From Acuticoccus sediminis (GTDB lineage Bacteria > Pseudomonadota > Alphaproteobacteria > Rhizobiales > Amorphaceae), in contig NZ_QHHQ01000006.1 of assembly GCF_003258595.1 (NCBI RefSeq), positions 310,001 through 374,000 of the forward strand: a stretch of 64,000 nt of DNA. Direction: 5' to 3'. This document shows positions 1 through 64,000 of this stretch, one piece after another (the stretch's first letter is position 1; each line of letters begins with the position of its first letter). Made by a program: the position numbers and the translations under genes. Below the pieces are notes generated by a model that worked only from the letters and a program-made list of their open reading frames with translations, had not been told where the DNA came from and did not search any database.

Positions 1-271
1 CGGGGGAGAGGCCGTCGATCTGGTCGACGTCCGGCTTCTGCATCATCTCGAGGAACTGGCGGGCGTAGGCCGACAGGCTCTCGACGTAGCGGCGCTGGCC
101 TTCGGCGTAGATGGTGTCGAAGGCGAGCGAGGACTTGCCGGAGCCGGACAGACCGGTGAACACGATCAGCGTGTCGCGCGGCAGCGAGACGTCGACCCCT
201 TTAAGGTTGTGCTCGCGCGCCCCCTTGACGACGAGCTTGCGGTCCGCAGCGGCGCGCGCGCGTATGGTCAT
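1..271 (-). CDS. uvrA: UvrA, excinuclease ABC subunit A (N-terminal part, cut by window edge)
   Basis: This is the damage-recognition ATPase of nucleotide excision repair. Only the first 90 or so codons lie in the window, because the gene runs off the left edge. Translated on the minus strand from ATG at 271, it shows a conserved N-terminus with [12 protein letters not shown], then Walker A in [16 protein letters not shown] near residues 38-53. The stretch [19 protein letters not shown] that opens the UvrA insertion follows. This motif combination is diagnostic for UvrA. The gene is divergent from the sulfotransferase-like gene. No clear LexA box was found in the roughly 180 bp between them. 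Confidence 0.97.
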
Positions 272-450
272 ACCAAGGACTCCGGGGGAAACCTGTTGGT
301 CCAAAACTGGAACATCGACGGGCGATGGTCAATGCTACAGATGGACCTTGCACCATTGTTCCGCAAATCCACAGGCCGCAGGGGAGAGTTGACCGCTGCC
401 CGGCGGCTGGCGCAAACCGCAGCGACCCGCGACCAGACCCGAGGCATTCC

Positions 451-1521
451 GTGGACGTCCTGACCCTGCACATCGGCCACATGAAGACCGGCACGACGTC
501 CCTTCAGGCCACCTTTCGCGACAATGCCGCGACGCTGGCCGCGCACGGGCTGTACTATTACGGCAAGACGCGCACGAACCACGCCCTCGTCCGACCCTTC
601 TCGAAGCGCACCAAGGCGCGCAACGAGTCCAAGTTCCTGAAGGAGTACCGCAACGAGGCGAAGGCGAACCGGCTGCCGCAGGGGCTGATCAGCTCGGAGA
701 CGCTGCTGCGGCTCGCCCCGGACGAGATCGAGGCCTGCCTCGCGTCGATGCGCGACATCGCCGGACGGGTCCAGGTGCTGATCTACGTGCGCGAGCCGGT
801 GGCGCTGGCGATCAGCGCGGCGCACCAGGGGGTGCGCTCTGGGCGTCCGCTCGCCGAGATCGAGGCGCAGCCGCGCATCCTCAACCTGACGCAGATCATC
901 ACCCGCTGGCGCAGCGCGGTGGGCAAGGAGAACATGATCGTGCGTCCCTTCGACCGGGCGCAGCTCGCCAACGGCGACGTGATCGACGACGCGCTCAGCG
1001 TCCTCGGCTGCGCGTCGGCAGGCCCGGCGCTCCAGCGGCAGGCGGTGAACGAAGGGCTCTCCGTCCTCGGCATCCACATGCTGGACCGGGCGATGGCGCG
1101 GATGCCGGACCGCAAGATGCCGTACGACCAGCAGCGCGCCTTCAACTTCATCAAGGGCCCGCGCTACGTGCTGCCGGAGGCCGCGCTCGACCGGGTGCGC
1201 AAGCGCTCCGCGCCGCATGTCGCCTTCCTGCGCGAGGAGTTCGGCATCGAGCTGCCGCCGTCGACGGAGCGGCCGAGCGCGCCTCTGGCGCTGTCGGAGG
1301 CCGAGCTCGCCTCGCTCGCGGAGGTCTTCCACGAGATCAACGCCTTCGCCTACCGGCTCGACCGGTCGGCGCTGGGCCGTGTGCTCGGCACGCGGATGCC
1401 CTACTCGAACCGCTTCAAGGACGAGGATCATCCGCTGCGGGCCAAGCTCGCCAAGCTCGGCGTTCTCGACGAGCTCGCCGCGCAGGTGGCGACCGACGAG
1501 GACGACGCCGAGGCCGAATAA
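451..1521 (+). CDS. Sulfotransferase-like P-loop protein
   Basis: This is a probable PAPS-dependent sulfotransferase or a related P-loop protein of 356 aa. The N-terminus carries HIGHMKTGTTSLQ, which matches the 5'-phosphosulfate loop of bacterial sulfotransferase-fold proteins. LIYVREPVALAISAAHQ near residues 110-126 matches the 3'-phosphate motif (R-x-P followed by a conserved Ser). I placed the start at GTG 451 because it sits directly before the P-loop strand; the open frame continues to ATG 325 but that extension is Arg/Pro-rich and looks non-coding. The C-terminus is acidic. Its acceptor is unknown. Sulfation of surface glycans would suit the glycosyltransferases elsewhere in the window, but that is inference. 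It lies between uvrA and ssb, which are often direct neighbours. Confidence 0.75.
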   Translation: MDVLTLHIGHMKTGTTSLQATFRDNAATLAAHGLYYYGKTRTNHALVRPFSKRTKARNESKFLKEYRNEAKANRLPQGLISSETLLRLAPDEIEACLASMRDIAGRVQVLIYVREPVALAISAAHQGVRSGRPLAEIEAQPRILNLTQIITRWRSAVGKENMIVRPFDRAQLANGDVIDDALSVLGCASAGPALQRQAVNEGLSVLGIHMLDRAMARMPDRKMPYDQQRAFNFIKGPRYVLPEAALDRVRKRSAPHVAFLREEFGIELPPSTERPSAPLALSEAELASLAEVFHEINAFAYRLDRSALGRVLGTRMPYSNRFKDEDHPLRAKLAKLGVLDELAAQVATDEDDAEAE

Positions 1522-1556
1522 GGCTCTCGGCTGGGGATGTATGCTGCGTGACGGAC

Positions 1557-1571
1557 GGTCCACTGTGGACC
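1557..1571. promoter_or_regulatory. Perfect 7-bp inverted repeat upstream of ssb
   Basis: GGTCCACTGTGGACC is a perfect dyad with a 1-nt centre. It lies 71 bp before the ssb start codon, in the 120-bp gap after the sulfotransferase-like gene. It could be an operator for ssb or a weak hairpin. It does not match the alphaproteobacterial LexA consensus (GTTC-N7-GTTC). Confidence 0.35.
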
Positions 1572-1641
1572 AATTCACCGTCGCGCTTTCTGATTCGCCG
1601 CGGTGCGCTAGGGTGCGCGCCCGAAGACTGGAGGGACCGGC

Positions 1642-2199
1642 ATGGCTGGGAGCGTCAACAAGGTGATCCTGATCGGCAATCTGGGGGCCGATCCGGAAAT
1701 CCGTCGGACACAGGACGGCCGTCCGATCGCCAACCTGCGCGTCGCGACGTCCCGGACCTGGCGCGACCGCGGGACCGGCGAGCGACGTGAGAAGACCGAG
1801 TGGCACCGCGTGGTGGTGTTCTCGGAAGGCCTCTGCCGCGTGGTCGAGCAGTACATGAAGAAGGGGATGAAGCTCTACATCGAGGGTGAGCTTCAGACCC
1901 GCGAGTGGGAAGACCAGCAGGGCCAGAAGCGCTACACGACCGAGGTCGCGATCCAGAACTTCGGCGGCACCATCGAGATGCTGGACAGTCGCGGCGGTGG
2001 TGGCGGCGGCGGCGACTACGGTGGTGGCGGCGACTACGGCGGCGGTGGCGGCGACTACGGTGGCGGCAGTGGCGGCGGTGGCTACTCCGATCGCGGTGGC
2101 GGCGGCAGCAGTAGCGGCGGCGGCTATGGCGGCGGCAGCGGTGGCGGTGGATCGCGTCCCTCGTCGCCCGAGCCGTTCGACGACGACATCCCGTTTTGA
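1642..2199 (+). CDS. ssb: Single-stranded DNA-binding protein
   Basis: This is the essential ssDNA-binding protein of replication, recombination and repair. The protein has 185 aa. The OB fold spans about residues 1-115 ([18 protein letters not shown] near the start, EWHRVVVF in the middle, [13 protein letters not shown] later). A disordered linker of about 55 residues follows, made of Gly with DYGGGG-type repeats and Ser. The invariant acidic tip EPFDDDIPF, which recruits partner proteins, ends the chain. The start ATG has a GGAGG-type ribosome site about 8 nt upstream. The stop codon overlaps the start of the phosphatase gene, so the two may be translationally coupled. Confidence 0.98.
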
Positions 2200-3020
2200 T
2201 CGAGGTCCGCGCCTCGGTCAGCGCCCCGGGGTCGCCGCGGCGGGCGAACGAGGACGGCTGCGGGTCGGCCGGCCTCTACGCCTGGGTGATCGACGGCGCG
2301 ACCGGCCTCGGCGACGAGGCGCTGCTCGACGCGCCGAGCGATGCGGCCTGGCTCACCGCCGTGCTGCACGAGGCGTTGATGGCGGGCGCGGAAGCCGAGA
2401 CGCGGCCGCTGGAGCTGCTGCGGTCCGCCGCGAACGTCGCCACCGAGCGCTTCAACGCCGAGCGCCGCCGTGCGCCGCGTGAGCGCTACGAGGTGCCGAC
2501 CGCCGCCGTCATGCTCGCCCGGTTCGGCGACGTGATCGAGATCGTCGAGCTCGGCGACTGCGGCCTCTGGATCGAGACCGACGGCGTGATGCACCGCGTC
2601 GGCGGCTCCGACCAGCAGCGGCAGTGGGAGAATGAGAGCGCCCGCCGGCTGATGGGGGGCGGTCAGGGGCGGACCCCCGAGGTCACGGCCTACCTGCGCA
2701 CGGTGCGCAACACTGCCAACACCCCCGAAGGCTATCCCGTCTTCGCGCCGGATCACGGCAGCGTCCGCCGGGCGCGTCAGCATGTCTACGGCGCGCGCCA
2801 GGGCCGGGCGCTGCTGATCACCGACGGCTTCGAGGCGGCCATCGACGACTACGGCCTCTACGACGGCGCCGGCCTGATGGCGGCCGTGGAGGGCGACGTC
2901 GACGGGACGCTCGCGACGATCCGCGCCGTCGAGGCGGACGACCCGGACTGCACGCGCTACCCGCGCTTCAAGCGTTCCGACGACGCGACCGCCCTCATGC
3001 TGCGCTTCGCCGCCGACTGA
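2196..3020 (+). CDS. PP2C-family protein phosphatase-like protein
   Basis: This is a probable metal-dependent Ser/Thr phosphatase of the PP2C/SpoIIE superfamily, 274 aa. Family motifs are RRANEDG near residue 15 (metal-site region, usually R-x-x-NED), AWVIDGATG near residue 30 (the D-G motif), GDCGLWI near residue 122 and LLITDGF near residue 208. The start is TTG at 2196, which overlaps the ssb stop (TGA at 2197-2199), so expression is probably coupled to ssb. No transmembrane or sensor domain is seen, so the protein should be cytosolic. Its substrate is unknown. Short PP2C proteins of this kind are common stand-alone regulators in alphaproteobacteria, but a link to SSB is only positional. 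Confidence 0.75.
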
Positions 3021-3121
3021 CACGCGAGCCTCGCCGCCGCGCCGTTCCGGTTCCCGCACACGCAATCTTCCGGTCGAGACCCGTCGCGGGCACCCCCGCG
3101 TCGACGGCGCGCCGGAACACG

Positions 3122-3748
3122 CTAGGACGAAGGCGCCGACAGGGCCGGGGCGGCGCGGGACGGGTCCGGCATCGTGCCGAACGCGTGGGCGACGAGGGCC
3201 GCCACGCGCGCCTCGCCCGGCGGCTCGTTGGAGAGGATGCGGAAGATGATCGGCGCGATCACCGTGTCGATGAGGTATTCCACGCCGGGAAAGTCCTCGC
3301 CGCGTGCCGCCGCCCGTTCGCCGAGCAGCTCGAGCTGGTTGCGGGTGACGTTGCAGCAGGTGCCGCTCCGGTTCTCCGCGGTGCTGCCGATCACGTCCCT
3401 CAGGACGGTCCGGCCCGGCCCGCTCGCCATCTCGTCGGCGAACTGCGTCACGTAGAGGAGCACGTCGCGCTGGGCGCTGCCGGTGTCCTCCGGAGGGGTG
3501 TCCGGCCGCAGGCGCTCCACCGCCACGTCGGCCAGCAGCTCGCCGAGGTCGCCCCAGCGTCGGTAGATCGTCGACGGCGTCACCCCAGCGCGCGCCGCGA
3601 TCGCCGGGACGGTGATCTGGGCGCGGTCGATTTCGCCGAGGAGGGCGTTGACGGCGTCGTGCACCGCACGCTGGACGCGGGCGCTGCGGCCGCCGGGGCG
3701 GGGCGTCGGTCGGGTGTCGGTGGTCGCGTCGCTGTCCATCTCACGCAT
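3122..3748 (-). CDS. TetR-family transcriptional regulator
   Basis: This is a one-component repressor, 208 aa. A disordered, Arg-rich N-terminus is followed by a TetR helix-turn-helix (IAARAGVTPSTIYRRWGD, about residues 50-67) and an all-helical ligand-binding region. The gene is divergent from an MFS efflux gene, and the 92-bp gap holds two palindromes that are probably its operators. The likely role is drug- or metabolite-induced derepression of the pump and of itself. The start may be ATG 3748 or ATG 3739; neither has a strong ribosome site. Confidence 0.88.
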   Translation of the reverse strand: MREMDSDATTDTRPTPRPGGRSARVQRAVHDAVNALLGEIDRAQITVPAIAARAGVTPSTIYRRWGDLGELLADVAVERLRPDTPPEDTGSAQRDVLLYVTQFADEMASGPGRTVLRDVIGSTAENRSGTCCNVTRNQLELLGERAAARGEDFPGVEYLIDTVIAPIIFRILSNEPPGEARVAALVAHAFGTMPDPSRAAPALSAPSS

Positions 3749-3766
3749 ATCTGCATTGCTCGGCCA

Positions 3767-3789
3767 CTAACGCAAAATATTTGCATTAG
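3767..3789. promoter_or_regulatory. Operator-like palindrome 1 between tetR and MFS gene
   Basis: The left arm CTAACGCAAA and right arm TTTGCATTAG are complementary at 9 of 10 positions around a 3-nt centre. The site sits 19 bp upstream of the TetR start and 52 bp upstream of the MFS start. It is AT-rich in a GC-rich genome, as expected of a promoter/operator. Confidence 0.65.
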
Positions 3790-3807
3790 CACCCAAGCGG
3801 GTCGATC

Positions 3808-3832
3808 CTTAACGCAATGATTTGGCATTAAG
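3808..3832. promoter_or_regulatory. Operator-like palindrome 2, next to the MFS start
   Basis: CTTAACGCAA and TTGGCATTAAG form an imperfect dyad. It shares the TTAACGCAA/GCATTA words with palindrome 1, so both are likely bound by the same TetR dimer. The second site ends 9 bp before the MFS start, where binding would block transcription or initiation. Confidence 0.6.
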
Positions 3833-3840
3833 GTGAGCCC

Positions 3841-5154
3841 GTGTCCATGACATCCTCCCCATGCATGACGGTTCCGAGCCGTGGCGCGGCCGGAACCGGC
3901 GCCGCGCCGGCGTCGATCCTGACGTCCGCGGCCGCTGCGCCGTCCGTCTCCGCCGTCGCGGGTACCGCGCCCCGGGCGGGGAGGGCGACGCTCGGCTTCC
4001 ACGCCGCGGTTCTCGGCACCTACTTCGCGGCCGCCGTCGCGCCGACGCCGCTCTACGTCCTCTACCGCGAGGCCTTCGCCCTCTCCGCTGGCCTCCTCAC
4101 GGTCGTCTTCACCGTCTACGCCTTCACCCTGCTCGGCGCGCTCTTGTTCATGGGCTCGCTGTCCGACCGCTTCGGCCGGCGCCCGGTGATCTTCGCGGCG
4201 CTCCTCCTCCAGGCGACGGCGATGCTGATCTTCCTGCGCGCCGACGGGCTGGCCGCGCTGCTCGTCGGCCGCACGATCCAGGGCTTCGCGACCGGCATCG
4301 CGGTGTCCTCGCTCGGCGCCGCGCTGGTCGACTGCGACAGGCGGCTCGGCGCGCAGGTGAACGGCCTCGCCCCGCTCCTCGGCATGGCGCTCGGCGGCTT
4401 CGGCTCCTCGGTGCTGGTGACGTACGCGCCGGAGCCGCTGCATCTCGTCTACGGCGTCATCCTCGCGCTCTGCCTCGCCGAGGCCGCGCTCACCTTCGTA
4501 TTCCCGGAGACGAACGCCGAGCGGGTGGCGACGCCGGTGTCGCTGGTGCCGCGGATCCGGATCCCGGAGGCGGCCCGCACGGCGATGCTGCGCATCACGC
4601 CGCTCAACGTCGGCCACTGGGCGCTCTGCGGGTTCGCAATGTCGCTGATGCCGGGGGTCGTCGCCCGCGCGACGGGTATCCACAGTCCGCTCCTCGGCGG
4701 GGCGATCGTGGCGAGCGTGTTTCTTCCGGCGGCGTTTTCCTCGCACGTCCTGCGCGGCGTCGCGCCCCACGCCATCGTGCGCTTCGCCGCGCCGCTGTCG
4801 ATGCTCGGCATCGCGCTCGTCGTGACGGGCGTCCACCTCGGGGCGCCGGCGCTGGTGGTCGGCGGGCTGATGGTGCTCGGCCTCGGTCTCGGCGGGAATT
4901 TCCTCGCCATCATGCGCACCCTCGTCCCGCTGGCGGCGGCGCACGAGCGGTCCGAGATGATGGCGGCCTACTTCCTGCAGTGCTACCTCGCGATGTCGAT
5001 CCCGGTGCTGGTCGCGGGCTTCGCGGCGCGCAGCGTCGGCCTCGCGGCGACGGTCGACGGGCTCGGCGCGATCTGCGTTCTCCTCATCGCGGCCGGCGGC
5101 GTGGCGGTGGTCGGCGGCGCCCAACAGGCCCGTCTTGCCGGCGAGAGGGCCTGA
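3841..5154 (+). CDS. MFS transporter (drug/metabolite efflux type)
   Basis: This is an inner-membrane, proton-coupled efflux permease of 437 aa with about 12 hydrophobic segments. The MFS signature GSLSDRFGRRPVIF (motif A) lies between segments 2 and 3, and LVGRTIQGFATGI resembles the segment-4 motif. A Ser/Ala/Pro-rich leader of about 55 residues precedes the first membrane segment. The start is GTG 3841, with ATG 3847 and ATG 3865 as alternatives that would shorten the leader. The divergent TetR gene with its twin palindromes implies inducible efflux. The substrate cannot be read from sequence. Confidence 0.85.
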   Translation: MSMTSSPCMTVPSRGAAGTGAAPASILTSAAAAPSVSAVAGTAPRAGRATLGFHAAVLGTYFAAAVAPTPLYVLYREAFALSAGLLTVVFTVYAFTLLGALLFMGSLSDRFGRRPVIFAALLLQATAMLIFLRADGLAALLVGRTIQGFATGIAVSSLGAALVDCDRRLGAQVNGLAPLLGMALGGFGSSVLVTYAPEPLHLVYGVILALCLAEAALTFVFPETNAERVATPVSLVPRIRIPEAARTAMLRITPLNVGHWALCGFAMSLMPGVVARATGIHSPLLGGAIVASVFLPAAFSSHVLRGVAPHAIVRFAAPLSMLGIALVVTGVHLGAPALVVGGLMVLGLGLGGNFLAIMRTLVPLAAAHERSEMMAAYFLQCYLAMSIPVLVAGFAARSVGLAATVDGLGAICVLLIAAGGVAVVGGAQQARLAGERA

Positions 5155-5251
5155 CCCGCGGCATTTGCGCATAAGGGTTGCGGATAGTCCCAGCTCTTAA
5201 CTGGCAAACGAGGCCTGAATCGCCTAACTGAGAGACTCCGGTAAGGGGAAT

Positions 5252-8053
<2,802 letters not shown>

Positions 8054-8069
8054 CCGCACACGACGACAA

Positions 8070-8100
8070 CGCCCGCCCCGGCTCCGGCCGGACGCGGGCG
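8070..8100. terminator. Stem-loop after gyrA (possible terminator)
   Basis: CGCCCGC (8070-8076) pairs with GCGGGCG (8094-8100), with further GC pairing possible in the 17-nt loop. It begins 17 bp after the gyrA stop. There is no U-tract, so intrinsic termination would be weak; it may only protect the 3' end. Confidence 0.4.
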
Positions 8101-8200
8101 ACTTCGTGTCGATTTCAGGATATCGGGGCTTTGTAGACGCACCGGGCGACGTCCATCACGCCCCGCGGGCCGGGCAGCTCTCATTGCCGACACGTTTCCG

Positions 8201-8239
8201 CCCGGATGTGTGCGGCCTCCCTGGCCGGACACATCCGGG
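8201..8239. repeat. Palindrome with 11-bp perfect arms in the gyrA downstream gap
   Basis: CCCGGATGTGT (8201-8211) and ACACATCCGGG (8229-8239) are exact reverse complements. GGCC/GGCC forms an inner stem within the 17-nt loop. A further copy of the core ACACATCC occurs near 8262-8269. It lies within the roughly 290-bp gap between gyrA and the next small gene, where I see no other feature. It could be a transcription attenuator, a protein-binding site or a REP-like element. Confidence 0.5.
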
Positions 8240-8342
8240 GTGCATCGCTGAAACGCGCGACACATCCAGGACTTGAGCGTGTGTGGTAGGGGTGGTGAGA
8301 CCCCGGACGGACGGGTTCGTCGCCTGACGCGCCGTCAGTCCT

Positions 8343-8627
8343 TTAGTCCACCAGCATCGTGCGTGTCCGCGTCAACGTGAACACGCCAGCGTCTTCGTCC
8401 CGCTCGACGGTGGTCTGGTAGCCACCAAACCCGTCGTGGAACTTCTCGCAGTCGGTCGTGGGGCACGCGTGGTATGCCGCGGCCACGAGAAGATCGCTTT
8501 TCTGACCCACTTTGGTCGAGACGGGAGCCACGCTGGACGCAGCCAGGGCTGCGACGAGCACGATTGCGCCCAAAACGGAGGCGAGGATCGAGCTCTTGAG
8601 AATGGCACCGTACATAATGGACCTCAT
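8343..8627 (-). CDS. Small exported or membrane-anchored protein, unknown function
   Basis: I do not recognise this protein. From the internal ATG at about 8627 (94 aa) it begins MRSIMYGAILKSS, followed by a strongly hydrophobic segment (ILASVLGAIVLVAALAASS) typical of a signal peptide or anchor. A short mature part of about 55 residues has two cysteines (HACPTTDCEKF). The open frame extends 23 codons further upstream to ATG 8696, but that part is not hydrophobic and looks less likely. It is co-oriented with the next small exported gene about 100 bp upstream. Both have an N-terminal hydrophobic segment, a K-x-D motif just after it and two Cys, so they may be distant paralogues. Confidence 0.5.
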   Translation of the reverse strand: MRSIMYGAILKSSILASVLGAIVLVAALAASSVAPVSTKVGQKSDLLVAAAYHACPTTDCEKFHDGFGGYQTTVERDEDAGVFTLTRTRTMLVD

Positions 8628-8727
8628 GCGAACATAGGCATTAGTGTAGGCGCTCGCGGCAGATCTGCAACAGTCCCTCACAAATTTGTGCAGCATTTGA
8701 ACGAGGGCGTTGACTGTTTCTTAGAAA

Positions 8728-9039
8728 TTATTGCAGCGGAGCGTCCGCGGCAGGCATGCGGTTCAGCGTCGTCACCTGACGGGTCTTGTCGTGCGAGGCG
8801 ACCGTCACGAAGCGGACCGGACCGCCGGTTTCGTCGCCGTCCGCCCAGGCCAGGCACTCGGAGCTGAGGTTCGGCCAGGCCTGTCCGGCACACAGGCTGT
8901 CGCCGACGACGGCGAAGCGATCGGTCTTCGTCGCGGCGGTGCTCTGCGACATGCTGCCACCCAGGGTGGCTGCGGCAATCATGATGCCAGCGATGGCGGT
9001 ACCGGCGATCGGCGTCAACAGGCGGCGGTGTGCGTTCAT
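8728..9039 (-). CDS. Small secreted protein with a Cys pair, unknown function
   Basis: This is a 103-aa protein with a clear signal-peptide-like start: MNAHRRLL, then a hydrophobic stretch of Ala/Gly/Ile to about residue 28. The mature part has two cysteines around a Trp-Pro motif (LCAGQAWPNLSSECLAW), probably an intramolecular disulfide in the periplasm. The start ATG at 9039 is supported by a GGGAGA ribosome site about 6 nt upstream. I cannot assign a function. It is divergent from coaD, with an AT-rich promoter region between them. Confidence 0.6.
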   Translation of the reverse strand: MNAHRRLLTPIAGTAIAGIMIAAATLGGSMSQSTAATKTDRFAVVGDSLCAGQAWPNLSSECLAWADGDETGGPVRFVTVASHDKTRQVTTLNRMPAADAPLQ

Positions 9040-9380
9040 GTCAATCTCCCTACTCAAGTCCAGGCGACGCAAATTCAATTAATACTGAAGCCAGCATTAA
9101 CCTGTGTTGTGCGTCACAACTCGCGCGTTTCGCAGCGACCCTGAACCGCCGGCGCTTCCTCAGCGCGGCTGGGCCACCGGCCAGCGCCTGGGCGCCTCTC
9201 AGCCGGTCTATGTCAAAAAACGCATCGCCCCTGAAAGGGTTCCCCTGACAATGAGAAAATAAATGATAACAGTTGTTTACCATAATTATTGCCGGGATTG
9301 CTGAACCTCGATCAGGCTTGTTAAGAATCCGGTTACGGCAATGCTGTTGCCGCAGATCGACGAGAGCGGAAACCCCTCAC
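9040..9380. other. Intergenic region between small secreted gene and coaD
   Basis: These 341 bp hold no convincing gene. The part from about 9190 to 9345 is markedly AT-rich for this genome (for example AAAATAAATGATAAC near 9256) and lies between two divergent genes, so it probably contains promoters. The in-frame extension of coaD up to 9273 is not protein-like. Confidence 0.5.
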
Positions 9381-9875
9381 ATGCGCATCGCCTTCTACCC
9401 GGGTTCCTTCGATCCCGTGACCAACGGCCATATGGATGTTCTGCTGCGTGCCTTCGCGGTGGGCGACAAGGTCATCGTCGGCATCGGCGTTCATCCCGGA
9501 AAGAAGCCGCTCTTCTCGTTCGAGGAGCGCGAGGAGATGCTGCGCCGGGCCGTCGCAGAGCACGGCATCGACCCGGAGCGCTTCGAGGTCGTCTCCTTTC
9601 AGAACCTCGTCACCAGCGCGGCGCTCGATCATGGTGCCAGCCTCCTCATTCGCGGTTTGCGCGACGGCACCGATCTCGACTACGAGATGCAGATGGCCGG
9701 CATGAACGGGACTCTCGCGCCGGAGTTGTCGACGATCTTCGTCGCCGCGTCGCCCGCGACACGGCACATCACGGCGACCCTGGTTCGCCAGATCGCGGCG
9801 CTCGGGGGCGATGTCTCGCCGTTCGTGCCGGCACATGTGGCTAAAGCACTTATGGCGCGGGCTGCGTCGCGCTGA
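9381..9875 (+). CDS. coaD: Phosphopantetheine adenylyltransferase
   Basis: This enzyme catalyses the fourth step of coenzyme A synthesis, joining 4'-phosphopantetheine and ATP to form dephospho-CoA. The 164-aa length is normal for the family. The nucleotidyltransferase motif [12 protein letters not shown] is at residues 6-17, and [18 protein letters not shown] matches the CoaD substrate loop near residue 93. The C-terminal ATP-binding motif, usually ISST-x-VR, appears here as [13 protein letters not shown] 9381 was chosen because it begins the first beta strand. It heads the coaD-peptidylprolyl isomerase-queA-tgt run, a common alphaproteobacterial order. Confidence 0.96.
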
Positions 9876-9951
9876 ACTCTCAATCCGAGCCCCTGGTTGA
9901 GCTATGGGTTCGACACCGGGGCCCCGCCCCGCCGACCCGAAAGGATACGTC

Positions 9952-10491
9952 ATGATTTCCCGCCTGCTCGCCGCCGTCGCGATGGCGCTGGTCTCCACGG
10001 CTCACGCGGCCGCGCAGGACCCCGAGAACACGCTGATCCTCGAGCTCGAGGACGGTCCGGTCACCATCGAGCTTCTGCCGGACGTCGCTCCCGGTCACGT
10101 CGAACGCATCAAGAAGCTGACGCGCGAGGGCTTCTACGACGGCGTCGTCTTCCACCGTGTCATCCCGGGCTTCATGGCGCAGACCGGCGACCCGACGGGC
10201 ACCGGCATGGGCTCCTCCGACTATCCGGACCTCAAGGCCGAGTTCAACAAGACCCCGCATACCCGCGGCATCGTCTCGATGGCCCGCGCGCAGAACCCGA
10301 ACAGCGCCAACTCGCAGTTCTTCATCGTGTTCGGTGACGCGACCTTCCTCGACGGCCAGTACACGGTGTTCGGCCGCGTGATCGACGGCATGGAGCATGT
10401 CGACGCCCTGAACGCCGGCACCCAGGCCAACAACGGCGCCGTGGCGAACCCGGACAAGATCGTGCGCGCCCACATCAAGGCCGACGACTGA
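9952..10491 (+). CDS. Periplasmic peptidylprolyl cis-trans isomerase (cyclophilin type)
   Basis: This is a folding catalyst that isomerises Xaa-Pro bonds. It has 179 aa: a signal peptide ([22 protein letters not shown]), then one cyclophilin domain. Family motifs are [19 protein letters not shown] (catalytic Arg and Phe), [16 protein letters not shown] and [12 protein letters not shown] 9952 has an AAAGGA ribosome site 7 nt upstream, which overrides the ATG at 9904. The signal peptide places it in the periplasm. The next gene (queA) starts 1 bp after the stop codon, so the genes are co-transcribed. Confidence 0.94.
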
Positions 10492-10492
10492 T

Positions 10493-11551
10493 TTGAGCGC
10501 CGCTGCGAGCGAGGGCGACACCCTCGCGGACTACGACTACGACCTGCCGGACGGGGCCATCGCGCTCCGCCCGGCCGTGCCGCGCGACGCGGCGAGGCTC
10601 CTCGTCTCCCGCCCGGGCGAGGCGATCGGCGACCATATCGTGCGCGACCTGCCCGGGCTGCTGCGTCCCGGCGACCGGCTCGTCGTCAACGACAGCCGCG
10701 TCGTGCCCGCGCGCCTCACGGGCGAGCGCGTGCGCGGCGACAGCGTCTCGCGGGTCGAGCTGACGTTGCTGGCGGAGGATCCGCCCGGCACCTGGCGCGC
10801 GTTCGCCAAGCCGGCCAAGCGTGTCGCCCCGGGCGACATCCTGCGCTTCACCGACGGCGGCCGCATGGTCGAGGCGGAACTCCTCTCCCGCGCGGGGCCC
10901 GAGGTGCGCGTGCGCTTCGCCGATGATCCGCTCGCCGTCGGCTCCATGCCGCTGCCGCCGTACATCGCTGCCAAGCGCGCCCCGGACGCGCAGGACACCA
11001 CCGACTACCAGACCGTCTACGCCGACCCCGCCGGCTCCGTCGCGGCCCCGACCGCCGGGCTCCATTTCACCGAGGACCTGCTGGCCGCGCTCGAACGCGC
11101 CGGCATCGCCCTGTCGCGCGTCACGCTGCACGTCGGGGCAGGGACCTTCCTGCCCGTGAAGGTGGAGCGCCTCGACGCACACGAGATGCATGCCGAGACC
11201 GGCACCGTCACCGCCGGAACCGTCGCCGAGATCGCCGCCACGAAGGCCGCGGGCGGGCGGGTGATCGCCGTCGGCACCACGGCGCTGCGCATCCTGGAGA
11301 GTGCCGCCGTCGGCGGAACGCTCGCGCCGTTCGAGGGCGAGACGCGGCTCTTCATCCGTCCGGGCTTCCGCTTCAACGTCGTCGACGCGCTGATGACGAA
11401 CTTCCACCTGCCGCGCTCCACGCTGCTGATGCTGGTGGCCGCGCTCGTCGGCCTGCCGCGGATGCACGCGATCTACGACCACGCCCTCGCCGAGGGCTAC
11501 CGCTTCTACTCCTACGGCGACGCCTCGCTCCTCTTCCCGGACAAGTCATGA
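10493..11551 (+). CDS. queA: tRNA preQ1(34) S-adenosylmethionine ribosyltransferase-isomerase
   Basis: QueA transfers and isomerises the ribosyl part of SAM onto preQ1 at tRNA position 34, giving epoxyqueuosine. The 352-aa length is normal. Conserved motifs include [13 protein letters not shown] at the start, [19 protein letters not shown] near residues 57-75, [16 protein letters not shown] in the middle and [15 protein letters not shown] at the C-terminus. The start is TTG 10493, immediately after the isomerase stop; no ATG lies before the conserved N-terminus. The stop overlaps the tgt start (ATGA), so queA and tgt are translationally coupled and act in the same pathway. Confidence 0.96.
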
Positions 11552-12663
11552 GTTTCCAGCTTCTGCACGTCGACGGTGGCGCCCGGCGCGGGCGCCTGGT
11601 GACGCCGCACGGCACCGTCGAGACGCCGACCTTCATGCCGGTCGGCACCCAGGCCACCGTCAAGACGATGCTGATGCGCGACGTGGAATCCACCGGCGCG
11701 CAGGTCGTTCTGGGCAACACCTACCACCTGATGCTGCGCCCCGGAGCGGACCGGGTGGCAGCGTTCGGCGGGCTGCACCGCTTCATGAACTGGCCGCACA
11801 CGATCCTCACCGATTCCGGCGGCTTCCAGGTCATGTCCCTGTCGGCGCTGCGCAAGATCGATGCGGATGGCGTGACCTTCAAGAGCCATGTCGACGGCTC
11901 GATGCACCGTCTGACGCCCGAGTCGGCCGTCGACATCCAGCTCAAGCTGGGCGCCGACATCCAGATGCAGCTCGACGAATGCGTCCGCCTCCCGGCCGAC
12001 GCCGAGGCGATCGCGCGGTCCGTGACGATCAGCCTCGACTGGGGCGCCCGCGCGCGCCGCACCTTCCTCGAGGCGGGGACCGGGCGGCTGCAGTTCGGCA
12101 TCGTCCAGGGCGGCACGGACCCGTCGGAGCGGGCACGTTCGGCCGAGGGCCTCGTCGCCATCGGCTTCGACGGGTATGCCATCGGCGGGCTCGCGGTCGG
12201 CGAACCGCAGGCGGACATGTTCGCCACGATCGACGTGACGGAGCCCTCGCTCCCGGCGACCTCGGCCCGCTATCTGATGGGGGTCGGGACGCCCGGCGAC
12301 CTCATCGGCGCCGTCGCGCGCGGGATCGACATGTTCGACTGCGTGATGCCCACCCGCGAGGGACGCCACGGGATGGCGTACACGTCCGAGGGCAAGATCA
12401 ACCTCAAGAACGCGCGCTTCGCGACGGACGACACGCCGCTCGACCCGGCGATCGACTGCCACGCCTCGCGTGAGTACTCGCGCGGCTACCTGCACCACCT
12501 GGTGAAGGTCGGCGAGCCGCTCGCCGCGACGCTGATCTCCTGGCACAACATCGCCTACTACCAGCGCCTGATGGCGGACCTGCGCGACGCCATCGCCGCC
12601 GGCCGCTTCGCCGAGGAGCGCGCCCGCCTCGCCGCCATCTGGGGAGGTGGCGAGGACACCTGA
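11548..12663 (+). CDS. tgt: tRNA-guanine transglycosylase (zinc site altered)
   Basis: Tgt exchanges guanine 34 for preQ1 in tRNAs for Asp, Asn, His and Tyr. The 371-aa length is normal. Motifs present are [27 protein letters not shown] (the catalytic-site Asp), QFGIVQGGT and MPTREGRHG with the preceding catalytic Asp in MFDCVMPT. The C-terminal zinc site, normally C-x-C-x2-C plus a distant His, reads [14 protein letters not shown]. Aligned to the family, the first Cys is Ile and the third is Ser, while the middle Cys and the His (SWHNIAYY) remain. The substitution is visible directly in the DNA at 12448-12468. The operon position next to queA supports a working enzyme. Confidence 0.95.
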
Positions 12664-12788
12664 CCGGCTGATGAGGCGTTCCGGATGGCAGGGCGGGCGG
12701 CGGTGAAAAATTCCTCCGGCGCCCGACCACCGGCCGCCGCAAGCGTTTAAGCTCCCCCGAAAATCAGCCGCATAGGGAAGGGGATGCG

Positions 12789-13598
12789 ATGACGGAACGC
12801 TATCTGGAGGGAAAGACCGCCCTGGTCACCGGCTCGGTCCAGGGGATCGGCCTCGCCATCGCCAAGGCGCTCGGCTCGGCCGGGGCGCGCGTCGCCGTCC
12901 ACGGCCTCGTCACCCACGACGACGGTGCGAGGGCCGAGGCGGCGATCCGCGAGGCCGGCGCGCCGGAGACCCGGTTCTACGGCACCGACATGCGCGACCC
13001 GGACGCCATCGACGCGTTGATGCACGAGGTCTCGATCTGGGGCGGGCCGGACATCCTCGTCAACAACGCCGGAATCCAGAAGACGGTCTCCCTCAGGGAG
13101 GCCACCCGCGAGACGTGGGAGATGATCCTCGCGGTCAACCTCTCCGCCGCATTTCACACGATGCGCCTCGCGATGCCGGGGATGGGGGAGCGCGGCTACG
13201 GGCGCGTCGTCAACATCGCCTCCGTCCACGGCCTCGTCGCATCGGTCGAGAAGGCGCCCTACGTCGCCTCGAAGTTCGGCCTCGTCGGCCTCAGCCGGGT
13301 CGCGGCGCTCGAATACGCGGCGGCGGGCAGCAAGGCCTCCGGCGGCGTCACCGTCAACTGCATCTGTCCCGGCTGGACCGAGACGGCCATCCTCACGCCG
13401 CAGATCGAGGCGCGCGCCGCGGAGTACGGCGGAGACCGGGATGCCGGCATCGCGAGCCTTCTTGCCGAGAAGCAGCCCACCCGGCGATTGTCCGACCCCT
13501 CGGAGATCGGCGCGCTGGCGCTCTGGCTCTGCAACCCCGTCGCGCACAACATCACCGGGACGTCGATCCCCGTCGACGGCGGCTGGACGACCCAGTAA
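12789..13598 (+). CDS. bdhA: 3-hydroxybutyrate dehydrogenase-like SDR
   Basis: This is a probable NAD-dependent D-3-hydroxybutyrate dehydrogenase that converts hydroxybutyrate to acetoacetate in polyhydroxybutyrate and ketone-body use. The 269-aa protein has the SDR cofactor motif TGSVQGIG (residues 14-21), NNAG and the catalytic Ser in VNIASVHGLVAS with Y-x-x-x-K in YVASKFGL. The substrate end CICPGWTETAI and the C-terminus ITGTSIPVDGGWTTQ follow the BdhA pattern closely. An insert of a few residues (AGSKASGG) precedes the CICPG strand. The gene is single, separated from tgt by 125 bp, and converges on eno across a strong shared terminator. BdhA is favoured over a generic SDR by the C-terminal motifs. 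Confidence 0.8.
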   Translation: MTERYLEGKTALVTGSVQGIGLAIAKALGSAGARVAVHGLVTHDDGARAEAAIREAGAPETRFYGTDMRDPDAIDALMHEVSIWGGPDILVNNAGIQKTVSLREATRETWEMILAVNLSAAFHTMRLAMPGMGERGYGRVVNIASVHGLVASVEKAPYVASKFGLVGLSRVAALEYAAAGSKASGGVTVNCICPGWTETAILTPQIEARAAEYGGDRDAGIASLLAEKQPTRRLSDPSEIGALALWLCNPVAHNITGTSIPVDGGWTTQ

Positions 13599-13649
13599 CG
13601 GCCCGTCGCCCCGGCGGTCAGGCTCGCGAGCCCCGGCGGCCGAAATGAA

Positions 13650-13693
13650 AACGCCCCGCGGCCGTCCTCCGGAGGAGGGAGCCGCGGGGCGTT
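13650..13693. terminator. Strong hairpin terminator between bdhA-like gene and eno
   Basis: AACGCCCCGCGGC (13650-13662) and GCCGCGGGGCGTT (13681-13693) form a perfect 13-bp stem. TCCTCC/GGAGGA (13665-13676) gives an inner stem. Read on the minus strand, the hairpin ends in TTTTCATTT, so it is a canonical intrinsic terminator for eno. On the plus strand it can also stop the bdhA-like transcript. Confidence 0.85.
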
Positions 13694-13726
13694 CTGGCGT
13701 GAGCCCCGACGAGCGGGGCTGCCGGA

Positions 13727-16593
<2,867 letters not shown>

Positions 16594-17264
16594 GTTACGC
16601 TGCCCTGCCTTCGTTGCATCCGCGCGAGCGTCCTACACCCAACTGTAAATAAACCCAACTCCGGATATGCTGTGCAATCATCACATCATCCTCGGATACG
16701 CGGACCCGGCTTCGTTAGCCCGAAAGCGATTAAGCCAGATCGCCGCATCCGTCGACCTTAAGTATAGGCAAGGTACGACCTATCGTCACCTGGCGTTGGG
16801 AATTCGTACAGGACAACCACGGTATTTCAAGGCACGCTAGTTCGATACGAGTGTTGCAACCGTTAACTGATGCAAACAGCACTGAAAGCAGATACTTATA
16901 TCGGCAGGGCGAAAGGCGCGGTGCAGGCACACCCGTGGAGCGAACCGTGCCGCACACTAGCAGTCATTCGCGCAGTATAAAACTTGATTATTGTTGGCGT
17001 TTCGGTGGACCAGCCGCCACGCCGCCCCCGCCGATCCTTCGCTCGAACCGCCCGCACCGGCATCAGGACCCACACGGCCCCGACCGACACTGGACACCCT
17101 CGAATGGATGAGATGCCCTTCGCGTTCCGATACAGCCGTAAGTCAGTGTGGCGGGAATGTCGCATGCCGCGAGGTGGATCGTACACGAACGAGTCAGCAG
17201 TCGTCCCGGCCGACGGCGGACGCGGCCCGGCGGCGTCCGAGCATCCCTGCAACGGAGGCCGTCC
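16594..17264. other. Long AT-richer gap between divergent glycosyltransferase genes
   Basis: These 671 bp have no gene that I can support. The part from about 16615 to 16995 is clearly richer in A+T than its surroundings and probably contains the promoters of both divergent genes. From 17000 on, the composition returns to that of coding DNA. This part is in frame with the downstream glycosyltransferase but looks like an untranslated leader, because the best start (TTG 17265) lies after it. Confidence 0.45.
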
Positions 17265-18983
17265 TTGACGGCGAGTGCCGGGCACCGGGAGGCGGCCACG
17301 GCGGCGCACGAGGCATGCGCGAGGCTCGCGCCGCGCGCCGTCACCCGGCTGGCGTTGCCGCTTCCGGCAGGGACATGGCGGGTGGCGCTGGCGGCCGACG
17401 GGGCGGTCGGTCTCGCCGCCGTCACGGCTCTCGGCGCCATCCGCGTCCGCATCCACGCGGGCGCGGCGGTGATCGCCCTCGACGCCCCGATCGACGGGTT
17501 CGACGTCTGGCCGCTCGACGAGCCGGTGGCGGACGTAAAGGCGGTGGCCGTGCCCCTGCCGCCCTGGGACACCCTGACGCCGGACTGGCGCCTCGGTCCG
17601 GTGCGCCAGCCGCCCCGCGCGGAGACGGCGCCGCGGACACGGCCGGAGACGCCGGCCGGCTGGACCGGCGTCCGCATCGCCGAGGCCGAGGCGGTGACCG
17701 TCGCGGGCAATCGCTTCGCCGTCGCCGAGAACGGCATCCTCAGCCTCGAACTGACGCCGCCGCGGGGGCCGGGGCCGGTTCTCGTCACGGGCGAATTCCG
17801 CGACGAGACGGGGGCGCCGGCCTGGGTCGAGCCGCAGGTCCTCGCCGTCGACGCAGCCTCGCCGCGCACGCGCCTCGCAGCCATGCGCCGCGAGGCCGGG
17901 GCGACCCACTCCGCCGTCGTTCATCTCTCCGGGACGACGCCGCGCCTGCTCCTGCGCCCGCGCGAGTACGCGGGAACGGTCGTGATCGACCGGCTCGTGC
18001 TGCGGCCCTTGTCGCCGCCGGAGCGCGCCGCCCGCGCCGGCGCCAGGTTGGCCCGAGAGGCCGCGTCGCGGTGGCAGGTGCCGCGCGTCGGGGGAGGGCG
18101 GGCGGCTCGCACGCCGCGACATCCGGCCCGCGCGGCGGCACCCGCCGTGACGGTCGTGACCGCAACGCGGGACGCGCCGCACCACCTGACGCGCTTTCTC
18201 GCGACGATCCGCGCGACCGACTATCCGGGGGTGCAGCTCGTCCTCGTCGACAACGGCTCGCGTGACGCCGAAGCGCTGCGCCTCCTCGCCGAGGCGGAAG
18301 GGCGGGGCGCGACGGTGCTGCGCGACGAGCGGCCGTTCAACTTCGCCGCCCTCAACAACCTCGGCGCCCGGTCCGCAGCCGGCGACATACTGGTTTTCGC
18401 CAACAACGACATCGAGTTCACCGAGCCGGGCTGGCTCCACGCGCTGGTGGAGGCCGTCGAGGCGCCGGGCGTCGGCGTCGCGGGCGCCCGGCTCCTCTAT
18501 CCCGACGGGCGGGTCCAGCACGCCGGCCTCGTGCTGGCGGGCGAGGCGCGGGTGCGACACGCCGAGCGCTTCCTGTCCGGGCGTGCGCCGGGGTATCAGG
18601 GGCGTCAGCGTCGGCGAAGCGAGGTCGTCGGCGTCACCGGCGCGCTGATGGCCATCCGCCGCAGCCTCTTCGATGCGCTCGGCGGCTTCGACGCAGCGCG
18701 CTACGCAGTGCTGTTCAACGACGTGGACCTCTGCCTGCGGGTGCGGGCCAGAGGGCTCGCCAACGTGCTGGTGCCGGGCAGTCTCGCCTTGCACCACGAG
18801 TCGGCGACCATCGGCCAGCGTCGCACCACGGGCCTGTTTGCGAGGGGGGGCGAGATCTGGCAATACGAACGTGCGGTAGAGGGCCATCGCTTTCGCCAGG
18901 ACTGGGCCGACATGCTTGACGCCGACCCCTTCTATCCGCCGCAGTTTGATCCGCTCGACGCTCGGTTCCGCCGGCGCGTCTGA
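17265..18983 (+). CDS. Glycosyltransferase family 2 with long N-terminal domain
   Basis: This is a probable processive or branching glycosyltransferase, 572 aa. The GT2 domain starts near residue 293 (VTVVTATRDAPHHLTRFL), has LVLVDNGS, the substrate motif FANNDIEF and MAIRRSLFDALGGFDAA, and ends with an ED-type acid in LFNDVDLCLRVRARG. The first 290 residues form a separate beta-rich domain without a recognised family (repeated RIAEAEAV/RFAVAENG-like strands). They may bind acceptor glycan, but this is inference. TTG 17265 was chosen because of the ACGGAGG ribosome site 7 nt upstream. The next gene, an export permease, begins 20 bp after the stop. Confidence 0.85.
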   Translation: MTASAGHREAATAAHEACARLAPRAVTRLALPLPAGTWRVALAADGAVGLAAVTALGAIRVRIHAGAAVIALDAPIDGFDVWPLDEPVADVKAVAVPLPPWDTLTPDWRLGPVRQPPRAETAPRTRPETPAGWTGVRIAEAEAVTVAGNRFAVAENGILSLELTPPRGPGPVLVTGEFRDETGAPAWVEPQVLAVDAASPRTRLAAMRREAGATHSAVVHLSGTTPRLLLRPREYAGTVVIDRLVLRPLSPPERAARAGARLAREAASRWQVPRVGGGRAARTPRHPARAAAPAVTVVTATRDAPHHLTRFLATIRATDYPGVQLVLVDNGSRDAEALRLLAEAEGRGATVLRDERPFNFAALNNLGARSAAGDILVFANNDIEFTEPGWLHALVEAVEAPGVGVAGARLLYPDGRVQHAGLVLAGEARVRHAERFLSGRAPGYQGRQRRRSEVVGVTGALMAIRRSLFDALGGFDAARYAVLFNDVDLCLRVRARGLANVLVPGSLALHHESATIGQRRTTGLFARGGEIWQYERAVEGHRFRQDWADMLDADPFYPPQFDPLDARFRRRV

Positions 18984-19003
18984 GATCGTCACAAGGAAAT
19001 TGT

Positions 19004-19795
19004 ATGCCGGCTGTGGGTGAAGCGGTCTTCAGGTCCGCCGGGGTGATCTACGGTGTTGCCGCGCGCGAGGGCCAGTCGAGGGGAGCCGAGTCACCGGTCG
19101 GCATCTTCTCCCTCGTGCTCGAACCGCTCGCCACGCTGGGGATGATGACGATCATCTTCTCCTACATCCGGCTGCGCACGGCCGGGCTGGGCGACTACAT
19201 CATGCTCTTCCTGATGACCGGTATCGTGCCGCTCTCGGTGTTCCGCGGTTCGGTGAGCAGCGGCGACCGGACGTACAATCGCATGAAGCGCAGCCTGGTC
19301 CTGCCGGGGATCCAGCCGATCGACCTCGTTCTCGGCGGCATCTTCGTCCAGTTCCTCGCGGTGATGGGCCTGTATACCATCATCACCTTCTTCTTCCACT
19401 TCTTCTACAACACGTCGTCGCCGGAGTTTTTCTGGCTTTCCATCATTCCAGCAGCTGGTAACGCATGTATCGCGTTCGGCTTCTGCATGCTGAACATGGT
19501 AATCAAACTCTATTTCAAATTCTGGGCGACAATATTTGGAATTATTACCGGTCCGTTGAATATTGTGTCGGGCATGTTCTACACGGCCGACCATATTCCG
19601 CTGACAATGAAAAAAGTTCTCTATTATAATCCATTTATGCATTCCACGGAGCTGATGCGGACATTTTATTTCCCTGACTACACCAGCCATTTTTTCGACC
19701 CATACTATTATGGGGGTTGGGTTGTCGGGAGCATTGTTGTCGGATTGCTTCTCGAGCGCGCATATCGGTATCGTTTGTTGCAAGCGACCGTGTAA
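19004..19795 (+). CDS. ABC-2 type polysaccharide export permease (KpsM/Wzm-like)
   Basis: This is the inner-membrane channel subunit for ABC-dependent export of capsule or O-antigen polysaccharide, 263 aa with about six membrane segments. Typical positions are LEPLATLGMMTIIF early, SGMFYTADHIP before the last segments, and YNPFMHSTELMRTFYF in the terminal loop. The cognate ATPase (KpsT/Wzt) is not in the neighbourhood, so it must be elsewhere. From about 19440 to the end the codons become strongly AT-rich (many TTT, ATT, AAA), unlike the first half and the flanking genes. This suggests a mosaic gene or recent exchange of the C-terminal half. Confidence 0.85.
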   Translation: MPAVGEAVFRSAGVIYGVAAREGQSRGAESPVGIFSLVLEPLATLGMMTIIFSYIRLRTAGLGDYIMLFLMTGIVPLSVFRGSVSSGDRTYNRMKRSLVLPGIQPIDLVLGGIFVQFLAVMGLYTIITFFFHFFYNTSSPEFFWLSIIPAAGNACIAFGFCMLNMVIKLYFKFWATIFGIITGPLNIVSGMFYTADHIPLTMKKVLYYNPFMHSTELMRTFYFPDYTSHFFDPYYYGGWVVGSIVVGLLLERAYRYRLLQATV

Positions 19796-19846
19796 TAAAC
19801 GCGTCGGCTCCAGCCGGAGCCGTCCTAACGAGACAAAGGCAATGTG

Positions 19847-20713
19847 ATGCAACCCGTCCGCAAAGCCGTCCTGCCCGTGGCAGGCCTTGGAACCCGTTTC
19901 CTGCCTGCCACCAAAGTCATGCCGAAGGAGATGTTGACCGTCGTCGATCGACCCGTCCTGCAATATGTCGTCGACGAGGCCCGGGAAGCCGGGATCGAGC
20001 AATTCATCTTCGTGACCGGGCGCGGCAAGAACGTGATCGAGGATCACTTCGACACGGCCTTCGAACTGGAAGCGACCCTTGCCGAGCGCGGCAAGACCGG
20101 ACCGCTGGAGCAGCTTCGCGCCGAGCTCCCGGCCGCCGGCAACGTCTCCTTCACGCGCCAGCAGGCGCCCCTCGGACTCGGCCATGCGGTCTGGTGCGCC
20201 CGTGAGCTCGTCGGCGACGAGCCCTTCGCCCTGCTGCTGCCGGACGTCATCATCAAGAACGAGCGCGGCGTGATGGCGCAGATGATGGACGTCTACAACG
20301 AGTTCGGCAGCAACGTCATCGCGGTGGAGGAGGTCGCCCCGGAGCGCACCGACCAGTACGGCGTGGTGGAGATCTCCGGCGGCGGCGACGTGTTCGACGT
20401 CACCGGCATGGTCGAGAAGCCAAAGGCCGGGACCGCGCCGTCGAACCTCATCATCACCGGCCGCTACATCCTGAAGCCGCGCATCTTCGACCTCCTTGCC
20501 AAGCAGGAGAAGGGCGCGGGCGGGGAGATCCAGATCACCGACTCGATGCTGACCCTGATGCGCGAGGACGGCTTCAAGGGCCTTCGCTTCCAGGGCACCA
20601 CGTACGACTGCGGCTCGAAGATCGGCTTCCTGGCGGCCAACCTGGCCTACGGCCTGTCGCGTCCGGACCTGGGGCCGGAGCTGACGGAGGTCGCCAAGGG
20701 ACTTCTGAAGTAA
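19847..20713 (+). CDS. galU: UTP-glucose-1-phosphate uridylyltransferase
   Basis: GalU makes UDP-glucose from UTP and glucose-1-phosphate, feeding glycan and glycolipid synthesis. The 288-aa protein has the nucleotidyltransferase signature [20 protein letters not shown] (residues 8-27), [37 protein letters not shown] (the metal-binding Asp) and [12 protein letters not shown] 19844 directly precedes ATG 19847; the AAAGG site fits ATG 19847 better. It follows the export permease by about 50 bp and ends at a clear terminator. It likely supplies UDP-sugars to the adjacent transferases. Confidence 0.94.
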
Positions 20714-20759
20714 AATCCGGCCGCTTCGGTGGTGGATACGAACGTTCGGCTGGTTTGAC

Positions 20760-20783
20760 ATTGCGGGCCATTTGGCCCGCAAT
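20760..20783 (+). terminator. Intrinsic terminator after galU
   Basis: ATTGCGGGCC (20760-20769) and GGCCCGCAAT (20774-20783) form a perfect 10-bp stem with a 4-nt loop (ATTT), followed by TT. It lies 46 bp after the galU stop and 35 bp before the next gene. Confidence 0.7.
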
Positions 20784-20818
20784 TTGCGAGTCACGGTCTC
20801 GTCGAGCGGGAGTGCCCC

Positions 20819-21229
20819 ATGAAGTGGATGAAGTCCCTCGTTGTGCTGACGTTCATCGGCCTGTCCAGCGCGGCCCACGCCGATTCCGACGCGGTCCGCG
20901 CGACGATCCTCGGACAAATGAACGCGCTGCGGGCCGGCGACGCGGAGTCGGCCTACGCCTACGCCGCCCCCGACCTGAAGCGGCTGTTCCCGACGGCGGA
21001 GCGGTTCATCTCCATGGTGCGCAAGGGCTATGCGCCGGTGACGCACGCCAGTGCGCCGCGTTTCCTGCGCAGCCAGTCCAAGGCGGACGGCACCTTCGCC
21101 CAGGAGGTGGCCTTCCGTGACAACGAGGGCCAGCCCTGGCGCGCGCTCTACATGCTGGCACGCCAGCCCGACGGCGAATGGCGCATCACCGGCTGCTATC
21201 TGCGGAAGGTGGAAGGCACCGACGCCTGA
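20819..21229 (+). CDS. Exported DUF4864-like small protein
   Basis: This is a 136-aa periplasmic protein with an N-terminal signal peptide (MKWMKSLVVLTFIGLSSAAHA, cleavage after AHA). The mature part has a short cystatin/NTF2-like pattern: ILGQMNALRAGDAESAYAYA, then RFISMVRKGYAPV, ending in GEWRITGCYLRKV. This arrangement matches DUF4864-type proteins of alphaproteobacteria, whose function is not known to me. It stands alone behind the galU terminator and before a long gap, so it is probably monocistronic. Confidence 0.75.
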   Translation: MKWMKSLVVLTFIGLSSAAHADSDAVRATILGQMNALRAGDAESAYAYAAPDLKRLFPTAERFISMVRKGYAPVTHASAPRFLRSQSKADGTFAQEVAFRDNEGQPWRALYMLARQPDGEWRITGCYLRKVEGTDA

Positions 21230-21977
21230 CCCCGCCGATGCCTGACCGCGCCGGAATCTGCGCCGGAATCTGACCCAGCCTGCGCCTGACCCGTCGGTGC
21301 CGGGCGCCCCGGCCCTCCGCGGACAGCGACGCGGGGGAGACCGCACCCCGCCCGTCACGGATCCGCACGGTCCTCCTGAGCGCGGCATTCGCAGACATGG
21401 CGCCGCGTGAGGCCATCTGCGCCGACAGATCCGACCAAAATGCCGATGGATGCGGACGCGGTGCCGGTTCGGCCGGTGCTGTTCGCATCGCTCGACCGCC
21501 GGAGCGGTTCGAGGGGAGACGCCCGCCGGCCGCACCGATCCCCGTCGGTCGGCGCCGGACCTTGTGTCCGGACGCGATGCGGCCTGACCGCCCCCCATCT
21601 CTCATCCTGAACGACGCGCCGGCCACGCGCCGGCCAGCCACCGGCGACGGCCGCCGGCCGTCCCGCACCCATGGGGGCGGGTGCCGGGATGCCCTTCGGG
21701 CGGCTGCCGGGGGAATACGGGAGCATCCGCGGGTTTCCGGCCGGCCGGGTCACTCGCGAGGCACCGCATGCCCGGCGAATGGGCGCGCCTCCGTCGAACC
21801 GCCGGGAATCGCGTGTCTCTTCGGCCCCGCCCGCATGCGGACGATTTGAGCAATCCTGCGCAGGATTTTTCGCGCGGTTGACCCATAATATTTCGCCATA
21901 GGTGAAGTAATTGGCAGATTCGTAAATCACACTCGACACTAGAGAATGGTGTTCTCAACTCGGAGGAGGCGTCTTCG
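21230..21977. other. 748-bp gap without a supported gene
   Basis: No open frame here looks coding; the longer ones on both strands are Arg/Pro/Gly-rich compositional frames. The left end has a perfect tandem duplication of the 12-mer GCGCCGGAATCT (21248-21271) within a run of GCCTGACC-like repeats, and a small hairpin (GCCGGG/CCCGGC, 21299-21313). From about 21840 to 21977 the sequence becomes AT-richer and should carry the promoter of the universal stress gene. Confidence 0.5.
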
Positions 21978-22418
21978 ATGCCAAAGACCACGATCCTTGT
22001 CGGTCTCGACGGGACCGAGCAAGGCGACAAGGTCCTCGAGTTCGCAAAGACGCGACTGGGCCAGATCGACGATTGTCTTCTCCTGATATGCTACGTGATC
22101 GAATGGTCACCGTTCGCCTTCCAGACAGCGGAGGAAAATGAAAAGCGCCACGCGCGGCGGGAGGAAGAGCTTCGGGTCGCGCAAGAACGTATCATCGACC
22201 CCGCCGTTTCTCAGGTCGCTGCCGAGGGATACACCGTGAAGGGCATCGTCCAGCACGGTCACGCCGCCGAAGTCTTGGAAGCGATCGCCAACGAGTACGG
22301 CGCCTCCCAGATCGTCATCGGACGTCACTCGGCGCGCAGCGTGCGCGAGCACGTGTTCGGCAGCGTCAGCGTGCGTCTCGCCGCGTCCTCTCCCGTCCCC
22401 GTCACCATCATTCCCTGA
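21978..22418 (+). CDS. Universal stress protein (UspA family)
   Basis: This is a 146-aa single-domain Usp protein. It has the start strand [13 protein letters not shown] with the nucleotide-contact Asp, the central [23 protein letters not shown] and the end strand [10 protein letters not shown]. The usual ATP-binding signature G-x2-G-x9-G-S is present as [15 protein letters not shown], with Ser in place of the second Gly, so ATP binding may be weakened. It lies 10 bp upstream of a sodium/alanine symporter gene and is surely co-transcribed with it. It may tune the transporter, but this is inference from position. Confidence 0.9.
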
Positions 22419-22428
22419 GGGTCCCGCC

Positions 22429-24045
<1,617 letters not shown>

Positions 24046-24070
24046 AGGCGGAGGGGCCTCCGGACCGAAA

Positions 24071-24095
24071 GGCGCCCGCGATCCGGGCGCCTTTT
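24071..24095. terminator. Bidirectional intrinsic terminator
   Basis: GGCGCCCG (24071-24078) pairs with CGGGCGCC (24084-24091), followed by TTTT on the plus strand. On the minus strand the hairpin is followed by TTTCGG. It serves the AGCS gene and the convergent ring-opening amidohydrolase gene. Confidence 0.85.
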
Positions 24096-24110
24096 GCGTG
24101 AGCCGGCCGC

Positions 24111-25205
24111 TCAGTCGCGCCGGACGATGACCGCGACCGGCCCGCCGCCGTCCGGCCCCTGATGCTCCGCCCCGCCCGAGACGTAGATCTCGGCATGTCC
24201 GACCACCCCGGCGAGGACGCCGCCGACGAAGCCGCGGGCATGCCGCGTCGCGGCGATGTCGCTGTCGTCCAGCATCGTGTGGCGGAAGCCGCGCAGGCGC
24301 CCGGTGGACGACGCCTCGGCCTTGGCGAGCAGCGCCACCACGCGGCGATCGCCGCCGACCGTCAGCCCCTGCCGGGCGAAGAGCCCGAGGACGCCGGAGA
24401 GGTCGACCGCGTCCGCCATGACCGCGCTGTCGATGGTGAGCGGTCCCGACCACCCCGCCGAGCGGCCGAGCACCACGATCTCGTTGCTCATCAGCTCCAC
24501 CCCCGACGACGCGCTGGCGCGGCGCGAGAAGAGGCCGAAGTCCGCCCCGATGGCGGCCTCGCTCACGTCGCCCTCCGCCACCTCGCCCAGCGCCAACGCG
24601 ATCCCGAGCGAGGAGGCGCCGCGCGAGAGGCCCATGGACTTCAGCGTGTCGGCCGTGCGCGGCGGGGTCCCGCGGCGCGCCGCATAGGCCGCCCGTTCGG
24701 CCGTCACCAACGGGCACTTCACCTGCACGAAGTGGACGTCGTCCGGCGAGACGATCCCGGCGTTCGCCATCGCGGTCCGCACCCCCGCCGCGACCGCCTC
24801 GACCTGCGCCATCCGGCCGATCTCCTCTGGTGCCATCGGCGGGGTGACGTGGACGCCGATGGCGAGGGCCTTGTCCGCCCTGTCCCCGGGCGGCGTGGCG
24901 GCGTCGAGCGCCTCGAACACCAGCCAGTGCGGTGCGAGCGCGCCCTCGGTGCCGCCGGACATGACGAGGGCGACCCGCTCCACCGCGTCCGCGGCGAGAT
25001 GTCCCTTCAGCATGTCCCGCAGCGCGCGCACCGCGAAGGCGCGCGTGAAGTCGTTGACGCAGCCGTTGCCCTCGGTCTTGCCGAAGACGGCGCGGATCGC
25101 GGCGGGGTCGATCGTCCCGGCCGCGATCGCGGCCTCGATCGGCGCCACGTCGTCGGGAGCGGCCATCGAGAGGCGCGTCACGCGGGCCTCGCGCAGTGTG
25201 GTCAT
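24111..25205 (-). CDS. Ring-opening amidohydrolase (barbiturase / cyanuric acid hydrolase family)
   Basis: This hydrolase opens cyclic amides such as barbiturate or cyanuric acid and belongs to the small AtzD/TrzD/Bar family. The 364-aa length is usual. The threefold repeated fold carries Lys/Ser pairs: GKTEGNGCVNDFTR with VMSGGTEG (first unit), VQVKCPLVT with SRGASSLGIALALGE (second), and KAEASSTGRLRGFRHTM with VSGGAEHQGPDGGGPVA (third). The start ATG 25205 lies 4 bp after the upstream Mo-hydroxylase gene stop, so the two are co-transcribed. Barbiturase is the likelier reading in this context (a Mo enzyme could make a hydroxylated pyrimidine), but cyanuric acid hydrolase cannot be excluded by sequence alone. 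Confidence 0.88.
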   Translation of the reverse strand: MTTLREARVTRLSMAAPDDVAPIEAAIAAGTIDPAAIRAVFGKTEGNGCVNDFTRAFAVRALRDMLKGHLAADAVERVALVMSGGTEGALAPHWLVFEALDAATPPGDRADKALAIGVHVTPPMAPEEIGRMAQVEAVAAGVRTAMANAGIVSPDDVHFVQVKCPLVTAERAAYAARRGTPPRTADTLKSMGLSRGASSLGIALALGEVAEGDVSEAAIGADFGLFSRRASASSGVELMSNEIVVLGRSAGWSGPLTIDSAVMADAVDLSGVLGLFARQGLTVGGDRRVVALLAKAEASSTGRLRGFRHTMLDDSDIAATRHARGFVGGVLAGVVGHAEIYVSGGAEHQGPDGGGPVAVIVRRD

Positions 25206-25209
25206 CGGA

Positions 25210-27552
25210 TCAGCCTTTCCGTGCCGACTGGAGGGCGTTCCACACCACGAGCGGGGTCGCCGGCAGCTCGGTGACCGCTGCGCCCACGGGGGCCAGCGCA
25301 TTGTTGATGGCGCACAGGATCGCGGCCGGGGCGCACGAGGCGCCCGCCTCGCCGACCCCGCGCGGCGCGAAGCCGTCCCCCGGGAGCGGGGGGACGTGGA
25401 GGACCTCCACCGGCGGCACCATGTCGGCGCGCGGCATGGCGTAGTCCATGAACGAGCCGGTGAGGGGCTGGCCGGCGTCGTCCATGCGGACCGCCTCGTA
25501 GAGCGCCTGGCCGAGGCCCTGGACCGCGCCGCCCGTGATCTGCGCGTCGACGCTCTGCGGATTGACGAGCGTCCCGGCCTCGTGCGCCGCCATCAGCCGC
25601 TCCACCTCGACCGTCCCGGTGTCCGGGTCGATGGCGACCACCGCCGCGAAGGCGGCCGAGGCGTTCATCGCATCCGCCGGCGGCACGTGGCGCCCGACCA
25701 CGGTGAGGCCGGCTTCGTGCTCCGGCGGCAGCAGGTGGGGCTTGAAGTGGCAGAGCCGGGCGAGCTCCGCCAGCGACATCAGCGCCGTGCCGTCGGTGGT
25801 GACGACCTGCCCGCCGGACAGCTCCAGCTCCGCCGCGTCGCGCTGGTGGAGGAGGGCGGCGGTCGCGAGGAGCCGCTCGCGCAGCCGCTCGGCCGCGTTG
25901 CGCGCGGCCTGCCCGCCGACCGCTGTCCCGCGCGAGCCGAACGCGCCGCCGCCATAGGGCGAATGCGCGCTGTCGCCGGAGGTGACGGCGACGTCGTCCG
26001 GAGCGATGCCGAGCGTCCCGGCGACCACCTGGGCCAGCATCTGGTCGCTGCCCTGGCCCTGGTCCGTGTTGCCGGTCGCGAGCCGCACCACCCCGGACGG
26101 CTCCATCTTCAGGACCGCCGTCTCGGTGCAGGCGATGTTGACGTCGCCGTCGCCGTAGTAGCGCGAGCCGTTGGCCGTCAGCTCCAGCAGGCAGGCGACG
26201 CCGACGCCGCGCAGGCGCCCGTCCGCGGGCCGCGGCAGCTCGGCGAGGCGCCGCTCGATGAGGTCGAGGCATTCGGCCATCCGGTAGCGCTCGACGACGA
26301 TCCCGCCCGGAGTGGTGACGGGCCCGGCGGAGAGGTCGTGCAGGTGCCGGCGGCGGAAGGCGATGGGGTCCTCGCCGCACGCGCGGGCGGCGGCGTCCAT
26401 CAGCGCCTCGGTGATGACGCACGCGACCGGGTGCCCGACGCCGCGATAGTGCCCGAGCGGCGGCCGGTTCTGGAACGCCAGCGTCCCGTCGTAGGCGACC
26501 GCCGGAACCGCGTAGGGCGCGCCGAAGAGACGCGAGGTCTGGCCCGCCTCGCCGAAGCTGGTGCGCGGGAAGAGGCCGAACGCGCCGACACCGCAGACGT
26601 CGGTCAGCCGCAGCGCGGCGACGCGCCCGTCCGCGCCGATCTCGACGTGGCCGGTGAGGTCGTGGTCCCGCGCCTGACCGTCCGAGATCAGGCTCTCGTT
26701 GCGCGTGACGACGAAACGCACCGGCCGGCCGAGCTTCACCGAGGCGCAGACCGCCGCCATCTCGTCCTTGTGGAGCTGCTGCTTGAGGCCGAACGCCCCG
26801 CCGACATCGTCGCACAGCACCTGCACCTTGTGCTCGGGGATGCCGAGGAGGCGCGAGTAGACGTCCTGCATCTGGTGCGGGTGCTGGTGCGACTGGCGCA
26901 CGAAGAGCGTGCCCTCGGCCGGGTCGTAGTGCGCGAGGAGGCCGCGCGTCTCCATCGGCTGCGGCGCCACGCGGGCGAGCGACAGGTGAACCGTGTGGCG
27001 GGTGCCGCCGGGGGCGGGCGGGGCGTCCCGGGCGATCCGCGCGTGAAGGTTCGCCGGCGAGGCCGCGCCGAGCTCCGGGTGCAGCACGGGGGCGGACGCG
27101 CCGAGCGCATCCGTCGCGGCGATGACCGGGTCGAGGCCGGCGACCGACACCTCCACCAGCTCTGCCGCGTCCCGCGCCGCATGGGCCGTCTCTGCGACGA
27201 CGACCGCGATCGGCTCGCCGACATAGCGGATCACGCCGCGCGCGAGGGCGAACTCCTGCGGCACCCGGGCCTGTCCGAAGACCTGGTGCGTCGCGCGCCA
27301 CGGCGCGCACAGCCCGTCGAAGTCCCCGGCGGTGAAGACCGCGACGACACCTTCCGCGCCGCGAGCCGCCGTCGTGTCGACGGCCTCGATGGTGCCGTAG
27401 GCCTCCGCCGCCCGCACCACGGCGGCGTGGAGGGTGTCGGGGTGGGCGACGTTGGCGACGAACCGGCCTCTGCCGCGCACCAGCCGGTCCCAGCGCCGGT
27501 TGGGGAGCGAACGCCCCACCGCGGTCTGTCGTGTCGGGGAAACGGTATCCAT
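25210..27552 (-). CDS. Molybdenum hydroxylase large subunit (xanthine dehydrogenase family)
   Basis: This is the molybdopterin-binding catalytic subunit of an XDH/aldehyde-oxidase-type hydroxylase, 780 aa. It has the VGGAFGLK loop, RGVGHPVACVITEALMD, NTDQGQGSDQMLAQVVAG (cofactor contact), YGGGAFGSRGTAVGGQA and the catalytic-Glu motif GVGEAGASCAPAA near residue 730. The start ATG 27552 begins the small domain that ends up at WDRLVRGRGRFVANV. No [2Fe-2S] subunit and no FAD subunit lie next to it, which is unusual, since these enzymes are normally encoded as three genes or one fusion. It runs directly into the ring-opening amidohydrolase. Its substrate may be a pyrimidine, purine or other N-heterocycle. 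Confidence 0.88.
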   Translation of the reverse strand: MDTVSPTRQTAVGRSLPNRRWDRLVRGRGRFVANVAHPDTLHAAVVRAAEAYGTIEAVDTTAARGAEGVVAVFTAGDFDGLCAPWRATHQVFGQARVPQEFALARGVIRYVGEPIAVVVAETAHAARDAAELVEVSVAGLDPVIAATDALGASAPVLHPELGAASPANLHARIARDAPPAPGGTRHTVHLSLARVAPQPMETRGLLAHYDPAEGTLFVRQSHQHPHQMQDVYSRLLGIPEHKVQVLCDDVGGAFGLKQQLHKDEMAAVCASVKLGRPVRFVVTRNESLISDGQARDHDLTGHVEIGADGRVAALRLTDVCGVGAFGLFPRTSFGEAGQTSRLFGAPYAVPAVAYDGTLAFQNRPPLGHYRGVGHPVACVITEALMDAAARACGEDPIAFRRRHLHDLSAGPVTTPGGIVVERYRMAECLDLIERRLAELPRPADGRLRGVGVACLLELTANGSRYYGDGDVNIACTETAVLKMEPSGVVRLATGNTDQGQGSDQMLAQVVAGTLGIAPDDVAVTSGDSAHSPYGGGAFGSRGTAVGGQAARNAAERLRERLLATAALLHQRDAAELELSGGQVVTTDGTALMSLAELARLCHFKPHLLPPEHEAGLTVVGRHVPPADAMNASAAFAAVVAIDPDTGTVEVERLMAAHEAGTLVNPQSVDAQITGGAVQGLGQALYEAVRMDDAGQPLTGSFMDYAMPRADMVPPVEVLHVPPLPGDGFAPRGVGEAGASCAPAAILCAINNALAPVGAAVTELPATPLVVWNALQSARKG

Positions 27553-27633
27553 GGGCGGGAAAATCCAAATTGCATGCCAACCCGGGTGGCGGGAGGCCGC
27601 CCCGGGCTGGGGCCGGTGGCGTCGGTGGCTCGG

Positions 27634-27657
27634 CCCGGTCCCGTTGTCGGGACCGGG
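27634..27657. repeat. Perfect hairpin, 10-bp arms
   Basis: CCCGGTCCCG (27634-27643) and CGGGACCGGG (27648-27657) are exact reverse complements around a 4-nt loop. It is the first of three palindromes in 200 bp upstream of the Mo-hydroxylase gene, all built on the word GGGACC/GGTCCC. Confidence 0.7.
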
Positions 27658-27693
27658 ATCGGTTGCGGGCAAGGCCGAAGCCTCCGGCGGGCT

Positions 27694-27719
27694 CGGGACC
27701 CACCAGCGATCAGGTCCCG
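27694..27719. repeat. Hairpin, 7-bp arms
   Basis: CGGGACC (27694-27700) and GGTCCCG (27713-27719) pair around a 12-nt loop. It shares the CGGGACC core with the palindromes on both sides. Confidence 0.55.
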
Positions 27720-27754
27720 CCTGACCGTCGAAGCCGCCATCGCGCTGTCCCCCT

Positions 27755-27832
27755 GGCAGCGTCCGGGACCCGGTGCAAGGGCAAGCGGCTTCGCCGGCCT
27801 CCGGCCCCTTGCACCGGGTCCCGGACACTGCC
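27755..27832. repeat. Large inverted repeat, 27-bp stem with one mismatch
   Basis: A perfect 21-bp inverted repeat (27761-27781 with 27806-27826) is extended by GGCAG/CTGCC across one mismatch to span 27755-27832. The 24-nt loop itself can fold through GCCGG/CCGGC. It lies about 200 bp upstream of the Mo-hydroxylase start, inside a 543-bp gap. The rest of that gap (27833-28095) shows no gene. It looks like a REP-type element or a strong transcriptional barrier. Confidence 0.8.
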
Positions 27833-28095
27833 TTACGGGGGGCGCGACGGCGGCTCCGACGATCAGGCTCCCGCCCCGGATTGCGTGGGCGCCGGGGAGG
27901 GTGAACGCGGTACCCGGCCGGGGAATCTGGCGGACGTCCGCGCCGGGAACAGCGGGCGCTGCCTGTCGCTCCGGCCCGGGCGCCCCATCCCCGCGGGAAC
28001 GTCCGGGCGTCGATGAACGTGCAGTCCGGTCTGGCGGGCCCCCGCGGTCCCGCCTCCCGGGAGAGGCGGGCGCAACGGCGGCGGCTCCCCTTCGC

Positions 28096-29526
28096 TCAGA
28101 GCGAGGGGGCGGGGGAGGCGCCGCAGAGGGTGGCGAGCTGCGTGTCCACGTTGCGCGGGGCGGGCTCGGGCATCGCGGGCCGCACCGCACGGCCCCAGCC
28201 CTTCTCGCCGAGGATCTCGCCATCGCGCATCACCGGCTTGCCGCGCACGAGCGTCGCCACCGGCCAGCCCTTCACCTTGCGGCCCTCGAACGGCGAGACC
28301 TTGCCGCGGGACTGCAGCCGCGCCGCCGACAGCGTCTCGACCCGGTCGAGGTCGACGAGGACGAGGTCGGCGTCGGCGCCCGGCACCAGACAGCCCTTCT
28401 TGCCGTAGAGGCCGAAGGCGCGCGCCGGGTTGGCCGACGAGGCCTGCACGTAGCGCTGCAGCGAGAAGGCGCCCTCAGAGGCGAGCGTAAGCATCAGCGG
28501 GAGCTGCGATTCCAGCCCCGGGAAGCCGCAGGCCATGTCCCAGATCGTCGCCCCGTCCTTCTCCTCCGGCGTGTGCGGGGCGTGGTCGGTCGCGATGATG
28601 TCGATCAGGCCGGACGCGAACGCGTCCTTCAGCGGACCCTGCTGCGCCCGCTCGCGGATCGGCGGGTTCATGCGGGCGACGTGACCGCCCGGCGCATCCA
28701 TGTCCTCCACGCCGAGGGTCAGGTACTGCGGCAGCGTCTCGACCGTGACATCCACCCCGCGCGACTTGAAGAAGGAGATGTAAGGCAGGCTCCTGGCGCA
28801 GGATTCGTGCACGATGTGGATCCGCGCGCCCGTCCACTCGGCGAAGATGCAGCTCTTCGACAGCGCCTCCAGCGCCACGACGTCGGTCCGGGCGAGGAGG
28901 TGGTCGATGGGCGCGTTGCGCCCGGCCGCCTTCAGCCGGTCCTCCCGCCAGAAGAGAATGGGCGAGTTCTCCGCGTGGATCGAGCAGCGAAGGCCCAGGC
29001 GGGAGAGGATCTCGAAGCCCTCCAGCACCGCCCCGTCGGACGGGCAGGGAAGGTTCCCCGTGGTGTTGCCGAGGAACAGCTTGAAGCCGATCACCCCGGC
29101 CCTTGCCATCGGCTCCAGGTCGGCGAGGTTGTGCTCGGCGAGGACGCCGTAGATGCCGAAGTCGACGCAGGACTTCTCCGCCGCGAGGGAGCGCTTCAGC
29201 TCGTAGGTCTCGACGTTGTGGACCGGCGGGCTTGTGTTCGGCATCTCGAAGACGGTGGTGACGCCGCCCATCGCCGCCGCGCGCGAGCCGGTCTCCCAGT
29301 CCTCCTTGTGGGTCATCCCCGGCTCGCGGAAGTGCACGTGGATGTCGATGACGCCGGGCAGGACGTGGAGCCCGGTGGCGTCGATGCGCTCGGCGGCCGG
29401 GGGCATGTCGCCGTCGGCGCCGATCGCCACGATGGTCCCGTCGCGTACCGCGATCGAGGCGGTGAAGGTCGCCGTCTCGGTGACGACGGTCCCGTTGGCG
29501 ATGACGAGGTCGGCCGCGTCTGTCAT
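28096..29526 (-). CDS. Dihydroorotase/allantoinase/dihydropyrimidinase-type cyclic amidohydrolase
   Basis: This is a zinc-dependent cyclic amidohydrolase of 476 aa that would open or close a ring amide. Metal ligands are all visible: H63 and H65 in GVIDIHVHFREPG, the carbamylated Lys in GFKLFLGNTTG near residue 153, His in RCSIHAEN, His in ARIHIVHESC, and the catalytic Asp in ATDHAPH near residue 315. The sequence is closest in style to allantoinase or dihydroorotase class I rather than to hydantoinase, but I cannot fix the substrate. It lies upstream of the Mo-hydroxylase/barbiturase pair on the same strand, separated by the palindrome-rich gap, so the three may act on one heterocycle. Confidence 0.8.
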   Translation of the reverse strand: MTDAADLVIANGTVVTETATFTASIAVRDGTIVAIGADGDMPPAAERIDATGLHVLPGVIDIHVHFREPGMTHKEDWETGSRAAAMGGVTTVFEMPNTSPPVHNVETYELKRSLAAEKSCVDFGIYGVLAEHNLADLEPMARAGVIGFKLFLGNTTGNLPCPSDGAVLEGFEILSRLGLRCSIHAENSPILFWREDRLKAAGRNAPIDHLLARTDVVALEALSKSCIFAEWTGARIHIVHESCARSLPYISFFKSRGVDVTVETLPQYLTLGVEDMDAPGGHVARMNPPIRERAQQGPLKDAFASGLIDIIATDHAPHTPEEKDGATIWDMACGFPGLESQLPLMLTLASEGAFSLQRYVQASSANPARAFGLYGKKGCLVPGADADLVLVDLDRVETLSAARLQSRGKVSPFEGRKVKGWPVATLVRGKPVMRDGEILGEKGWGRAVRPAMPEPAPRNVDTQLATLCGASPAPSL

Positions 29527-29698
29527 GGGTGTCTTCGTATCCTGTCGCTATGGCGCTGTGTTTCTGCAACAAATGCGCCGCTCGTGCGCGGGCCCGGTCC
29601 GGTCATCCACCGGATCGGCGTCCGCGCTGTCACACGTTCGGTATGGGCGTCGGTCCCCGGGAAGGGGCGATGCATGCCATTTGGAGTTTCTAGCACCC

Positions 29699-30478
29699 AT
29701 GCTGCTGTCGCAACGAATCGCTTTCGTCACCGGTCCCGCCAAGGGAATGGGGGAGGCGGTGTCGCTGTCCCTCGCGGACGAGGGTGCCGACCTCGCGCTG
29801 GTCGGCCGCGACCTCGCGCCCATCGAGGAGGTCGCCGGCAAGGTCCGCGAGCGGGGCCGCCGTGCCGTCGTGATCGGCTGCGACGTGACCGACCCCGCCG
29901 ACGTGGACGCGGCGGTCGCCCAGGCTGCGGAGGCGCTCGGTCCGGTCGACATCCTGGTGAACGTCGCGGGCGGGCGCGGTCCGATCGGCAAGTCGGGTGT
30001 CGAGACGACGCCGGAGGAGTTCGACGACATCATGCGGCTCAACGTCACCGGCTGCTTTCTGACGATGCGGGCGCTGCTGCCGGGGATGATGGAGCGGCGC
30101 TACGGCAAGATCGTCAACATCGGCGGAACGTTCGGGCTCCGCGGCCGGGCCGGCCGGCTCTCCTACAGCGCCTCGAAGTGGGGCATGCGCGGCCTGACGA
30201 AGAGCTTCGCGCTGGAGGCGGGGCCCTTCAACGTCAACGTCAATTCCGTCTGCCCGGGCATGGTCGAGGGGCCGCGGTTCGAGAAGGTGTGCGCCGAGAT
30301 GGCCGAGCGGCTCGGCGTCTCCCTCGACGAGGCGAAGGCGAACCACGCCGCCGACTATGCGCTGAAGCGCGTCTCGACGGCGCAGGACGTCGCCGACGCG
30401 GTCGTCTTCCTCGCCTCCGAGAAGTCCCGGCAGATCACCGGCCAGGACCTCGCGGTGGACGGCGGCTGGGTGATCTGA
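29699..30478 (+). CDS. SDR-family oxidoreductase
   Basis: This is an NAD(P)-dependent short-chain dehydrogenase of 259 aa. It has the cofactor motif FVTGPAKGMGEAVS, the CDVTD acidic turn, NVAGG (in place of NNAG), the catalytic site NIGGTFGLRGRAGRLSYSASK (Ser and Y-x3-K), and the C-terminus ITGQDLAVDGGWVI. ATG 29699 starts the first strand; the open frame upstream is antisense to the amidohydrolase. It is divergent from the cyclic amidohydrolase and convergent with the deaminase-type gene, so a role in the same catabolic region is possible. The substrate is unknown. Confidence 0.87.
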   Translation: MLLSQRIAFVTGPAKGMGEAVSLSLADEGADLALVGRDLAPIEEVAGKVRERGRRAVVIGCDVTDPADVDAAVAQAAEALGPVDILVNVAGGRGPIGKSGVETTPEEFDDIMRLNVTGCFLTMRALLPGMMERRYGKIVNIGGTFGLRGRAGRLSYSASKWGMRGLTKSFALEAGPFNVNVNSVCPGMVEGPRFEKVCAEMAERLGVSLDEAKANHAADYALKRVSTAQDVADAVVFLASEKSRQITGQDLAVDGGWVI

Positions 30479-30496
30479 GGCGGCGCCGTCGCCGCC
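30479..30496. terminator. Compact hairpin between convergent genes
   Basis: GGCGGCG (30479-30485) and CGCCGCC (30490-30496) pair around a 4-nt loop, immediately after the SDR stop codon. No U-tract follows, so termination would be weak. It is placed well for a shared terminator of the convergent SDR and amidohydrolase genes. Confidence 0.4.
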
Positions 30497-30516
30497 GTTC
30501 CCGGGAGTGCCGCGGG

Positions 30517-32016
30517 TCAGGAGAGGGTGGCGATGCGGCAGGGCCCGCAGCCGTCGGTCATGATGCGCTTCACCATCTTCGTCAGGCCGGGGCGGAAGTT
30601 CTCGGCCCGTTCGAGGGCTGCGGCGTTGTCGCGGGCGAGCCGGGCGGCCGTCTCATGGGCTTCGCCGAGGATGGCGTCGCCGTCGAACCGGGTCGCCTTG
30701 CCGTCCTTGAGGACGTGCTCGCCGGCGATGAAGACGTCGGTAACGCCGGCGCCGGTCTCGTAGAAGACGATCTGCGGCGCGATGTGGCCGCGGGGACTGA
30801 GGGCGAGGGACCTGCCGTCGAGGAGCGTGATGTCGGCGAGCTGGCCGGCGACGAGCTCGCCCACCTCACCGGCGCGGCCGAGGACACGAGCACCGTTGAC
30901 CGAGGCCATGCGCAGGGCCGCCGGGGCCTTCAGCCAGCGGTCAGGGTCGGCTTCGGAAATGCGCGGAAGGAGGGCGGCGAGGCGCACCTTCTCGAACATC
31001 GACATATGGCCCGCGTTGAGGCCGTCCGAGCCGAAGGCGACGGGGACACCGGCGTCGATCAGCTTCAGGAGCGGCTGGAGGCCGGAGCCGAGAATGAGGT
31101 TGCTCGCCGGGTTGTGGACGACGTTGACGCCCGCCTCGGCGGTCGCCTCGAGGTCCTTGTCGGTGAACCAGATGAAGTGGGCGAAGGACGACTTCGGCCC
31201 TGCGAGGCCGCAGTCGGCGAGGTAGGCGACGAAGCCCTCCGGCCGGTCTGCCGACATCGCGTACTGGGTCTTCGCCTCGAGCAGGTGCGTGTGGTTGCCG
31301 ATGTCCCACTCCGCGCAGAAGGCGCCCGCGCGGCGCAGCAGGCTCTCCGAGCAGCGCTGCGGGCTGTCGATGCCGAGCATCAGGGACACCCGGTCGTGGG
31401 CGTTCCAGCGGGGGAGCGCGCCCGCCATCATCTCGAAGAACGGGTCTGGGTCCTGGGGCGTTGCGGGAAGCTGGGCCCTTAGGTCCTCGTCGAGCTCGCC
31501 CTCCAGCGGCACCGTCTCCAGGAAGGGGCGGTCGGAGAACATCGGCGCGACGGCCGCGCGCACGCCCGCGTCGGCGTACGCCTGGCAGACGGCGTCGAGC
31601 GCCTCGGGGGTGTGGCGCGGGCGGTGGGAGTAGTGGTCGAGGCAGGCGGTGGTGCCGGTCTTCAGCATCTCGAGCGCGGCGATCTGCGCCGAGACGTAGA
31701 CATCGCGCGCCGAGCGGGCCCCGGCGGCGAGGATCGCCTGGACCATGAAGACGTCGAGCGGGTCGGTGTCGACCGTGCCCTTGAGGAGCGCCGCGTAGGA
31801 GTGGGTGTGGCAGTTGGCGAGGCCCGGCATCGCGACGCGGCCGGTGGCGTCGATCGTCGTGACGGTGGCATCGTCCGGAGGGCTGAACTCGCCTTCGATG
31901 CCGGCGTAGGCGATGCGGCCGTCGGCGATCCAGAGGTCGCCGTTCTCGTAGACGGTGTTCGTCGGGTCGGCGGTGACGATCGTCGGCCCGGCGAGATGGG
32001 TGAAATGTGCGCTCAT
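30517..32016 (-). CDS. Amidohydrolase of the TRZ/ATZ-SAH deaminase family
   Basis: This is a metal-dependent deaminase or hydrolase of 499 aa. Metal ligands are H-x-H in ANCHTHSYAALLKG near residue 70, His in NHTHLLEAKTQ, His in SSFAHFIWF, and Asp in AFGSDGLNAGHMSMFEKV. This set is shared by guanine/8-oxoguanine deaminase, cytosine deaminase and AtzB/TrzA-like chlorohydrolases. The C-terminus has a Cys-rich end (DGCGPCRIATLS) not typical of the family. With barbiturase, Mo hydroxylase and cyclic amidohydrolase nearby, a deamination of a pyrimidine, purine or s-triazine is a reasonable guess. This is inference. Confidence 0.82.
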   Translation of the reverse strand: MSAHFTHLAGPTIVTADPTNTVYENGDLWIADGRIAYAGIEGEFSPPDDATVTTIDATGRVAMPGLANCHTHSYAALLKGTVDTDPLDVFMVQAILAAGARSARDVYVSAQIAALEMLKTGTTACLDHYSHRPRHTPEALDAVCQAYADAGVRAAVAPMFSDRPFLETVPLEGELDEDLRAQLPATPQDPDPFFEMMAGALPRWNAHDRVSLMLGIDSPQRCSESLLRRAGAFCAEWDIGNHTHLLEAKTQYAMSADRPEGFVAYLADCGLAGPKSSFAHFIWFTDKDLEATAEAGVNVVHNPASNLILGSGLQPLLKLIDAGVPVAFGSDGLNAGHMSMFEKVRLAALLPRISEADPDRWLKAPAALRMASVNGARVLGRAGEVGELVAGQLADITLLDGRSLALSPRGHIAPQIVFYETGAGVTDVFIAGEHVLKDGKATRFDGDAILGEAHETAARLARDNAAALERAENFRPGLTKMVKRIMTDGCGPCRIATLS

Positions 32017-32114
32017 GGGAAGGGCTTTAGCTCATCGCGGGACGTCTTGTCTCCGCGTTCGTTGGTGGCGGACGGCGGCGGCGCGGACCGGGGCCGGCCG
32101 CGCCCCGGACCGGC

Positions 32115-33044
32115 TCAGGAGGCCGGATCCGCGATCGCCCGGTCGAGGAAGTCGAGCGCCCCGGCGATGGCGTCCGCGGTGGCCTCGGGATCGAAGACGA
32201 GGGGGCTGAACTCGGACCGGTCCTGCTGGTCGAAGCCGTGCGTGGCCCCCTGGAAGACGACGGTCTCCACCGGATGGCCCGCGGCCTTCAGGCTGTCGGC
32301 GACGAACTGGCACTCTATCATCGGCGCGATGATGTCGGCGGTGGCGAGGATGAAGAGCACCGGGGCACCGTTGCGCCAGGTGTCGAACCGCGCCTGATTG
32401 GCGAGGCCGCACCAGGGGTAGACGAGGATGTTGGCCTTCACCCCGTCGAGGATCGAGGCGCCGGGCTCCGGCAGGCGCGTCAGGTTGGTGGGGCGCTCGC
32501 GGCCGAGGTCGAGCGTCATCAGCTCCATGATCGACCAGCCACCGTGGGACATGCCGATCAGCGCCATCCGGTCGGCGTCGACGAACGGCAGCTCCATGGC
32601 GTCGGCCATGGAGACCAGGATGTCGCCCGCCCGCTCCGGCCCCGGCAGGAGCTGGCCCGCGCAGACGAGGCGCCAGGTGGCGAAGTCGGTGTAGTGACGG
32701 GGCGTGTTGCTGTCGACCACGACCGCGGCCCAGCCATGCTCGACCAGCGCCCTCGACCAGCGCTCCATGTTGTCCTTCGCGCCGTCGCAGCCGTGGTAGA
32801 GCAGCGCGGTCGGGAACGGGCCGGCGCCGTCCGGCTTGGCGATCACGTAGGAAGGCGACAGCAGCGCGCTCAGCCGCTGCGGCGTCACCCGCTCGGTGAA
32901 CCAGCCCTGCAGGCGCCCGAAGGTGTGGACGCCGAGCGCCAGCACCAGCACGACGACCGTCGCCGCCGCGAGCGCCAGGACGCGCTGCCACCGGCGGGCG
33001 CGACGCCAGCGCGCCCGCATGCCCTTCGCGGCGGCCTCACTCAT
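32115..33044 (-). CDS. Membrane-anchored dienelactone hydrolase-like protein
   Basis: This is an alpha/beta-hydrolase of 309 aa with an N-terminal membrane anchor (VLALAAATVVVLVLALG, residues 22-38). The nucleophile elbow is GMSHGG near residue 160. An HGCDG oxyanion-loop motif and GATHGFDQQDRS near the C-terminus supply the His. It is usually classed with dienelactone hydrolases, but the active Cys of true DLH is replaced by Ser. The stop of the upstream hydrolase gene (33037) lies inside this reading frame, so the two are coupled. The topology puts the catalytic domain in the periplasm. The substrate is unknown. Confidence 0.78.
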   Translation of the reverse strand: MSEAAAKGMRARWRRARRWQRVLALAAATVVVLVLALGVHTFGRLQGWFTERVTPQRLSALLSPSYVIAKPDGAGPFPTALLYHGCDGAKDNMERWSRALVEHGWAAVVVDSNTPRHYTDFATWRLVCAGQLLPGPERAGDILVSMADAMELPFVDADRMALIGMSHGGWSIMELMTLDLGRERPTNLTRLPEPGASILDGVKANILVYPWCGLANQARFDTWRNGAPVLFILATADIIAPMIECQFVADSLKAAGHPVETVVFQGATHGFDQQDRSEFSPLVFDPEATADAIAGALDFLDRAIADPAS

Positions 33045-34740
33045 CGAAGTGCGCCTTCAGCCGGGCGATGTCGTCGGCGGAGACGTCCGGGTCGGTGAGC
33101 ATGGTCCAGGCGTCGACATAGCGGCTGGCCGCGTACTCGTGGCCGAAGCCGCGCGGGACGTGGGTCGAGACGGCCATGTCGGCGGCGACCTGAAGCGCGG
33201 TGACGATCGGGTACCAGTTCATGGTGCCGACGACGTCCGGCCCGCGCGGCGCGTCGAGCCAGTCCGGCCGGCGCCACAACAGCGAATAGTCGAAGAAGAC
33301 GATCGGGTCGCTGGCGTGCTGGAAGTAGATGATCCGCAAGGGACCCCAGCGTGCGTCGGGCGTGGTGACCTCGAACTGGTTCATGGTGCGCACCAGCGCG
33401 CCCTCCTCGAAGGCGGGCAGCCACTGGGTCGAGCCGGGGTCGCGGTACTCTGCGATCTCGCGGTGGATGGGGCCGAGGAACGGCGGGCCGGACCACAGCG
33501 CGCCGTTGAACGGGTCGCCGATCACCTCGTGGAGGCGCACCGAACGCTCCGAGGAGAGGGCGCCGAGGGAGAGTCCGTAGAGGTAGAGCTTCGGCCGCGT
33601 CTCGTCCGGCAGGTCCGTCCAGTAGTCGTAGACCGTGCGCATCAGGGCGCGGCCGGTGGAGGCGCCGGCCTCTGGCTCGAAGATCAGCGAGAAGGGGCTC
33701 TGCAGGTAGGAGTACTGGATGGCGACCGTCGCCACGTTGCCCTTGCGCAGGTACTCCAGCGATGAAATGGCGCCCTGGTCCATGTGCCCGGTGCCGGTGG
33801 GAAGGGCGAGGATCAGGACGTCCCGCTCGAACGCGCCGACGCGCTGGAGCTCCCTGAGGGCGAGCCGGGCCCGTTCCGTCGGGTCGTCGCCCGAGCCGAG
33901 GCCGACGTAGACGCGCAGCGGCTGCTTCACCGGACCGTTCCAGAAGGCGGCGAGGTCGGCCTCCATGGTGAGGCCGTCGACGAAGCGGCGCCCGTCGCGG
34001 CCGAGCGTCGTCCAGGGCACGAGGGATTCGGCGCTCCCGGTGCGCCAGGGTTCGCCGGGGCGGACAGAGTCCGGCTCGATGAGCTGGTCGAGCGCGGCGT
34101 AGGTCTGGTCGAGCGACCGGAAGGCGAAGCGGATGACGACGCCGTCGACCACCAGGAAGGCGGCGCCGAAGGCCGCGACGAGGCCGATCACCATGGCGAG
34201 CCGCGGCGGGATGACGACGTGGAGCCGCCGCGAGACCATGAAGAACACGCGCCGCAGCAGCCACATGACGAGGAACAGCGCGGCCGCCGTGCCGATGGCG
34301 ATGCCGTTGACGACGAGCGGGTGGCGCTCCTCGACCGGGGCCATCTGCATCAGCGCGCGGATGGCGTTCTGCCATTCGGTCGTCTTGTAGAGGGTGAAGG
34401 CGTAGACGGCGATGCCGATGACGGCGGCGAGCACCGCCCAGCGCAGCGAGTGGCGCCGGGGCGGCTCGTAGAGCTCCAGCCAGCGCCACAGCATCAGGCA
34501 GGCGATGGCCGCGCCGTAGCCGATGGCGAACACCGCCCCGGCGACGAGGCCCTGCATCAGCGCGTCGCGCGGGACCAGCGACGGGGTGAGAGAGGCGGAG
34601 GCGAGGAGGGAGCCGACGAGGATGCCCCAACCGGAAAAGACCGGCGGTGCCTTCTTCTCGGCCCGTGACGCCGGGGAAATGGCGCGTGGCGCGTCGGTGT
34701 CGGGATCCACTGGCGCGTCCTGTCGTTGTCGCCTCGTCAC
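33037..34740 (-). CDS. Integral-membrane alpha/beta-hydrolase family protein (Abhydrolase_9-like)
   Basis: This is a protein of 567 aa with about four N-terminal membrane segments (residues 35-200) and a C-terminal hydrolase region. The nucleophile elbow is GLSLGAL near residue 394, and the conserved His is in PRGFGHEYAAS close to the C-terminus. The family is typically large, membrane-embedded and of unknown substrate. I placed the start at GTG 34740, since GAAGG lies 7 nt upstream; TTG 34776 is the alternative. It overlaps the next gene downstream by 8 bp. The gene pair is divergent from a third alpha/beta-hydrolase, so the three form one locus. Confidence 0.8.
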   Translation of the reverse strand: MTRRQRQDAPVDPDTDAPRAISPASRAEKKAPPVFSGWGILVGSLLASASLTPSLVPRDALMQGLVAGAVFAIGYGAAIACLMLWRWLELYEPPRRHSLRWAVLAAVIGIAVYAFTLYKTTEWQNAIRALMQMAPVEERHPLVVNGIAIGTAAALFLVMWLLRRVFFMVSRRLHVVIPPRLAMVIGLVAAFGAAFLVVDGVVIRFAFRSLDQTYAALDQLIEPDSVRPGEPWRTGSAESLVPWTTLGRDGRRFVDGLTMEADLAAFWNGPVKQPLRVYVGLGSGDDPTERARLALRELQRVGAFERDVLILALPTGTGHMDQGAISSLEYLRKGNVATVAIQYSYLQSPFSLIFEPEAGASTGRALMRTVYDYWTDLPDETRPKLYLYGLSLGALSSERSVRLHEVIGDPFNGALWSGPPFLGPIHREIAEYRDPGSTQWLPAFEEGALVRTMNQFEVTTPDARWGPLRIIYFQHASDPIVFFDYSLLWRRPDWLDAPRGPDVVGTMNWYPIVTALQVAADMAVSTHVPRGFGHEYAASRYVDAWTMLTDPDVSADDIARLKAHFDE

Positions 34741-34867
34741 GGTCGCACCTTCGTCCCAGCAGGCAGCGGTGCGCAAGATCAGAATCGGGTAGGCTCACAG
34801 TCGGCGGTGCCGCATAGTGCCGCCCGCAAGCCCAGGCCTTCAATTCTATCCGCGCGGTGTTCCGATC

Positions 34868-36040
34868 ATGACCGAAATTATGGAGTGGATCGGACCCCTG
34901 TCCGTCGAGCAGCGCACGGCGATGGGGCTGGCCGGCGCGGCGATCGCGTTCCTGGTGGTCGTCGGCGTCCTGGCGATCTTTCTCGGCTGGCTGCGTTCGC
35001 TCGGGGTGTGCGTCGCACTGGTGGCGCTGGCCGTCGTCGCCCTCTTCCTGATGCCGCTCGGCACGTCCAGGCTGGTCTCCCACCCCGCCCCGGCCGCCGA
35101 CTACGAGGCGGCGATGAAGACGTTCGAGACCGAGCTGCTGCCCTCGTCCCAGCCGCTGAACCCGTTGTGCGACCCCTACGTCCTCAGCCACGGCGAGAAG
35201 ACGAAGCGGGTGGTCGTCCTGCTCCACGGCGTGTCGAGCTGCCCGCACGCCTACGTCGACTTCGCGCCGCTGCTGCACGAGCGCGGCGACAACGTCCTCG
35301 TCGTGCGGATGCCGCAGAACGGCTACGCCGACCGCGCGTCCGACACGCTCGGCAAGATCACCGCCGAGGAGCTGGCCGAGTTCGCCGACAAGGTGGTCGA
35401 CACTGCCGCCGGGCTGGGCGACGAGGTCGTCTTCCTCGGGATCTCCGCCGGCGGCACCATCGCCGGGTGGGTGGCGCAGAACCGGTCGGACGTCGACCGT
35501 GCCGTGCTGGTCGCGCCGTTCTTCGGCCTCGGCGGCACCGGGCCGTGGACCAACTCGGCGGCGATGCGGGCGATGCTGGTGCTGCCGGACTTCACGATCT
35601 GGAAGGACCCGGCCCAGCGCGAGAACTTCCAGGGCGGGATGGCCCACGCCTACGTGCGCCAGTCGACCCGCGGCACCGGGCAGATCATGCGCCTCGGCGA
35701 AGCGGTGGCCGAGCAGGCGGCGAAGGGCTCGCCCGCGGCGGGTGACATCGTGGTCGTCATGAACGACGCCGACACGGCGGTCTCCAACCGCGTGACGGAC
35801 CGCGTGGTGGACCGCTGGATCGCCGACGGGGCGGACGTGACGAGCTACACTTTCCCGGCCAAATTCGGCCTGGGCCACGAGATCATCGATCCCGAGGAGC
35901 CGGGAGCCGATCCATCGATTTCCTACCCGGTGCTGCTCCAGCTCATCGACGATCCGTCCGCCTTCGACCCGGCCGCGGTGCCGATGCCCATGCCGGAGCC
36001 GGCGGCGGCGCCGGCGACACCGGCAAAGTCGGCCGACTGA
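34868..36040 (+). CDS. Membrane-anchored alpha/beta-hydrolase
   Basis: This is a hydrolase of 390 aa. Two N-terminal membrane segments (residues 20-65) are followed by an alpha/beta-hydrolase domain with LLHGVSSCPHAY (oxyanion loop), the nucleophile elbow GISAGG near residue 200 and KFGLGHEIIDPEEPG carrying the His near residue 344. The C-terminus is a Pro/Ala-rich tail. The ATG 34868 start begins just before the first segment. The gene is divergent from the other two hydrolases, with about 130 bp between starts. Its substrate is unknown. Lipase, esterase and amidase activities are all possible. Confidence 0.78.
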   Translation: MTEIMEWIGPLSVEQRTAMGLAGAAIAFLVVVGVLAIFLGWLRSLGVCVALVALAVVALFLMPLGTSRLVSHPAPAADYEAAMKTFETELLPSSQPLNPLCDPYVLSHGEKTKRVVVLLHGVSSCPHAYVDFAPLLHERGDNVLVVRMPQNGYADRASDTLGKITAEELAEFADKVVDTAAGLGDEVVFLGISAGGTIAGWVAQNRSDVDRAVLVAPFFGLGGTGPWTNSAAMRAMLVLPDFTIWKDPAQRENFQGGMAHAYVRQSTRGTGQIMRLGEAVAEQAAKGSPAAGDIVVVMNDADTAVSNRVTDRVVDRWIADGADVTSYTFPAKFGLGHEIIDPEEPGADPSISYPVLLQLIDDPSAFDPAAVPMPMPEPAAAPATPAKSAD

Positions 36041-36304
36041 GGCGCCGGGCCTCCGCCCACCGGCGGCCCATTCGGTACGGACGTGCCCGACGCGGCCCCG
36101 GGGGCGCGTCGGCGCGTGACCCGTCGGAAGGTCCTCCAGCTTATCTGAACTGCCGCTGAATAAAGCTCGGCGTTACCAAGTTTTTATTTCCGCATGTCGG
36201 CGTCAATACAAGTATTACAGCGGGTTCCCCGGGGCGCCCGCCGTTGCACCGCGCCGATGTCGCGCATATCTAAGGGGCCTGGATACAAGGTGTAAGGGTT
36301 CAGT

Positions 36305-37174
36305 ATGCGTCAAATGGCACGGGCAGTTCTTGCGTTGGCGTTGGCTGGCTTCGTGAGTGACGATGCACTGGCCGCAGCCCGGGCGACAACGTCTGCGAAC
36401 GTGAACATGCGAACCGGACCGGGGACGGGGTATCAGGTGATGCTCACCGTCCCGTTCGGTGCGGAGGTGTTCGTCAATTCCTGCAACAGCGGCTATTCCT
36501 GGTGTGACGTCAGCTACGCGGACTACCGCGGCTACGTCTCCGGCAACTACCTGCAGTACGCGGTGCAGGGGCGCTACTACGGCAACGCGCTGCCGGGTAT
36601 CGCGACGGTGATCGGCGTTCCCCTGTTCTGGGACAATTATCCGATCTATCGTGCGCCGCGTTACCGGGGGCCGGGATACTGGAATGACCGTCCGCCCTAC
36701 TATCGTCCGCCGCATCACCGGCCGCCGGGCTGGCGTCCGCCTCCGGGGCACCGACCGCCCCACTGGGGACCGGGTCCGCGTCCGCCCCATGCCGGCCGGC
36801 CGCCGCACGGTGGACGCCCGCCCCATGCCGGCCGGCCGCCGCATGGAGGACGGCCTCCCCACGCCGGCCGGCCGCCGCATGGAGGACGGCCTCCCCACGC
36901 CGGACGACCGCCGCACGGGGGCCGGCCCCCGCATGCGGGACGCCCGGACGGGGGGCGCCCGCCCCACGCAGGGCGTCCGGGCCGGGACCGTCCGCCCCAC
37001 GCCGGGCGGCCCGATCGCCGGACCCGGGCGGAACGGTCCGGACGACGCGCTCCGCAATCGGGCCGCGTTCCGCCGCGCTCGCACCGGGAGGGACGGCGCG
37101 CGGACAGCGGTTCGCGCGGCCGTCCGGAAGCCTTCCGGCCACCCCACGGAGGGGGCGGCCGGCGCGAGCGGTGA
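36305..37174 (+). CDS. Exported SH3-domain protein with His/Pro/Gly repeat tail
   Basis: This is a 289-aa protein. A signal peptide (residues 1-23) is followed by a bacterial SH3 domain (TSANVNMRTGPGTGYQVML, then SWCDVSYADYRGYVSGNYL), the type that binds cell-wall peptides. After residue 110 the chain becomes a Pro-rich, Tyr-rich spacer. It then carries repeats of PPHAGRPPHGGR at residues 160-220 and an Arg-rich C-terminus. His-rich repeats may bind metal, and the Arg-rich end may bind the cell surface. Both are inference. The ATG 36305 is the only start before the signal peptide. An orphan solute-binding protein gene follows 30 bp downstream. Confidence 0.75.
   Translation: MRQMARAVLALALAGFVSDDALAAARATTSANVNMRTGPGTGYQVMLTVPFGAEVFVNSCNSGYSWCDVSYADYRGYVSGNYLQYAVQGRYYGNALPGIATVIGVPLFWDNYPIYRAPRYRGPGYWNDRPPYYRPPHHRPPGWRPPPGHRPPHWGPGPRPPHAGRPPHGGRPPHAGRPPHGGRPPHAGRPPHGGRPPHAGRPPHGGRPPHAGRPDGGRPPHAGRPGRDRPPHAGRPDRRTRAERSGRRAPQSGRVPPRSHREGRRADSGSRGRPEAFRPPHGGGGRRER
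36780..36990 (+). repeat. 36-bp tandem coding repeats (PPHAGRPPHGGR units)
   Basis: The reading frame repeats a 12-residue, 36-bp unit about five times, with the first copies almost identical (CGCCCCATGCCGGCCGGCCG-like blocks). Divergence rises towards the 3' end (HAGRPDGGRP, HAGRPGRDRP). It is a coding tandem repeat that can expand or shrink by slippage, and not a CRISPR. Confidence 0.8.
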
Positions 37175-37204
37175 CGTTCACCGCCTGAACACGCGAGGAG
37201 TCTC

Positions 37205-38158
37205 ATGATCGCGCCCCATCGCGCCGCCGCCCGGCTGGCGCTCGTCCTCCTGCCGACCCTCGCCGGGGCCGGCGCTCCGGCCGCCGCCCAGACCGACGGG
37301 ACGCTGGGGGACATCGGCGCGAGAGGCTCCATCCGCGTCGCGGTCGCCGAGGAGACGTTCCTGCCCTGGCTCGGCCGCGACGCGGACGGCGACCTCCTCG
37401 GCTTCGAGGTGGACGTCGCGTCGGACGTCGCCGCCGCGCTGGACGTGGCGGTTGAGTTCGTCGAGGTGCCGTACGACGAGCTTCCCCGCTGCCTCGCGGA
37501 GGCGCAGTGCGACGTCGTCGTCTCCGCCTACTCGATCACCGCCGCGCGGGCCCGCAGCGTGCGCTTCTCGGACCCCTACGGCTCGACGGACTACTTCCTC
37601 GTAGTCGACATGGACGCGCTGCCGCCGGATGCCATCGACGGCGAGTACGACGTGTCCGAGATGTCGGTCGGCGTGACCGGCGGCTCGCCCGCGGCGACGT
37701 TTGCGGCCGGGGTCTTCAGCAACGCCCGTATCGTGCGCTTCGGCGACGACAACGCCGTGCGCGACGCGCTCCGGGACGGGGAGGTGGACGGCGCCATCCT
37801 GCCGGATCCCTACCCGAACTTCCTGCTGGCGCAGGATCCGGAGAAATACGGCATCGGCAGCGATCCGCTGTTCGGCACCGTCGAGGGGTTCGCCGTCGCG
37901 CCGGGGGCCGACGATCTCCTCTCCGTGCTGAACGCCTGGGTCGCCGAGAACACCGCCAACGGGCGCCTCGGCGCCGCGCGCGCCTACTGGTTCTCCTCGC
38001 TGGACTGGATGGGCCGGCTGGACGGCGGCGCCGACGGGACGGACGACGGGTCCGCCCCGAAGCCGATCGCCGCGCGCAGCGACGGACCGGCGCCCGAGCC
38101 GGCGAACGCGGCGCCCGGGCCGGCGGAAGCGGCGCCGGAGGCTCCCGCCGCCGAATAG
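37205..38158 (+). CDS. Orphan solute-binding protein (SBP_bac_3-like)
   Basis: This is a periplasmic amino-acid-type binding protein of 317 aa. A signal peptide ends near AQ (residue 28). The core has GSIRVAVAEETFLPWLG, GFEVDVASDVAAAL and ARSVRFSDPYGSTDYFLV, which match the family-3 SBP hinge strands. The C-terminal 50 residues are Ala/Pro/Glu-rich and disordered. No permease or ATPase gene is adjacent, so it is an orphan. It could act as a sensor, a shared binding protein, or a partner of the SH3 protein gene 30 bp upstream. The ligand cannot be inferred. Confidence 0.8.
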   Translation: MIAPHRAAARLALVLLPTLAGAGAPAAAQTDGTLGDIGARGSIRVAVAEETFLPWLGRDADGDLLGFEVDVASDVAAALDVAVEFVEVPYDELPRCLAEAQCDVVVSAYSITAARARSVRFSDPYGSTDYFLVVDMDALPPDAIDGEYDVSEMSVGVTGGSPAATFAAGVFSNARIVRFGDDNAVRDALRDGEVDGAILPDPYPNFLLAQDPEKYGIGSDPLFGTVEGFAVAPGADDLLSVLNAWVAENTANGRLGAARAYWFSSLDWMGRLDGGADGTDDGSAPKPIAARSDGPAPEPANAAPGPAEAAPEAPAAE

Positions 38159-38179
38159 CCGGGCGGGGTACTGCCCGGC
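38158..38179. terminator. Hairpin between convergent genes
   Basis: GCCGGGC (38158-38164) and GCCCGGC (38173-38179) form a perfect 7-bp stem starting on the last base of the binding-protein stop codon. It lies between convergent genes and may serve both. No U-tract follows. Confidence 0.4.
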
Positions 38180-38204
38180 AGAGCGGCGCCCCTCGCGGCG
38201 CTGC

Positions 38205-39575
38205 CTAGTTCGACACCGAGGGCAGCCACAGGACCAGCGCCGGGAAGGCGATGCACAGGACCAGCGCCAGAAGCTGCAGCAGCGTGAACGGGATGATGCC
38301 GCGGTAGATCTCGCCGAGCGTCAGCGTGTCCTTGCCCACCTGGCGCAGGTAGAAGAGCGCCGGACCGAAGGGCGGCGTCAGGTACGACGTCTGCAGGTTC
38401 ACCGCGACGATGATCGCGAACCACAACAGCAGGCTCTCCGCCGGCACCATGGTCCCGAGGTCGAGCATCATCACGATCGGCCGGAAGACGGGCAGGATGA
38501 TGAGCGTGATCTCCAGCCAGTCGAAGAAGAAGCCGAGCAGGAAGATGATGCCCATCAGCAGCGCGAGGAGCTGCCAGTCGTGGAGGTCGAGCGCCGCGAT
38601 GGTCTCCAGGATCGCGTCATCCCCGCCCATCGCGCGGAAGACGTAGGAGAAGATCGCCGCGCCGCACAGGATGCCGAAGATCATCGCGTTGGTGAGCGCC
38701 GATTCGCAGACCACCTCGGTGAGAAGGCGCGGGGTGAGCGAGCGGTTGACGATCGCCAGCACCGTCGCCCCGAACGCGCCGACCCCGGCGGCCTCCGTCG
38801 GTGTCGCCCAGCCCATGACGATCGAGCCGAGCACCAGCGCGACAAGCAGGGTCGGCGGCACGAAGCCCTTGAGGAGAAGGACGACGAGCTCGCCCGCGGA
38901 CCCCCGCCACGGCTCCGTCTCGCGCGGCATCGCGCGCGGGCGCAGGACCCCGACGACCATGATGTAGATCGCGTAGAGCCCCGCCAGCACGAGCCCCGGG
39001 AAGACCGCGCCGGTAAAGAGGTCGCCGACCGGGATCGCCAGCAGGTCCGCCATGATGACGAGCATGATCGACGGCGGGATGAGGATGCCGAGCGTGCCGG
39101 AGGAGGCGATGACGCCGGCGGTCGTCGGCTTGTCGTAGCCGCGCTCGGCCATCACGGGGAGGGCGAGCATCCCCAGCATCACGACCGAGGCGCCGACGAT
39201 GCCGGTGGTGGCCGCCATGATCGTGCCCATCAGCACCACGGCGAGGGCGAGGCCGCCGGGCACGCGCCGCAGCAGGATCGAGAGGATCTCGAGGAGGCTG
39301 CGCGCGACGCCCGAGCGCTCCAGCATCACCCCCATGAAGATGAACATCGGCACGGCGACGAGGACGAGGTTCTCCGCCACGCCGCCCCAGATGCGGCTCA
39401 CCACAAGGAAGAGCTGCATGGGGTTGAAGACGTCGAGCAGCATGCCGAGCCCGGCATAGACGAGCCCGACGCCGGCGAGGCACCAGGCCACCGGGAAGCC
39501 GGTGAAGAGGAGCACCATCAGCACCGCCAGCATCGAGAGCGACAGGCCGGGGCCGTACTGGGCCATCGCCATCAT
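38205..39575 (-). CDS. TRAP transporter large permease (DctM-like)
   Basis: This is the 12-segment membrane subunit of a tripartite ATP-independent periplasmic transporter, 456 aa. It has GVMLERSGVARSLLE, GGLALAVVLMGTIMAATTGIVGAS and GTLGILIPPSIMLVIMADL, which are classic DctM positions. I chose the first ATG at 39575, which overlaps the small-permease stop (TGA at 39572-39574). The longer open frame upstream is antisense to the small permease and was discarded. It uses a Na+ gradient with the DctQ subunit and takes substrate from the DctP protein. Substrate is most often an organic acid. Confidence 0.93.
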   Translation of the reverse strand: MMAMAQYGPGLSLSMLAVLMVLLFTGFPVAWCLAGVGLVYAGLGMLLDVFNPMQLFLVVSRIWGGVAENLVLVAVPMFIFMGVMLERSGVARSLLEILSILLRRVPGGLALAVVLMGTIMAATTGIVGASVVMLGMLALPVMAERGYDKPTTAGVIASSGTLGILIPPSIMLVIMADLLAIPVGDLFTGAVFPGLVLAGLYAIYIMVVGVLRPRAMPRETEPWRGSAGELVVLLLKGFVPPTLLVALVLGSIVMGWATPTEAAGVGAFGATVLAIVNRSLTPRLLTEVVCESALTNAMIFGILCGAAIFSYVFRAMGGDDAILETIAALDLHDWQLLALLMGIIFLLGFFFDWLEITLIILPVFRPIVMMLDLGTMVPAESLLLWFAIIVAVNLQTSYLTPPFGPALFYLRQVGKDTLTLGEIYRGIIPFTLLQLLALVLCIAFPALVLWLPSVSN

Positions 39576-40120
39576 AGGCCGACCTCCTGATGCTCGGGGT
39601 GCGTCGGTCCGGCGGGGGCGCCGAGGAGGATCGCGAGGCTGCGCGAGGCCGCGCCAAGTGCCGCCAGGAAGAGGAAGCCGAAGCCGAACAGCAGGAAGGC
39701 CTTGATGACCCAGCGATGCGGCAGCCCCGTCTGCGAGGCCGAGCCCTCGTCCATCATGAAGGAGCGCTCCCAGAAGGCGTAGCCGTAGTAGAGGACGACG
39801 AGGCAGAACGGCGCCAGCATCAGCGTCGCGCCGAGGAGTTCGACCCATGCGGCCGTCCGGGGGCCGAAGCGGGCGTGCAGGATGTCGATGCGCACGTGCG
39901 CGCCCTCGACATAGGCGTAGCCGAGCGTCAGCAGGAAGAGGGCGGCGTGCAGGTGCCATTCGAGGTCCTGCAGCTTGGTGGAGCCGAGCACCAGGAAGTG
40001 CCGGGTGATGACGTCGAAGACGATGACCAGCATCAGGGCGACGGCGAGCCAGGCCGCGACCTGGCCAACGCGCCGGACCAGGAGGTCCAGCGCGCCGGCA
40101 ACGGCAAGGAGACGGGCCAC
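39572..40120 (-). CDS. TRAP transporter small permease (DctQ-like)
   Basis: This is the 4-segment membrane subunit of the TRAP system, 182 aa. It has the typical first segment WLAVALMLVIVFDVITRHFL, then LQDLEWHLHAALFLLTLGYAYVEGAHVRIDIL, a match to the DctQ signature. The GTG start at 40120 lies 2 bp after the stop of the binding-protein gene. Its own stop overlaps the start of the large permease, so the operon is dctP-dctQ-dctM. Confidence 0.92.
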   Translation of the reverse strand: MARLLAVAGALDLLVRRVGQVAAWLAVALMLVIVFDVITRHFLVLGSTKLQDLEWHLHAALFLLTLGYAYVEGAHVRIDILHARFGPRTAAWVELLGATLMLAPFCLVVLYYGYAFWERSFMMDEGSASQTGLPHRWVIKAFLLFGFGFLFLAALGAASRSLAILLGAPAGPTHPEHQEVGL

Positions 40121-40122
40121 GG

Positions 40123-41172
40123 TCAGTTCAGGTAGCCGAGGTCGCGCCAGATCTTGTAGTTCTCACGGAACGCCGTGAAGCTCTCGAAGGCGCGCTTGAA
40201 GTCCGGGTCGGCGGCGGCCTGCTCGGCGAACACCTCGTCGACGGCGGCCTTGAACTTGGCGAGGTCCTCGTCCGACCAGCGGTGCAGCGTCACGCCCTTG
40301 GCCTGCAGCTCGTTCAGCGCGTCGAACTGGATCGCCTCGCCCTCGGCGATGCCGTAGCGCACGTTGTCGCCGCACACGCTCTCGATCTGCGCCTTCTGCA
40401 TGTCGTTCAGGGCGTCCCAGCGCTGCTGGTTGATCATCAGGTCGAAGAAGGTCGCCTGCTGGTGCCAGCCGGGGAAGTAGTAGTGCTTGGCGATCTGCCA
40501 GAAGCCCATGTTGAGGTCGATGGCCGGCTGCACGAACTCGAGGCCGTCGATGACGCCGCGCTCCAGCGCCGGGTAGACGTCCGGCGCGGCGAGGAGCTGG
40601 GCCGAGACGCCGAGCTTCTCGAGCGCCTTGGCGCCGAGGCCGAAGAAGCGCAGCTTCATGCCGGCCATCGCTTCGGCGTTCGGCACCTCCTCGCGGAACC
40701 AGCCGGAACCCTCGGGGGCGAGCATGCCGCACATGACGGAGTGGATGCCGTGCTTGGCGTAGATCTCGTCGAAGATCGCCTTGCCGCCGCCGAAATAGAA
40801 CCAGGCCATGTACTCCGGCGCGGCCGGACCGAAGGGGAGGGCGCCGAACACCTGCAGGCCGGGGACCTTGCCGGCCCAGAAGCCGGGGGTGGAGAAGGCC
40901 GAGTCGATGGCGCCGACGGAGACCGCGTCGAAGACCTCGAGGGGCGGGACCAGGGCGTTCGGCTCGTAGAAGCGGATCTCGATCTCGCCGCCCGAAATCT
41001 CGGCAATCTGCGTCTCGAGGCGTTTGCCCAGCGTGCCGAGCTGGGGCAGCGAGCTCGGGAAGGTGCCGGCCATCTGCCAGTGCACCTCGTCGCCGAGCGC
41101 TGCGGTCGAAAGGGTCGCCGTCGCGGCGAGGGCGATCGCGGTGCGCCGCCAGAGGGTCTTCAGAGCGGTCAT
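40123..41172 (-). CDS. TRAP transporter substrate-binding protein (DctP-like)
   Basis: This periplasmic receptor has 349 aa. A signal peptide ends near AALG (residue 27), before the start strand DEVHWQMAGTFPSSLPQLG. The DctP core has LRFFGLGAKALEKLGVSAQ and GVIDGLEFVQPAIDLNMGFWQIAKHYYFP. The binding-site Arg that anchors a carboxylate in most DctP proteins would lie in MKLRFFG. The ATG 41172 is the first start after the divergent gap. TRAP-associated receptors of this type commonly bind carboxylates, but the exact ligand is unknown. It is divergent from a MOSC/reductase operon across operator-like repeats. Confidence 0.92.
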   Translation of the reverse strand: MTALKTLWRRTAIALAATATLSTAALGDEVHWQMAGTFPSSLPQLGTLGKRLETQIAEISGGEIEIRFYEPNALVPPLEVFDAVSVGAIDSAFSTPGFWAGKVPGLQVFGALPFGPAAPEYMAWFYFGGGKAIFDEIYAKHGIHSVMCGMLAPEGSGWFREEVPNAEAMAGMKLRFFGLGAKALEKLGVSAQLLAAPDVYPALERGVIDGLEFVQPAIDLNMGFWQIAKHYYFPGWHQQATFFDLMINQQRWDALNDMQKAQIESVCGDNVRYGIAEGEAIQFDALNELQAKGVTLHRWSDEDLAKFKAAVDEVFAEQAAADPDFKRAFESFTAFRENYKIWRDLGYLN

Positions 41173-41206
41173 GTGCCGTCTCCCTGATCGGGTTGCCCCA
41201 GGTTTG

Positions 41207-41219
41207 GACAACAGTTGCC
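41207..41219. promoter_or_regulatory. Operator-like site 1 in the TRAP/MOSC gap
   Basis: GACAACAGTTGCC is a near-perfect dyad (arms of 6 with one mismatch around a central A). It lies about 35 bp upstream of the DctP start. The same word recurs at 41322, so it is probably bound by one regulator. Confidence 0.6.
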
Positions 41220-41321
41220 TAATGAGCAAATCCGCGAGCGGCTTGAGCGGTGGCCACCGGCGTTTCGCGTTGAAATACGTCGCAACAGGCGTGCCAAGCC
41301 GCAAACATTGGAGGAATTCTA

Positions 41322-41334
41322 GGCAACGGTTGTC
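41322..41334. promoter_or_regulatory. Operator-like site 2 in the TRAP/MOSC gap
   Basis: GGCAACGGTTGTC is the same dyad as site 1, read on the other strand. It is preceded by TTCTA; the 12-mer TTCTAGGCAACG (41317-41328) recurs at 41371-41382, giving a further half-site 9 bp before the MOSC start. The spacing suggests a shared repressor of both divergent operons. Confidence 0.6.
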
Positions 41335-41391
41335 TCGCATTGACGCTGGACAACTGGCCCACGTGTTGCTTTCTAGGCAACGAAGGCAACG

Positions 41392-41871
41392 ATGGAGAAA
41401 TGGCCGATGTTCAGCGGCGAAGTCTTGCACCTGCACGTGTGTCCGCGCGCGTTCCTGCCGATGCAGTCGCGGCAGGAGATCACCCTCGTCGCCGGCAAGG
41501 GCATCGAGGGCGACCGCTACATGCTGGAGACCGGCTTCTACTCCGACAAGCCGGAGATCGGCCGCCAGATCACCCTCTTCGAGATCGAGACGCTGGCGGC
41601 GCTGAAGCGCGATTTCGACATCGAACTCGCCCCCGAGGAGCACCGCCGCAACGTCACCGTGAAGGACGTGCCGCTGAACCACCTCGTAAACCGCCAGTTC
41701 CGCCTTGGCTCGTGCCTCCTGGAGGCGACGCGGCTCTCCTTCCCCTGCAAGCACCTCGACGAGATCACCGGCAAGGACGCGTTCGACAGCCTCGTCCATC
41801 GCTCCGGGCTCAACTGCATGATCCTCGAGGGCGGCACCGTTCGCGTGGGCGATACCGTCACCCCGGTCTGA
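41392..41871 (+). CDS. MOSC-domain protein
   Basis: This is a 159-aa MOSC domain, related to the molybdenum-cofactor sulfurase C-terminal domain, mARC and YiiM. It has LVAGKGIEGDRYM early, FEIETLAALKRDF, EEHRRNVTV, and the Cys-containing FPCKHLDEITGKD, then GLNCMIL near the C-terminus, a place where mARC/YiiM proteins have a Mo-binding Cys. The ATG 41392 has GAAGG 9 nt upstream. Its stop overlaps the reductase start by 1 nt, so the pair forms a two-gene operon. It may reduce N-oxygenated compounds using electrons from the reductase. Confidence 0.85.
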   Translation: MEKWPMFSGEVLHLHVCPRAFLPMQSRQEITLVAGKGIEGDRYMLETGFYSDKPEIGRQITLFEIETLAALKRDFDIELAPEEHRRNVTVKDVPLNHLVNRQFRLGSCLLEATRLSFPCKHLDEITGKDAFDSLVHRSGLNCMILEGGTVRVGDTVTPV

Positions 41872-42821
41872 TGGCGCGTCACATCGAGACGGTGGTGCGG
41901 CGCATCGAGGCGCTGACACCCACCGTGCGCCTCATCGAGCTCGCCGACCCGGACGACTGGCCGCTGCCGCCGTTCCGGGCCGGCGCGCACGTCGACCTGC
42001 ATCTGCCCAACGGGCTGACGCGCTCCTACTCGCTGTGCGGCGATCCGCAGGCGGCCACCCGCTGGCGCCTCGCCGTGCTGCGCGAGGTGGAGAGCCGGGG
42101 CGGGTCCGCCCACCTCCACGACGCGCTCGCCGTCGGCGACACGGTCGCCTGCTCGCTGCCGCGCAACAACTTTCCGCTGGCGGCGGACGGGCGGCGCCAC
42201 GTCTTCCTCGCCGCCGGGATCGGCGTCACGCCCTTCCTGGCGATGGTCGCCGACCTGGAGCGGTCGGGGGCGCACTTTCACCTCCATCTCTGGGCGCGCG
42301 CCGCTGACATGGCGCCGTTCGCGGCCGACGTCGCGCGGCTCGCGGGCGAGGGACGCGCCAGCCTTCATCTCCCGGGGCCGGAGCGGCTCAGCATCGCCGC
42401 CGCCGTCGCCGCCGAGGCGGCCGACGAGGGGGCCCACCTCTACGCGTGCGGCCCGGCCCGCTTCCTGGACGACTACGACGCGGCGACCGCCGCGCTCGAC
42501 CCGGCCCGGGTTCACCGCGAGTACTTCGTCCCGCCGCCGGTGGAGATCGAGCCGGACGCGGGTCCCTTCGAGGTCGAGCTTGCACGCTCCGGCATGGTGC
42601 TCACGGTCGAGCCCGGCCAGACCGTCCTCGCCGCCGTCCGCGCCGCCGGCGTCGCGGTGGACGCGTCCTGCGAGGGTGGCATCTGCGGCGCCTGCCGCAC
42701 CCGCGTGCTGTCCGGCGAGCCGCGCCATGCGGACCGGGTCCTGAAGCCGTCCGAGCGGGCGGAGGCGATGATGATCTGTGTCGGCGGCTCAAGGTCGCCC
42801 CGCCTCACGCTGGACCTGTGA
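41871..42821 (+). CDS. PDR-type ferredoxin-NAD(P)H reductase
   Basis: This is a phthalate-dioxygenase-reductase-type enzyme, 316 aa. It has the flavin-binding RSYSLCGDP near residue 47 and the NAD(P) motif AAGIGVTPFLAM near residue 113. YACGPARFLDDY follows. The C-terminal plant-type 2Fe-2S ferredoxin domain has Cys ligands in SCEGGICGACRTRV plus MMICV near residue 305. Electrons go from NAD(P)H through FMN to the iron-sulfur cluster. The 1-nt overlap with the MOSC gene suggests that it reduces this Mo protein. An oxygenase partner is not encoded nearby. Confidence 0.9.
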   Translation: MARHIETVVRRIEALTPTVRLIELADPDDWPLPPFRAGAHVDLHLPNGLTRSYSLCGDPQAATRWRLAVLREVESRGGSAHLHDALAVGDTVACSLPRNNFPLAADGRRHVFLAAGIGVTPFLAMVADLERSGAHFHLHLWARAADMAPFAADVARLAGEGRASLHLPGPERLSIAAAVAAEAADEGAHLYACGPARFLDDYDAATAALDPARVHREYFVPPPVEIEPDAGPFEVELARSGMVLTVEPGQTVLAAVRAAGVAVDASCEGGICGACRTRVLSGEPRHADRVLKPSERAEAMMICVGGSRSPRLTLDL

Positions 42822-43079
42822 GCCGCGGGCCGCTAGCCCTTCGCCGATGCGGCGGTGCCGGGAACCGCGAGGCCCGCCCGCCGCATGCCGCGCCCGGCGT
42901 GCCGGACGGCCCGTTCGAGCGCTCCGTGTTCCCTCGTGTCCACCGGATCGCTCCCCGTCGCGCCGGGATATCCTCCCCGGTCACGTGCTCCGAGCGGCGT
43001 CCGGCCGGCCCGGGGCACGGTCCCGCATCACGCCGAACCGCATTTTTCGCCGAAACCGCCGCCGCACCAGCCTGATCCG

Positions 43080-43673
43080 ATGTCCGACGCCGCCGCCAAC
43101 ACCCCTCCCGCCACCGCCTCCACCGCGCCCAGCGCCGCGGGTCTCGGCCGCGCCATACGCGCGGCGCGCATCGAGCGGGGGATGTCCCTCTCCCAGCTCG
43201 CCCTCGCCGCCGCCGTGGACAAGGGCTATCTCTCGCGCGTGGAGCGGGGGCTGAAGGTGCCGTCCGTCGCCGTCGTCCTGCGGATCTCGAGCGCGCTCGA
43301 CATGTCCGCCGCCCAGCTCTTCGGCGCGGCCGAGAACGAGGAGGCGGTGTTTCTGACCCGCGCCGGCAACCGTGCCGGGCTTACCGTCGAGGATCAGGAG
43401 TACCACATCGAAGTCCTCACCCGCGCCGCCTCGTCGACCGGCCTCGAGGTGTTCCTGATGTTCCCGCCGCTGGAATTCCCCGAGGACCACAAGGTGGAGC
43501 ACCGGGGCGACGAACTGCTCTACGTGGTGCGCGGTCCGGTGGAGGTGCGCTTTCCCGACCGCGTCGTCGAACTCGCCACCGGCGACTCGGCCCAGTTCAG
43601 GGGGGACCTGCCGCACCAGGTCCGGCGTCTCTCGGAAGATGGCTGCATTTTGGTGGTGGTCTCGGGCTCCTGA
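43080..43673 (+). CDS. XRE-family regulator with cupin domain
   Basis: This is a 197-aa protein. A helix-turn-helix of the Cro/C1 type (RGMSLSQLALAAAVDKGYLSRVERG, residues 37-60) is followed by a C-terminal cupin domain (HRGDELLYVVRGPVEVRFPD, ATGDSAQFRGDLPHQV). The combination is common for regulators of amino-acid or polyamine use. ATG 43080 was taken as start; a low-complexity Pro/Ala stretch of about 20 residues precedes the HTH. The region upstream is non-coding (258 bp after the reductase). Its own targets are unknown; the operators in the TRAP/MOSC gap are candidates. Confidence 0.85.
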   Translation: MSDAAANTPPATASTAPSAAGLGRAIRAARIERGMSLSQLALAAAVDKGYLSRVERGLKVPSVAVVLRISSALDMSAAQLFGAAENEEAVFLTRAGNRAGLTVEDQEYHIEVLTRAASSTGLEVFLMFPPLEFPEDHKVEHRGDELLYVVRGPVEVRFPDRVVELATGDSAQFRGDLPHQVRRLSEDGCILVVVSGS

Positions 43674-43883
43674 TCGAGCGATTGTTCTAAATCACCCGGA
43701 ATGCGAAGCATTCTTGCCGAGGCGGCGTTCATCATTCTGAAAATGCCGTCCTCGAATGGGCATAGACTTTCCATAATTCAGGCCGAACTTCCGCACATTC
43801 ATCAGTAAATTTCACTCCCCGCTGTCCGTCGTTCGACGGGTCAACGTGCGCACGCGTGCGCCTTGTGCAGGTCGGGGAAGCAA

Positions 43884-44984
43884 ATGGTTCAGCCTCTCGT
43901 TTCCATCGTATTGCCTGTTTTCAACGCGCACCCCTACATCGACGCGGCGCTGCGGAGCCTTCGGAACCAGACCCATCGCGAGCTCGAGATCATCGCCATC
44001 GACGACGGCTCGACGGACGGATCGCCGGCGATCCTGCGCCGGCACGCGGCGGAGGATCCGCGGATCGTCCTCGTGTCGCGCGAGAACAGGGGCCTCGTCG
44101 CCACGCTGAACGAGGGCCTCGGGCGCGCCACCGGCCGCTACGTGGCGCGCATGGATGCAGACGACATTGCCTATCCGCACCGGATCGAGCGCCAGCTCGC
44201 CGCCTTCGCGGCGCGGCCCGGGCTCGGCATCTGCGGCTCGGGGTTCGACACGATCCGCCGCGACCGGCTCCGGCAGCGCCACCTCGACCCGATGTTCCGG
44301 CGCTGCGACCTCGGCATCCTGTCGCTGTTTTTCACCGTCTTCATCCATCCGACGGTGATGTTCGACCGCGCCGTGGCCGGCTCCGCGCTCGCCTACGATC
44401 CGGCCTACCCGCACGCGGAGGACTTCGACCTCTTTCGCCGGCTGACCGGGCAGGTCCCCGCCCTGATGATCGAGGAGAGCCTCATCGCCTACCGCCTCCA
44501 CGAGGGGAGCGTGTCGCAGCGGCACAAGACGGAGATGCGGCGGACCCACGTGCGCATCGTCACCGAGACGCTGGCGGCGGACGGCTTCGACGCCGACTTC
44601 GCCGCCTTCGCGGCGGCGGCGAGCGAGGTCGAACCGGGGTCGGTCGCGCCGATCGCGGACTTTCTGGAGGCGATCGGCCGGCAGGCCGCGCTGCGCCCGC
44701 CGGAGACGTCGGCCTCCTACGCGGCCGGGCTGCGGACGTTCTTCTACTTCCTGTTCGGCACGATGTGCGACCACGACAACCCGCGCATCGTCCCCGCCTT
44801 CCTCGACCGGACGGCGGGCTGGTCGCTGATCCGCCGCCGGGAGCGGGCGATCTATGGTGGGCTCAGCCGCTATCCGGCGCTCGTCTCGGCCTCGCGCGCG
44901 GCGTCGGACATGATGGACTGGTGCATCGACGCGGCGCGGGCGCGGCCGGTCCGGACCCCGGCCGGCGGGGTGGCGCTCACATGA
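43884..44984 (+). CDS. Glycosyltransferase family 2
   Basis: This is a GT-A-fold glycosyltransferase of 366 aa. It has the N-terminal VSIVLPVFNAHPYIDAALRS, IIAIDDGSTDGS (nucleotide-binding Asp) and the DXD-like motif MDADDIAYPHR near residue 92. AYDPAYPHAEDFDLFRRL then carries the E-D acid pair of the catalytic base. The C-terminal 150 residues have no clear family. The start ATG 43884 has a GGGGAAG site 5 nt upstream. Its stop overlaps the next glycosyltransferase start by 4 nt, so both are coupled. It acts at the cytosolic face of the membrane and likely builds surface glycan. Confidence 0.88.
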   Translation: MVQPLVSIVLPVFNAHPYIDAALRSLRNQTHRELEIIAIDDGSTDGSPAILRRHAAEDPRIVLVSRENRGLVATLNEGLGRATGRYVARMDADDIAYPHRIERQLAAFAARPGLGICGSGFDTIRRDRLRQRHLDPMFRRCDLGILSLFFTVFIHPTVMFDRAVAGSALAYDPAYPHAEDFDLFRRLTGQVPALMIEESLIAYRLHEGSVSQRHKTEMRRTHVRIVTETLAADGFDADFAAFAAAASEVEPGSVAPIADFLEAIGRQAALRPPETSASYAAGLRTFFYFLFGTMCDHDNPRIVPAFLDRTAGWSLIRRRERAIYGGLSRYPALVSASRAASDMMDWCIDAARARPVRTPAGGVALT

Positions 44985-46090
44985 CGGGCGGCATGCGCTC
45001 CCTGATGCCGCAGTCCCCCTACGGGCCGGTCCGGCACCGGCGCATCAGCGTCATCATCTGTACCCGCAACCGCGCCGACGCGCTGGCGCAGGCGTTCGCG
45101 GCGCTGCGCGCGGCGGCGGACCAGCGACGGGAGCGGGACATCGAGGTGGTGGTGGTCGACAACGGGTCCATCGACGAGACGCCGGCGGTGATCGCCCGTT
45201 TCGCCGACGCGGCGCCGTTCCGCGTCGTCACCGTCACCGAGCCGCGGCAGGGCCTCGCCCGGGCGCGCAACGCCGCGCTCCAGCTGGCGTCGGGGGACCT
45301 CCTGGTCTTCGTCGACGACGACTGCGAACTCCATCCCGACTTCTTCCGAAGGCTGCGCCGCCACTATGCGAACGACCGCGAGCCGGTCGTGCGCGGCGGC
45401 CGGGTCGAGCTCGCCGACGAGCGGGACATGCCGGTCACGCTGAAGCTGTCCGGCAAGGTCGAGCGGCTCGACCGCAAGACGCCGCCGGGCGGCTTCATCC
45501 ACGGCTGCAACATGACGATCCCGCGCGAGGTCGTCCACGACATCGGCGCCTTCGACGAGCGCTTTGGCGCCGGCGCCCGCTTCCGCTCGGCGGAGGATAC
45601 CGACTACCTCGTGCGCAGCTTCCTGCACGGCGTCCCGGTCGAGTACGTGCCGGACGTGGTGGTGCGCCACCGCCACGGACGGCGCACCCGGGAGGCGGCG
45701 ATCGAGGCGGTCGTGGCGTACGCCTTCGGCAACGGGGCGCTCTACACCAAGCATCTGCGCCGCGCCCCGTTCCTGATGAACCACGTGCGCTGGACGCTCT
45801 TCGGCTCGGTGCGCGAGGTCGGCGGCGGAGCGCCGTTCGACCGCGCCCTCCGCATCCCGAACCGGCGGATCGCGGTCGCCAACGTGCGGGGGATCGCAGC
45901 GTTCGTGCGCGCGTCGATGGCGGGCGGCGACCTCGACAGCGGGCCGCGGGTGCTCGGTGGTCCGTGGCGGCGCCGGCTGAAGCGGGCGTGGGCCAGCGGG
46001 ACCGCCTCCGTGAACGAGAGCCGGGCGGCCGGCGAGGCGTCGCTGCGCCGCCGCGCCTGGCGCGAGCTGGTCGGCCCCCGCGAGGCGTGA
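44981..46090 (+). CDS. Glycosyltransferase family 2 (second gene of pair)
   Basis: This is a GT2 enzyme of 369 aa. It has VIICTRNRADALAQAF, VVVVDNGSIDETP, QGLARARNAAL and the DXD motif FVDDDCELHPDFF near residue 110. The acceptor acids lie in RFRSAEDTDYLVRSFLHG. ATG 44981 overlaps the preceding stop (TGA at 44982-44984). The C-terminal region after residue 250 is Arg-rich and amphipathic, possibly a membrane-association segment. It converges with an ABC exporter gene and is probably part of the same glycan pathway. Confidence 0.88.
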   Translation: MTGGMRSLMPQSPYGPVRHRRISVIICTRNRADALAQAFAALRAAADQRRERDIEVVVVDNGSIDETPAVIARFADAAPFRVVTVTEPRQGLARARNAALQLASGDLLVFVDDDCELHPDFFRRLRRHYANDREPVVRGGRVELADERDMPVTLKLSGKVERLDRKTPPGGFIHGCNMTIPREVVHDIGAFDERFGAGARFRSAEDTDYLVRSFLHGVPVEYVPDVVVRHRHGRRTREAAIEAVVAYAFGNGALYTKHLRRAPFLMNHVRWTLFGSVREVGGGAPFDRALRIPNRRIAVANVRGIAAFVRASMAGGDLDSGPRVLGGPWRRRLKRAWASGTASVNESRAAGEASLRRRAWRELVGPREA

Positions 46091-46146
46091 GGCACGGAAC
46101 CCCGGTCCGGCCGCCGACCGATCGGCCCGTGTCAGACCGACCCGCG

Positions 46147-47946
46147 TCAGTCGCAGGCCTCGTCGGCGCCGAGGTCGTAGAGCGCCTCCATGTCGAGCGT
46201 CGCGACCCGTTCGAGCGGCAGTTCGTCCACCACGCGCCCGTCGCGCAGCAGGATCACGTCGTCGCAGGACGACAGCGTCTTGCGGTGATGGCTGATGACG
46301 ACGGTGGTCTTGCGCCCGCTGCGGGCCCGGAGCGTGTCGAGGATCGCCGCCTCGGACAGCCCGTCGATGGCGTTGGTCGCCTCGTCGAGGATGAGGAGGT
46401 CCGGGTCGAGGAGCAGCGCGCGGGCGAGGGCGATGCGTTGCCGCTGGCCGGCGGACAGGTTGACGCCGCGGTAGCCGATCAGCGTGTCGTAGCCCTCCGG
46501 CGTCGCCTCGATGAACTCGGCCGCCTCCGACAGGTGGGCCGCCGCCATCGCCTCCGCGCGGGTCGCCCCCGGCTTTCCGTAGGTGATGTTGTCGGCGATC
46601 GTGCCGTCGATGAGCTCGAGTTCCTGGCTGGCGACGGCGATGCGGCTGCGCCACGCGGCGGGGTCGATGGTCGACAGCGGCTTGTCGTCGACGAGGATCG
46701 TGCCCCGGTCGGGCTCGATGAGGCGGCACAGGAGGCTGATGATCGTCGTCTTCCCGGCGCCCGACCGCCCGACGAGCGCCGTCGACCGCCCCGCCTTGAG
46801 GTCGAAGCTGACCCCGCGCAGGACCGGCACGAGGCCGTCGCCGCCGGTCTCGCCGCCGTACCCGAAGCGCACGTCGCGGAAGGCGATGCGCTCGGTGATC
46901 GGGCCGACGTCCTGCGTGCCGCCCGGCGCTTCGGGCTTTCCGGCGGGGTCGAGCAGCCACTGCACCGCTTCGATGGAGCCGGACCAGCCGCGCAGCTGCC
47001 CCCACGCTCCCTGCAGGCCGCGGACATAGGGCTGCAGGCGGTAGAGGAGGACGACGAACGTCGCGATCACCGGAAAGCTGACGTTCGCCAGCCACGCGCT
47101 GACCACCAGCGTCAGGAAGAGACCGGCGAACATCACCTCGGTCAGCACCGGGAGCACCGACAGGCGCCGGTGCAGCACGAACGCGGCGTGGCGCAGGTCG
47201 TCCGACGTCCGCGCGAAGGCGTCCCGCTCGCGCTCCTCCTGACGGAAGATGCGGATGAGCTGGCCGCTGTGCACCACGTGCAGCATCCGTGCGGCCATCG
47301 TGTTGTTGCGCGCCGTGAGGGCGCGGCTCGGCGCCTTCACCCGGGCGGTCACGAGGGCGTGGATCGCCTGGATCGCCACGAGCCCGAGGGCGACCGACAG
47401 CGTCATCTGCCAGGACAGCAGCAGCAGGAAGATGGTCAGGACGAGGGCGCAGGAGGCGCTGACGATCATCGACAGTGTCGTCTGGATCGCGTCGGACACG
47501 CGCCAGGATTCATTAGAAATGATATTGAGGAGCCGCCCCGGATCCTGCTTCTGAAGGAATGGAAAGCCCACTCTGAGGAGGCGCTCGGCCAGCTGGATCC
47601 GGATCGCGTGGCTCGCCTTGCCGTAGACGTAGCCGCTGATCACCCCGTTCGCGAAGCCGACCGCGTTCTTCATCAGGATGAGCGCGAAGATGACGGCGCT
47701 GATCGCGACGAGGCGTGTCCCGGGATCGAGACCCGCGCCGATGCCACTGAAGAGCGCCGACAGACCGGAGGCACCCTCGGCGCCGTCGGGTCCGACGATA
47801 ATCGACAGCAACGGGATCACGAGGCCTATGCCCAGACCTTCCAGTGTCGCGCTGACGAAGCCGAGCACGATGATGAGCGCGACGAGGGGGCCGTTCCGCC
47901 GCACGGTGTCGCGCAGCGTCACCCAGCTCGCATGGGACGTGATCAC
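46147..47946 (-). CDS. ABC transporter, exporter type (fused membrane and ATPase domains)
   Basis: This is a type-I ABC exporter half-transporter of 599 aa that acts as a homodimer. Six membrane segments span residues 20-310. The ATPase domain has Walker A GRSGAGKTT near residue 390, Q-loop ASQELELIDG, a signature motif LSAGQRQR (Gly replaced by Ala in LSGGQ) and Walker B LLILDEATNAID, then the switch His in VISHH. It follows the glycosyltransferase pair and precedes, divergently, an acyltransferase, so it probably flips a lipid-linked glycan or exports a modified glycan. The start is ATG 47946. Confidence 0.9.
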   Translation of the reverse strand: MITSHASWVTLRDTVRRNGPLVALIIVLGFVSATLEGLGIGLVIPLLSIIVGPDGAEGASGLSALFSGIGAGLDPGTRLVAISAVIFALILMKNAVGFANGVISGYVYGKASHAIRIQLAERLLRVGFPFLQKQDPGRLLNIISNESWRVSDAIQTTLSMIVSASCALVLTIFLLLLSWQMTLSVALGLVAIQAIHALVTARVKAPSRALTARNNTMAARMLHVVHSGQLIRIFRQEERERDAFARTSDDLRHAAFVLHRRLSVLPVLTEVMFAGLFLTLVVSAWLANVSFPVIATFVVLLYRLQPYVRGLQGAWGQLRGWSGSIEAVQWLLDPAGKPEAPGGTQDVGPITERIAFRDVRFGYGGETGGDGLVPVLRGVSFDLKAGRSTALVGRSGAGKTTIISLLCRLIEPDRGTILVDDKPLSTIDPAAWRSRIAVASQELELIDGTIADNITYGKPGATRAEAMAAAHLSEAAEFIEATPEGYDTLIGYRGVNLSAGQRQRIALARALLLDPDLLILDEATNAIDGLSEAAILDTLRARSGRKTTVVISHHRKTLSSCDDVILLRDGRVVDELPLERVATLDMEALYDLGADEACD

Positions 47947-47984
47947 GCCTGTGCCCCCGCAATGCGGCAGCGGGGTGGCCGGGC

Positions 47985-49109
47985 ATGACTGACGCGTCCG
48001 GGCGCAGCCTGCCGTACTATCCGAAGCTCGATGGGTTGCGGGCGGTCGCCGCGTGCCTGGTTCTGGTCGAGCATTTCACCTACAACGAGATGGTCCGCGG
48101 GTTCGCGCCCGGGCTGATCGGCGTGAAGTCGTTCTTCGTTCTGTCCGGCTTCCTCATCACCTCGATCCTTCTGAAGGAGCGCGGGACGGCTCCTGCCGGG
48201 GTGCTGGCGACGCGGTTCTACCTGCGGCGGGCGCTGCGGCTGGCGCCCGCCTACTACGCGGCGATCCTCCTCACCGCGCTCCTGGCGCTCGCCGCGATGC
48301 GCCAGGAATGGCCGTGGCATGCGTTCTACCTGAGCAACGTGCAGATCGCGCTTCAGGAGCGCTGGACCGGGGCAGGGCACTTCTGGACCTTGGCGACGGA
48401 AGAGCAGTTCTACCTCTTCTGGTTCCCTCTGGTGGCGCTCGCGCCGCGGCGGTGGCTGCTGCCGGTGATCGCCGGCTGCGTGATCCTGGCCCCGATCTAT
48501 CGGGCGATCATGGCGATAGAGGGGACGACCTTCGCCATCGTCCTCCTGCCCGGCAACATCGACAGCCTCGCGGCCGGCGCGCTCCTGGCGGTGTCGATGA
48601 GCGGGCGGGCGGCGGGGCTCGCGTTCATGGAGAGGGTGGCGGGCAGCCGCGCCCTCCTGTGGGGATCGCTCGTCGCCGTCGTCATGACGACGGGGAGCTT
48701 CGGGGACGTCGTCGGCTGGACCGGCGGGTCCGGGGTGTTGCGCTGGGTCTTCCTGCCGGTGCTGGTCAACGTCACGGCCCTCTGCGCGGTGCGGTCCGCA
48801 ATCGCGGCGGACGGGCGGTTCGACATCCTGGCGCACCCGGCGCTGGTCCATGTCGGACGCATCTCCTACGGGCTCTATGTCTGGCACTATTTCGTGCCCC
48901 AGTTCTGCTACACCTACATTCCCGGCTTCCAGGCGCTCGACGTCGGCGCCTGGGCGATCCTGCGCACCGTCATCTGGCTCGGCCTGACGGTCCTGATCGC
49001 GGAGGTCTCCTGGCGCGTGATCGAGCGGCCGTTCCTGGCGCTCAAGCGCCGCACGCCGCGCGCCGGCCGGCCCGTCCCGGCGCGCGTCGAGGCCGCCGTG
49101 CCGCGATGA
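47985..49109 (+). CDS. Membrane acyltransferase (OafA/acyltransferase-3 family)
   Basis: This is a 374-aa integral membrane protein with about 10 segments. The N-terminal motif LDGLRAVAACLVLVEHF carries the catalytic-type His near residue 30. SFFVLSGFLITSILLKER and RFYLRRALRLAPAYYAA follow, as in O-acetyltransferases of polysaccharides and of Nod factors. The C-terminus is basic and Pro-rich. ATG 47985 starts 38 bp from the divergent ABC exporter, leaving room for a shared compact promoter. The role is likely acetylation or succinylation of the glycan assembled by the neighbouring enzymes. Confidence 0.9.
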   Translation: MTDASGRSLPYYPKLDGLRAVAACLVLVEHFTYNEMVRGFAPGLIGVKSFFVLSGFLITSILLKERGTAPAGVLATRFYLRRALRLAPAYYAAILLTALLALAAMRQEWPWHAFYLSNVQIALQERWTGAGHFWTLATEEQFYLFWFPLVALAPRRWLLPVIAGCVILAPIYRAIMAIEGTTFAIVLLPGNIDSLAAGALLAVSMSGRAAGLAFMERVAGSRALLWGSLVAVVMTTGSFGDVVGWTGGSGVLRWVFLPVLVNVTALCAVRSAIAADGRFDILAHPALVHVGRISYGLYVWHYFVPQFCYTYIPGFQALDVGAWAILRTVIWLGLTVLIAEVSWRVIERPFLALKRRTPRAGRPVPARVEAAVPR

Positions 49110-49160
49110 AGCGGGCGGGGCGCCCCGTCCCCGTCACGCCCCGATCGAGGCGACGGCGGG

Positions 49161-49232
49161 TCAGGTCAGGACGATGATCAGCACGATGATGAGGGCGGCG
49201 GCGGTGATCATGGAAATGTGAGGCAGGCGCAT
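49161..49232 (-). CDS. Putative 23-residue single-pass membrane microprotein
   Basis: This tiny open frame starts ATG at 49232 and ends TGA at 49161. It encodes MRLPHISMITAAALI followed by a hydrophobic stretch, VLIIVLT. A GGAG ribosome site lies 7 nt upstream of the start. The length and composition fit a single transmembrane helix with little outside the membrane. No family is recognised. It sits alone between the acyltransferase and typA. The case rests on the ribosome site, the hydrophobicity and the clean length, so the call is moderate. Confidence 0.4.
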   Translation of the reverse strand: MRLPHISMITAAALIIVLIIVLT

Positions 49233-49400
49233 TTCGGTCTCCGTTTACGGGAGGATGAACCCGGACGGTGCGGCAACGTTCCCGTGCAAGGAGGGCGACG
49301 CCTCGCGCTACGGCAGTACTGTCATGCTCGATTGGGGCTAGCCATAAGCGCTCGGTCATGGCAGTCAGCCCCTTCACGCTCCCAGACACTGGCCGGCTTC

Positions 49401-51251
<1,851 letters not shown>

Positions 51252-51272
51252 GGGCACCGAACGGGGGGCGGA

Positions 51273-52247
51273 GTGCGCCGCAGGCTGCCCTCCCTCAACG
51301 CGCTGCGCGTCTTCGAGGCGTGCGCGCGGGCGATGAGCTTCACCGACGCCGCGGCGGAGCTCAACGTGACCCAGGGCGCCGTCTCCCGCCAGATCAAGGC
51401 GCTGGAGGAGGAGATCGGCGTCCCGCTGTTCGTGCGCCACGTCCGCCGCGTCGAGCTGACGCCGCACGGAGCGGCGCTCTACCCCGGTGTGCGCGCCGCG
51501 CTCGACGAGCTGGAGCGGAGCGTCGCCAAGGTGGACCGGCGCAAGGCCGCCGGCGTCCTCACCGTCAGCGCGCTGCCAACGTTCGCCATGAACTGGCTGA
51601 TGCCGCGCCTCGAGGACTTCTCCACGCGCCATCCGACCATCGAGGTGCATCTCGTCACCACGATCGGCGCGGTGGATTTCTCGCGCGACGACGTCGACCT
51701 CGCGATCCGCGTCGGCCGCATCGACGGCTCGGACGACCCTGCCGACGCCGCCCGCATCGACCTCAAGATGACCGAGGGCCACGGCGCCCTGAAGGCGCAC
51801 CGGCTGATGGCGGACGAGCTCATCGCCATCGCCTCGCCGGACCTGATGCGCGCGGGCCCGCCGATCGCGGGCCCGCAGGACCTCCTGTCCTACCCGCTCC
51901 TCCACAACGCGACGCGCGGCTACGCGTGGGCGGACTTCCTGCGCGGCGTCGGCGTCCACGTCGACGTCATGCCGGAGGAGCCGAAGTTCGGGCACTACTT
52001 CATGGTGCTGGCGGCGGCACGGCGGGGGGACGGCATCGCGGTCGTGCCGCACGTCCTGGTGGAGGAGGACATGGCCTCCGGGCGTCTTGTCGCAGCCCTT
52101 CCGCAGACCGTCCGCAGCGCCGGCAGCTATTACCTTCTGTGCCGCGAGCATCAGTACGACCTGCCGATGATTAAGGCATTCCGGGAGTGGATTGCCGAAG
52201 AATCGGCCAGTTCCCTTGCGGCTTCGGCTAAAGCGGCGGCACCCTAG
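51273..52247 (+). CDS. LysR-family regulator (GcvA-like)
   Basis: This is a 324-aa LysR regulator. The HTH is LRVFEACARAMSFTDAAAEL and NVTQGAVSRQIKALEEEIG, residues 9-47; the C-terminal effector domain has VSALPTFAMNWLMPRL and RRGDGIAVVPHVLV. It starts with GTG 51273, 21 bp after the typA stop, a short gap that could be coupled. The nearest functional partner is the aspartate dehydrogenase-like/ABC operon that begins about 165 bp downstream on the same strand. It may regulate this operon, but the arrangement is not divergent, as LysR usually is, so this is inference. Confidence 0.88.
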   Translation: MRRRLPSLNALRVFEACARAMSFTDAAAELNVTQGAVSRQIKALEEEIGVPLFVRHVRRVELTPHGAALYPGVRAALDELERSVAKVDRRKAAGVLTVSALPTFAMNWLMPRLEDFSTRHPTIEVHLVTTIGAVDFSRDDVDLAIRVGRIDGSDDPADAARIDLKMTEGHGALKAHRLMADELIAIASPDLMRAGPPIAGPQDLLSYPLLHNATRGYAWADFLRGVGVHVDVMPEEPKFGHYFMVLAAARRGDGIAVVPHVLVEEDMASGRLVAALPQTVRSAGSYYLLCREHQYDLPMIKAFREWIAEESASSLAASAKAAAP

Positions 52248-52412
52248 GCGCGGGGCGGGTAACGTCACGCATGAGGTTACCTCATCCATCGCTGCCGATT
52301 TGTGGTTTGTGTGACGAGTTCGGCGTTCCCTAAACTCATAGCTGAACATTCGCGCAGGATCGCGGACGCACCGGCCACCGGCCGGGCGGAGCGCCGCGGT
52401 CGCGGATGACCG

Positions 52413-53273
52413 ATGAGTTCATTCGAGGGGCCGCTTCTCTTGCCGCCATCAACGTCCACCCCCGGCGCGCCCATCCGCCTCGCCGTCGCCAGCCTCGGGG
52501 CCATCGGCATGGCCGTCGTCGAGGCGGTGCAGTCGGGTCGCCTGCCGGGCTTCACCATCGCCGCCGTGTCCGCCCGCGACATCGAGGCCGCGAGGGCGCG
52601 CCTCGCGCCCGTCGCGCCGGACGTGCCGGTCGTTCCCATCGCCGAGCTTGAGCCCCTGGCGGACATCGTCGTCGAGTGCGCCCCGGCGGCGCTCTTCGGC
52701 GAGATCGTCGGGCCGTTCGTCGCGAACGGGAAGAAGGCCGTCGTCCTCTCCATCGGCGCGCTCCTCACGCACGGCGATCTCATCGAACTCGCCGGCCGCA
52801 CCGGCGGGCAGATCATCGCCCCCTCCGGCGCGCTCCTGGCGCTCGACGCGGTGACGGCCGCCGCCGAGGGCACGATCCACTCCATCAAGATGATCACCCG
52901 CAAGCCCGTGAAGGGCCTCCTCGGCGCGCCGTACCTCGAAGAGAACGGCATCGACATCGCCGCCGCGACGGAGCCGGTGAAGGTGTTCAGCGGCACCGCG
53001 CGCGAGGCGGCGAAGGGCTTCCCGGCCAACCTCAACGTCGGCGCCGCGCTGGCGCTCGCGGGCGTCGGTCCGGACGCCACCACCATCGAGATCTGGGCCG
53101 ACCCCGCGCTGACCCGCAACACGCATCGCATCGAGGTCGACGCCGACAGCGCCAGCTTCTCGATGGCGATCGAGAACATCCCCAGCGAGAACCCCAAGAC
53201 CGGACGCATCACGGCGCTCTCCGTGCTCGCCGCGCTCCGCAAGATGACCGCCCCGCTGCGCGTCGGCACCTGA
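52413..53273 (+). CDS. Aspartate dehydrogenase-like protein (NadX family)
   Basis: This is a 286-aa NAD(P)-dependent dehydrogenase-like enzyme of the aspartate dehydrogenase family. The N-terminal Rossmann motif is LAVASLGAIGMAVVEAV (GAIG in place of the more usual GxGxxG). Family motifs are VVECAPAALFGEIV, the PSGALLALDAVTAA region, TRKPVKGL and FPANLNVGAALALAG. NadX-type enzymes make iminoaspartate or deaminate aspartate. This gene heads a cluster with a NitT/TauT-type importer and a VOC protein, so it may deaminate or reduce an imported amino acid or related amine. The substrate has not been fixed. Confidence 0.75.
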   Translation: MSSFEGPLLLPPSTSTPGAPIRLAVASLGAIGMAVVEAVQSGRLPGFTIAAVSARDIEAARARLAPVAPDVPVVPIAELEPLADIVVECAPAALFGEIVGPFVANGKKAVVLSIGALLTHGDLIELAGRTGGQIIAPSGALLALDAVTAAAEGTIHSIKMITRKPVKGLLGAPYLEENGIDIAAATEPVKVFSGTAREAAKGFPANLNVGAALALAGVGPDATTIEIWADPALTRNTHRIEVDADSASFSMAIENIPSENPKTGRITALSVLAALRKMTAPLRVGT

Positions 53274-53343
53274 ACCAGGCCGCCGTCCCGCCCCGTCACG
53301 TCACGTCACGCCGACCCCCGTCACGCCGAGAGGAGATCTCACC

Positions 53344-54357
53344 ATGGACTTCCCCCACCTTCCGATGCCCATCGTCCGCGGGTTCGTCGCCGGTGCCCTG
53401 GCGCTGGCCGCGGCCGCGCCGGCCGCCGCAGAGACGGTGTCGATGACCGTCGAGGCGAGCGCCATCCCGGCTTTCGTCGCCAAGGACCGCGGCCTCTTCG
53501 GCGACCTCGACGTCGAGGTCTCCAAGGTCGGCTACGACCAGGTGCAGGCCCTCCTCGTCGCCGGCGACACCGACGTCGCCTGGATCTCGCCGATCGAGAC
53601 GGTGCAGTTCGTCGCCGAAGGGTCGGACTTCCGCTACTTCTCCACCGCCGGCGCGCAGAACATGTACAACGGCATCGTGGTGCGCGCCGACGAGGCGGGC
53701 GAGTACCCGAACGTCATGAGCCTGGAAGGCAAGCGCCTCGGCATCCCGGGCTTCGGCACCGGCACCTGGGCCGCCTTCCGCGCCTTCGCCAAGGCCTACT
53801 ACGGCGTCGACGACCCGACGACCGTGTTCGACGTCGTCACCGCCTCGTCCGGCGCGCTGCTGGCGCTGGTGGAGCGCGGCCAGGTCGACGCGGCGCTCCT
53901 CTTCTCGGGCTCCTCGGCCGCCGCGCGGTCGCTGCCGCAGTTCAAGACCATCTTCTCCTTCACCGAGGCGATGCAGGAGAGCGCGGGCGAGCCGCTCGTC
54001 ATCAACGGCGCCGTCGCGACCGCCACGTGGCTGGAGGAGAACCCCGAGACGGCGGCCCGGATCGTCGCCGGCCTCGACGCCGCGACGCGGTGGATCCAGG
54101 AGAACCCGGACGCCTTCGCCGAGGGCGGCGAGTACGCGGACCTCGCCCGCGACGCCGGCTGGCTCGCAGGCCCGGAGACCGCCGAGACGGTCCTCACCCT
54201 CATCAAGGAGGGCAAGTGGTACCTGACGTCCGACGCCTACACCGACGACTGGATCGGCGCGATCTACGACCTTCTGGAGAAGGGCGAGTTCGTCGAGACC
54301 CTGCCGGCGCGTGACGACGCCTTCCTCGCCCCCGGCTCGCTGCCGGCCGCCGAATAA
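53344..54357 (+). CDS. NitT/TauT-type ABC transporter substrate-binding protein
   Basis: This is a periplasmic receptor of 337 aa. A signal peptide (residues 1-29, cut near AAAET) is followed by the NMT1/ThiY-like fold. It has SAIPAFVAKDRGLFGDLDVEV, VQALLVAGDTDVAW and LEGKRLGIPGFGTGTWA. The AGGAG ribosome site lies about 6 nt before ATG 53344. Upstream, the 70-bp gap has repeated GTCACG words (53298-53330), probably fortuitous. Substrates of this class are usually small sulfonates, nitrate, pyrimidine precursors or polyamine-like organics; here it is unknown. Confidence 0.85.
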   Translation: MDFPHLPMPIVRGFVAGALALAAAAPAAAETVSMTVEASAIPAFVAKDRGLFGDLDVEVSKVGYDQVQALLVAGDTDVAWISPIETVQFVAEGSDFRYFSTAGAQNMYNGIVVRADEAGEYPNVMSLEGKRLGIPGFGTGTWAAFRAFAKAYYGVDDPTTVFDVVTASSGALLALVERGQVDAALLFSGSSAAARSLPQFKTIFSFTEAMQESAGEPLVINGAVATATWLEENPETAARIVAGLDAATRWIQENPDAFAEGGEYADLARDAGWLAGPETAETVLTLIKEGKWYLTSDAYTDDWIGAIYDLLEKGEFVETLPARDDAFLAPGSLPAAE

Positions 54358-54375
54358 AGGCGACGTCCCTTCCTG

Positions 54376-55155
54376 ATGACGACCATGTCCCGGTCCCACC
54401 GCCTCCTTCTCAATGCCGCGCCCGTGGTGGTGGGGATCGGGATCTGGTGGGCGCTCACCACCTTCGTCCTGGTCCAGCCGCGCCTCTACCCGACGCCGGC
54501 CGCGGTCGTGACGGAGATCGTGCGGATCTTCTCCAACGAGGGTCCGCTCGGCTCGACCTACGTCCACGCCGCGTCGACGCTGATGCGTCTCCTGGTGTCG
54601 TGGGCGCTGGCGTTCGTGTTCGGGACGCTGCTGGGCGTCCTCGCCGGACGCAAGCGGGTGGTGTTCGACTTCTTCGCCAACCCCGTGTGGATCGCGATGG
54701 CGGTCCCCTCGGTGGTGTGGGTCTTCATCTTCCTGGTGCTGTTCGGGATCGACAACATCGTGCCGATCTCGGCGCTGGTGATGCTGCTCTCGGCGCCGGT
54801 CTTCCTCGGCACGGCGGAGGGCGTCCGCGCGACACCGCCCGACCTGGTGGAGATGTGCGATTCCTTCCATGTCGGCCGGTGGCAGCGCCTCGTGCACTTC
54901 TACCTGCCGTCGATCGCCCCCTACATGGTCGCCAACGCGCGCGTCTCCTTCGCGCTCGGCATCCGCATCGTCCTGATCGCCGAGGTGATCGGGCTGCCCA
55001 ACGGCGTCGGCATCCTCGTCGCCTACTGGTCGGACACGCTCTACATGGCGCCGATCGTCGCCTGGGGGATCATCCTGATGGCCGCCGGCATGGCGATCGA
55101 CCATCTCGTCTTCGCCCCGCTCCAGCGCCGCATCCGCCAGGAGAGCGCGGACTAG
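54376..55155 (+). CDS. ABC transporter permease 1 (NitT/TauT type)
   Basis: This is an inner-membrane permease of 259 aa with about six membrane segments and the EAA-type cytoplasmic loop (CDSFHVGRWQRLVHFYLPS) that contacts the ATPase. N-terminal VVVGIGIWWALTTFVL is the first segment. It starts 18 bp after the receptor gene, and the ATPase gene follows 55 bp later. A second, different permease gene lies behind the ATPase gene, so the translocation channel is presumably a heterodimer. Confidence 0.88.
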   Translation: MTTMSRSHRLLLNAAPVVVGIGIWWALTTFVLVQPRLYPTPAAVVTEIVRIFSNEGPLGSTYVHAASTLMRLLVSWALAFVFGTLLGVLAGRKRVVFDFFANPVWIAMAVPSVVWVFIFLVLFGIDNIVPISALVMLLSAPVFLGTAEGVRATPPDLVEMCDSFHVGRWQRLVHFYLPSIAPYMVANARVSFALGIRIVLIAEVIGLPNGVGILVAYWSDTLYMAPIVAWGIILMAAGMAIDHLVFAPLQRRIRQESAD

Positions 55156-55210
55156 TGGCCCGGCCGCCCGTCCGCCGTGCCGCCCGCGTAACGTTCCAAG
55201 GTACCGCCGC

Positions 55211-56005
55211 ATGACCACCAAGGTTTCCCTCGAGGACATCGACCTCTCGTTCCCCGGTCCGGCCGGCAGCGACACGCGCAAGGTGATCTACGAGAACTTC
55301 TCGCTGCAGATCGAGGAGGGGAGCTTCACTGTCCTCCTCGGCCCGTCGGGCTGCGGGAAGTCGACGCTCCTCAACATCATCAACGGGCTTCTGAAGCCGA
55401 CCCGCGCCGGCGGCATCGTCATCGACGGGGAGGACCTGCGCCGCAAGCCCGACCTCTCGCGGCAGATGGCGTACGTTTTCCAGGGGCCGCGGCTCCTGCG
55501 CTGGAAGACACTCGCCCAGAACGCCAGGTTCGGCCTCAAGGGCCTCGGCGTGCAGCCGAAGGCGAAATGGGACGAGCTGATCGAGAAGTACTTCACCGCG
55601 GTCGGCCTCAGGGACGCGATGCACCTCTATCCGCACCAGGTGTCGGGGGGCATGCGTCAGCGCGCGTCCATCGTGCGCGCGTGGGTGAACGAGCCGCAGA
55701 TCCTCCTGATGGACGAGCCGTTCAGCCACCTCGACGAGATCACCGCGGCGGAGATGCGGCGCATCCTCATCGACCTGTGGGCCAGCGAGGAGACCAAGCG
55801 CACCATCGTCTTCGTCACGCACGACATCTCCGAGGCGGCACAGCTCGCGACCGACATCGTGATGCTCACCCCCGCGCCGTCGTCGATCTGCCTGCGCCGC
55901 AAGGTCGACCTCGCGTGGCCGCGGCAGCTCGACTCGGACGAGGTGATCGGGCTGGAAAAAGAGCTGCGCCACGCCTTCGCCGAGCGCGCCGGCATCCGCT
56001 TCTGA
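55211..56005 (+). CDS. ABC transporter ATP-binding protein (NitT/TauT type)
   Basis: This is the cytosolic ATPase of the importer, 264 aa. Walker A is LLGPSGCGKSTLLN near residue 43, the Q-loop is FQGPRLLRWKTL, the signature is VSGGMRQRASIVRA, Walker B is ILLMDEPFSHLD and the switch His is in FVTHDISEAA. It lies between the two permease genes. The second permease starts 4 bp after its stop, so the genes are one operon. Confidence 0.94.
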   Translation: MTTKVSLEDIDLSFPGPAGSDTRKVIYENFSLQIEEGSFTVLLGPSGCGKSTLLNIINGLLKPTRAGGIVIDGEDLRRKPDLSRQMAYVFQGPRLLRWKTLAQNARFGLKGLGVQPKAKWDELIEKYFTAVGLRDAMHLYPHQVSGGMRQRASIVRAWVNEPQILLMDEPFSHLDEITAAEMRRILIDLWASEETKRTIVFVTHDISEAAQLATDIVMLTPAPSSICLRRKVDLAWPRQLDSDEVIGLEKELRHAFAERAGIRF

Positions 56006-56009
56006 CGCC

Positions 56010-56753
56010 ATGATCACCCGGCTCACCGCCTATTCGGCGCAGATCGCCTCACTGGTCTTCATCGTCATCGTCTGGGCCATCGCCTCGGCGGTGGTGAACA
56101 TGAGCGCGCTGCCGTCGCCCTTCGCCGTGTTCGGCACGCTCGCCGACCTCGTCGCCAGCGGCCGCGCGTTCGAGCCGCTCGGCAACACGCTCGGCCGCAC
56201 CATTCTCGGCTTCGTGCTGGCGATCCTGCTCGGCACCACCTACGGGATCGCCGCGGCGCTCTCGCGCACCTTCGCGGAGCTGACGCGCTGGCTCCTGCAG
56301 ATCGCGATCTTCACCCCGACCTTGATCCTCATCTTCCTGTTCCTGATCTCGCTCGGGCGCAGCAACGGGACGATCATCCTTCTCATCGGCCTCGTCGTGA
56401 TGCCGGTGGTCGGCACCTACATCCGCGACGCGATGGGGGACTTCGACGACGACCTCTCGGGCATGGCTCGGTCCTATCATGTGGGGTTGTGGCAGCGCGT
56501 GACGGGGATGTACCTGCCGTTCCTCATCCCGCCGCTGCTGGCGGCGGGGCGGATCGGCTTCACCCTGTCGTGGAAGGTCGCGTTCCTGTCGGAGATCTTC
56601 GGCTTTCCGAACGGCATCGGCTGGCAGGTGAAGACGAGCTACGACATCTACAACATCCAGACCCTTCTCGCCTGGCTGATGCTCTTCATCATCGTCCTCC
56701 TCGTGGTGGAGCAGCTGATGCGCCTGGCGGAACGGACCTTCGTGAAATGGTGA
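56010..56753 (+). CDS. ABC transporter permease 2 (NitT/TauT type)
   Basis: This is a 247-aa inner-membrane permease with about six segments and an EAA-like loop (ARSYHVGLWQRVTGMYLPFLIPPLL). Its sequence differs clearly from permease 1 while it has the same layout. Together they should form a heterodimeric channel for the receptor-delivered substrate. It starts 4 bp after the ATPase stop. A VOC-family gene follows 43 bp downstream. Confidence 0.88.
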   Translation: MITRLTAYSAQIASLVFIVIVWAIASAVVNMSALPSPFAVFGTLADLVASGRAFEPLGNTLGRTILGFVLAILLGTTYGIAAALSRTFAELTRWLLQIAIFTPTLILIFLFLISLGRSNGTIILLIGLVVMPVVGTYIRDAMGDFDDDLSGMARSYHVGLWQRVTGMYLPFLIPPLLAAGRIGFTLSWKVAFLSEIFGFPNGIGWQVKTSYDIYNIQTLLAWLMLFIIVLLVVEQLMRLAERTFVKW

Positions 56754-56796
56754 CGCCTCCGCCGTCGCCGCCCAACCCCCGCCGAGAAAGCCCCCG

Positions 56797-57216
56797 ATGA
56801 CGTTCAAGCCGCTCTTCCATCTCGCCTACCATGTCGACGATCTCGACGCCGCGACGCGGTTCTATGGCGAGCTTCTCGGCTGCAAGCAGGGGCGCAGCAC
56901 CGACACCTGGGTCGACTTCGACTTCTTCGGCCACCAGATCTCGCTGCACCGCGGCGCGCCGTTCCCCTCGGCGAAGACCGGCAAGGTCGGCGACCACATG
57001 GTGCCGATGCCGCACCTCGGTGCGGTGCTGCCGCTCACCCTGTGGCGCGAATTGGCGGACCGGCTGACCGCGGCCGGCGTCGAATTCGTCATCCCGCCGA
57101 CGGTGCGCTTCGAGGGGCAGCCCGGCGAGCAGTGGACGATGTTCTTCCACGACCCCGCCGGCAACCCGATCGAGGTGAAGGGCTTCGCCAACGAAGACGC
57201 GATCTGGGCCGCGTAG
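56797..57216 (+). CDS. VOC-family protein (glyoxalase/dioxygenase fold)
   Basis: This is a 139-aa protein with the VOC fold: LFHLAYHVDDLDAATRFYGELLGC at the start (first metal His), a central HLG region (PMPHLGAVLPL) and the C-terminal FFHDPAGNPIEVKGF (second metal Glu). Such proteins bind a divalent metal and act on small thiol conjugates or catechols. It ends the ABC operon, so it probably modifies the imported compound or a product of the dehydrogenase. The exact reaction is unknown. Confidence 0.87.
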   Translation: MTFKPLFHLAYHVDDLDAATRFYGELLGCKQGRSTDTWVDFDFFGHQISLHRGAPFPSAKTGKVGDHMVPMPHLGAVLPLTLWRELADRLTAAGVEFVIPPTVRFEGQPGEQWTMFFHDPAGNPIEVKGFANEDAIWAA

Positions 57217-57410
57217 TCCAGCGCCCGGCAGCCTCCGCCGCGCCACCCCGCGGCAGGGGCGGCGCCGGGACCCCCGCCACCTGACGCACGGCTCCAGGCG
57301 AGCCACGCGCAAGCTTGCGATGCCACATCAGCCAGCGTTGCCACAGCATGCTGGTCGGGTGTCCGCAATTCCGCCGATCCCCCAGCGACATAGAAGCGGG
57401 GGACATGACC

Positions 57411-59342
57411 ATGGCGCTCGTCAACTCCGAGGAGGCCGCCGTCCGGAGCGACGGCGCCGGCCTTCCGCCGGCCCCGACCGTGGGCCTGTTCGAGCGCATC
57501 GCGCATCCCGGCCGGTCACGCCGCCTCCTCATCCAGCACCGCCAGACCGCCGCCGAGCGCATCACCGCCGCGTCGGCGCACATCGCCGGGGAGTTCGCCG
57601 GGACTCTCGCCGCCGTCGAGGCGCAGCAGGCCACGCTGAAGACCGTCGCCGACGGCGAGGCGCAGGCGAGAAGCGCCGCCGAGGCGTCGAAGCGCGCACT
57701 CCAGCGGTTCGACGACAGGACCACGGCGGCGCGCGACGCCGCGGACCTGATGGCCGCCAAGCTCAGCACGCTCGAGGAGCTCAACGAATCCATCCGCGGG
57801 CAGATCGAGGCTTCGCTCGCCGCCGTCGCCAGCGCCGCCAAGCGTCACGCCGACGCCATCCGCGAGGGGACGGCGCTGCAGGGCGAGGCCGGCGAGATCC
57901 GCCAGCTCGTCGACCTCGTCGCCGAGATCGCCGGCGAGACGCGCATTCTCTCCCTCAACGCCTCCGTCGAGGCGGCACACGCCGGGAGGGAAGGCCTCGG
58001 CCTCTCCCTCGTCGCCGAGGAGATCCGCACCCTCGCCGACGCTGCCCTCGGCGCCGCAACGAAGGCCGGATCCCAACTGGCCGAGGCGGGCGGGGAGGCC
58101 GCACGGGCCACCGGTCATCTCGCCGCCGCCGTTGAGGCGAGCGACGGCGACGTCGAGCGCGGCCGCGATGTCGTGCAGCGCCTCGGCGCCGCCGGCGCCG
58201 ACATGGCCGAAACGCGGGACGCGACGGACGCCGTTCTCGCGGCGACGTCGAACGACCTGTCCGCCATCGCGCCGCCGCTCAAGGACGTCGACGGGCTAGC
58301 AGCGAGCATCGACGCGCAGTCCGCGGTCTGCCGCCAGACCCTGCGGGAGGCGCAGCATCAGACCGAGGCGGTCGCCCAGTGCTTCAAGGCCGCGCTCGCA
58401 CTGAACGAGTGGTCCGGTGCGCTCATGACCGCGGCGGAGGCGGCCGATACCGCCGGCATCGCCGACCCCGCGAGGGACACCGCGAACGCCGCCGACGCGC
58501 TGCTTGCGGAAATCGACGAGGGCACGCGGGCCGCGGTCACCGTTCTGGACGCGGTGGAGACCGCCGGGCACGCATGCCGCTCCGCGCTGGCCGCCGCGCA
58601 GACGGCCTCGGAAAGCCTCCTCGCGCCACGGCCCGACTCCGGGTCGGCCGCCGAACTGCGCGATCAGCTTGCGGCGGTGGTGGCCGCGCTGCGCGACTGC
58701 GCCCGCGACGCCCGAGGCGTCACCGACGGTCTCGGCCGCGCGCTGGACGACAACGGCAAGGCGCGAGCGCGGCTCGATGCCTTCGAGCAGGCCGTTCAGC
58801 GCGCGGAACGCATCGTCGAGTCCGCGATCGCGATCGCCGGGCAGACCGGCGCGCTCGGCGTCGACGGCTCCCTCGAGGCCGCACGCGGGCCGTCCGCGCG
58901 GGGCTTCATCGGCGTCTGCGCAGAGGTGCGCGACCTCTCCCGGGACACGGTGCTGAGCGCCGAGCGGATCAAGGAGCGCCTGACGGCCGCGCTCGGACGC
59001 TGCGGGCGCGTGGGCGCCGACCTCGACGCGATCGCGAAGACCATCGGCTCGGAGATCGAGATCCAGCGGGCGGTGCTCCGGAGCCTCGACGGCGTCGCCG
59101 ACCACATCGCCTCGCTCCAAGCCGGCGCCGGGCAGATGACGGCCGACCTCGCCGAGAGCGACGCGGCGCTGTGCGAGGCGAGGACCGCCGTCGCCCTGAT
59201 CGCCAACGCCGCGACCGACGCATCCCGCATCATGGAGGAGGCCGGGACCGCGACGCGGGCCAGGGAGCAGGACGCCGCGGTCCTCGCCGCGTCGGCGAAG
59301 ACCATCGCCTTCCTCGCCGACGAGCTCCGCTCGGTCGGCTGA
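57411..59342 (+). CDS. Soluble receptor-like protein with two methyl-accepting-type hairpin tips
   Basis: This is a long helical protein of 643 aa with no membrane segment. A coiled-coil rich in Ala, Glu and Asp runs along most of it. Two segments match the cytosolic hairpin tip of chemoreceptors. The first (residues 170-212) has IAGETRILSLNASVEAA and AEEIRTLADAA. The second (residues 473-510) has IAGQTGALGVDGSLEAA and CAEVRDLSRD. This is one tip more than in usual receptors. No sensor domain is seen. ATG 57411 is better placed than ATG 57405 relative to the GGGGGA site. It lies 427 bp before a CheA-like gene and probably signals to it. Confidence 0.72.
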   Translation: MALVNSEEAAVRSDGAGLPPAPTVGLFERIAHPGRSRRLLIQHRQTAAERITAASAHIAGEFAGTLAAVEAQQATLKTVADGEAQARSAAEASKRALQRFDDRTTAARDAADLMAAKLSTLEELNESIRGQIEASLAAVASAAKRHADAIREGTALQGEAGEIRQLVDLVAEIAGETRILSLNASVEAAHAGREGLGLSLVAEEIRTLADAALGAATKAGSQLAEAGGEAARATGHLAAAVEASDGDVERGRDVVQRLGAAGADMAETRDATDAVLAATSNDLSAIAPPLKDVDGLAASIDAQSAVCRQTLREAQHQTEAVAQCFKAALALNEWSGALMTAAEAADTAGIADPARDTANAADALLAEIDEGTRAAVTVLDAVETAGHACRSALAAAQTASESLLAPRPDSGSAAELRDQLAAVVAALRDCARDARGVTDGLGRALDDNGKARARLDAFEQAVQRAERIVESAIAIAGQTGALGVDGSLEAARGPSARGFIGVCAEVRDLSRDTVLSAERIKERLTAALGRCGRVGADLDAIAKTIGSEIEIQRAVLRSLDGVADHIASLQAGAGQMTADLAESDAALCEARTAVALIANAATDASRIMEEAGTATRAREQDAAVLAASAKTIAFLADELRSVG

Positions 59343-59769
59343 CGCTCCCGCCGGCGCGGTGCGCCGCATCCCCCCGGTGCGCCTCGCCTTTGCGGCCCAG
59401 CCTGGGGCAGGCACGCGGCTGTATCGCTGAGCGACGCGCCGCGAGCCGGCACCAGCCGGGCGGCGCGGGACCGTCATCCGCGTTGCTGCCCGCATCGCCG
59501 GTAGCGCGCCGGACCGCCCCTCGCGTCGTTCAGCGGCGGAGGGACCCAACATCCACTGGCGATGGAGCCGCCCGTCCCATGCCCCAAACGTCGCGCCGCC
59601 CGGGATCTACGACGCCCGCTTCCCCATGCCGTTCACACCGGAGCGGCGCATCCGCCGGTCCGGTGACGGGAGCGGACGGACGCTCCGGCGTCGCGGCGGC
59701 CGTGAGGCCGGACGATGTGCGTCCGTTCCGCCGCCCCACAGCAGTAGCCGCCGCCCGCGGAGCCGACAG
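59343..59769. other. 427-bp gap between receptor-like and cheA-like genes
   Basis: No gene is supported here. The sequence is GC-rich, without the AT-rich promoter-like profile seen in other gaps of the window, so the CheA-like gene may be read from the receptor-like gene. Short stretches look coding by composition but have no good start or ribosome site. The only clear signal is GGAG 8 nt before the CheA-like start. Confidence 0.4.
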
Positions 59770-62700
59770 ATGACGAACGCGCAACTCGACCAGTTCATCA
59801 CCGACGCCCGTTGCCTCCTCGACGAGTCCTCGGCCTCGCTCAAGGCGCTGGAGCGGGACCCGGACGATGCGAGCCTGATCGCCACGGTCTTCGACGCCGT
59901 TCGCGCCCTGAAGGACGCGTCGGGCCCGCTCGAACTCACCCCGCTGACCGGGCTGATGAACGTGGGCGAGGACCTGCTCGACATGGCCCGTTCGGCAACG
60001 CTCGAGCTGACGCCCGATGCCCTCGATGTCATGACGGCCTCCTTCGAGCAGGTCGGTGGCTGGCTGACCGAACTGGAGGCGACCGGCGCCCTTCCCGGAG
60101 ATGCCGCCGACGTCGCGGCCCCCCGAATCGCGGACCTGCGGGCGATGGTCGAGCGCGCCGCGGCCGGCAGCGACGCCGGTGCCCCGCCGGACGCACCCGC
60201 AGCCGGATCCGGTCCGGACTGGCTCGGCATCTTCTCCGAGGACGACCGCCTGGCCGCCCTGGTGCATGCGCTGGAAACGGGCGCCGCGATCCAGGCCCTG
60301 CGCTACGCGCCGGGCGCCGGGGCCCTCCTCGCCGGCCAGGATCCCCTGAGCCTCGTCGGCAAGGTGCCGGAGCGGCTGGCGACGTCCGTGACCGCGGCGG
60401 CGCCGTGGCCGGCCATCGCCGAGCTCGACCCGCAGCTCTGCAATCTCGTCTTCCAGGTCCTGACGACGGCGGGCGTCGACACGCTGACGACGCTGTTCGA
60501 GAGCGTCTCGGCTGAGGTGGAGGTCGTCGCCGTCGAGCCTCCGGCGCTGATCCGCCCCTCCGGCGACCTCGCCGACAGCGGCGCCTGCGAGCGTTTCGCG
60601 GCCGACGCCTTGGAGCGTCTCGCGGATGCGCCGGAGACCGCGCTGGAGGACCTCCGCGCGGCGACCCAGGCGCTTTTGCTGCGCACTCCGGCGGCGGCGC
60701 GCGAGGCGGCGATGCTGCGCGGTCTCGCCGTCGCGCTCGCGGTCCCGCCGACAGCCCCGGCTTGGCTCGAAGGCCTCGTCCGCGCCATCGGCAACGGCTC
60801 CCCCCGCCACTGGGCCGGCACCGCAGGCGCCCCGTCCGACGCGGCCAAGCTGTACGCCGAAGAAGCACCCTCGCAGGAGGAGGCGCAAGCCGGCAACTCA
60901 TCCCCCGGCGATGACCCTGCCGTGGATGACGACCCGAATGCGGCGACCGGGCCGGAGGTCTCCGCCGACGAGGAGTCGCTGGCCGGGGAGGACGCCGAGG
61001 TCATCGAGACTGCGGACGAGAGCGCCGACGAGGCGATCATCGCCGACGACGCGGCCACGTCCGACCCGGATGACCGCCCGTCGGACGACGACGCCGCGCC
61101 GTCGGAGGCCGCCGCCGACACCGCCGCGGACGGGGCCGCCGCCGTGGCCGAGGGGGCCGAGGATCTGGTGGCGGAGGCCGCCGCGGCATCCGACGAGGCG
61201 GTGCCCGACGACCTCGGGGACGAACCGGAGGGCGGTGCGGTCGAGACCGTCGACGCGGCCGCCGACGAACCCGCGCCGGCGGACACCGTCGCGCACGAGG
61301 AAACTGCGGAGCCGGACGTCGACCGGCCCCGCGAGGATGACGCGCAGGAGGACCCGGCGTCCGAAATCGAGCCCGTCGAACCGCCCGTCGAAGACGATAC
61401 CGTGGCGCAGGACGACACCGGGTCCGACGTGGCTGGCCCCACGGCGGACGAAGGTGATGACGGCACCGCGGACGCGGACGGCGCCGAAGAGTCTGCGGCG
61501 GCGGAAGACGCCCCAATCGCTCCGGTTGTCGAAGAGGTCGGGGAAGGCACGGAGGCGGACGAGGCCGACTTCGGAGGTGATGCTTCGGCCGATGCTGCCG
61601 CCGCCGGCGAGGACGCTGCATCCGAGCCCGTGCTGACGGAATCGGACGTTGAAGCCGATGCTGCCGTCACAGATCCGGATCTGGGTGGTGCCCCTGACGA
61701 CCCCTCGCCGGAGATGCTCGAAACGGCGACGGTCGACACGGCCGAAGTGCCGGCCGACGAAGAGGGGACGGAGGCAGCATCGGGGGACATCGAGGAACCG
61801 GAAACCGCGCCGGACCACGCCGCCGACGCCGAGCCGGAGGCTCACTCGCCCCTTGCCGACGCCGCAACCGGCCTCGACGAGGTTCTCGGGACCGACCCGC
61901 AAGGCGCCGATACGGCGACGCAGGCGGACACCGACGCCGGCGAGGAACCCGCAGAGGCGGAGGACGCGGCGGCCGCCGCCGGTCTCAACGACGAGGACGC
62001 CGATCCCGAGCCCGTTCCGGTCGAAAGTCCCGACGAGAACGCATTGCCGGGCGCCGCAAGCGCGGCTGATCCCTCCGATGGCGCCGAGGAAGACGGCGCC
62101 GCCGCTCCGGCGACCGTTGCGGCGGACATCGACGCCACGCCGGAGCAGCTGGACGATCCCGGCGGCGATCCCTCGGTCGTCGATGCGGATGCCGAACCGC
62201 AGTCCCCTCCGGACCCTGTGCCCGCGCTCGACGACGGGTCCGCCGGCGCCGACACATCCGACAGCGGTGACGCGGAGGAGGCGGAAGGCGAAGACGGGCG
62301 TCCGGATCCGGACGAAGCGGCGACCCTGACCGAACCGGACGCCGACGCCGGCAGCGCGGAAGGAGCCGATACGGGAGCTGACGCCGCGCCCGACTGCGTC
62401 GACGTCGTCCCCGAGGCCGAGGCGGCGTTCGAGGCCGATGCTGACGAGGTGCCGGACGGTGGGGACGCCGAGGCTCCTGCACCTGATCACGAGGCTCTGT
62501 CCCGCGAGGATGCGGCCCTGACCGCCGGCGAACCTGTCGACGGTGCGGCGGTTCCGAGCGACGCGCTGCCTGATGACGGCATCGCCACGGCGGACGCACC
62601 GCGCTCGAACGACGACGAGAGCGACGGCGCGGAGTCGAACGTTCCCCTCGCCGGGACCGGGCAGTCCGACCTTGCCGAGCAGGAAGGGGCGCCTGCTTCG

Positions 62701-64000
62701 CCCGAACCAGCGCGGACGCCGGGGATCGATGTGGCGGACGACGCATCGCCGGATCTCGGCGAGCCCCCGGCCGAAGCCGTCATCGCGGAGGCGCCTCCGC
62801 CCACAGATGACGAGGAACCGTCAGCGGGTTCCACTCCGGATGCCGGTGCGCAGTTTGCCGACGAAGCCGACGCCGCACCGCAGACGTCGGTGGAAGACGG
62901 GGAGCCGTCGACAGAGCCGGAACCGCCGCTGCCGGACGGATCTGCGGCGGACGCGCCGTCGGCTGAGGACGGCGGTGTGGCCGCGCCTCCACCTGCAGGG
63001 AACGATGAGACGTCGCCAGCGCCGGAAATGCAGGCGATGGACGAAGCCGCGCCGGATGCCGACGCGCCGGTCGAGGACGTCAGCGAGGCAGCGCCGGCGT
63101 CCGATGACGACGGGGAAGCGTCCCGGGACCTCGATGTGCCGGAGGCGGAGGATCCGGCCGAGCTACCGGAGGTGACGGACGGCGAGGGCGGCGAGGCGGC
63201 GACGGATGTGGGGGCACCGCGCGACGATGCCGAAGAGCAGGCGGACCTGTTCGGGCGTCCGGGCGGCGAGCAGGGCCCGGACGACGACCCGCCGCCGTTC
63301 GACGGCGCGCTCGACGGAGCAGGCACGTCCGCTCACCCGGACGCCGAGGTGTCGCAGGATGTCGAACTCCCGTTGCCGAGCGTGACGGGCGAGGAGGCGG
63401 ACGGCTGCGACGATGAGGCTGACAGCCCGTCGCGGGATACCGACCTCCAGGCGCCGGACAACGCGGAGGAACGCTGCGGGCGGGCCGACGAAGGGGACCT
63501 GCCGGCACCGGACGCCGAGCCTGACCCGGACGCAGGACAGGAGCCGGATGCAGTGCAGGATCCGGGTGCCGGGCTGAACTCGGACGTTGAGCAGGACCCG
63601 GGCCCTGAGCAGGGCGTGGCCGATGATCCCGAGGCTGATCGGGAGCCCGTCTCCGCGCAGGACGCGGACCTCGGAGAGGAGCCCGCCCCGGCGCAGGAAC
63701 CGGACGCCGTGCGGGAAGCGGACGCTGCGCCGGGATCGGAAACCGTGGAGGAGGCGGACGACGAGGCGTCTGCCCCGGAGCGCGACACGGCCGAAGGGCC
63801 GGCGGCCGAGGCGGCGGAGACCGGCGACGCGGACGCGGGCGCCGAGGTGCCGCCGGAGGTCATCGCGGCGGGGCGTGGGCTCCGGGTCGACCCGGGGCAG
63901 GTGGAGCGGATGATGCAGCTCGCCGGTGAGCTCGTCGTGGCGCGCAACGCGTTGCCGCATCTCGCACGGCGGGTGGGCGACGTGCCCGGCGCACGCGATG
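59770..64000 (+). CDS. Giant CheA-like kinase with degenerate P1 and acidic linker (3' end cut by window)
   Basis: This open frame starts at ATG 59770 (GGAG 8 nt upstream) and runs to the window end without a stop, giving at least 1,410 residues. Residues 1-110 are P1-like, but the phosphorylation motif reads VFDAVRALKDASG, with Arg45 where CheA has its His and Asp49 where it has Gly. Residues 150-345 form a second domain (WPAIAELDPQLCNLVFQ) known from alphaproteobacterial CheA-like proteins. Residues 360-1365 are an acidic, disordered linker. LRVDPGQVERMMQLAGELV at 1371 onwards is the P3 dimerisation helix of CheA. P4 and P5 are outside the window, so kinase activity cannot be judged. Confidence 0.85.
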   Translation, partial: MTNAQLDQFITDARCLLDESSASLKALERDPDDASLIATVFDAVRALKDASGPLELTPLTGLMNVGEDLLDMARSATLELTPDALDVMTASFEQVGGWLTELEATGALPGDAADVAAPRIADLRAMVERAAAGSDAGAPPDAPAAGSGPDWLGIFSEDDRLAALVHALETGAAIQALRYAPGAGALLAGQDPLSLVGKVPERLATSVTAAAPWPAIAELDPQLCNLVFQVLTTAGVDTLTTLFESVSAEVEVVAVEPPALIRPSGDLADSGACERFAADALERLADAPETALEDLRAATQALLLRTPAAAREAAMLRGLAVALAVPPTAPAWLEGLVRAIGNGSPRHWAGTAGAPSDAAKLYAEEAPSQEEAQAGNSSPGDDPAVDDDPNAATGPEVSADEESLAGEDAEVIETADESADEAIIADDAATSDPDDRPSDDDAAPSEAAADTAADGAAAVAEGAEDLVAEAAAASDEAVPDDLGDEPEGGAVETVDAAADEPAPADTVAHEETAEPDVDRPREDDAQEDPASEIEPVEPPVEDDTVAQDDTGSDVAGPTADEGDDGTADADGAEESAAAEDAPIAPVVEEVGEGTEADEADFGGDASADAAAAGEDAASEPVLTESDVEADAAVTDPDLGGAPDDPSPEMLETATVDTAEVPADEEGTEAASGDIEEPETAPDHAADAEPEAHSPLADAATGLDEVLGTDPQGADTATQADTDAGEEPAEAEDAAAAAGLNDEDADPEPVPVESPDENALPGAASAADPSDGAEEDGAAAPATVAADIDATPEQLDDPGGDPSVVDADAEPQSPPDPVPALDDGSAGADTSDSGDAEEAEGEDGRPDPDEAATLTEPDADAGSAEGADTGADAAPDCVDVVPEAEAAFEADADEVPDGGDAEAPAPDHEALSREDAALTAGEPVDGAAVPSDALPDDGIATADAPRSNDDESDGAESNVPLAGTGQSDLAEQEGAPASPEPARTPGIDVADDASPDLGEPPAEAVIAEAPPPTDDEEPSAGSTPDAGAQFADEADAAPQTSVEDGEPSTEPEPPLPDGSAADAPSAEDGGVAAPPPAGNDETSPAPEMQAMDEAAPDADAPVEDVSEAAPASDDDGEASRDLDVPEAEDPAELPEVTDGEGGEAATDVGAPRDDAEEQADLFGRPGGEQGPDDDPPPFDGALDGAGTSAHPDAEVSQDVELPLPSVTGEEADGCDDEADSPSRDTDLQAPDNAEERCGRADEGDLPAPDAEPDPDAGQEPDAVQDPGAGLNSDVEQDPGPEQGVADDPEADREPVSAQDADLGEEPAPAQEPDAVREADAAPGSETVEEADDEASAPERDTAEGPAAEAAETGDADAGAEVPPEVIAAGRGLRVDPGQVERMMQLAGELVVARNALPHLARRVGDVPGARD
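60850..63870 (+). repeat. ~1,000-residue acidic low-complexity coding region
   Basis: Within the CheA-like frame the sequence encodes about 1,000 residues made almost only of Asp, Glu, Ala, Pro, Gly, Thr, Ser and Val. No lysine was found in my reading and only scattered arginines. Loose motifs recur (EPDA, DAD, AEE, PDAV), clearest near the end (QEPDAV, QDPGAG, AQEPDAV). The reading frame is the same on both sides of it, so it is a real linker rather than a frame artefact. Confidence 0.85.

Follow-up and report, generated by a model that had tools for sequence, protein, structure and literature searches.

Can a CheA-like protein still act as a kinase when its P1 domain lacks the His that receives the phosphate, and, if it cannot, what might it be kept for? 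This question is raised by a gene lying near the end of the window, by which we mean the whole stretch of 64,000 nucleotides that was analyzed (G000:C6:310001-374000, from a genome of 7.76 Mb in 44 contigs). Judged from its sequence, the encoded protein very likely does not phosphorylate and, if it works at all, is probably a nonenzymatic scaffold, or else it is a remnant of a dismantled sensory system. The features that bear on this question are as follows.

57405..59342, plus strand: MCP-like gene upstream of the CheA-like gene (Pfam MCPsignal, 75.1 bits, two stretches)
59770..65055 (in-window part 59770..64000), plus strand: CheA-like gene, 1761 aa, with its ATG at 59770, defined by the open frame and Pfam domains
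59776..60105, plus strand: P1 (HPt) domain, residues 3-112, without the His, placed by Pfam, a structure model, and PDB matches
59902-59904, plus strand: codon CGC, giving Arg45 at the phospho-His position according to the phmmer alignment; CAC in the intact orthologue of G006
60217..60537, plus strand: second N-terminal domain ("P2-like"), residues 150-256, conserved in relatives
60820..63879, plus strand: Ala- and Pro-rich linker (residues 350 to 1371), 31% Asp+Glu against 2% Lys+Arg
63880..64000, plus strand: first part of the P3 dimerization domain, residues 1371-1440, which extends past the window to 64089
64090-64638, plus strand: P4, residues 1441-1623, past the window end, with Arg1488, Tyr1492, and Ala1589
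64657-65034, plus strand: P5, residues 1630-1755, past the window end
65037-65330 (L003:9038-9331), plus strand: small ORF of 97 aa directly behind the CheA-like gene, past the window end

The protein thus reads, from its N terminus, as P1, a second N-terminal domain, an acidic linker of about 1020 residues, P3, P4, and P5. Pfam recognized P3 as H-kinase_dim (residues 1371-1434; 37.4 bits against a cut-off of 23), P4 as HATPase_c (residues 1483-1623; 41.9 bits, above its cut-off), and P5 as CheW (residues 1630-1755; 69.5 bits against 23.5), and the two best NCBIfam models were CheA models, both far under their cut-offs. The sequence-only reading had placed a dimerization helix at residue 1371 of the same frame, in agreement with the start found here (1370/1371), and had proposed to look for P4 and P5 beyond position 64000. 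Both are present there, which removes the objection that a CheA relative might lack P4, but this P4 is damaged. The second N-terminal domain (residues 150-256) had no Pfam match, and its single-sequence AlphaFold model, at a pLDDT of 51, was unreliable.

The evidence for a P1 domain comes from profiles, alignments, and structure. The Pfam Hpt model matched residues 16-96 at 17.2 bits in the whole protein and at 20.1 bits in its N-terminal part, under the cut-off of 24.6; in a whole-genome search, the same frame scored 24.5 bits, and 24.8 with its neighbors in the frame. AlphaFold modeled residues 1-125, from the single sequence, as a helical bundle (mean pLDDT, 74), and a Foldseek search of the PDB with this model, as the sequence-only reading had suggested, returned the CheA P1 domains 3kyi, 3kyj, 1tqg, and 2ld6 at ranks 1 to 4 (TM, 0.63 to 0.73; E, 1.8e-3 to 1.0e-2, none reaching 0.001), followed at rank 5 by a designed four-helix bundle. 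A profile of the N-terminal part found 11 matches among PDB sequences, every one a CheA P1 domain or a designed bundle or repeat. With moderate confidence, and resting in part on the model, the P1 fold of CheA appears to be kept in the protein.

This P1 is without its phospho-accepting His. Residues 44-52 read VRALKDASG, and phmmer set Arg45 opposite the His of the HTLKG motif in the CheA P1 chains 1tqg and 2ld6 (E about 1e-8; the synthetic repeat protein 6ff6 stood above them at 8e-10). That His is the one that we take to be the phosphorylated His45 of Thermotoga maritima CheA. There was no His anywhere in residues 1-165, the first one being residue 166, which supports the earlier proposal of a CheA-like protein with an Arg at this site, whose P1 would be unable to take phosphate. 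The change does not stand alone. We called a residue invariant when it was identical in ten intact relatives, that is, nine outgroups and the orthologue in the congener G006 (which therefore has zero changes by construction), and 6 of the 17 invariant P1 residues were changed (E12D, R42D, H45R, T46A, G49D, and H64N).

To see how rare this is, we searched 61 genomes, the window's own and 60 relatives, with a P3-P5 query and read all of the 60 CheA cores recovered from 48 genomes; a search of the genome contigs with the same query gave a single remote locus (L040), which was set aside. The P1 site was readable in 57 cores, the exceptions being L108, L130, and L139 at contig ends, and held a His in 55 of them and an Arg in only two, the window protein and its counterpart in the congener G002, confirming that Arg at this site goes beyond chance. 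The His was also present in all of nine additional members of the N-terminal subfamily (as was the Asn of the P4 N box in 8/8 readable cases), although the profile used to pick them covers P1, which biases this set toward good P1 domains. A class-wide search of 385 genomes added three more members, all with the His; in one of them (G741), the core is in another frame than the N-terminal part. A sequencing or assembly error could in principle have produced the Arg, given that CGC in the window and CAC in G006 are one base apart, but the same CGC stands at the same site in the separate assembly of G002 and many further P1 and P4 changes accompany it in the window gene, leaving this explanation practically no weight.

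The ATP-binding domain is also affected. The N box of the window protein reads RLVRYAVDHGIE, in which relatives carry Asn in place of the Tyr; among the 59 cores with a readable N box (all but L139), 58 had the Asn and solely the window protein had Tyr. In ATPases of this fold, the Asn serves to hold Mg. The key lesions are Tyr1492 in place of the N-box Asn, Arg1488 in place of the N-box His, and Ala1589 in place of the G2-box Gly, and the G2 box (GRGVAMD) and ATP lid (LARGFSA) are altered. In total, 10 of 38 invariant P4 residues were changed (R1450G, L1465I, A1474V, P1485T, H1488R, N1492Y, T1576A, S1584Y, G1589A, and V1593A). The DDGxG motif (DDGGG) and DHG are retained, but this P4 is without a full set of undamaged boxes (N, G1, lid, and G2). 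Loss of the N-box Asn need not end all nucleotide binding.

Might the P4 lesions be tolerated, and the protein phosphorylate the P1 of the genome's main CheA in trans, in a division of labor like that of Rhodobacter sphaeroides CheA3 and CheA4? The retained DDGxG and DHG motifs would fit, as would the presence of one other Hpt domain in the genome, that of the main CheA; R. sphaeroides CheA homologues with missing domains are known, as described in PMC2829493. However, the N-box Asn kept by every other readable core is gone, the G2 Gly and lid are altered, and the G002 protein carries other P4 damage. Moreover, the main CheA, the only other CheA in the genome, is complete by itself, with its own intact P4, and needs no donor. 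We consider this explanation very improbable. The sequence-only reading's option that another HPt protein serves this CheA loses ground as well. Apart from the window protein, Pfam Hpt matched this genome (E <= 0.001) in a single place, the P1 of the main CheA, and with a P4 that has lost the N-box Asn, kinase activity would probably not be regained through a P1 acting in trans.

The subfamily was found in four of the eight genomes of the genus (G000, carrying the window, and G001, G002, and G006), at E 3.3e-88 or better; weaker matches in the genus (E 1e-13 and above) were mainly to the P1 part of other CheA proteins. The G006 orthologue (L038) is intact, keeping the His, the N-box Asn, and the G2 box, with a small ORF and then a response regulator gene behind it. 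The G001 protein keeps the His, and its contig ends within the linker, placing P4 out of reach. The G002 protein has the Arg, D1495V in the N box, and a mostly changed G2 box; 9 of its 38 invariant P4 residues were changed, with positions 1465, 1584, and 1589 affected in the window protein too. G000 and G002 were sisters in a tree of the N-terminal part (88% support), and a split in the core tree separated the two from the rest (69% support). Together with the common Arg, this grouping suggests that the two probably inherited a single His loss, whereas most of the P4 lesions occur in only one of the two proteins.

Linker length follows a different pattern, at about 1020 residues in the window protein, 819 in the G006 orthologue, 57 in G002, and 0 to 177 in nine other relatives. 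With a long linker both in the dead window protein and in the intact G006 orthologue, and a short one in G002, the linker has grown independently of any loss of kinase residues.

We then asked where in the protein the divergence is concentrated, comparing the mean identity to the nine intact outgroups between the window protein and the intact G006 orthologue, with 95% bootstrap intervals of the difference. The window protein was less similar to the outgroups in P1 (34.9 versus 44.2%; interval, -15.8 to -2.9) and P4 (38.9 versus 48.9%; interval, -15.2 to -4.2), whereas the intervals included zero for P2 (32.1 versus 33.9%), P3 (39.6 versus 35.1%), and P5 (39.9 versus 36.2%). For the G002 protein, the P4 interval excluded zero (-10.8 to -1.0), and that for P1 (-10.0 to 0.8) was not significant. 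Invariant residues were changed in 1/5 cases in P2, 1/6 in P3, and 0/8 in P5 of the window protein. The Pfam scores for Hpt, HATPase, dimerization, and CheW (17/42/37/70 bits in the window protein, 41/49/30/69 in G002, and 54/61/21/52 in G006) agree, for the window protein, with a change selective for P1 and P4.

This pattern also bears on the idea that Arg45 locks P1 in one charge state and that P1 remains a regulatory module, docking on either P4 or a response regulator. The retained fold and the Arg common to the window protein and G002 are in its favor, but P1 is among the faster-drifting domains, with over a third of its invariant residues changed, and we hold this explanation to be quite unlikely.

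The window and G002 proteins were 53% identical over residues 1-350 and 45% identical in the core, while 47% and 50%, respectively, of their same-residue four-fold sites differed. A simulation without selection at about that four-fold-site divergence gave about 20% identity. Given the probably shared His loss, this difference suggests, on rough codon arithmetic, that purifying selection continued after the His was lost; the estimate is crude, with synonymous sites near saturation, and fails if the His was lost twice independently. The main CheA proteins of G000 and G002 were 89% identical, and the second system thus evolves several times faster. Comparison of four-fold sites (47 to 50% differing for this CheA, 35% for the main CheA; 60% and 50% expected at saturation) gave no clean separation between an older divergence and faster evolution. 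The flanks of the cluster appear, from the ORFs read, to differ between G000:C6 (L003) and G002:C24 (L037), with main CheA proteins this similar, and horizontal transfer or relocation is possible.

The window cluster consists of the MCP-like gene, the CheA-like gene, and the small ORF. A CheW gene is missing from it, and the three CheW domains found elsewhere in the genome lie with the main CheA on contig 7, whereas a multi-CheW gene is present in the clusters of G001, G002, and G058. There is also no response regulator gene directly behind the CheA-like gene on the same strand; about 1 kb farther on, the opposite strand carries a lone receiver gene within an apparent histidine-kinase operon. 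That convergent minus-strand region just downstream (L003:9366-14810) encodes a substrate-binding-like protein, a Cache/HAMP/PAS histidine kinase, a single receiver domain, and a receiver joined to an adenylate/guanylate cyclase. In G002, the MCP-like gene and a three-domain CheW gene lie upstream of CheA and the small ORF behind it, with no response regulator gene seen there among the ORFs read. A strict coupling of cluster-CheW loss to kinase-residue loss was rejected, as a three-domain CheW gene accompanies the dead CheA of G002, while the assembly of G006, whose CheA is intact, contains no such gene.

The MCP-like neighbor had no strongly hydrophobic segment (top 19-residue hydropathy mean, 1.19). 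This arrangement of two MCP-signal stretches per chain and no strongly hydrophobic segment, in the cluster of this CheA, was seen in four genomes, and the MCP-like loci are 57405-59342 in the window, L037:4205-6250, L077:6417-8342, and L039:13702-15726. Aligned with the partners from G001, G002, and G058, the MCP-signal tips of the window neighbor were diverged, with some tip changes in the G001 and G002 partners too. Several of the changed positions presumably correspond to contacts to CheA/CheW or between receptors in Escherichia coli. A diverged tip fits weakened array formation. The small ORF was found in three of the eight genus genomes (also at L037:10438-10758 and L038:7457-7732), with 92 to 107 aa and 56 to 62% identity, and the two copies scanned had no Pfam match.

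These gene neighborhoods could also reflect decay, in which the genus is losing a second chemosensory system and the CheA-like gene is a nonfunctional leftover whose frame is still open by chance. The patchy subfamily (4/8 congeners), the absence from the window cluster of the multi-CheW gene and of the response regulator seen in G006, and the MCP-like partner, which shares only 32% identity with its G002 counterpart and has a diverged tip, all count for it, and high-GC DNA easily keeps frames open. On the other hand, P2, P3, and P5 are no more diverged than in the intact G006 orthologue, with no invariant residue lost in P5, the identity of the N-terminal part and core to G002 is well over that simulated without selection, and the small downstream ORF is still 56% identical to that of G002. 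We therefore regard decay as rather unlikely, if a serious contender.

The reading that we lean toward, by somewhat more than even chances, is a pseudo-CheA that is unable to phosphorylate and is kept as a dimeric coupling scaffold or a response-regulator binder; among the options of the sequence-only reading, that of a scaffold or nonkinase relative is the best supported. With the P1 His and the P4 residues lost, the protein would neither autophosphorylate nor feed CheY, and any residual function would be carried by the conserved parts, namely, P3 for dimerization, P5 for coupling, and the second N-terminal domain. With the MCP-like neighbor, the CheW of the main system, or both as candidate partners, it might form complexes in which it is a dimeric scaffold or a decoy; alternatively, its output may be the binding of a response regulator, by analogy with DivL. 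The absence of CheW from the cluster, the lack of a response regulator gene directly behind CheA on its strand, the diverged MCP tip, the patchy subfamily, and the fast evolution weigh against this reading and also fit a relict.

How far does the pseudo-CheA depart from known systems? It shares with canonical CheA (the main CheA of the genome, P0002, and the P1 of T. maritima CheA) the order of P1, P3, P4, and P5 and the P1 fold, but differs in lacking the phospho-His and the N-box Asn, in its very long acidic linker, and in its non-Pfam second N-terminal domain. The G006 orthologue is alike in its domain order, its 55% identical N-terminal part, its long linker, and the small downstream ORF, but differs in having intact kinase residues and a response regulator gene following it. 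R. sphaeroides CheA3 and CheA4 work as a pair. They are incomplete CheA homologues without whole domains, and CheA3 has a very long linker of 794 residues, according to PMC2829493; in contrast, the window protein has all domains, with residue changes in P1 and P4. In Caulobacter DivL, Tyr550 replaces the phospho-His and the protein works in vivo without kinase activity, as described in PMC4211667, which makes it an alphaproteobacterial precedent in principle. DivL differs in belonging to the PAS-type histidine kinases and in having its N, G1, F, and G2 boxes preserved, whereas the window protein is a CheA whose ATP site is damaged.

Carried further, the protein may be a selected, fully noncatalytic pseudokinase in which P1 and P4 were freed from constraint while the dimerization, coupling, and second N-terminal domains were kept. 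It would then support arrays as a scaffold or sense a response regulator, making it the chemotaxis equivalent of DivL, seen in mid-transition within one genus (intact in G006, dead in G002 and the window); we give this possibility a little less than an even chance. Among the titles listed in a search of open-licence papers, none describes a CheA that has all its domains but is dead in P1 as well as P4. In the usual view, CheA is the enzyme that chemosensory arrays cannot do without. The intact G006 orthologue and, in the same genus, a CheA that keeps its assembly domains without the phospho-acceptor and the ATP site form a natural before/after pair, which lets one ask whether a structural or sensing role of CheA may be worth keeping without catalysis.
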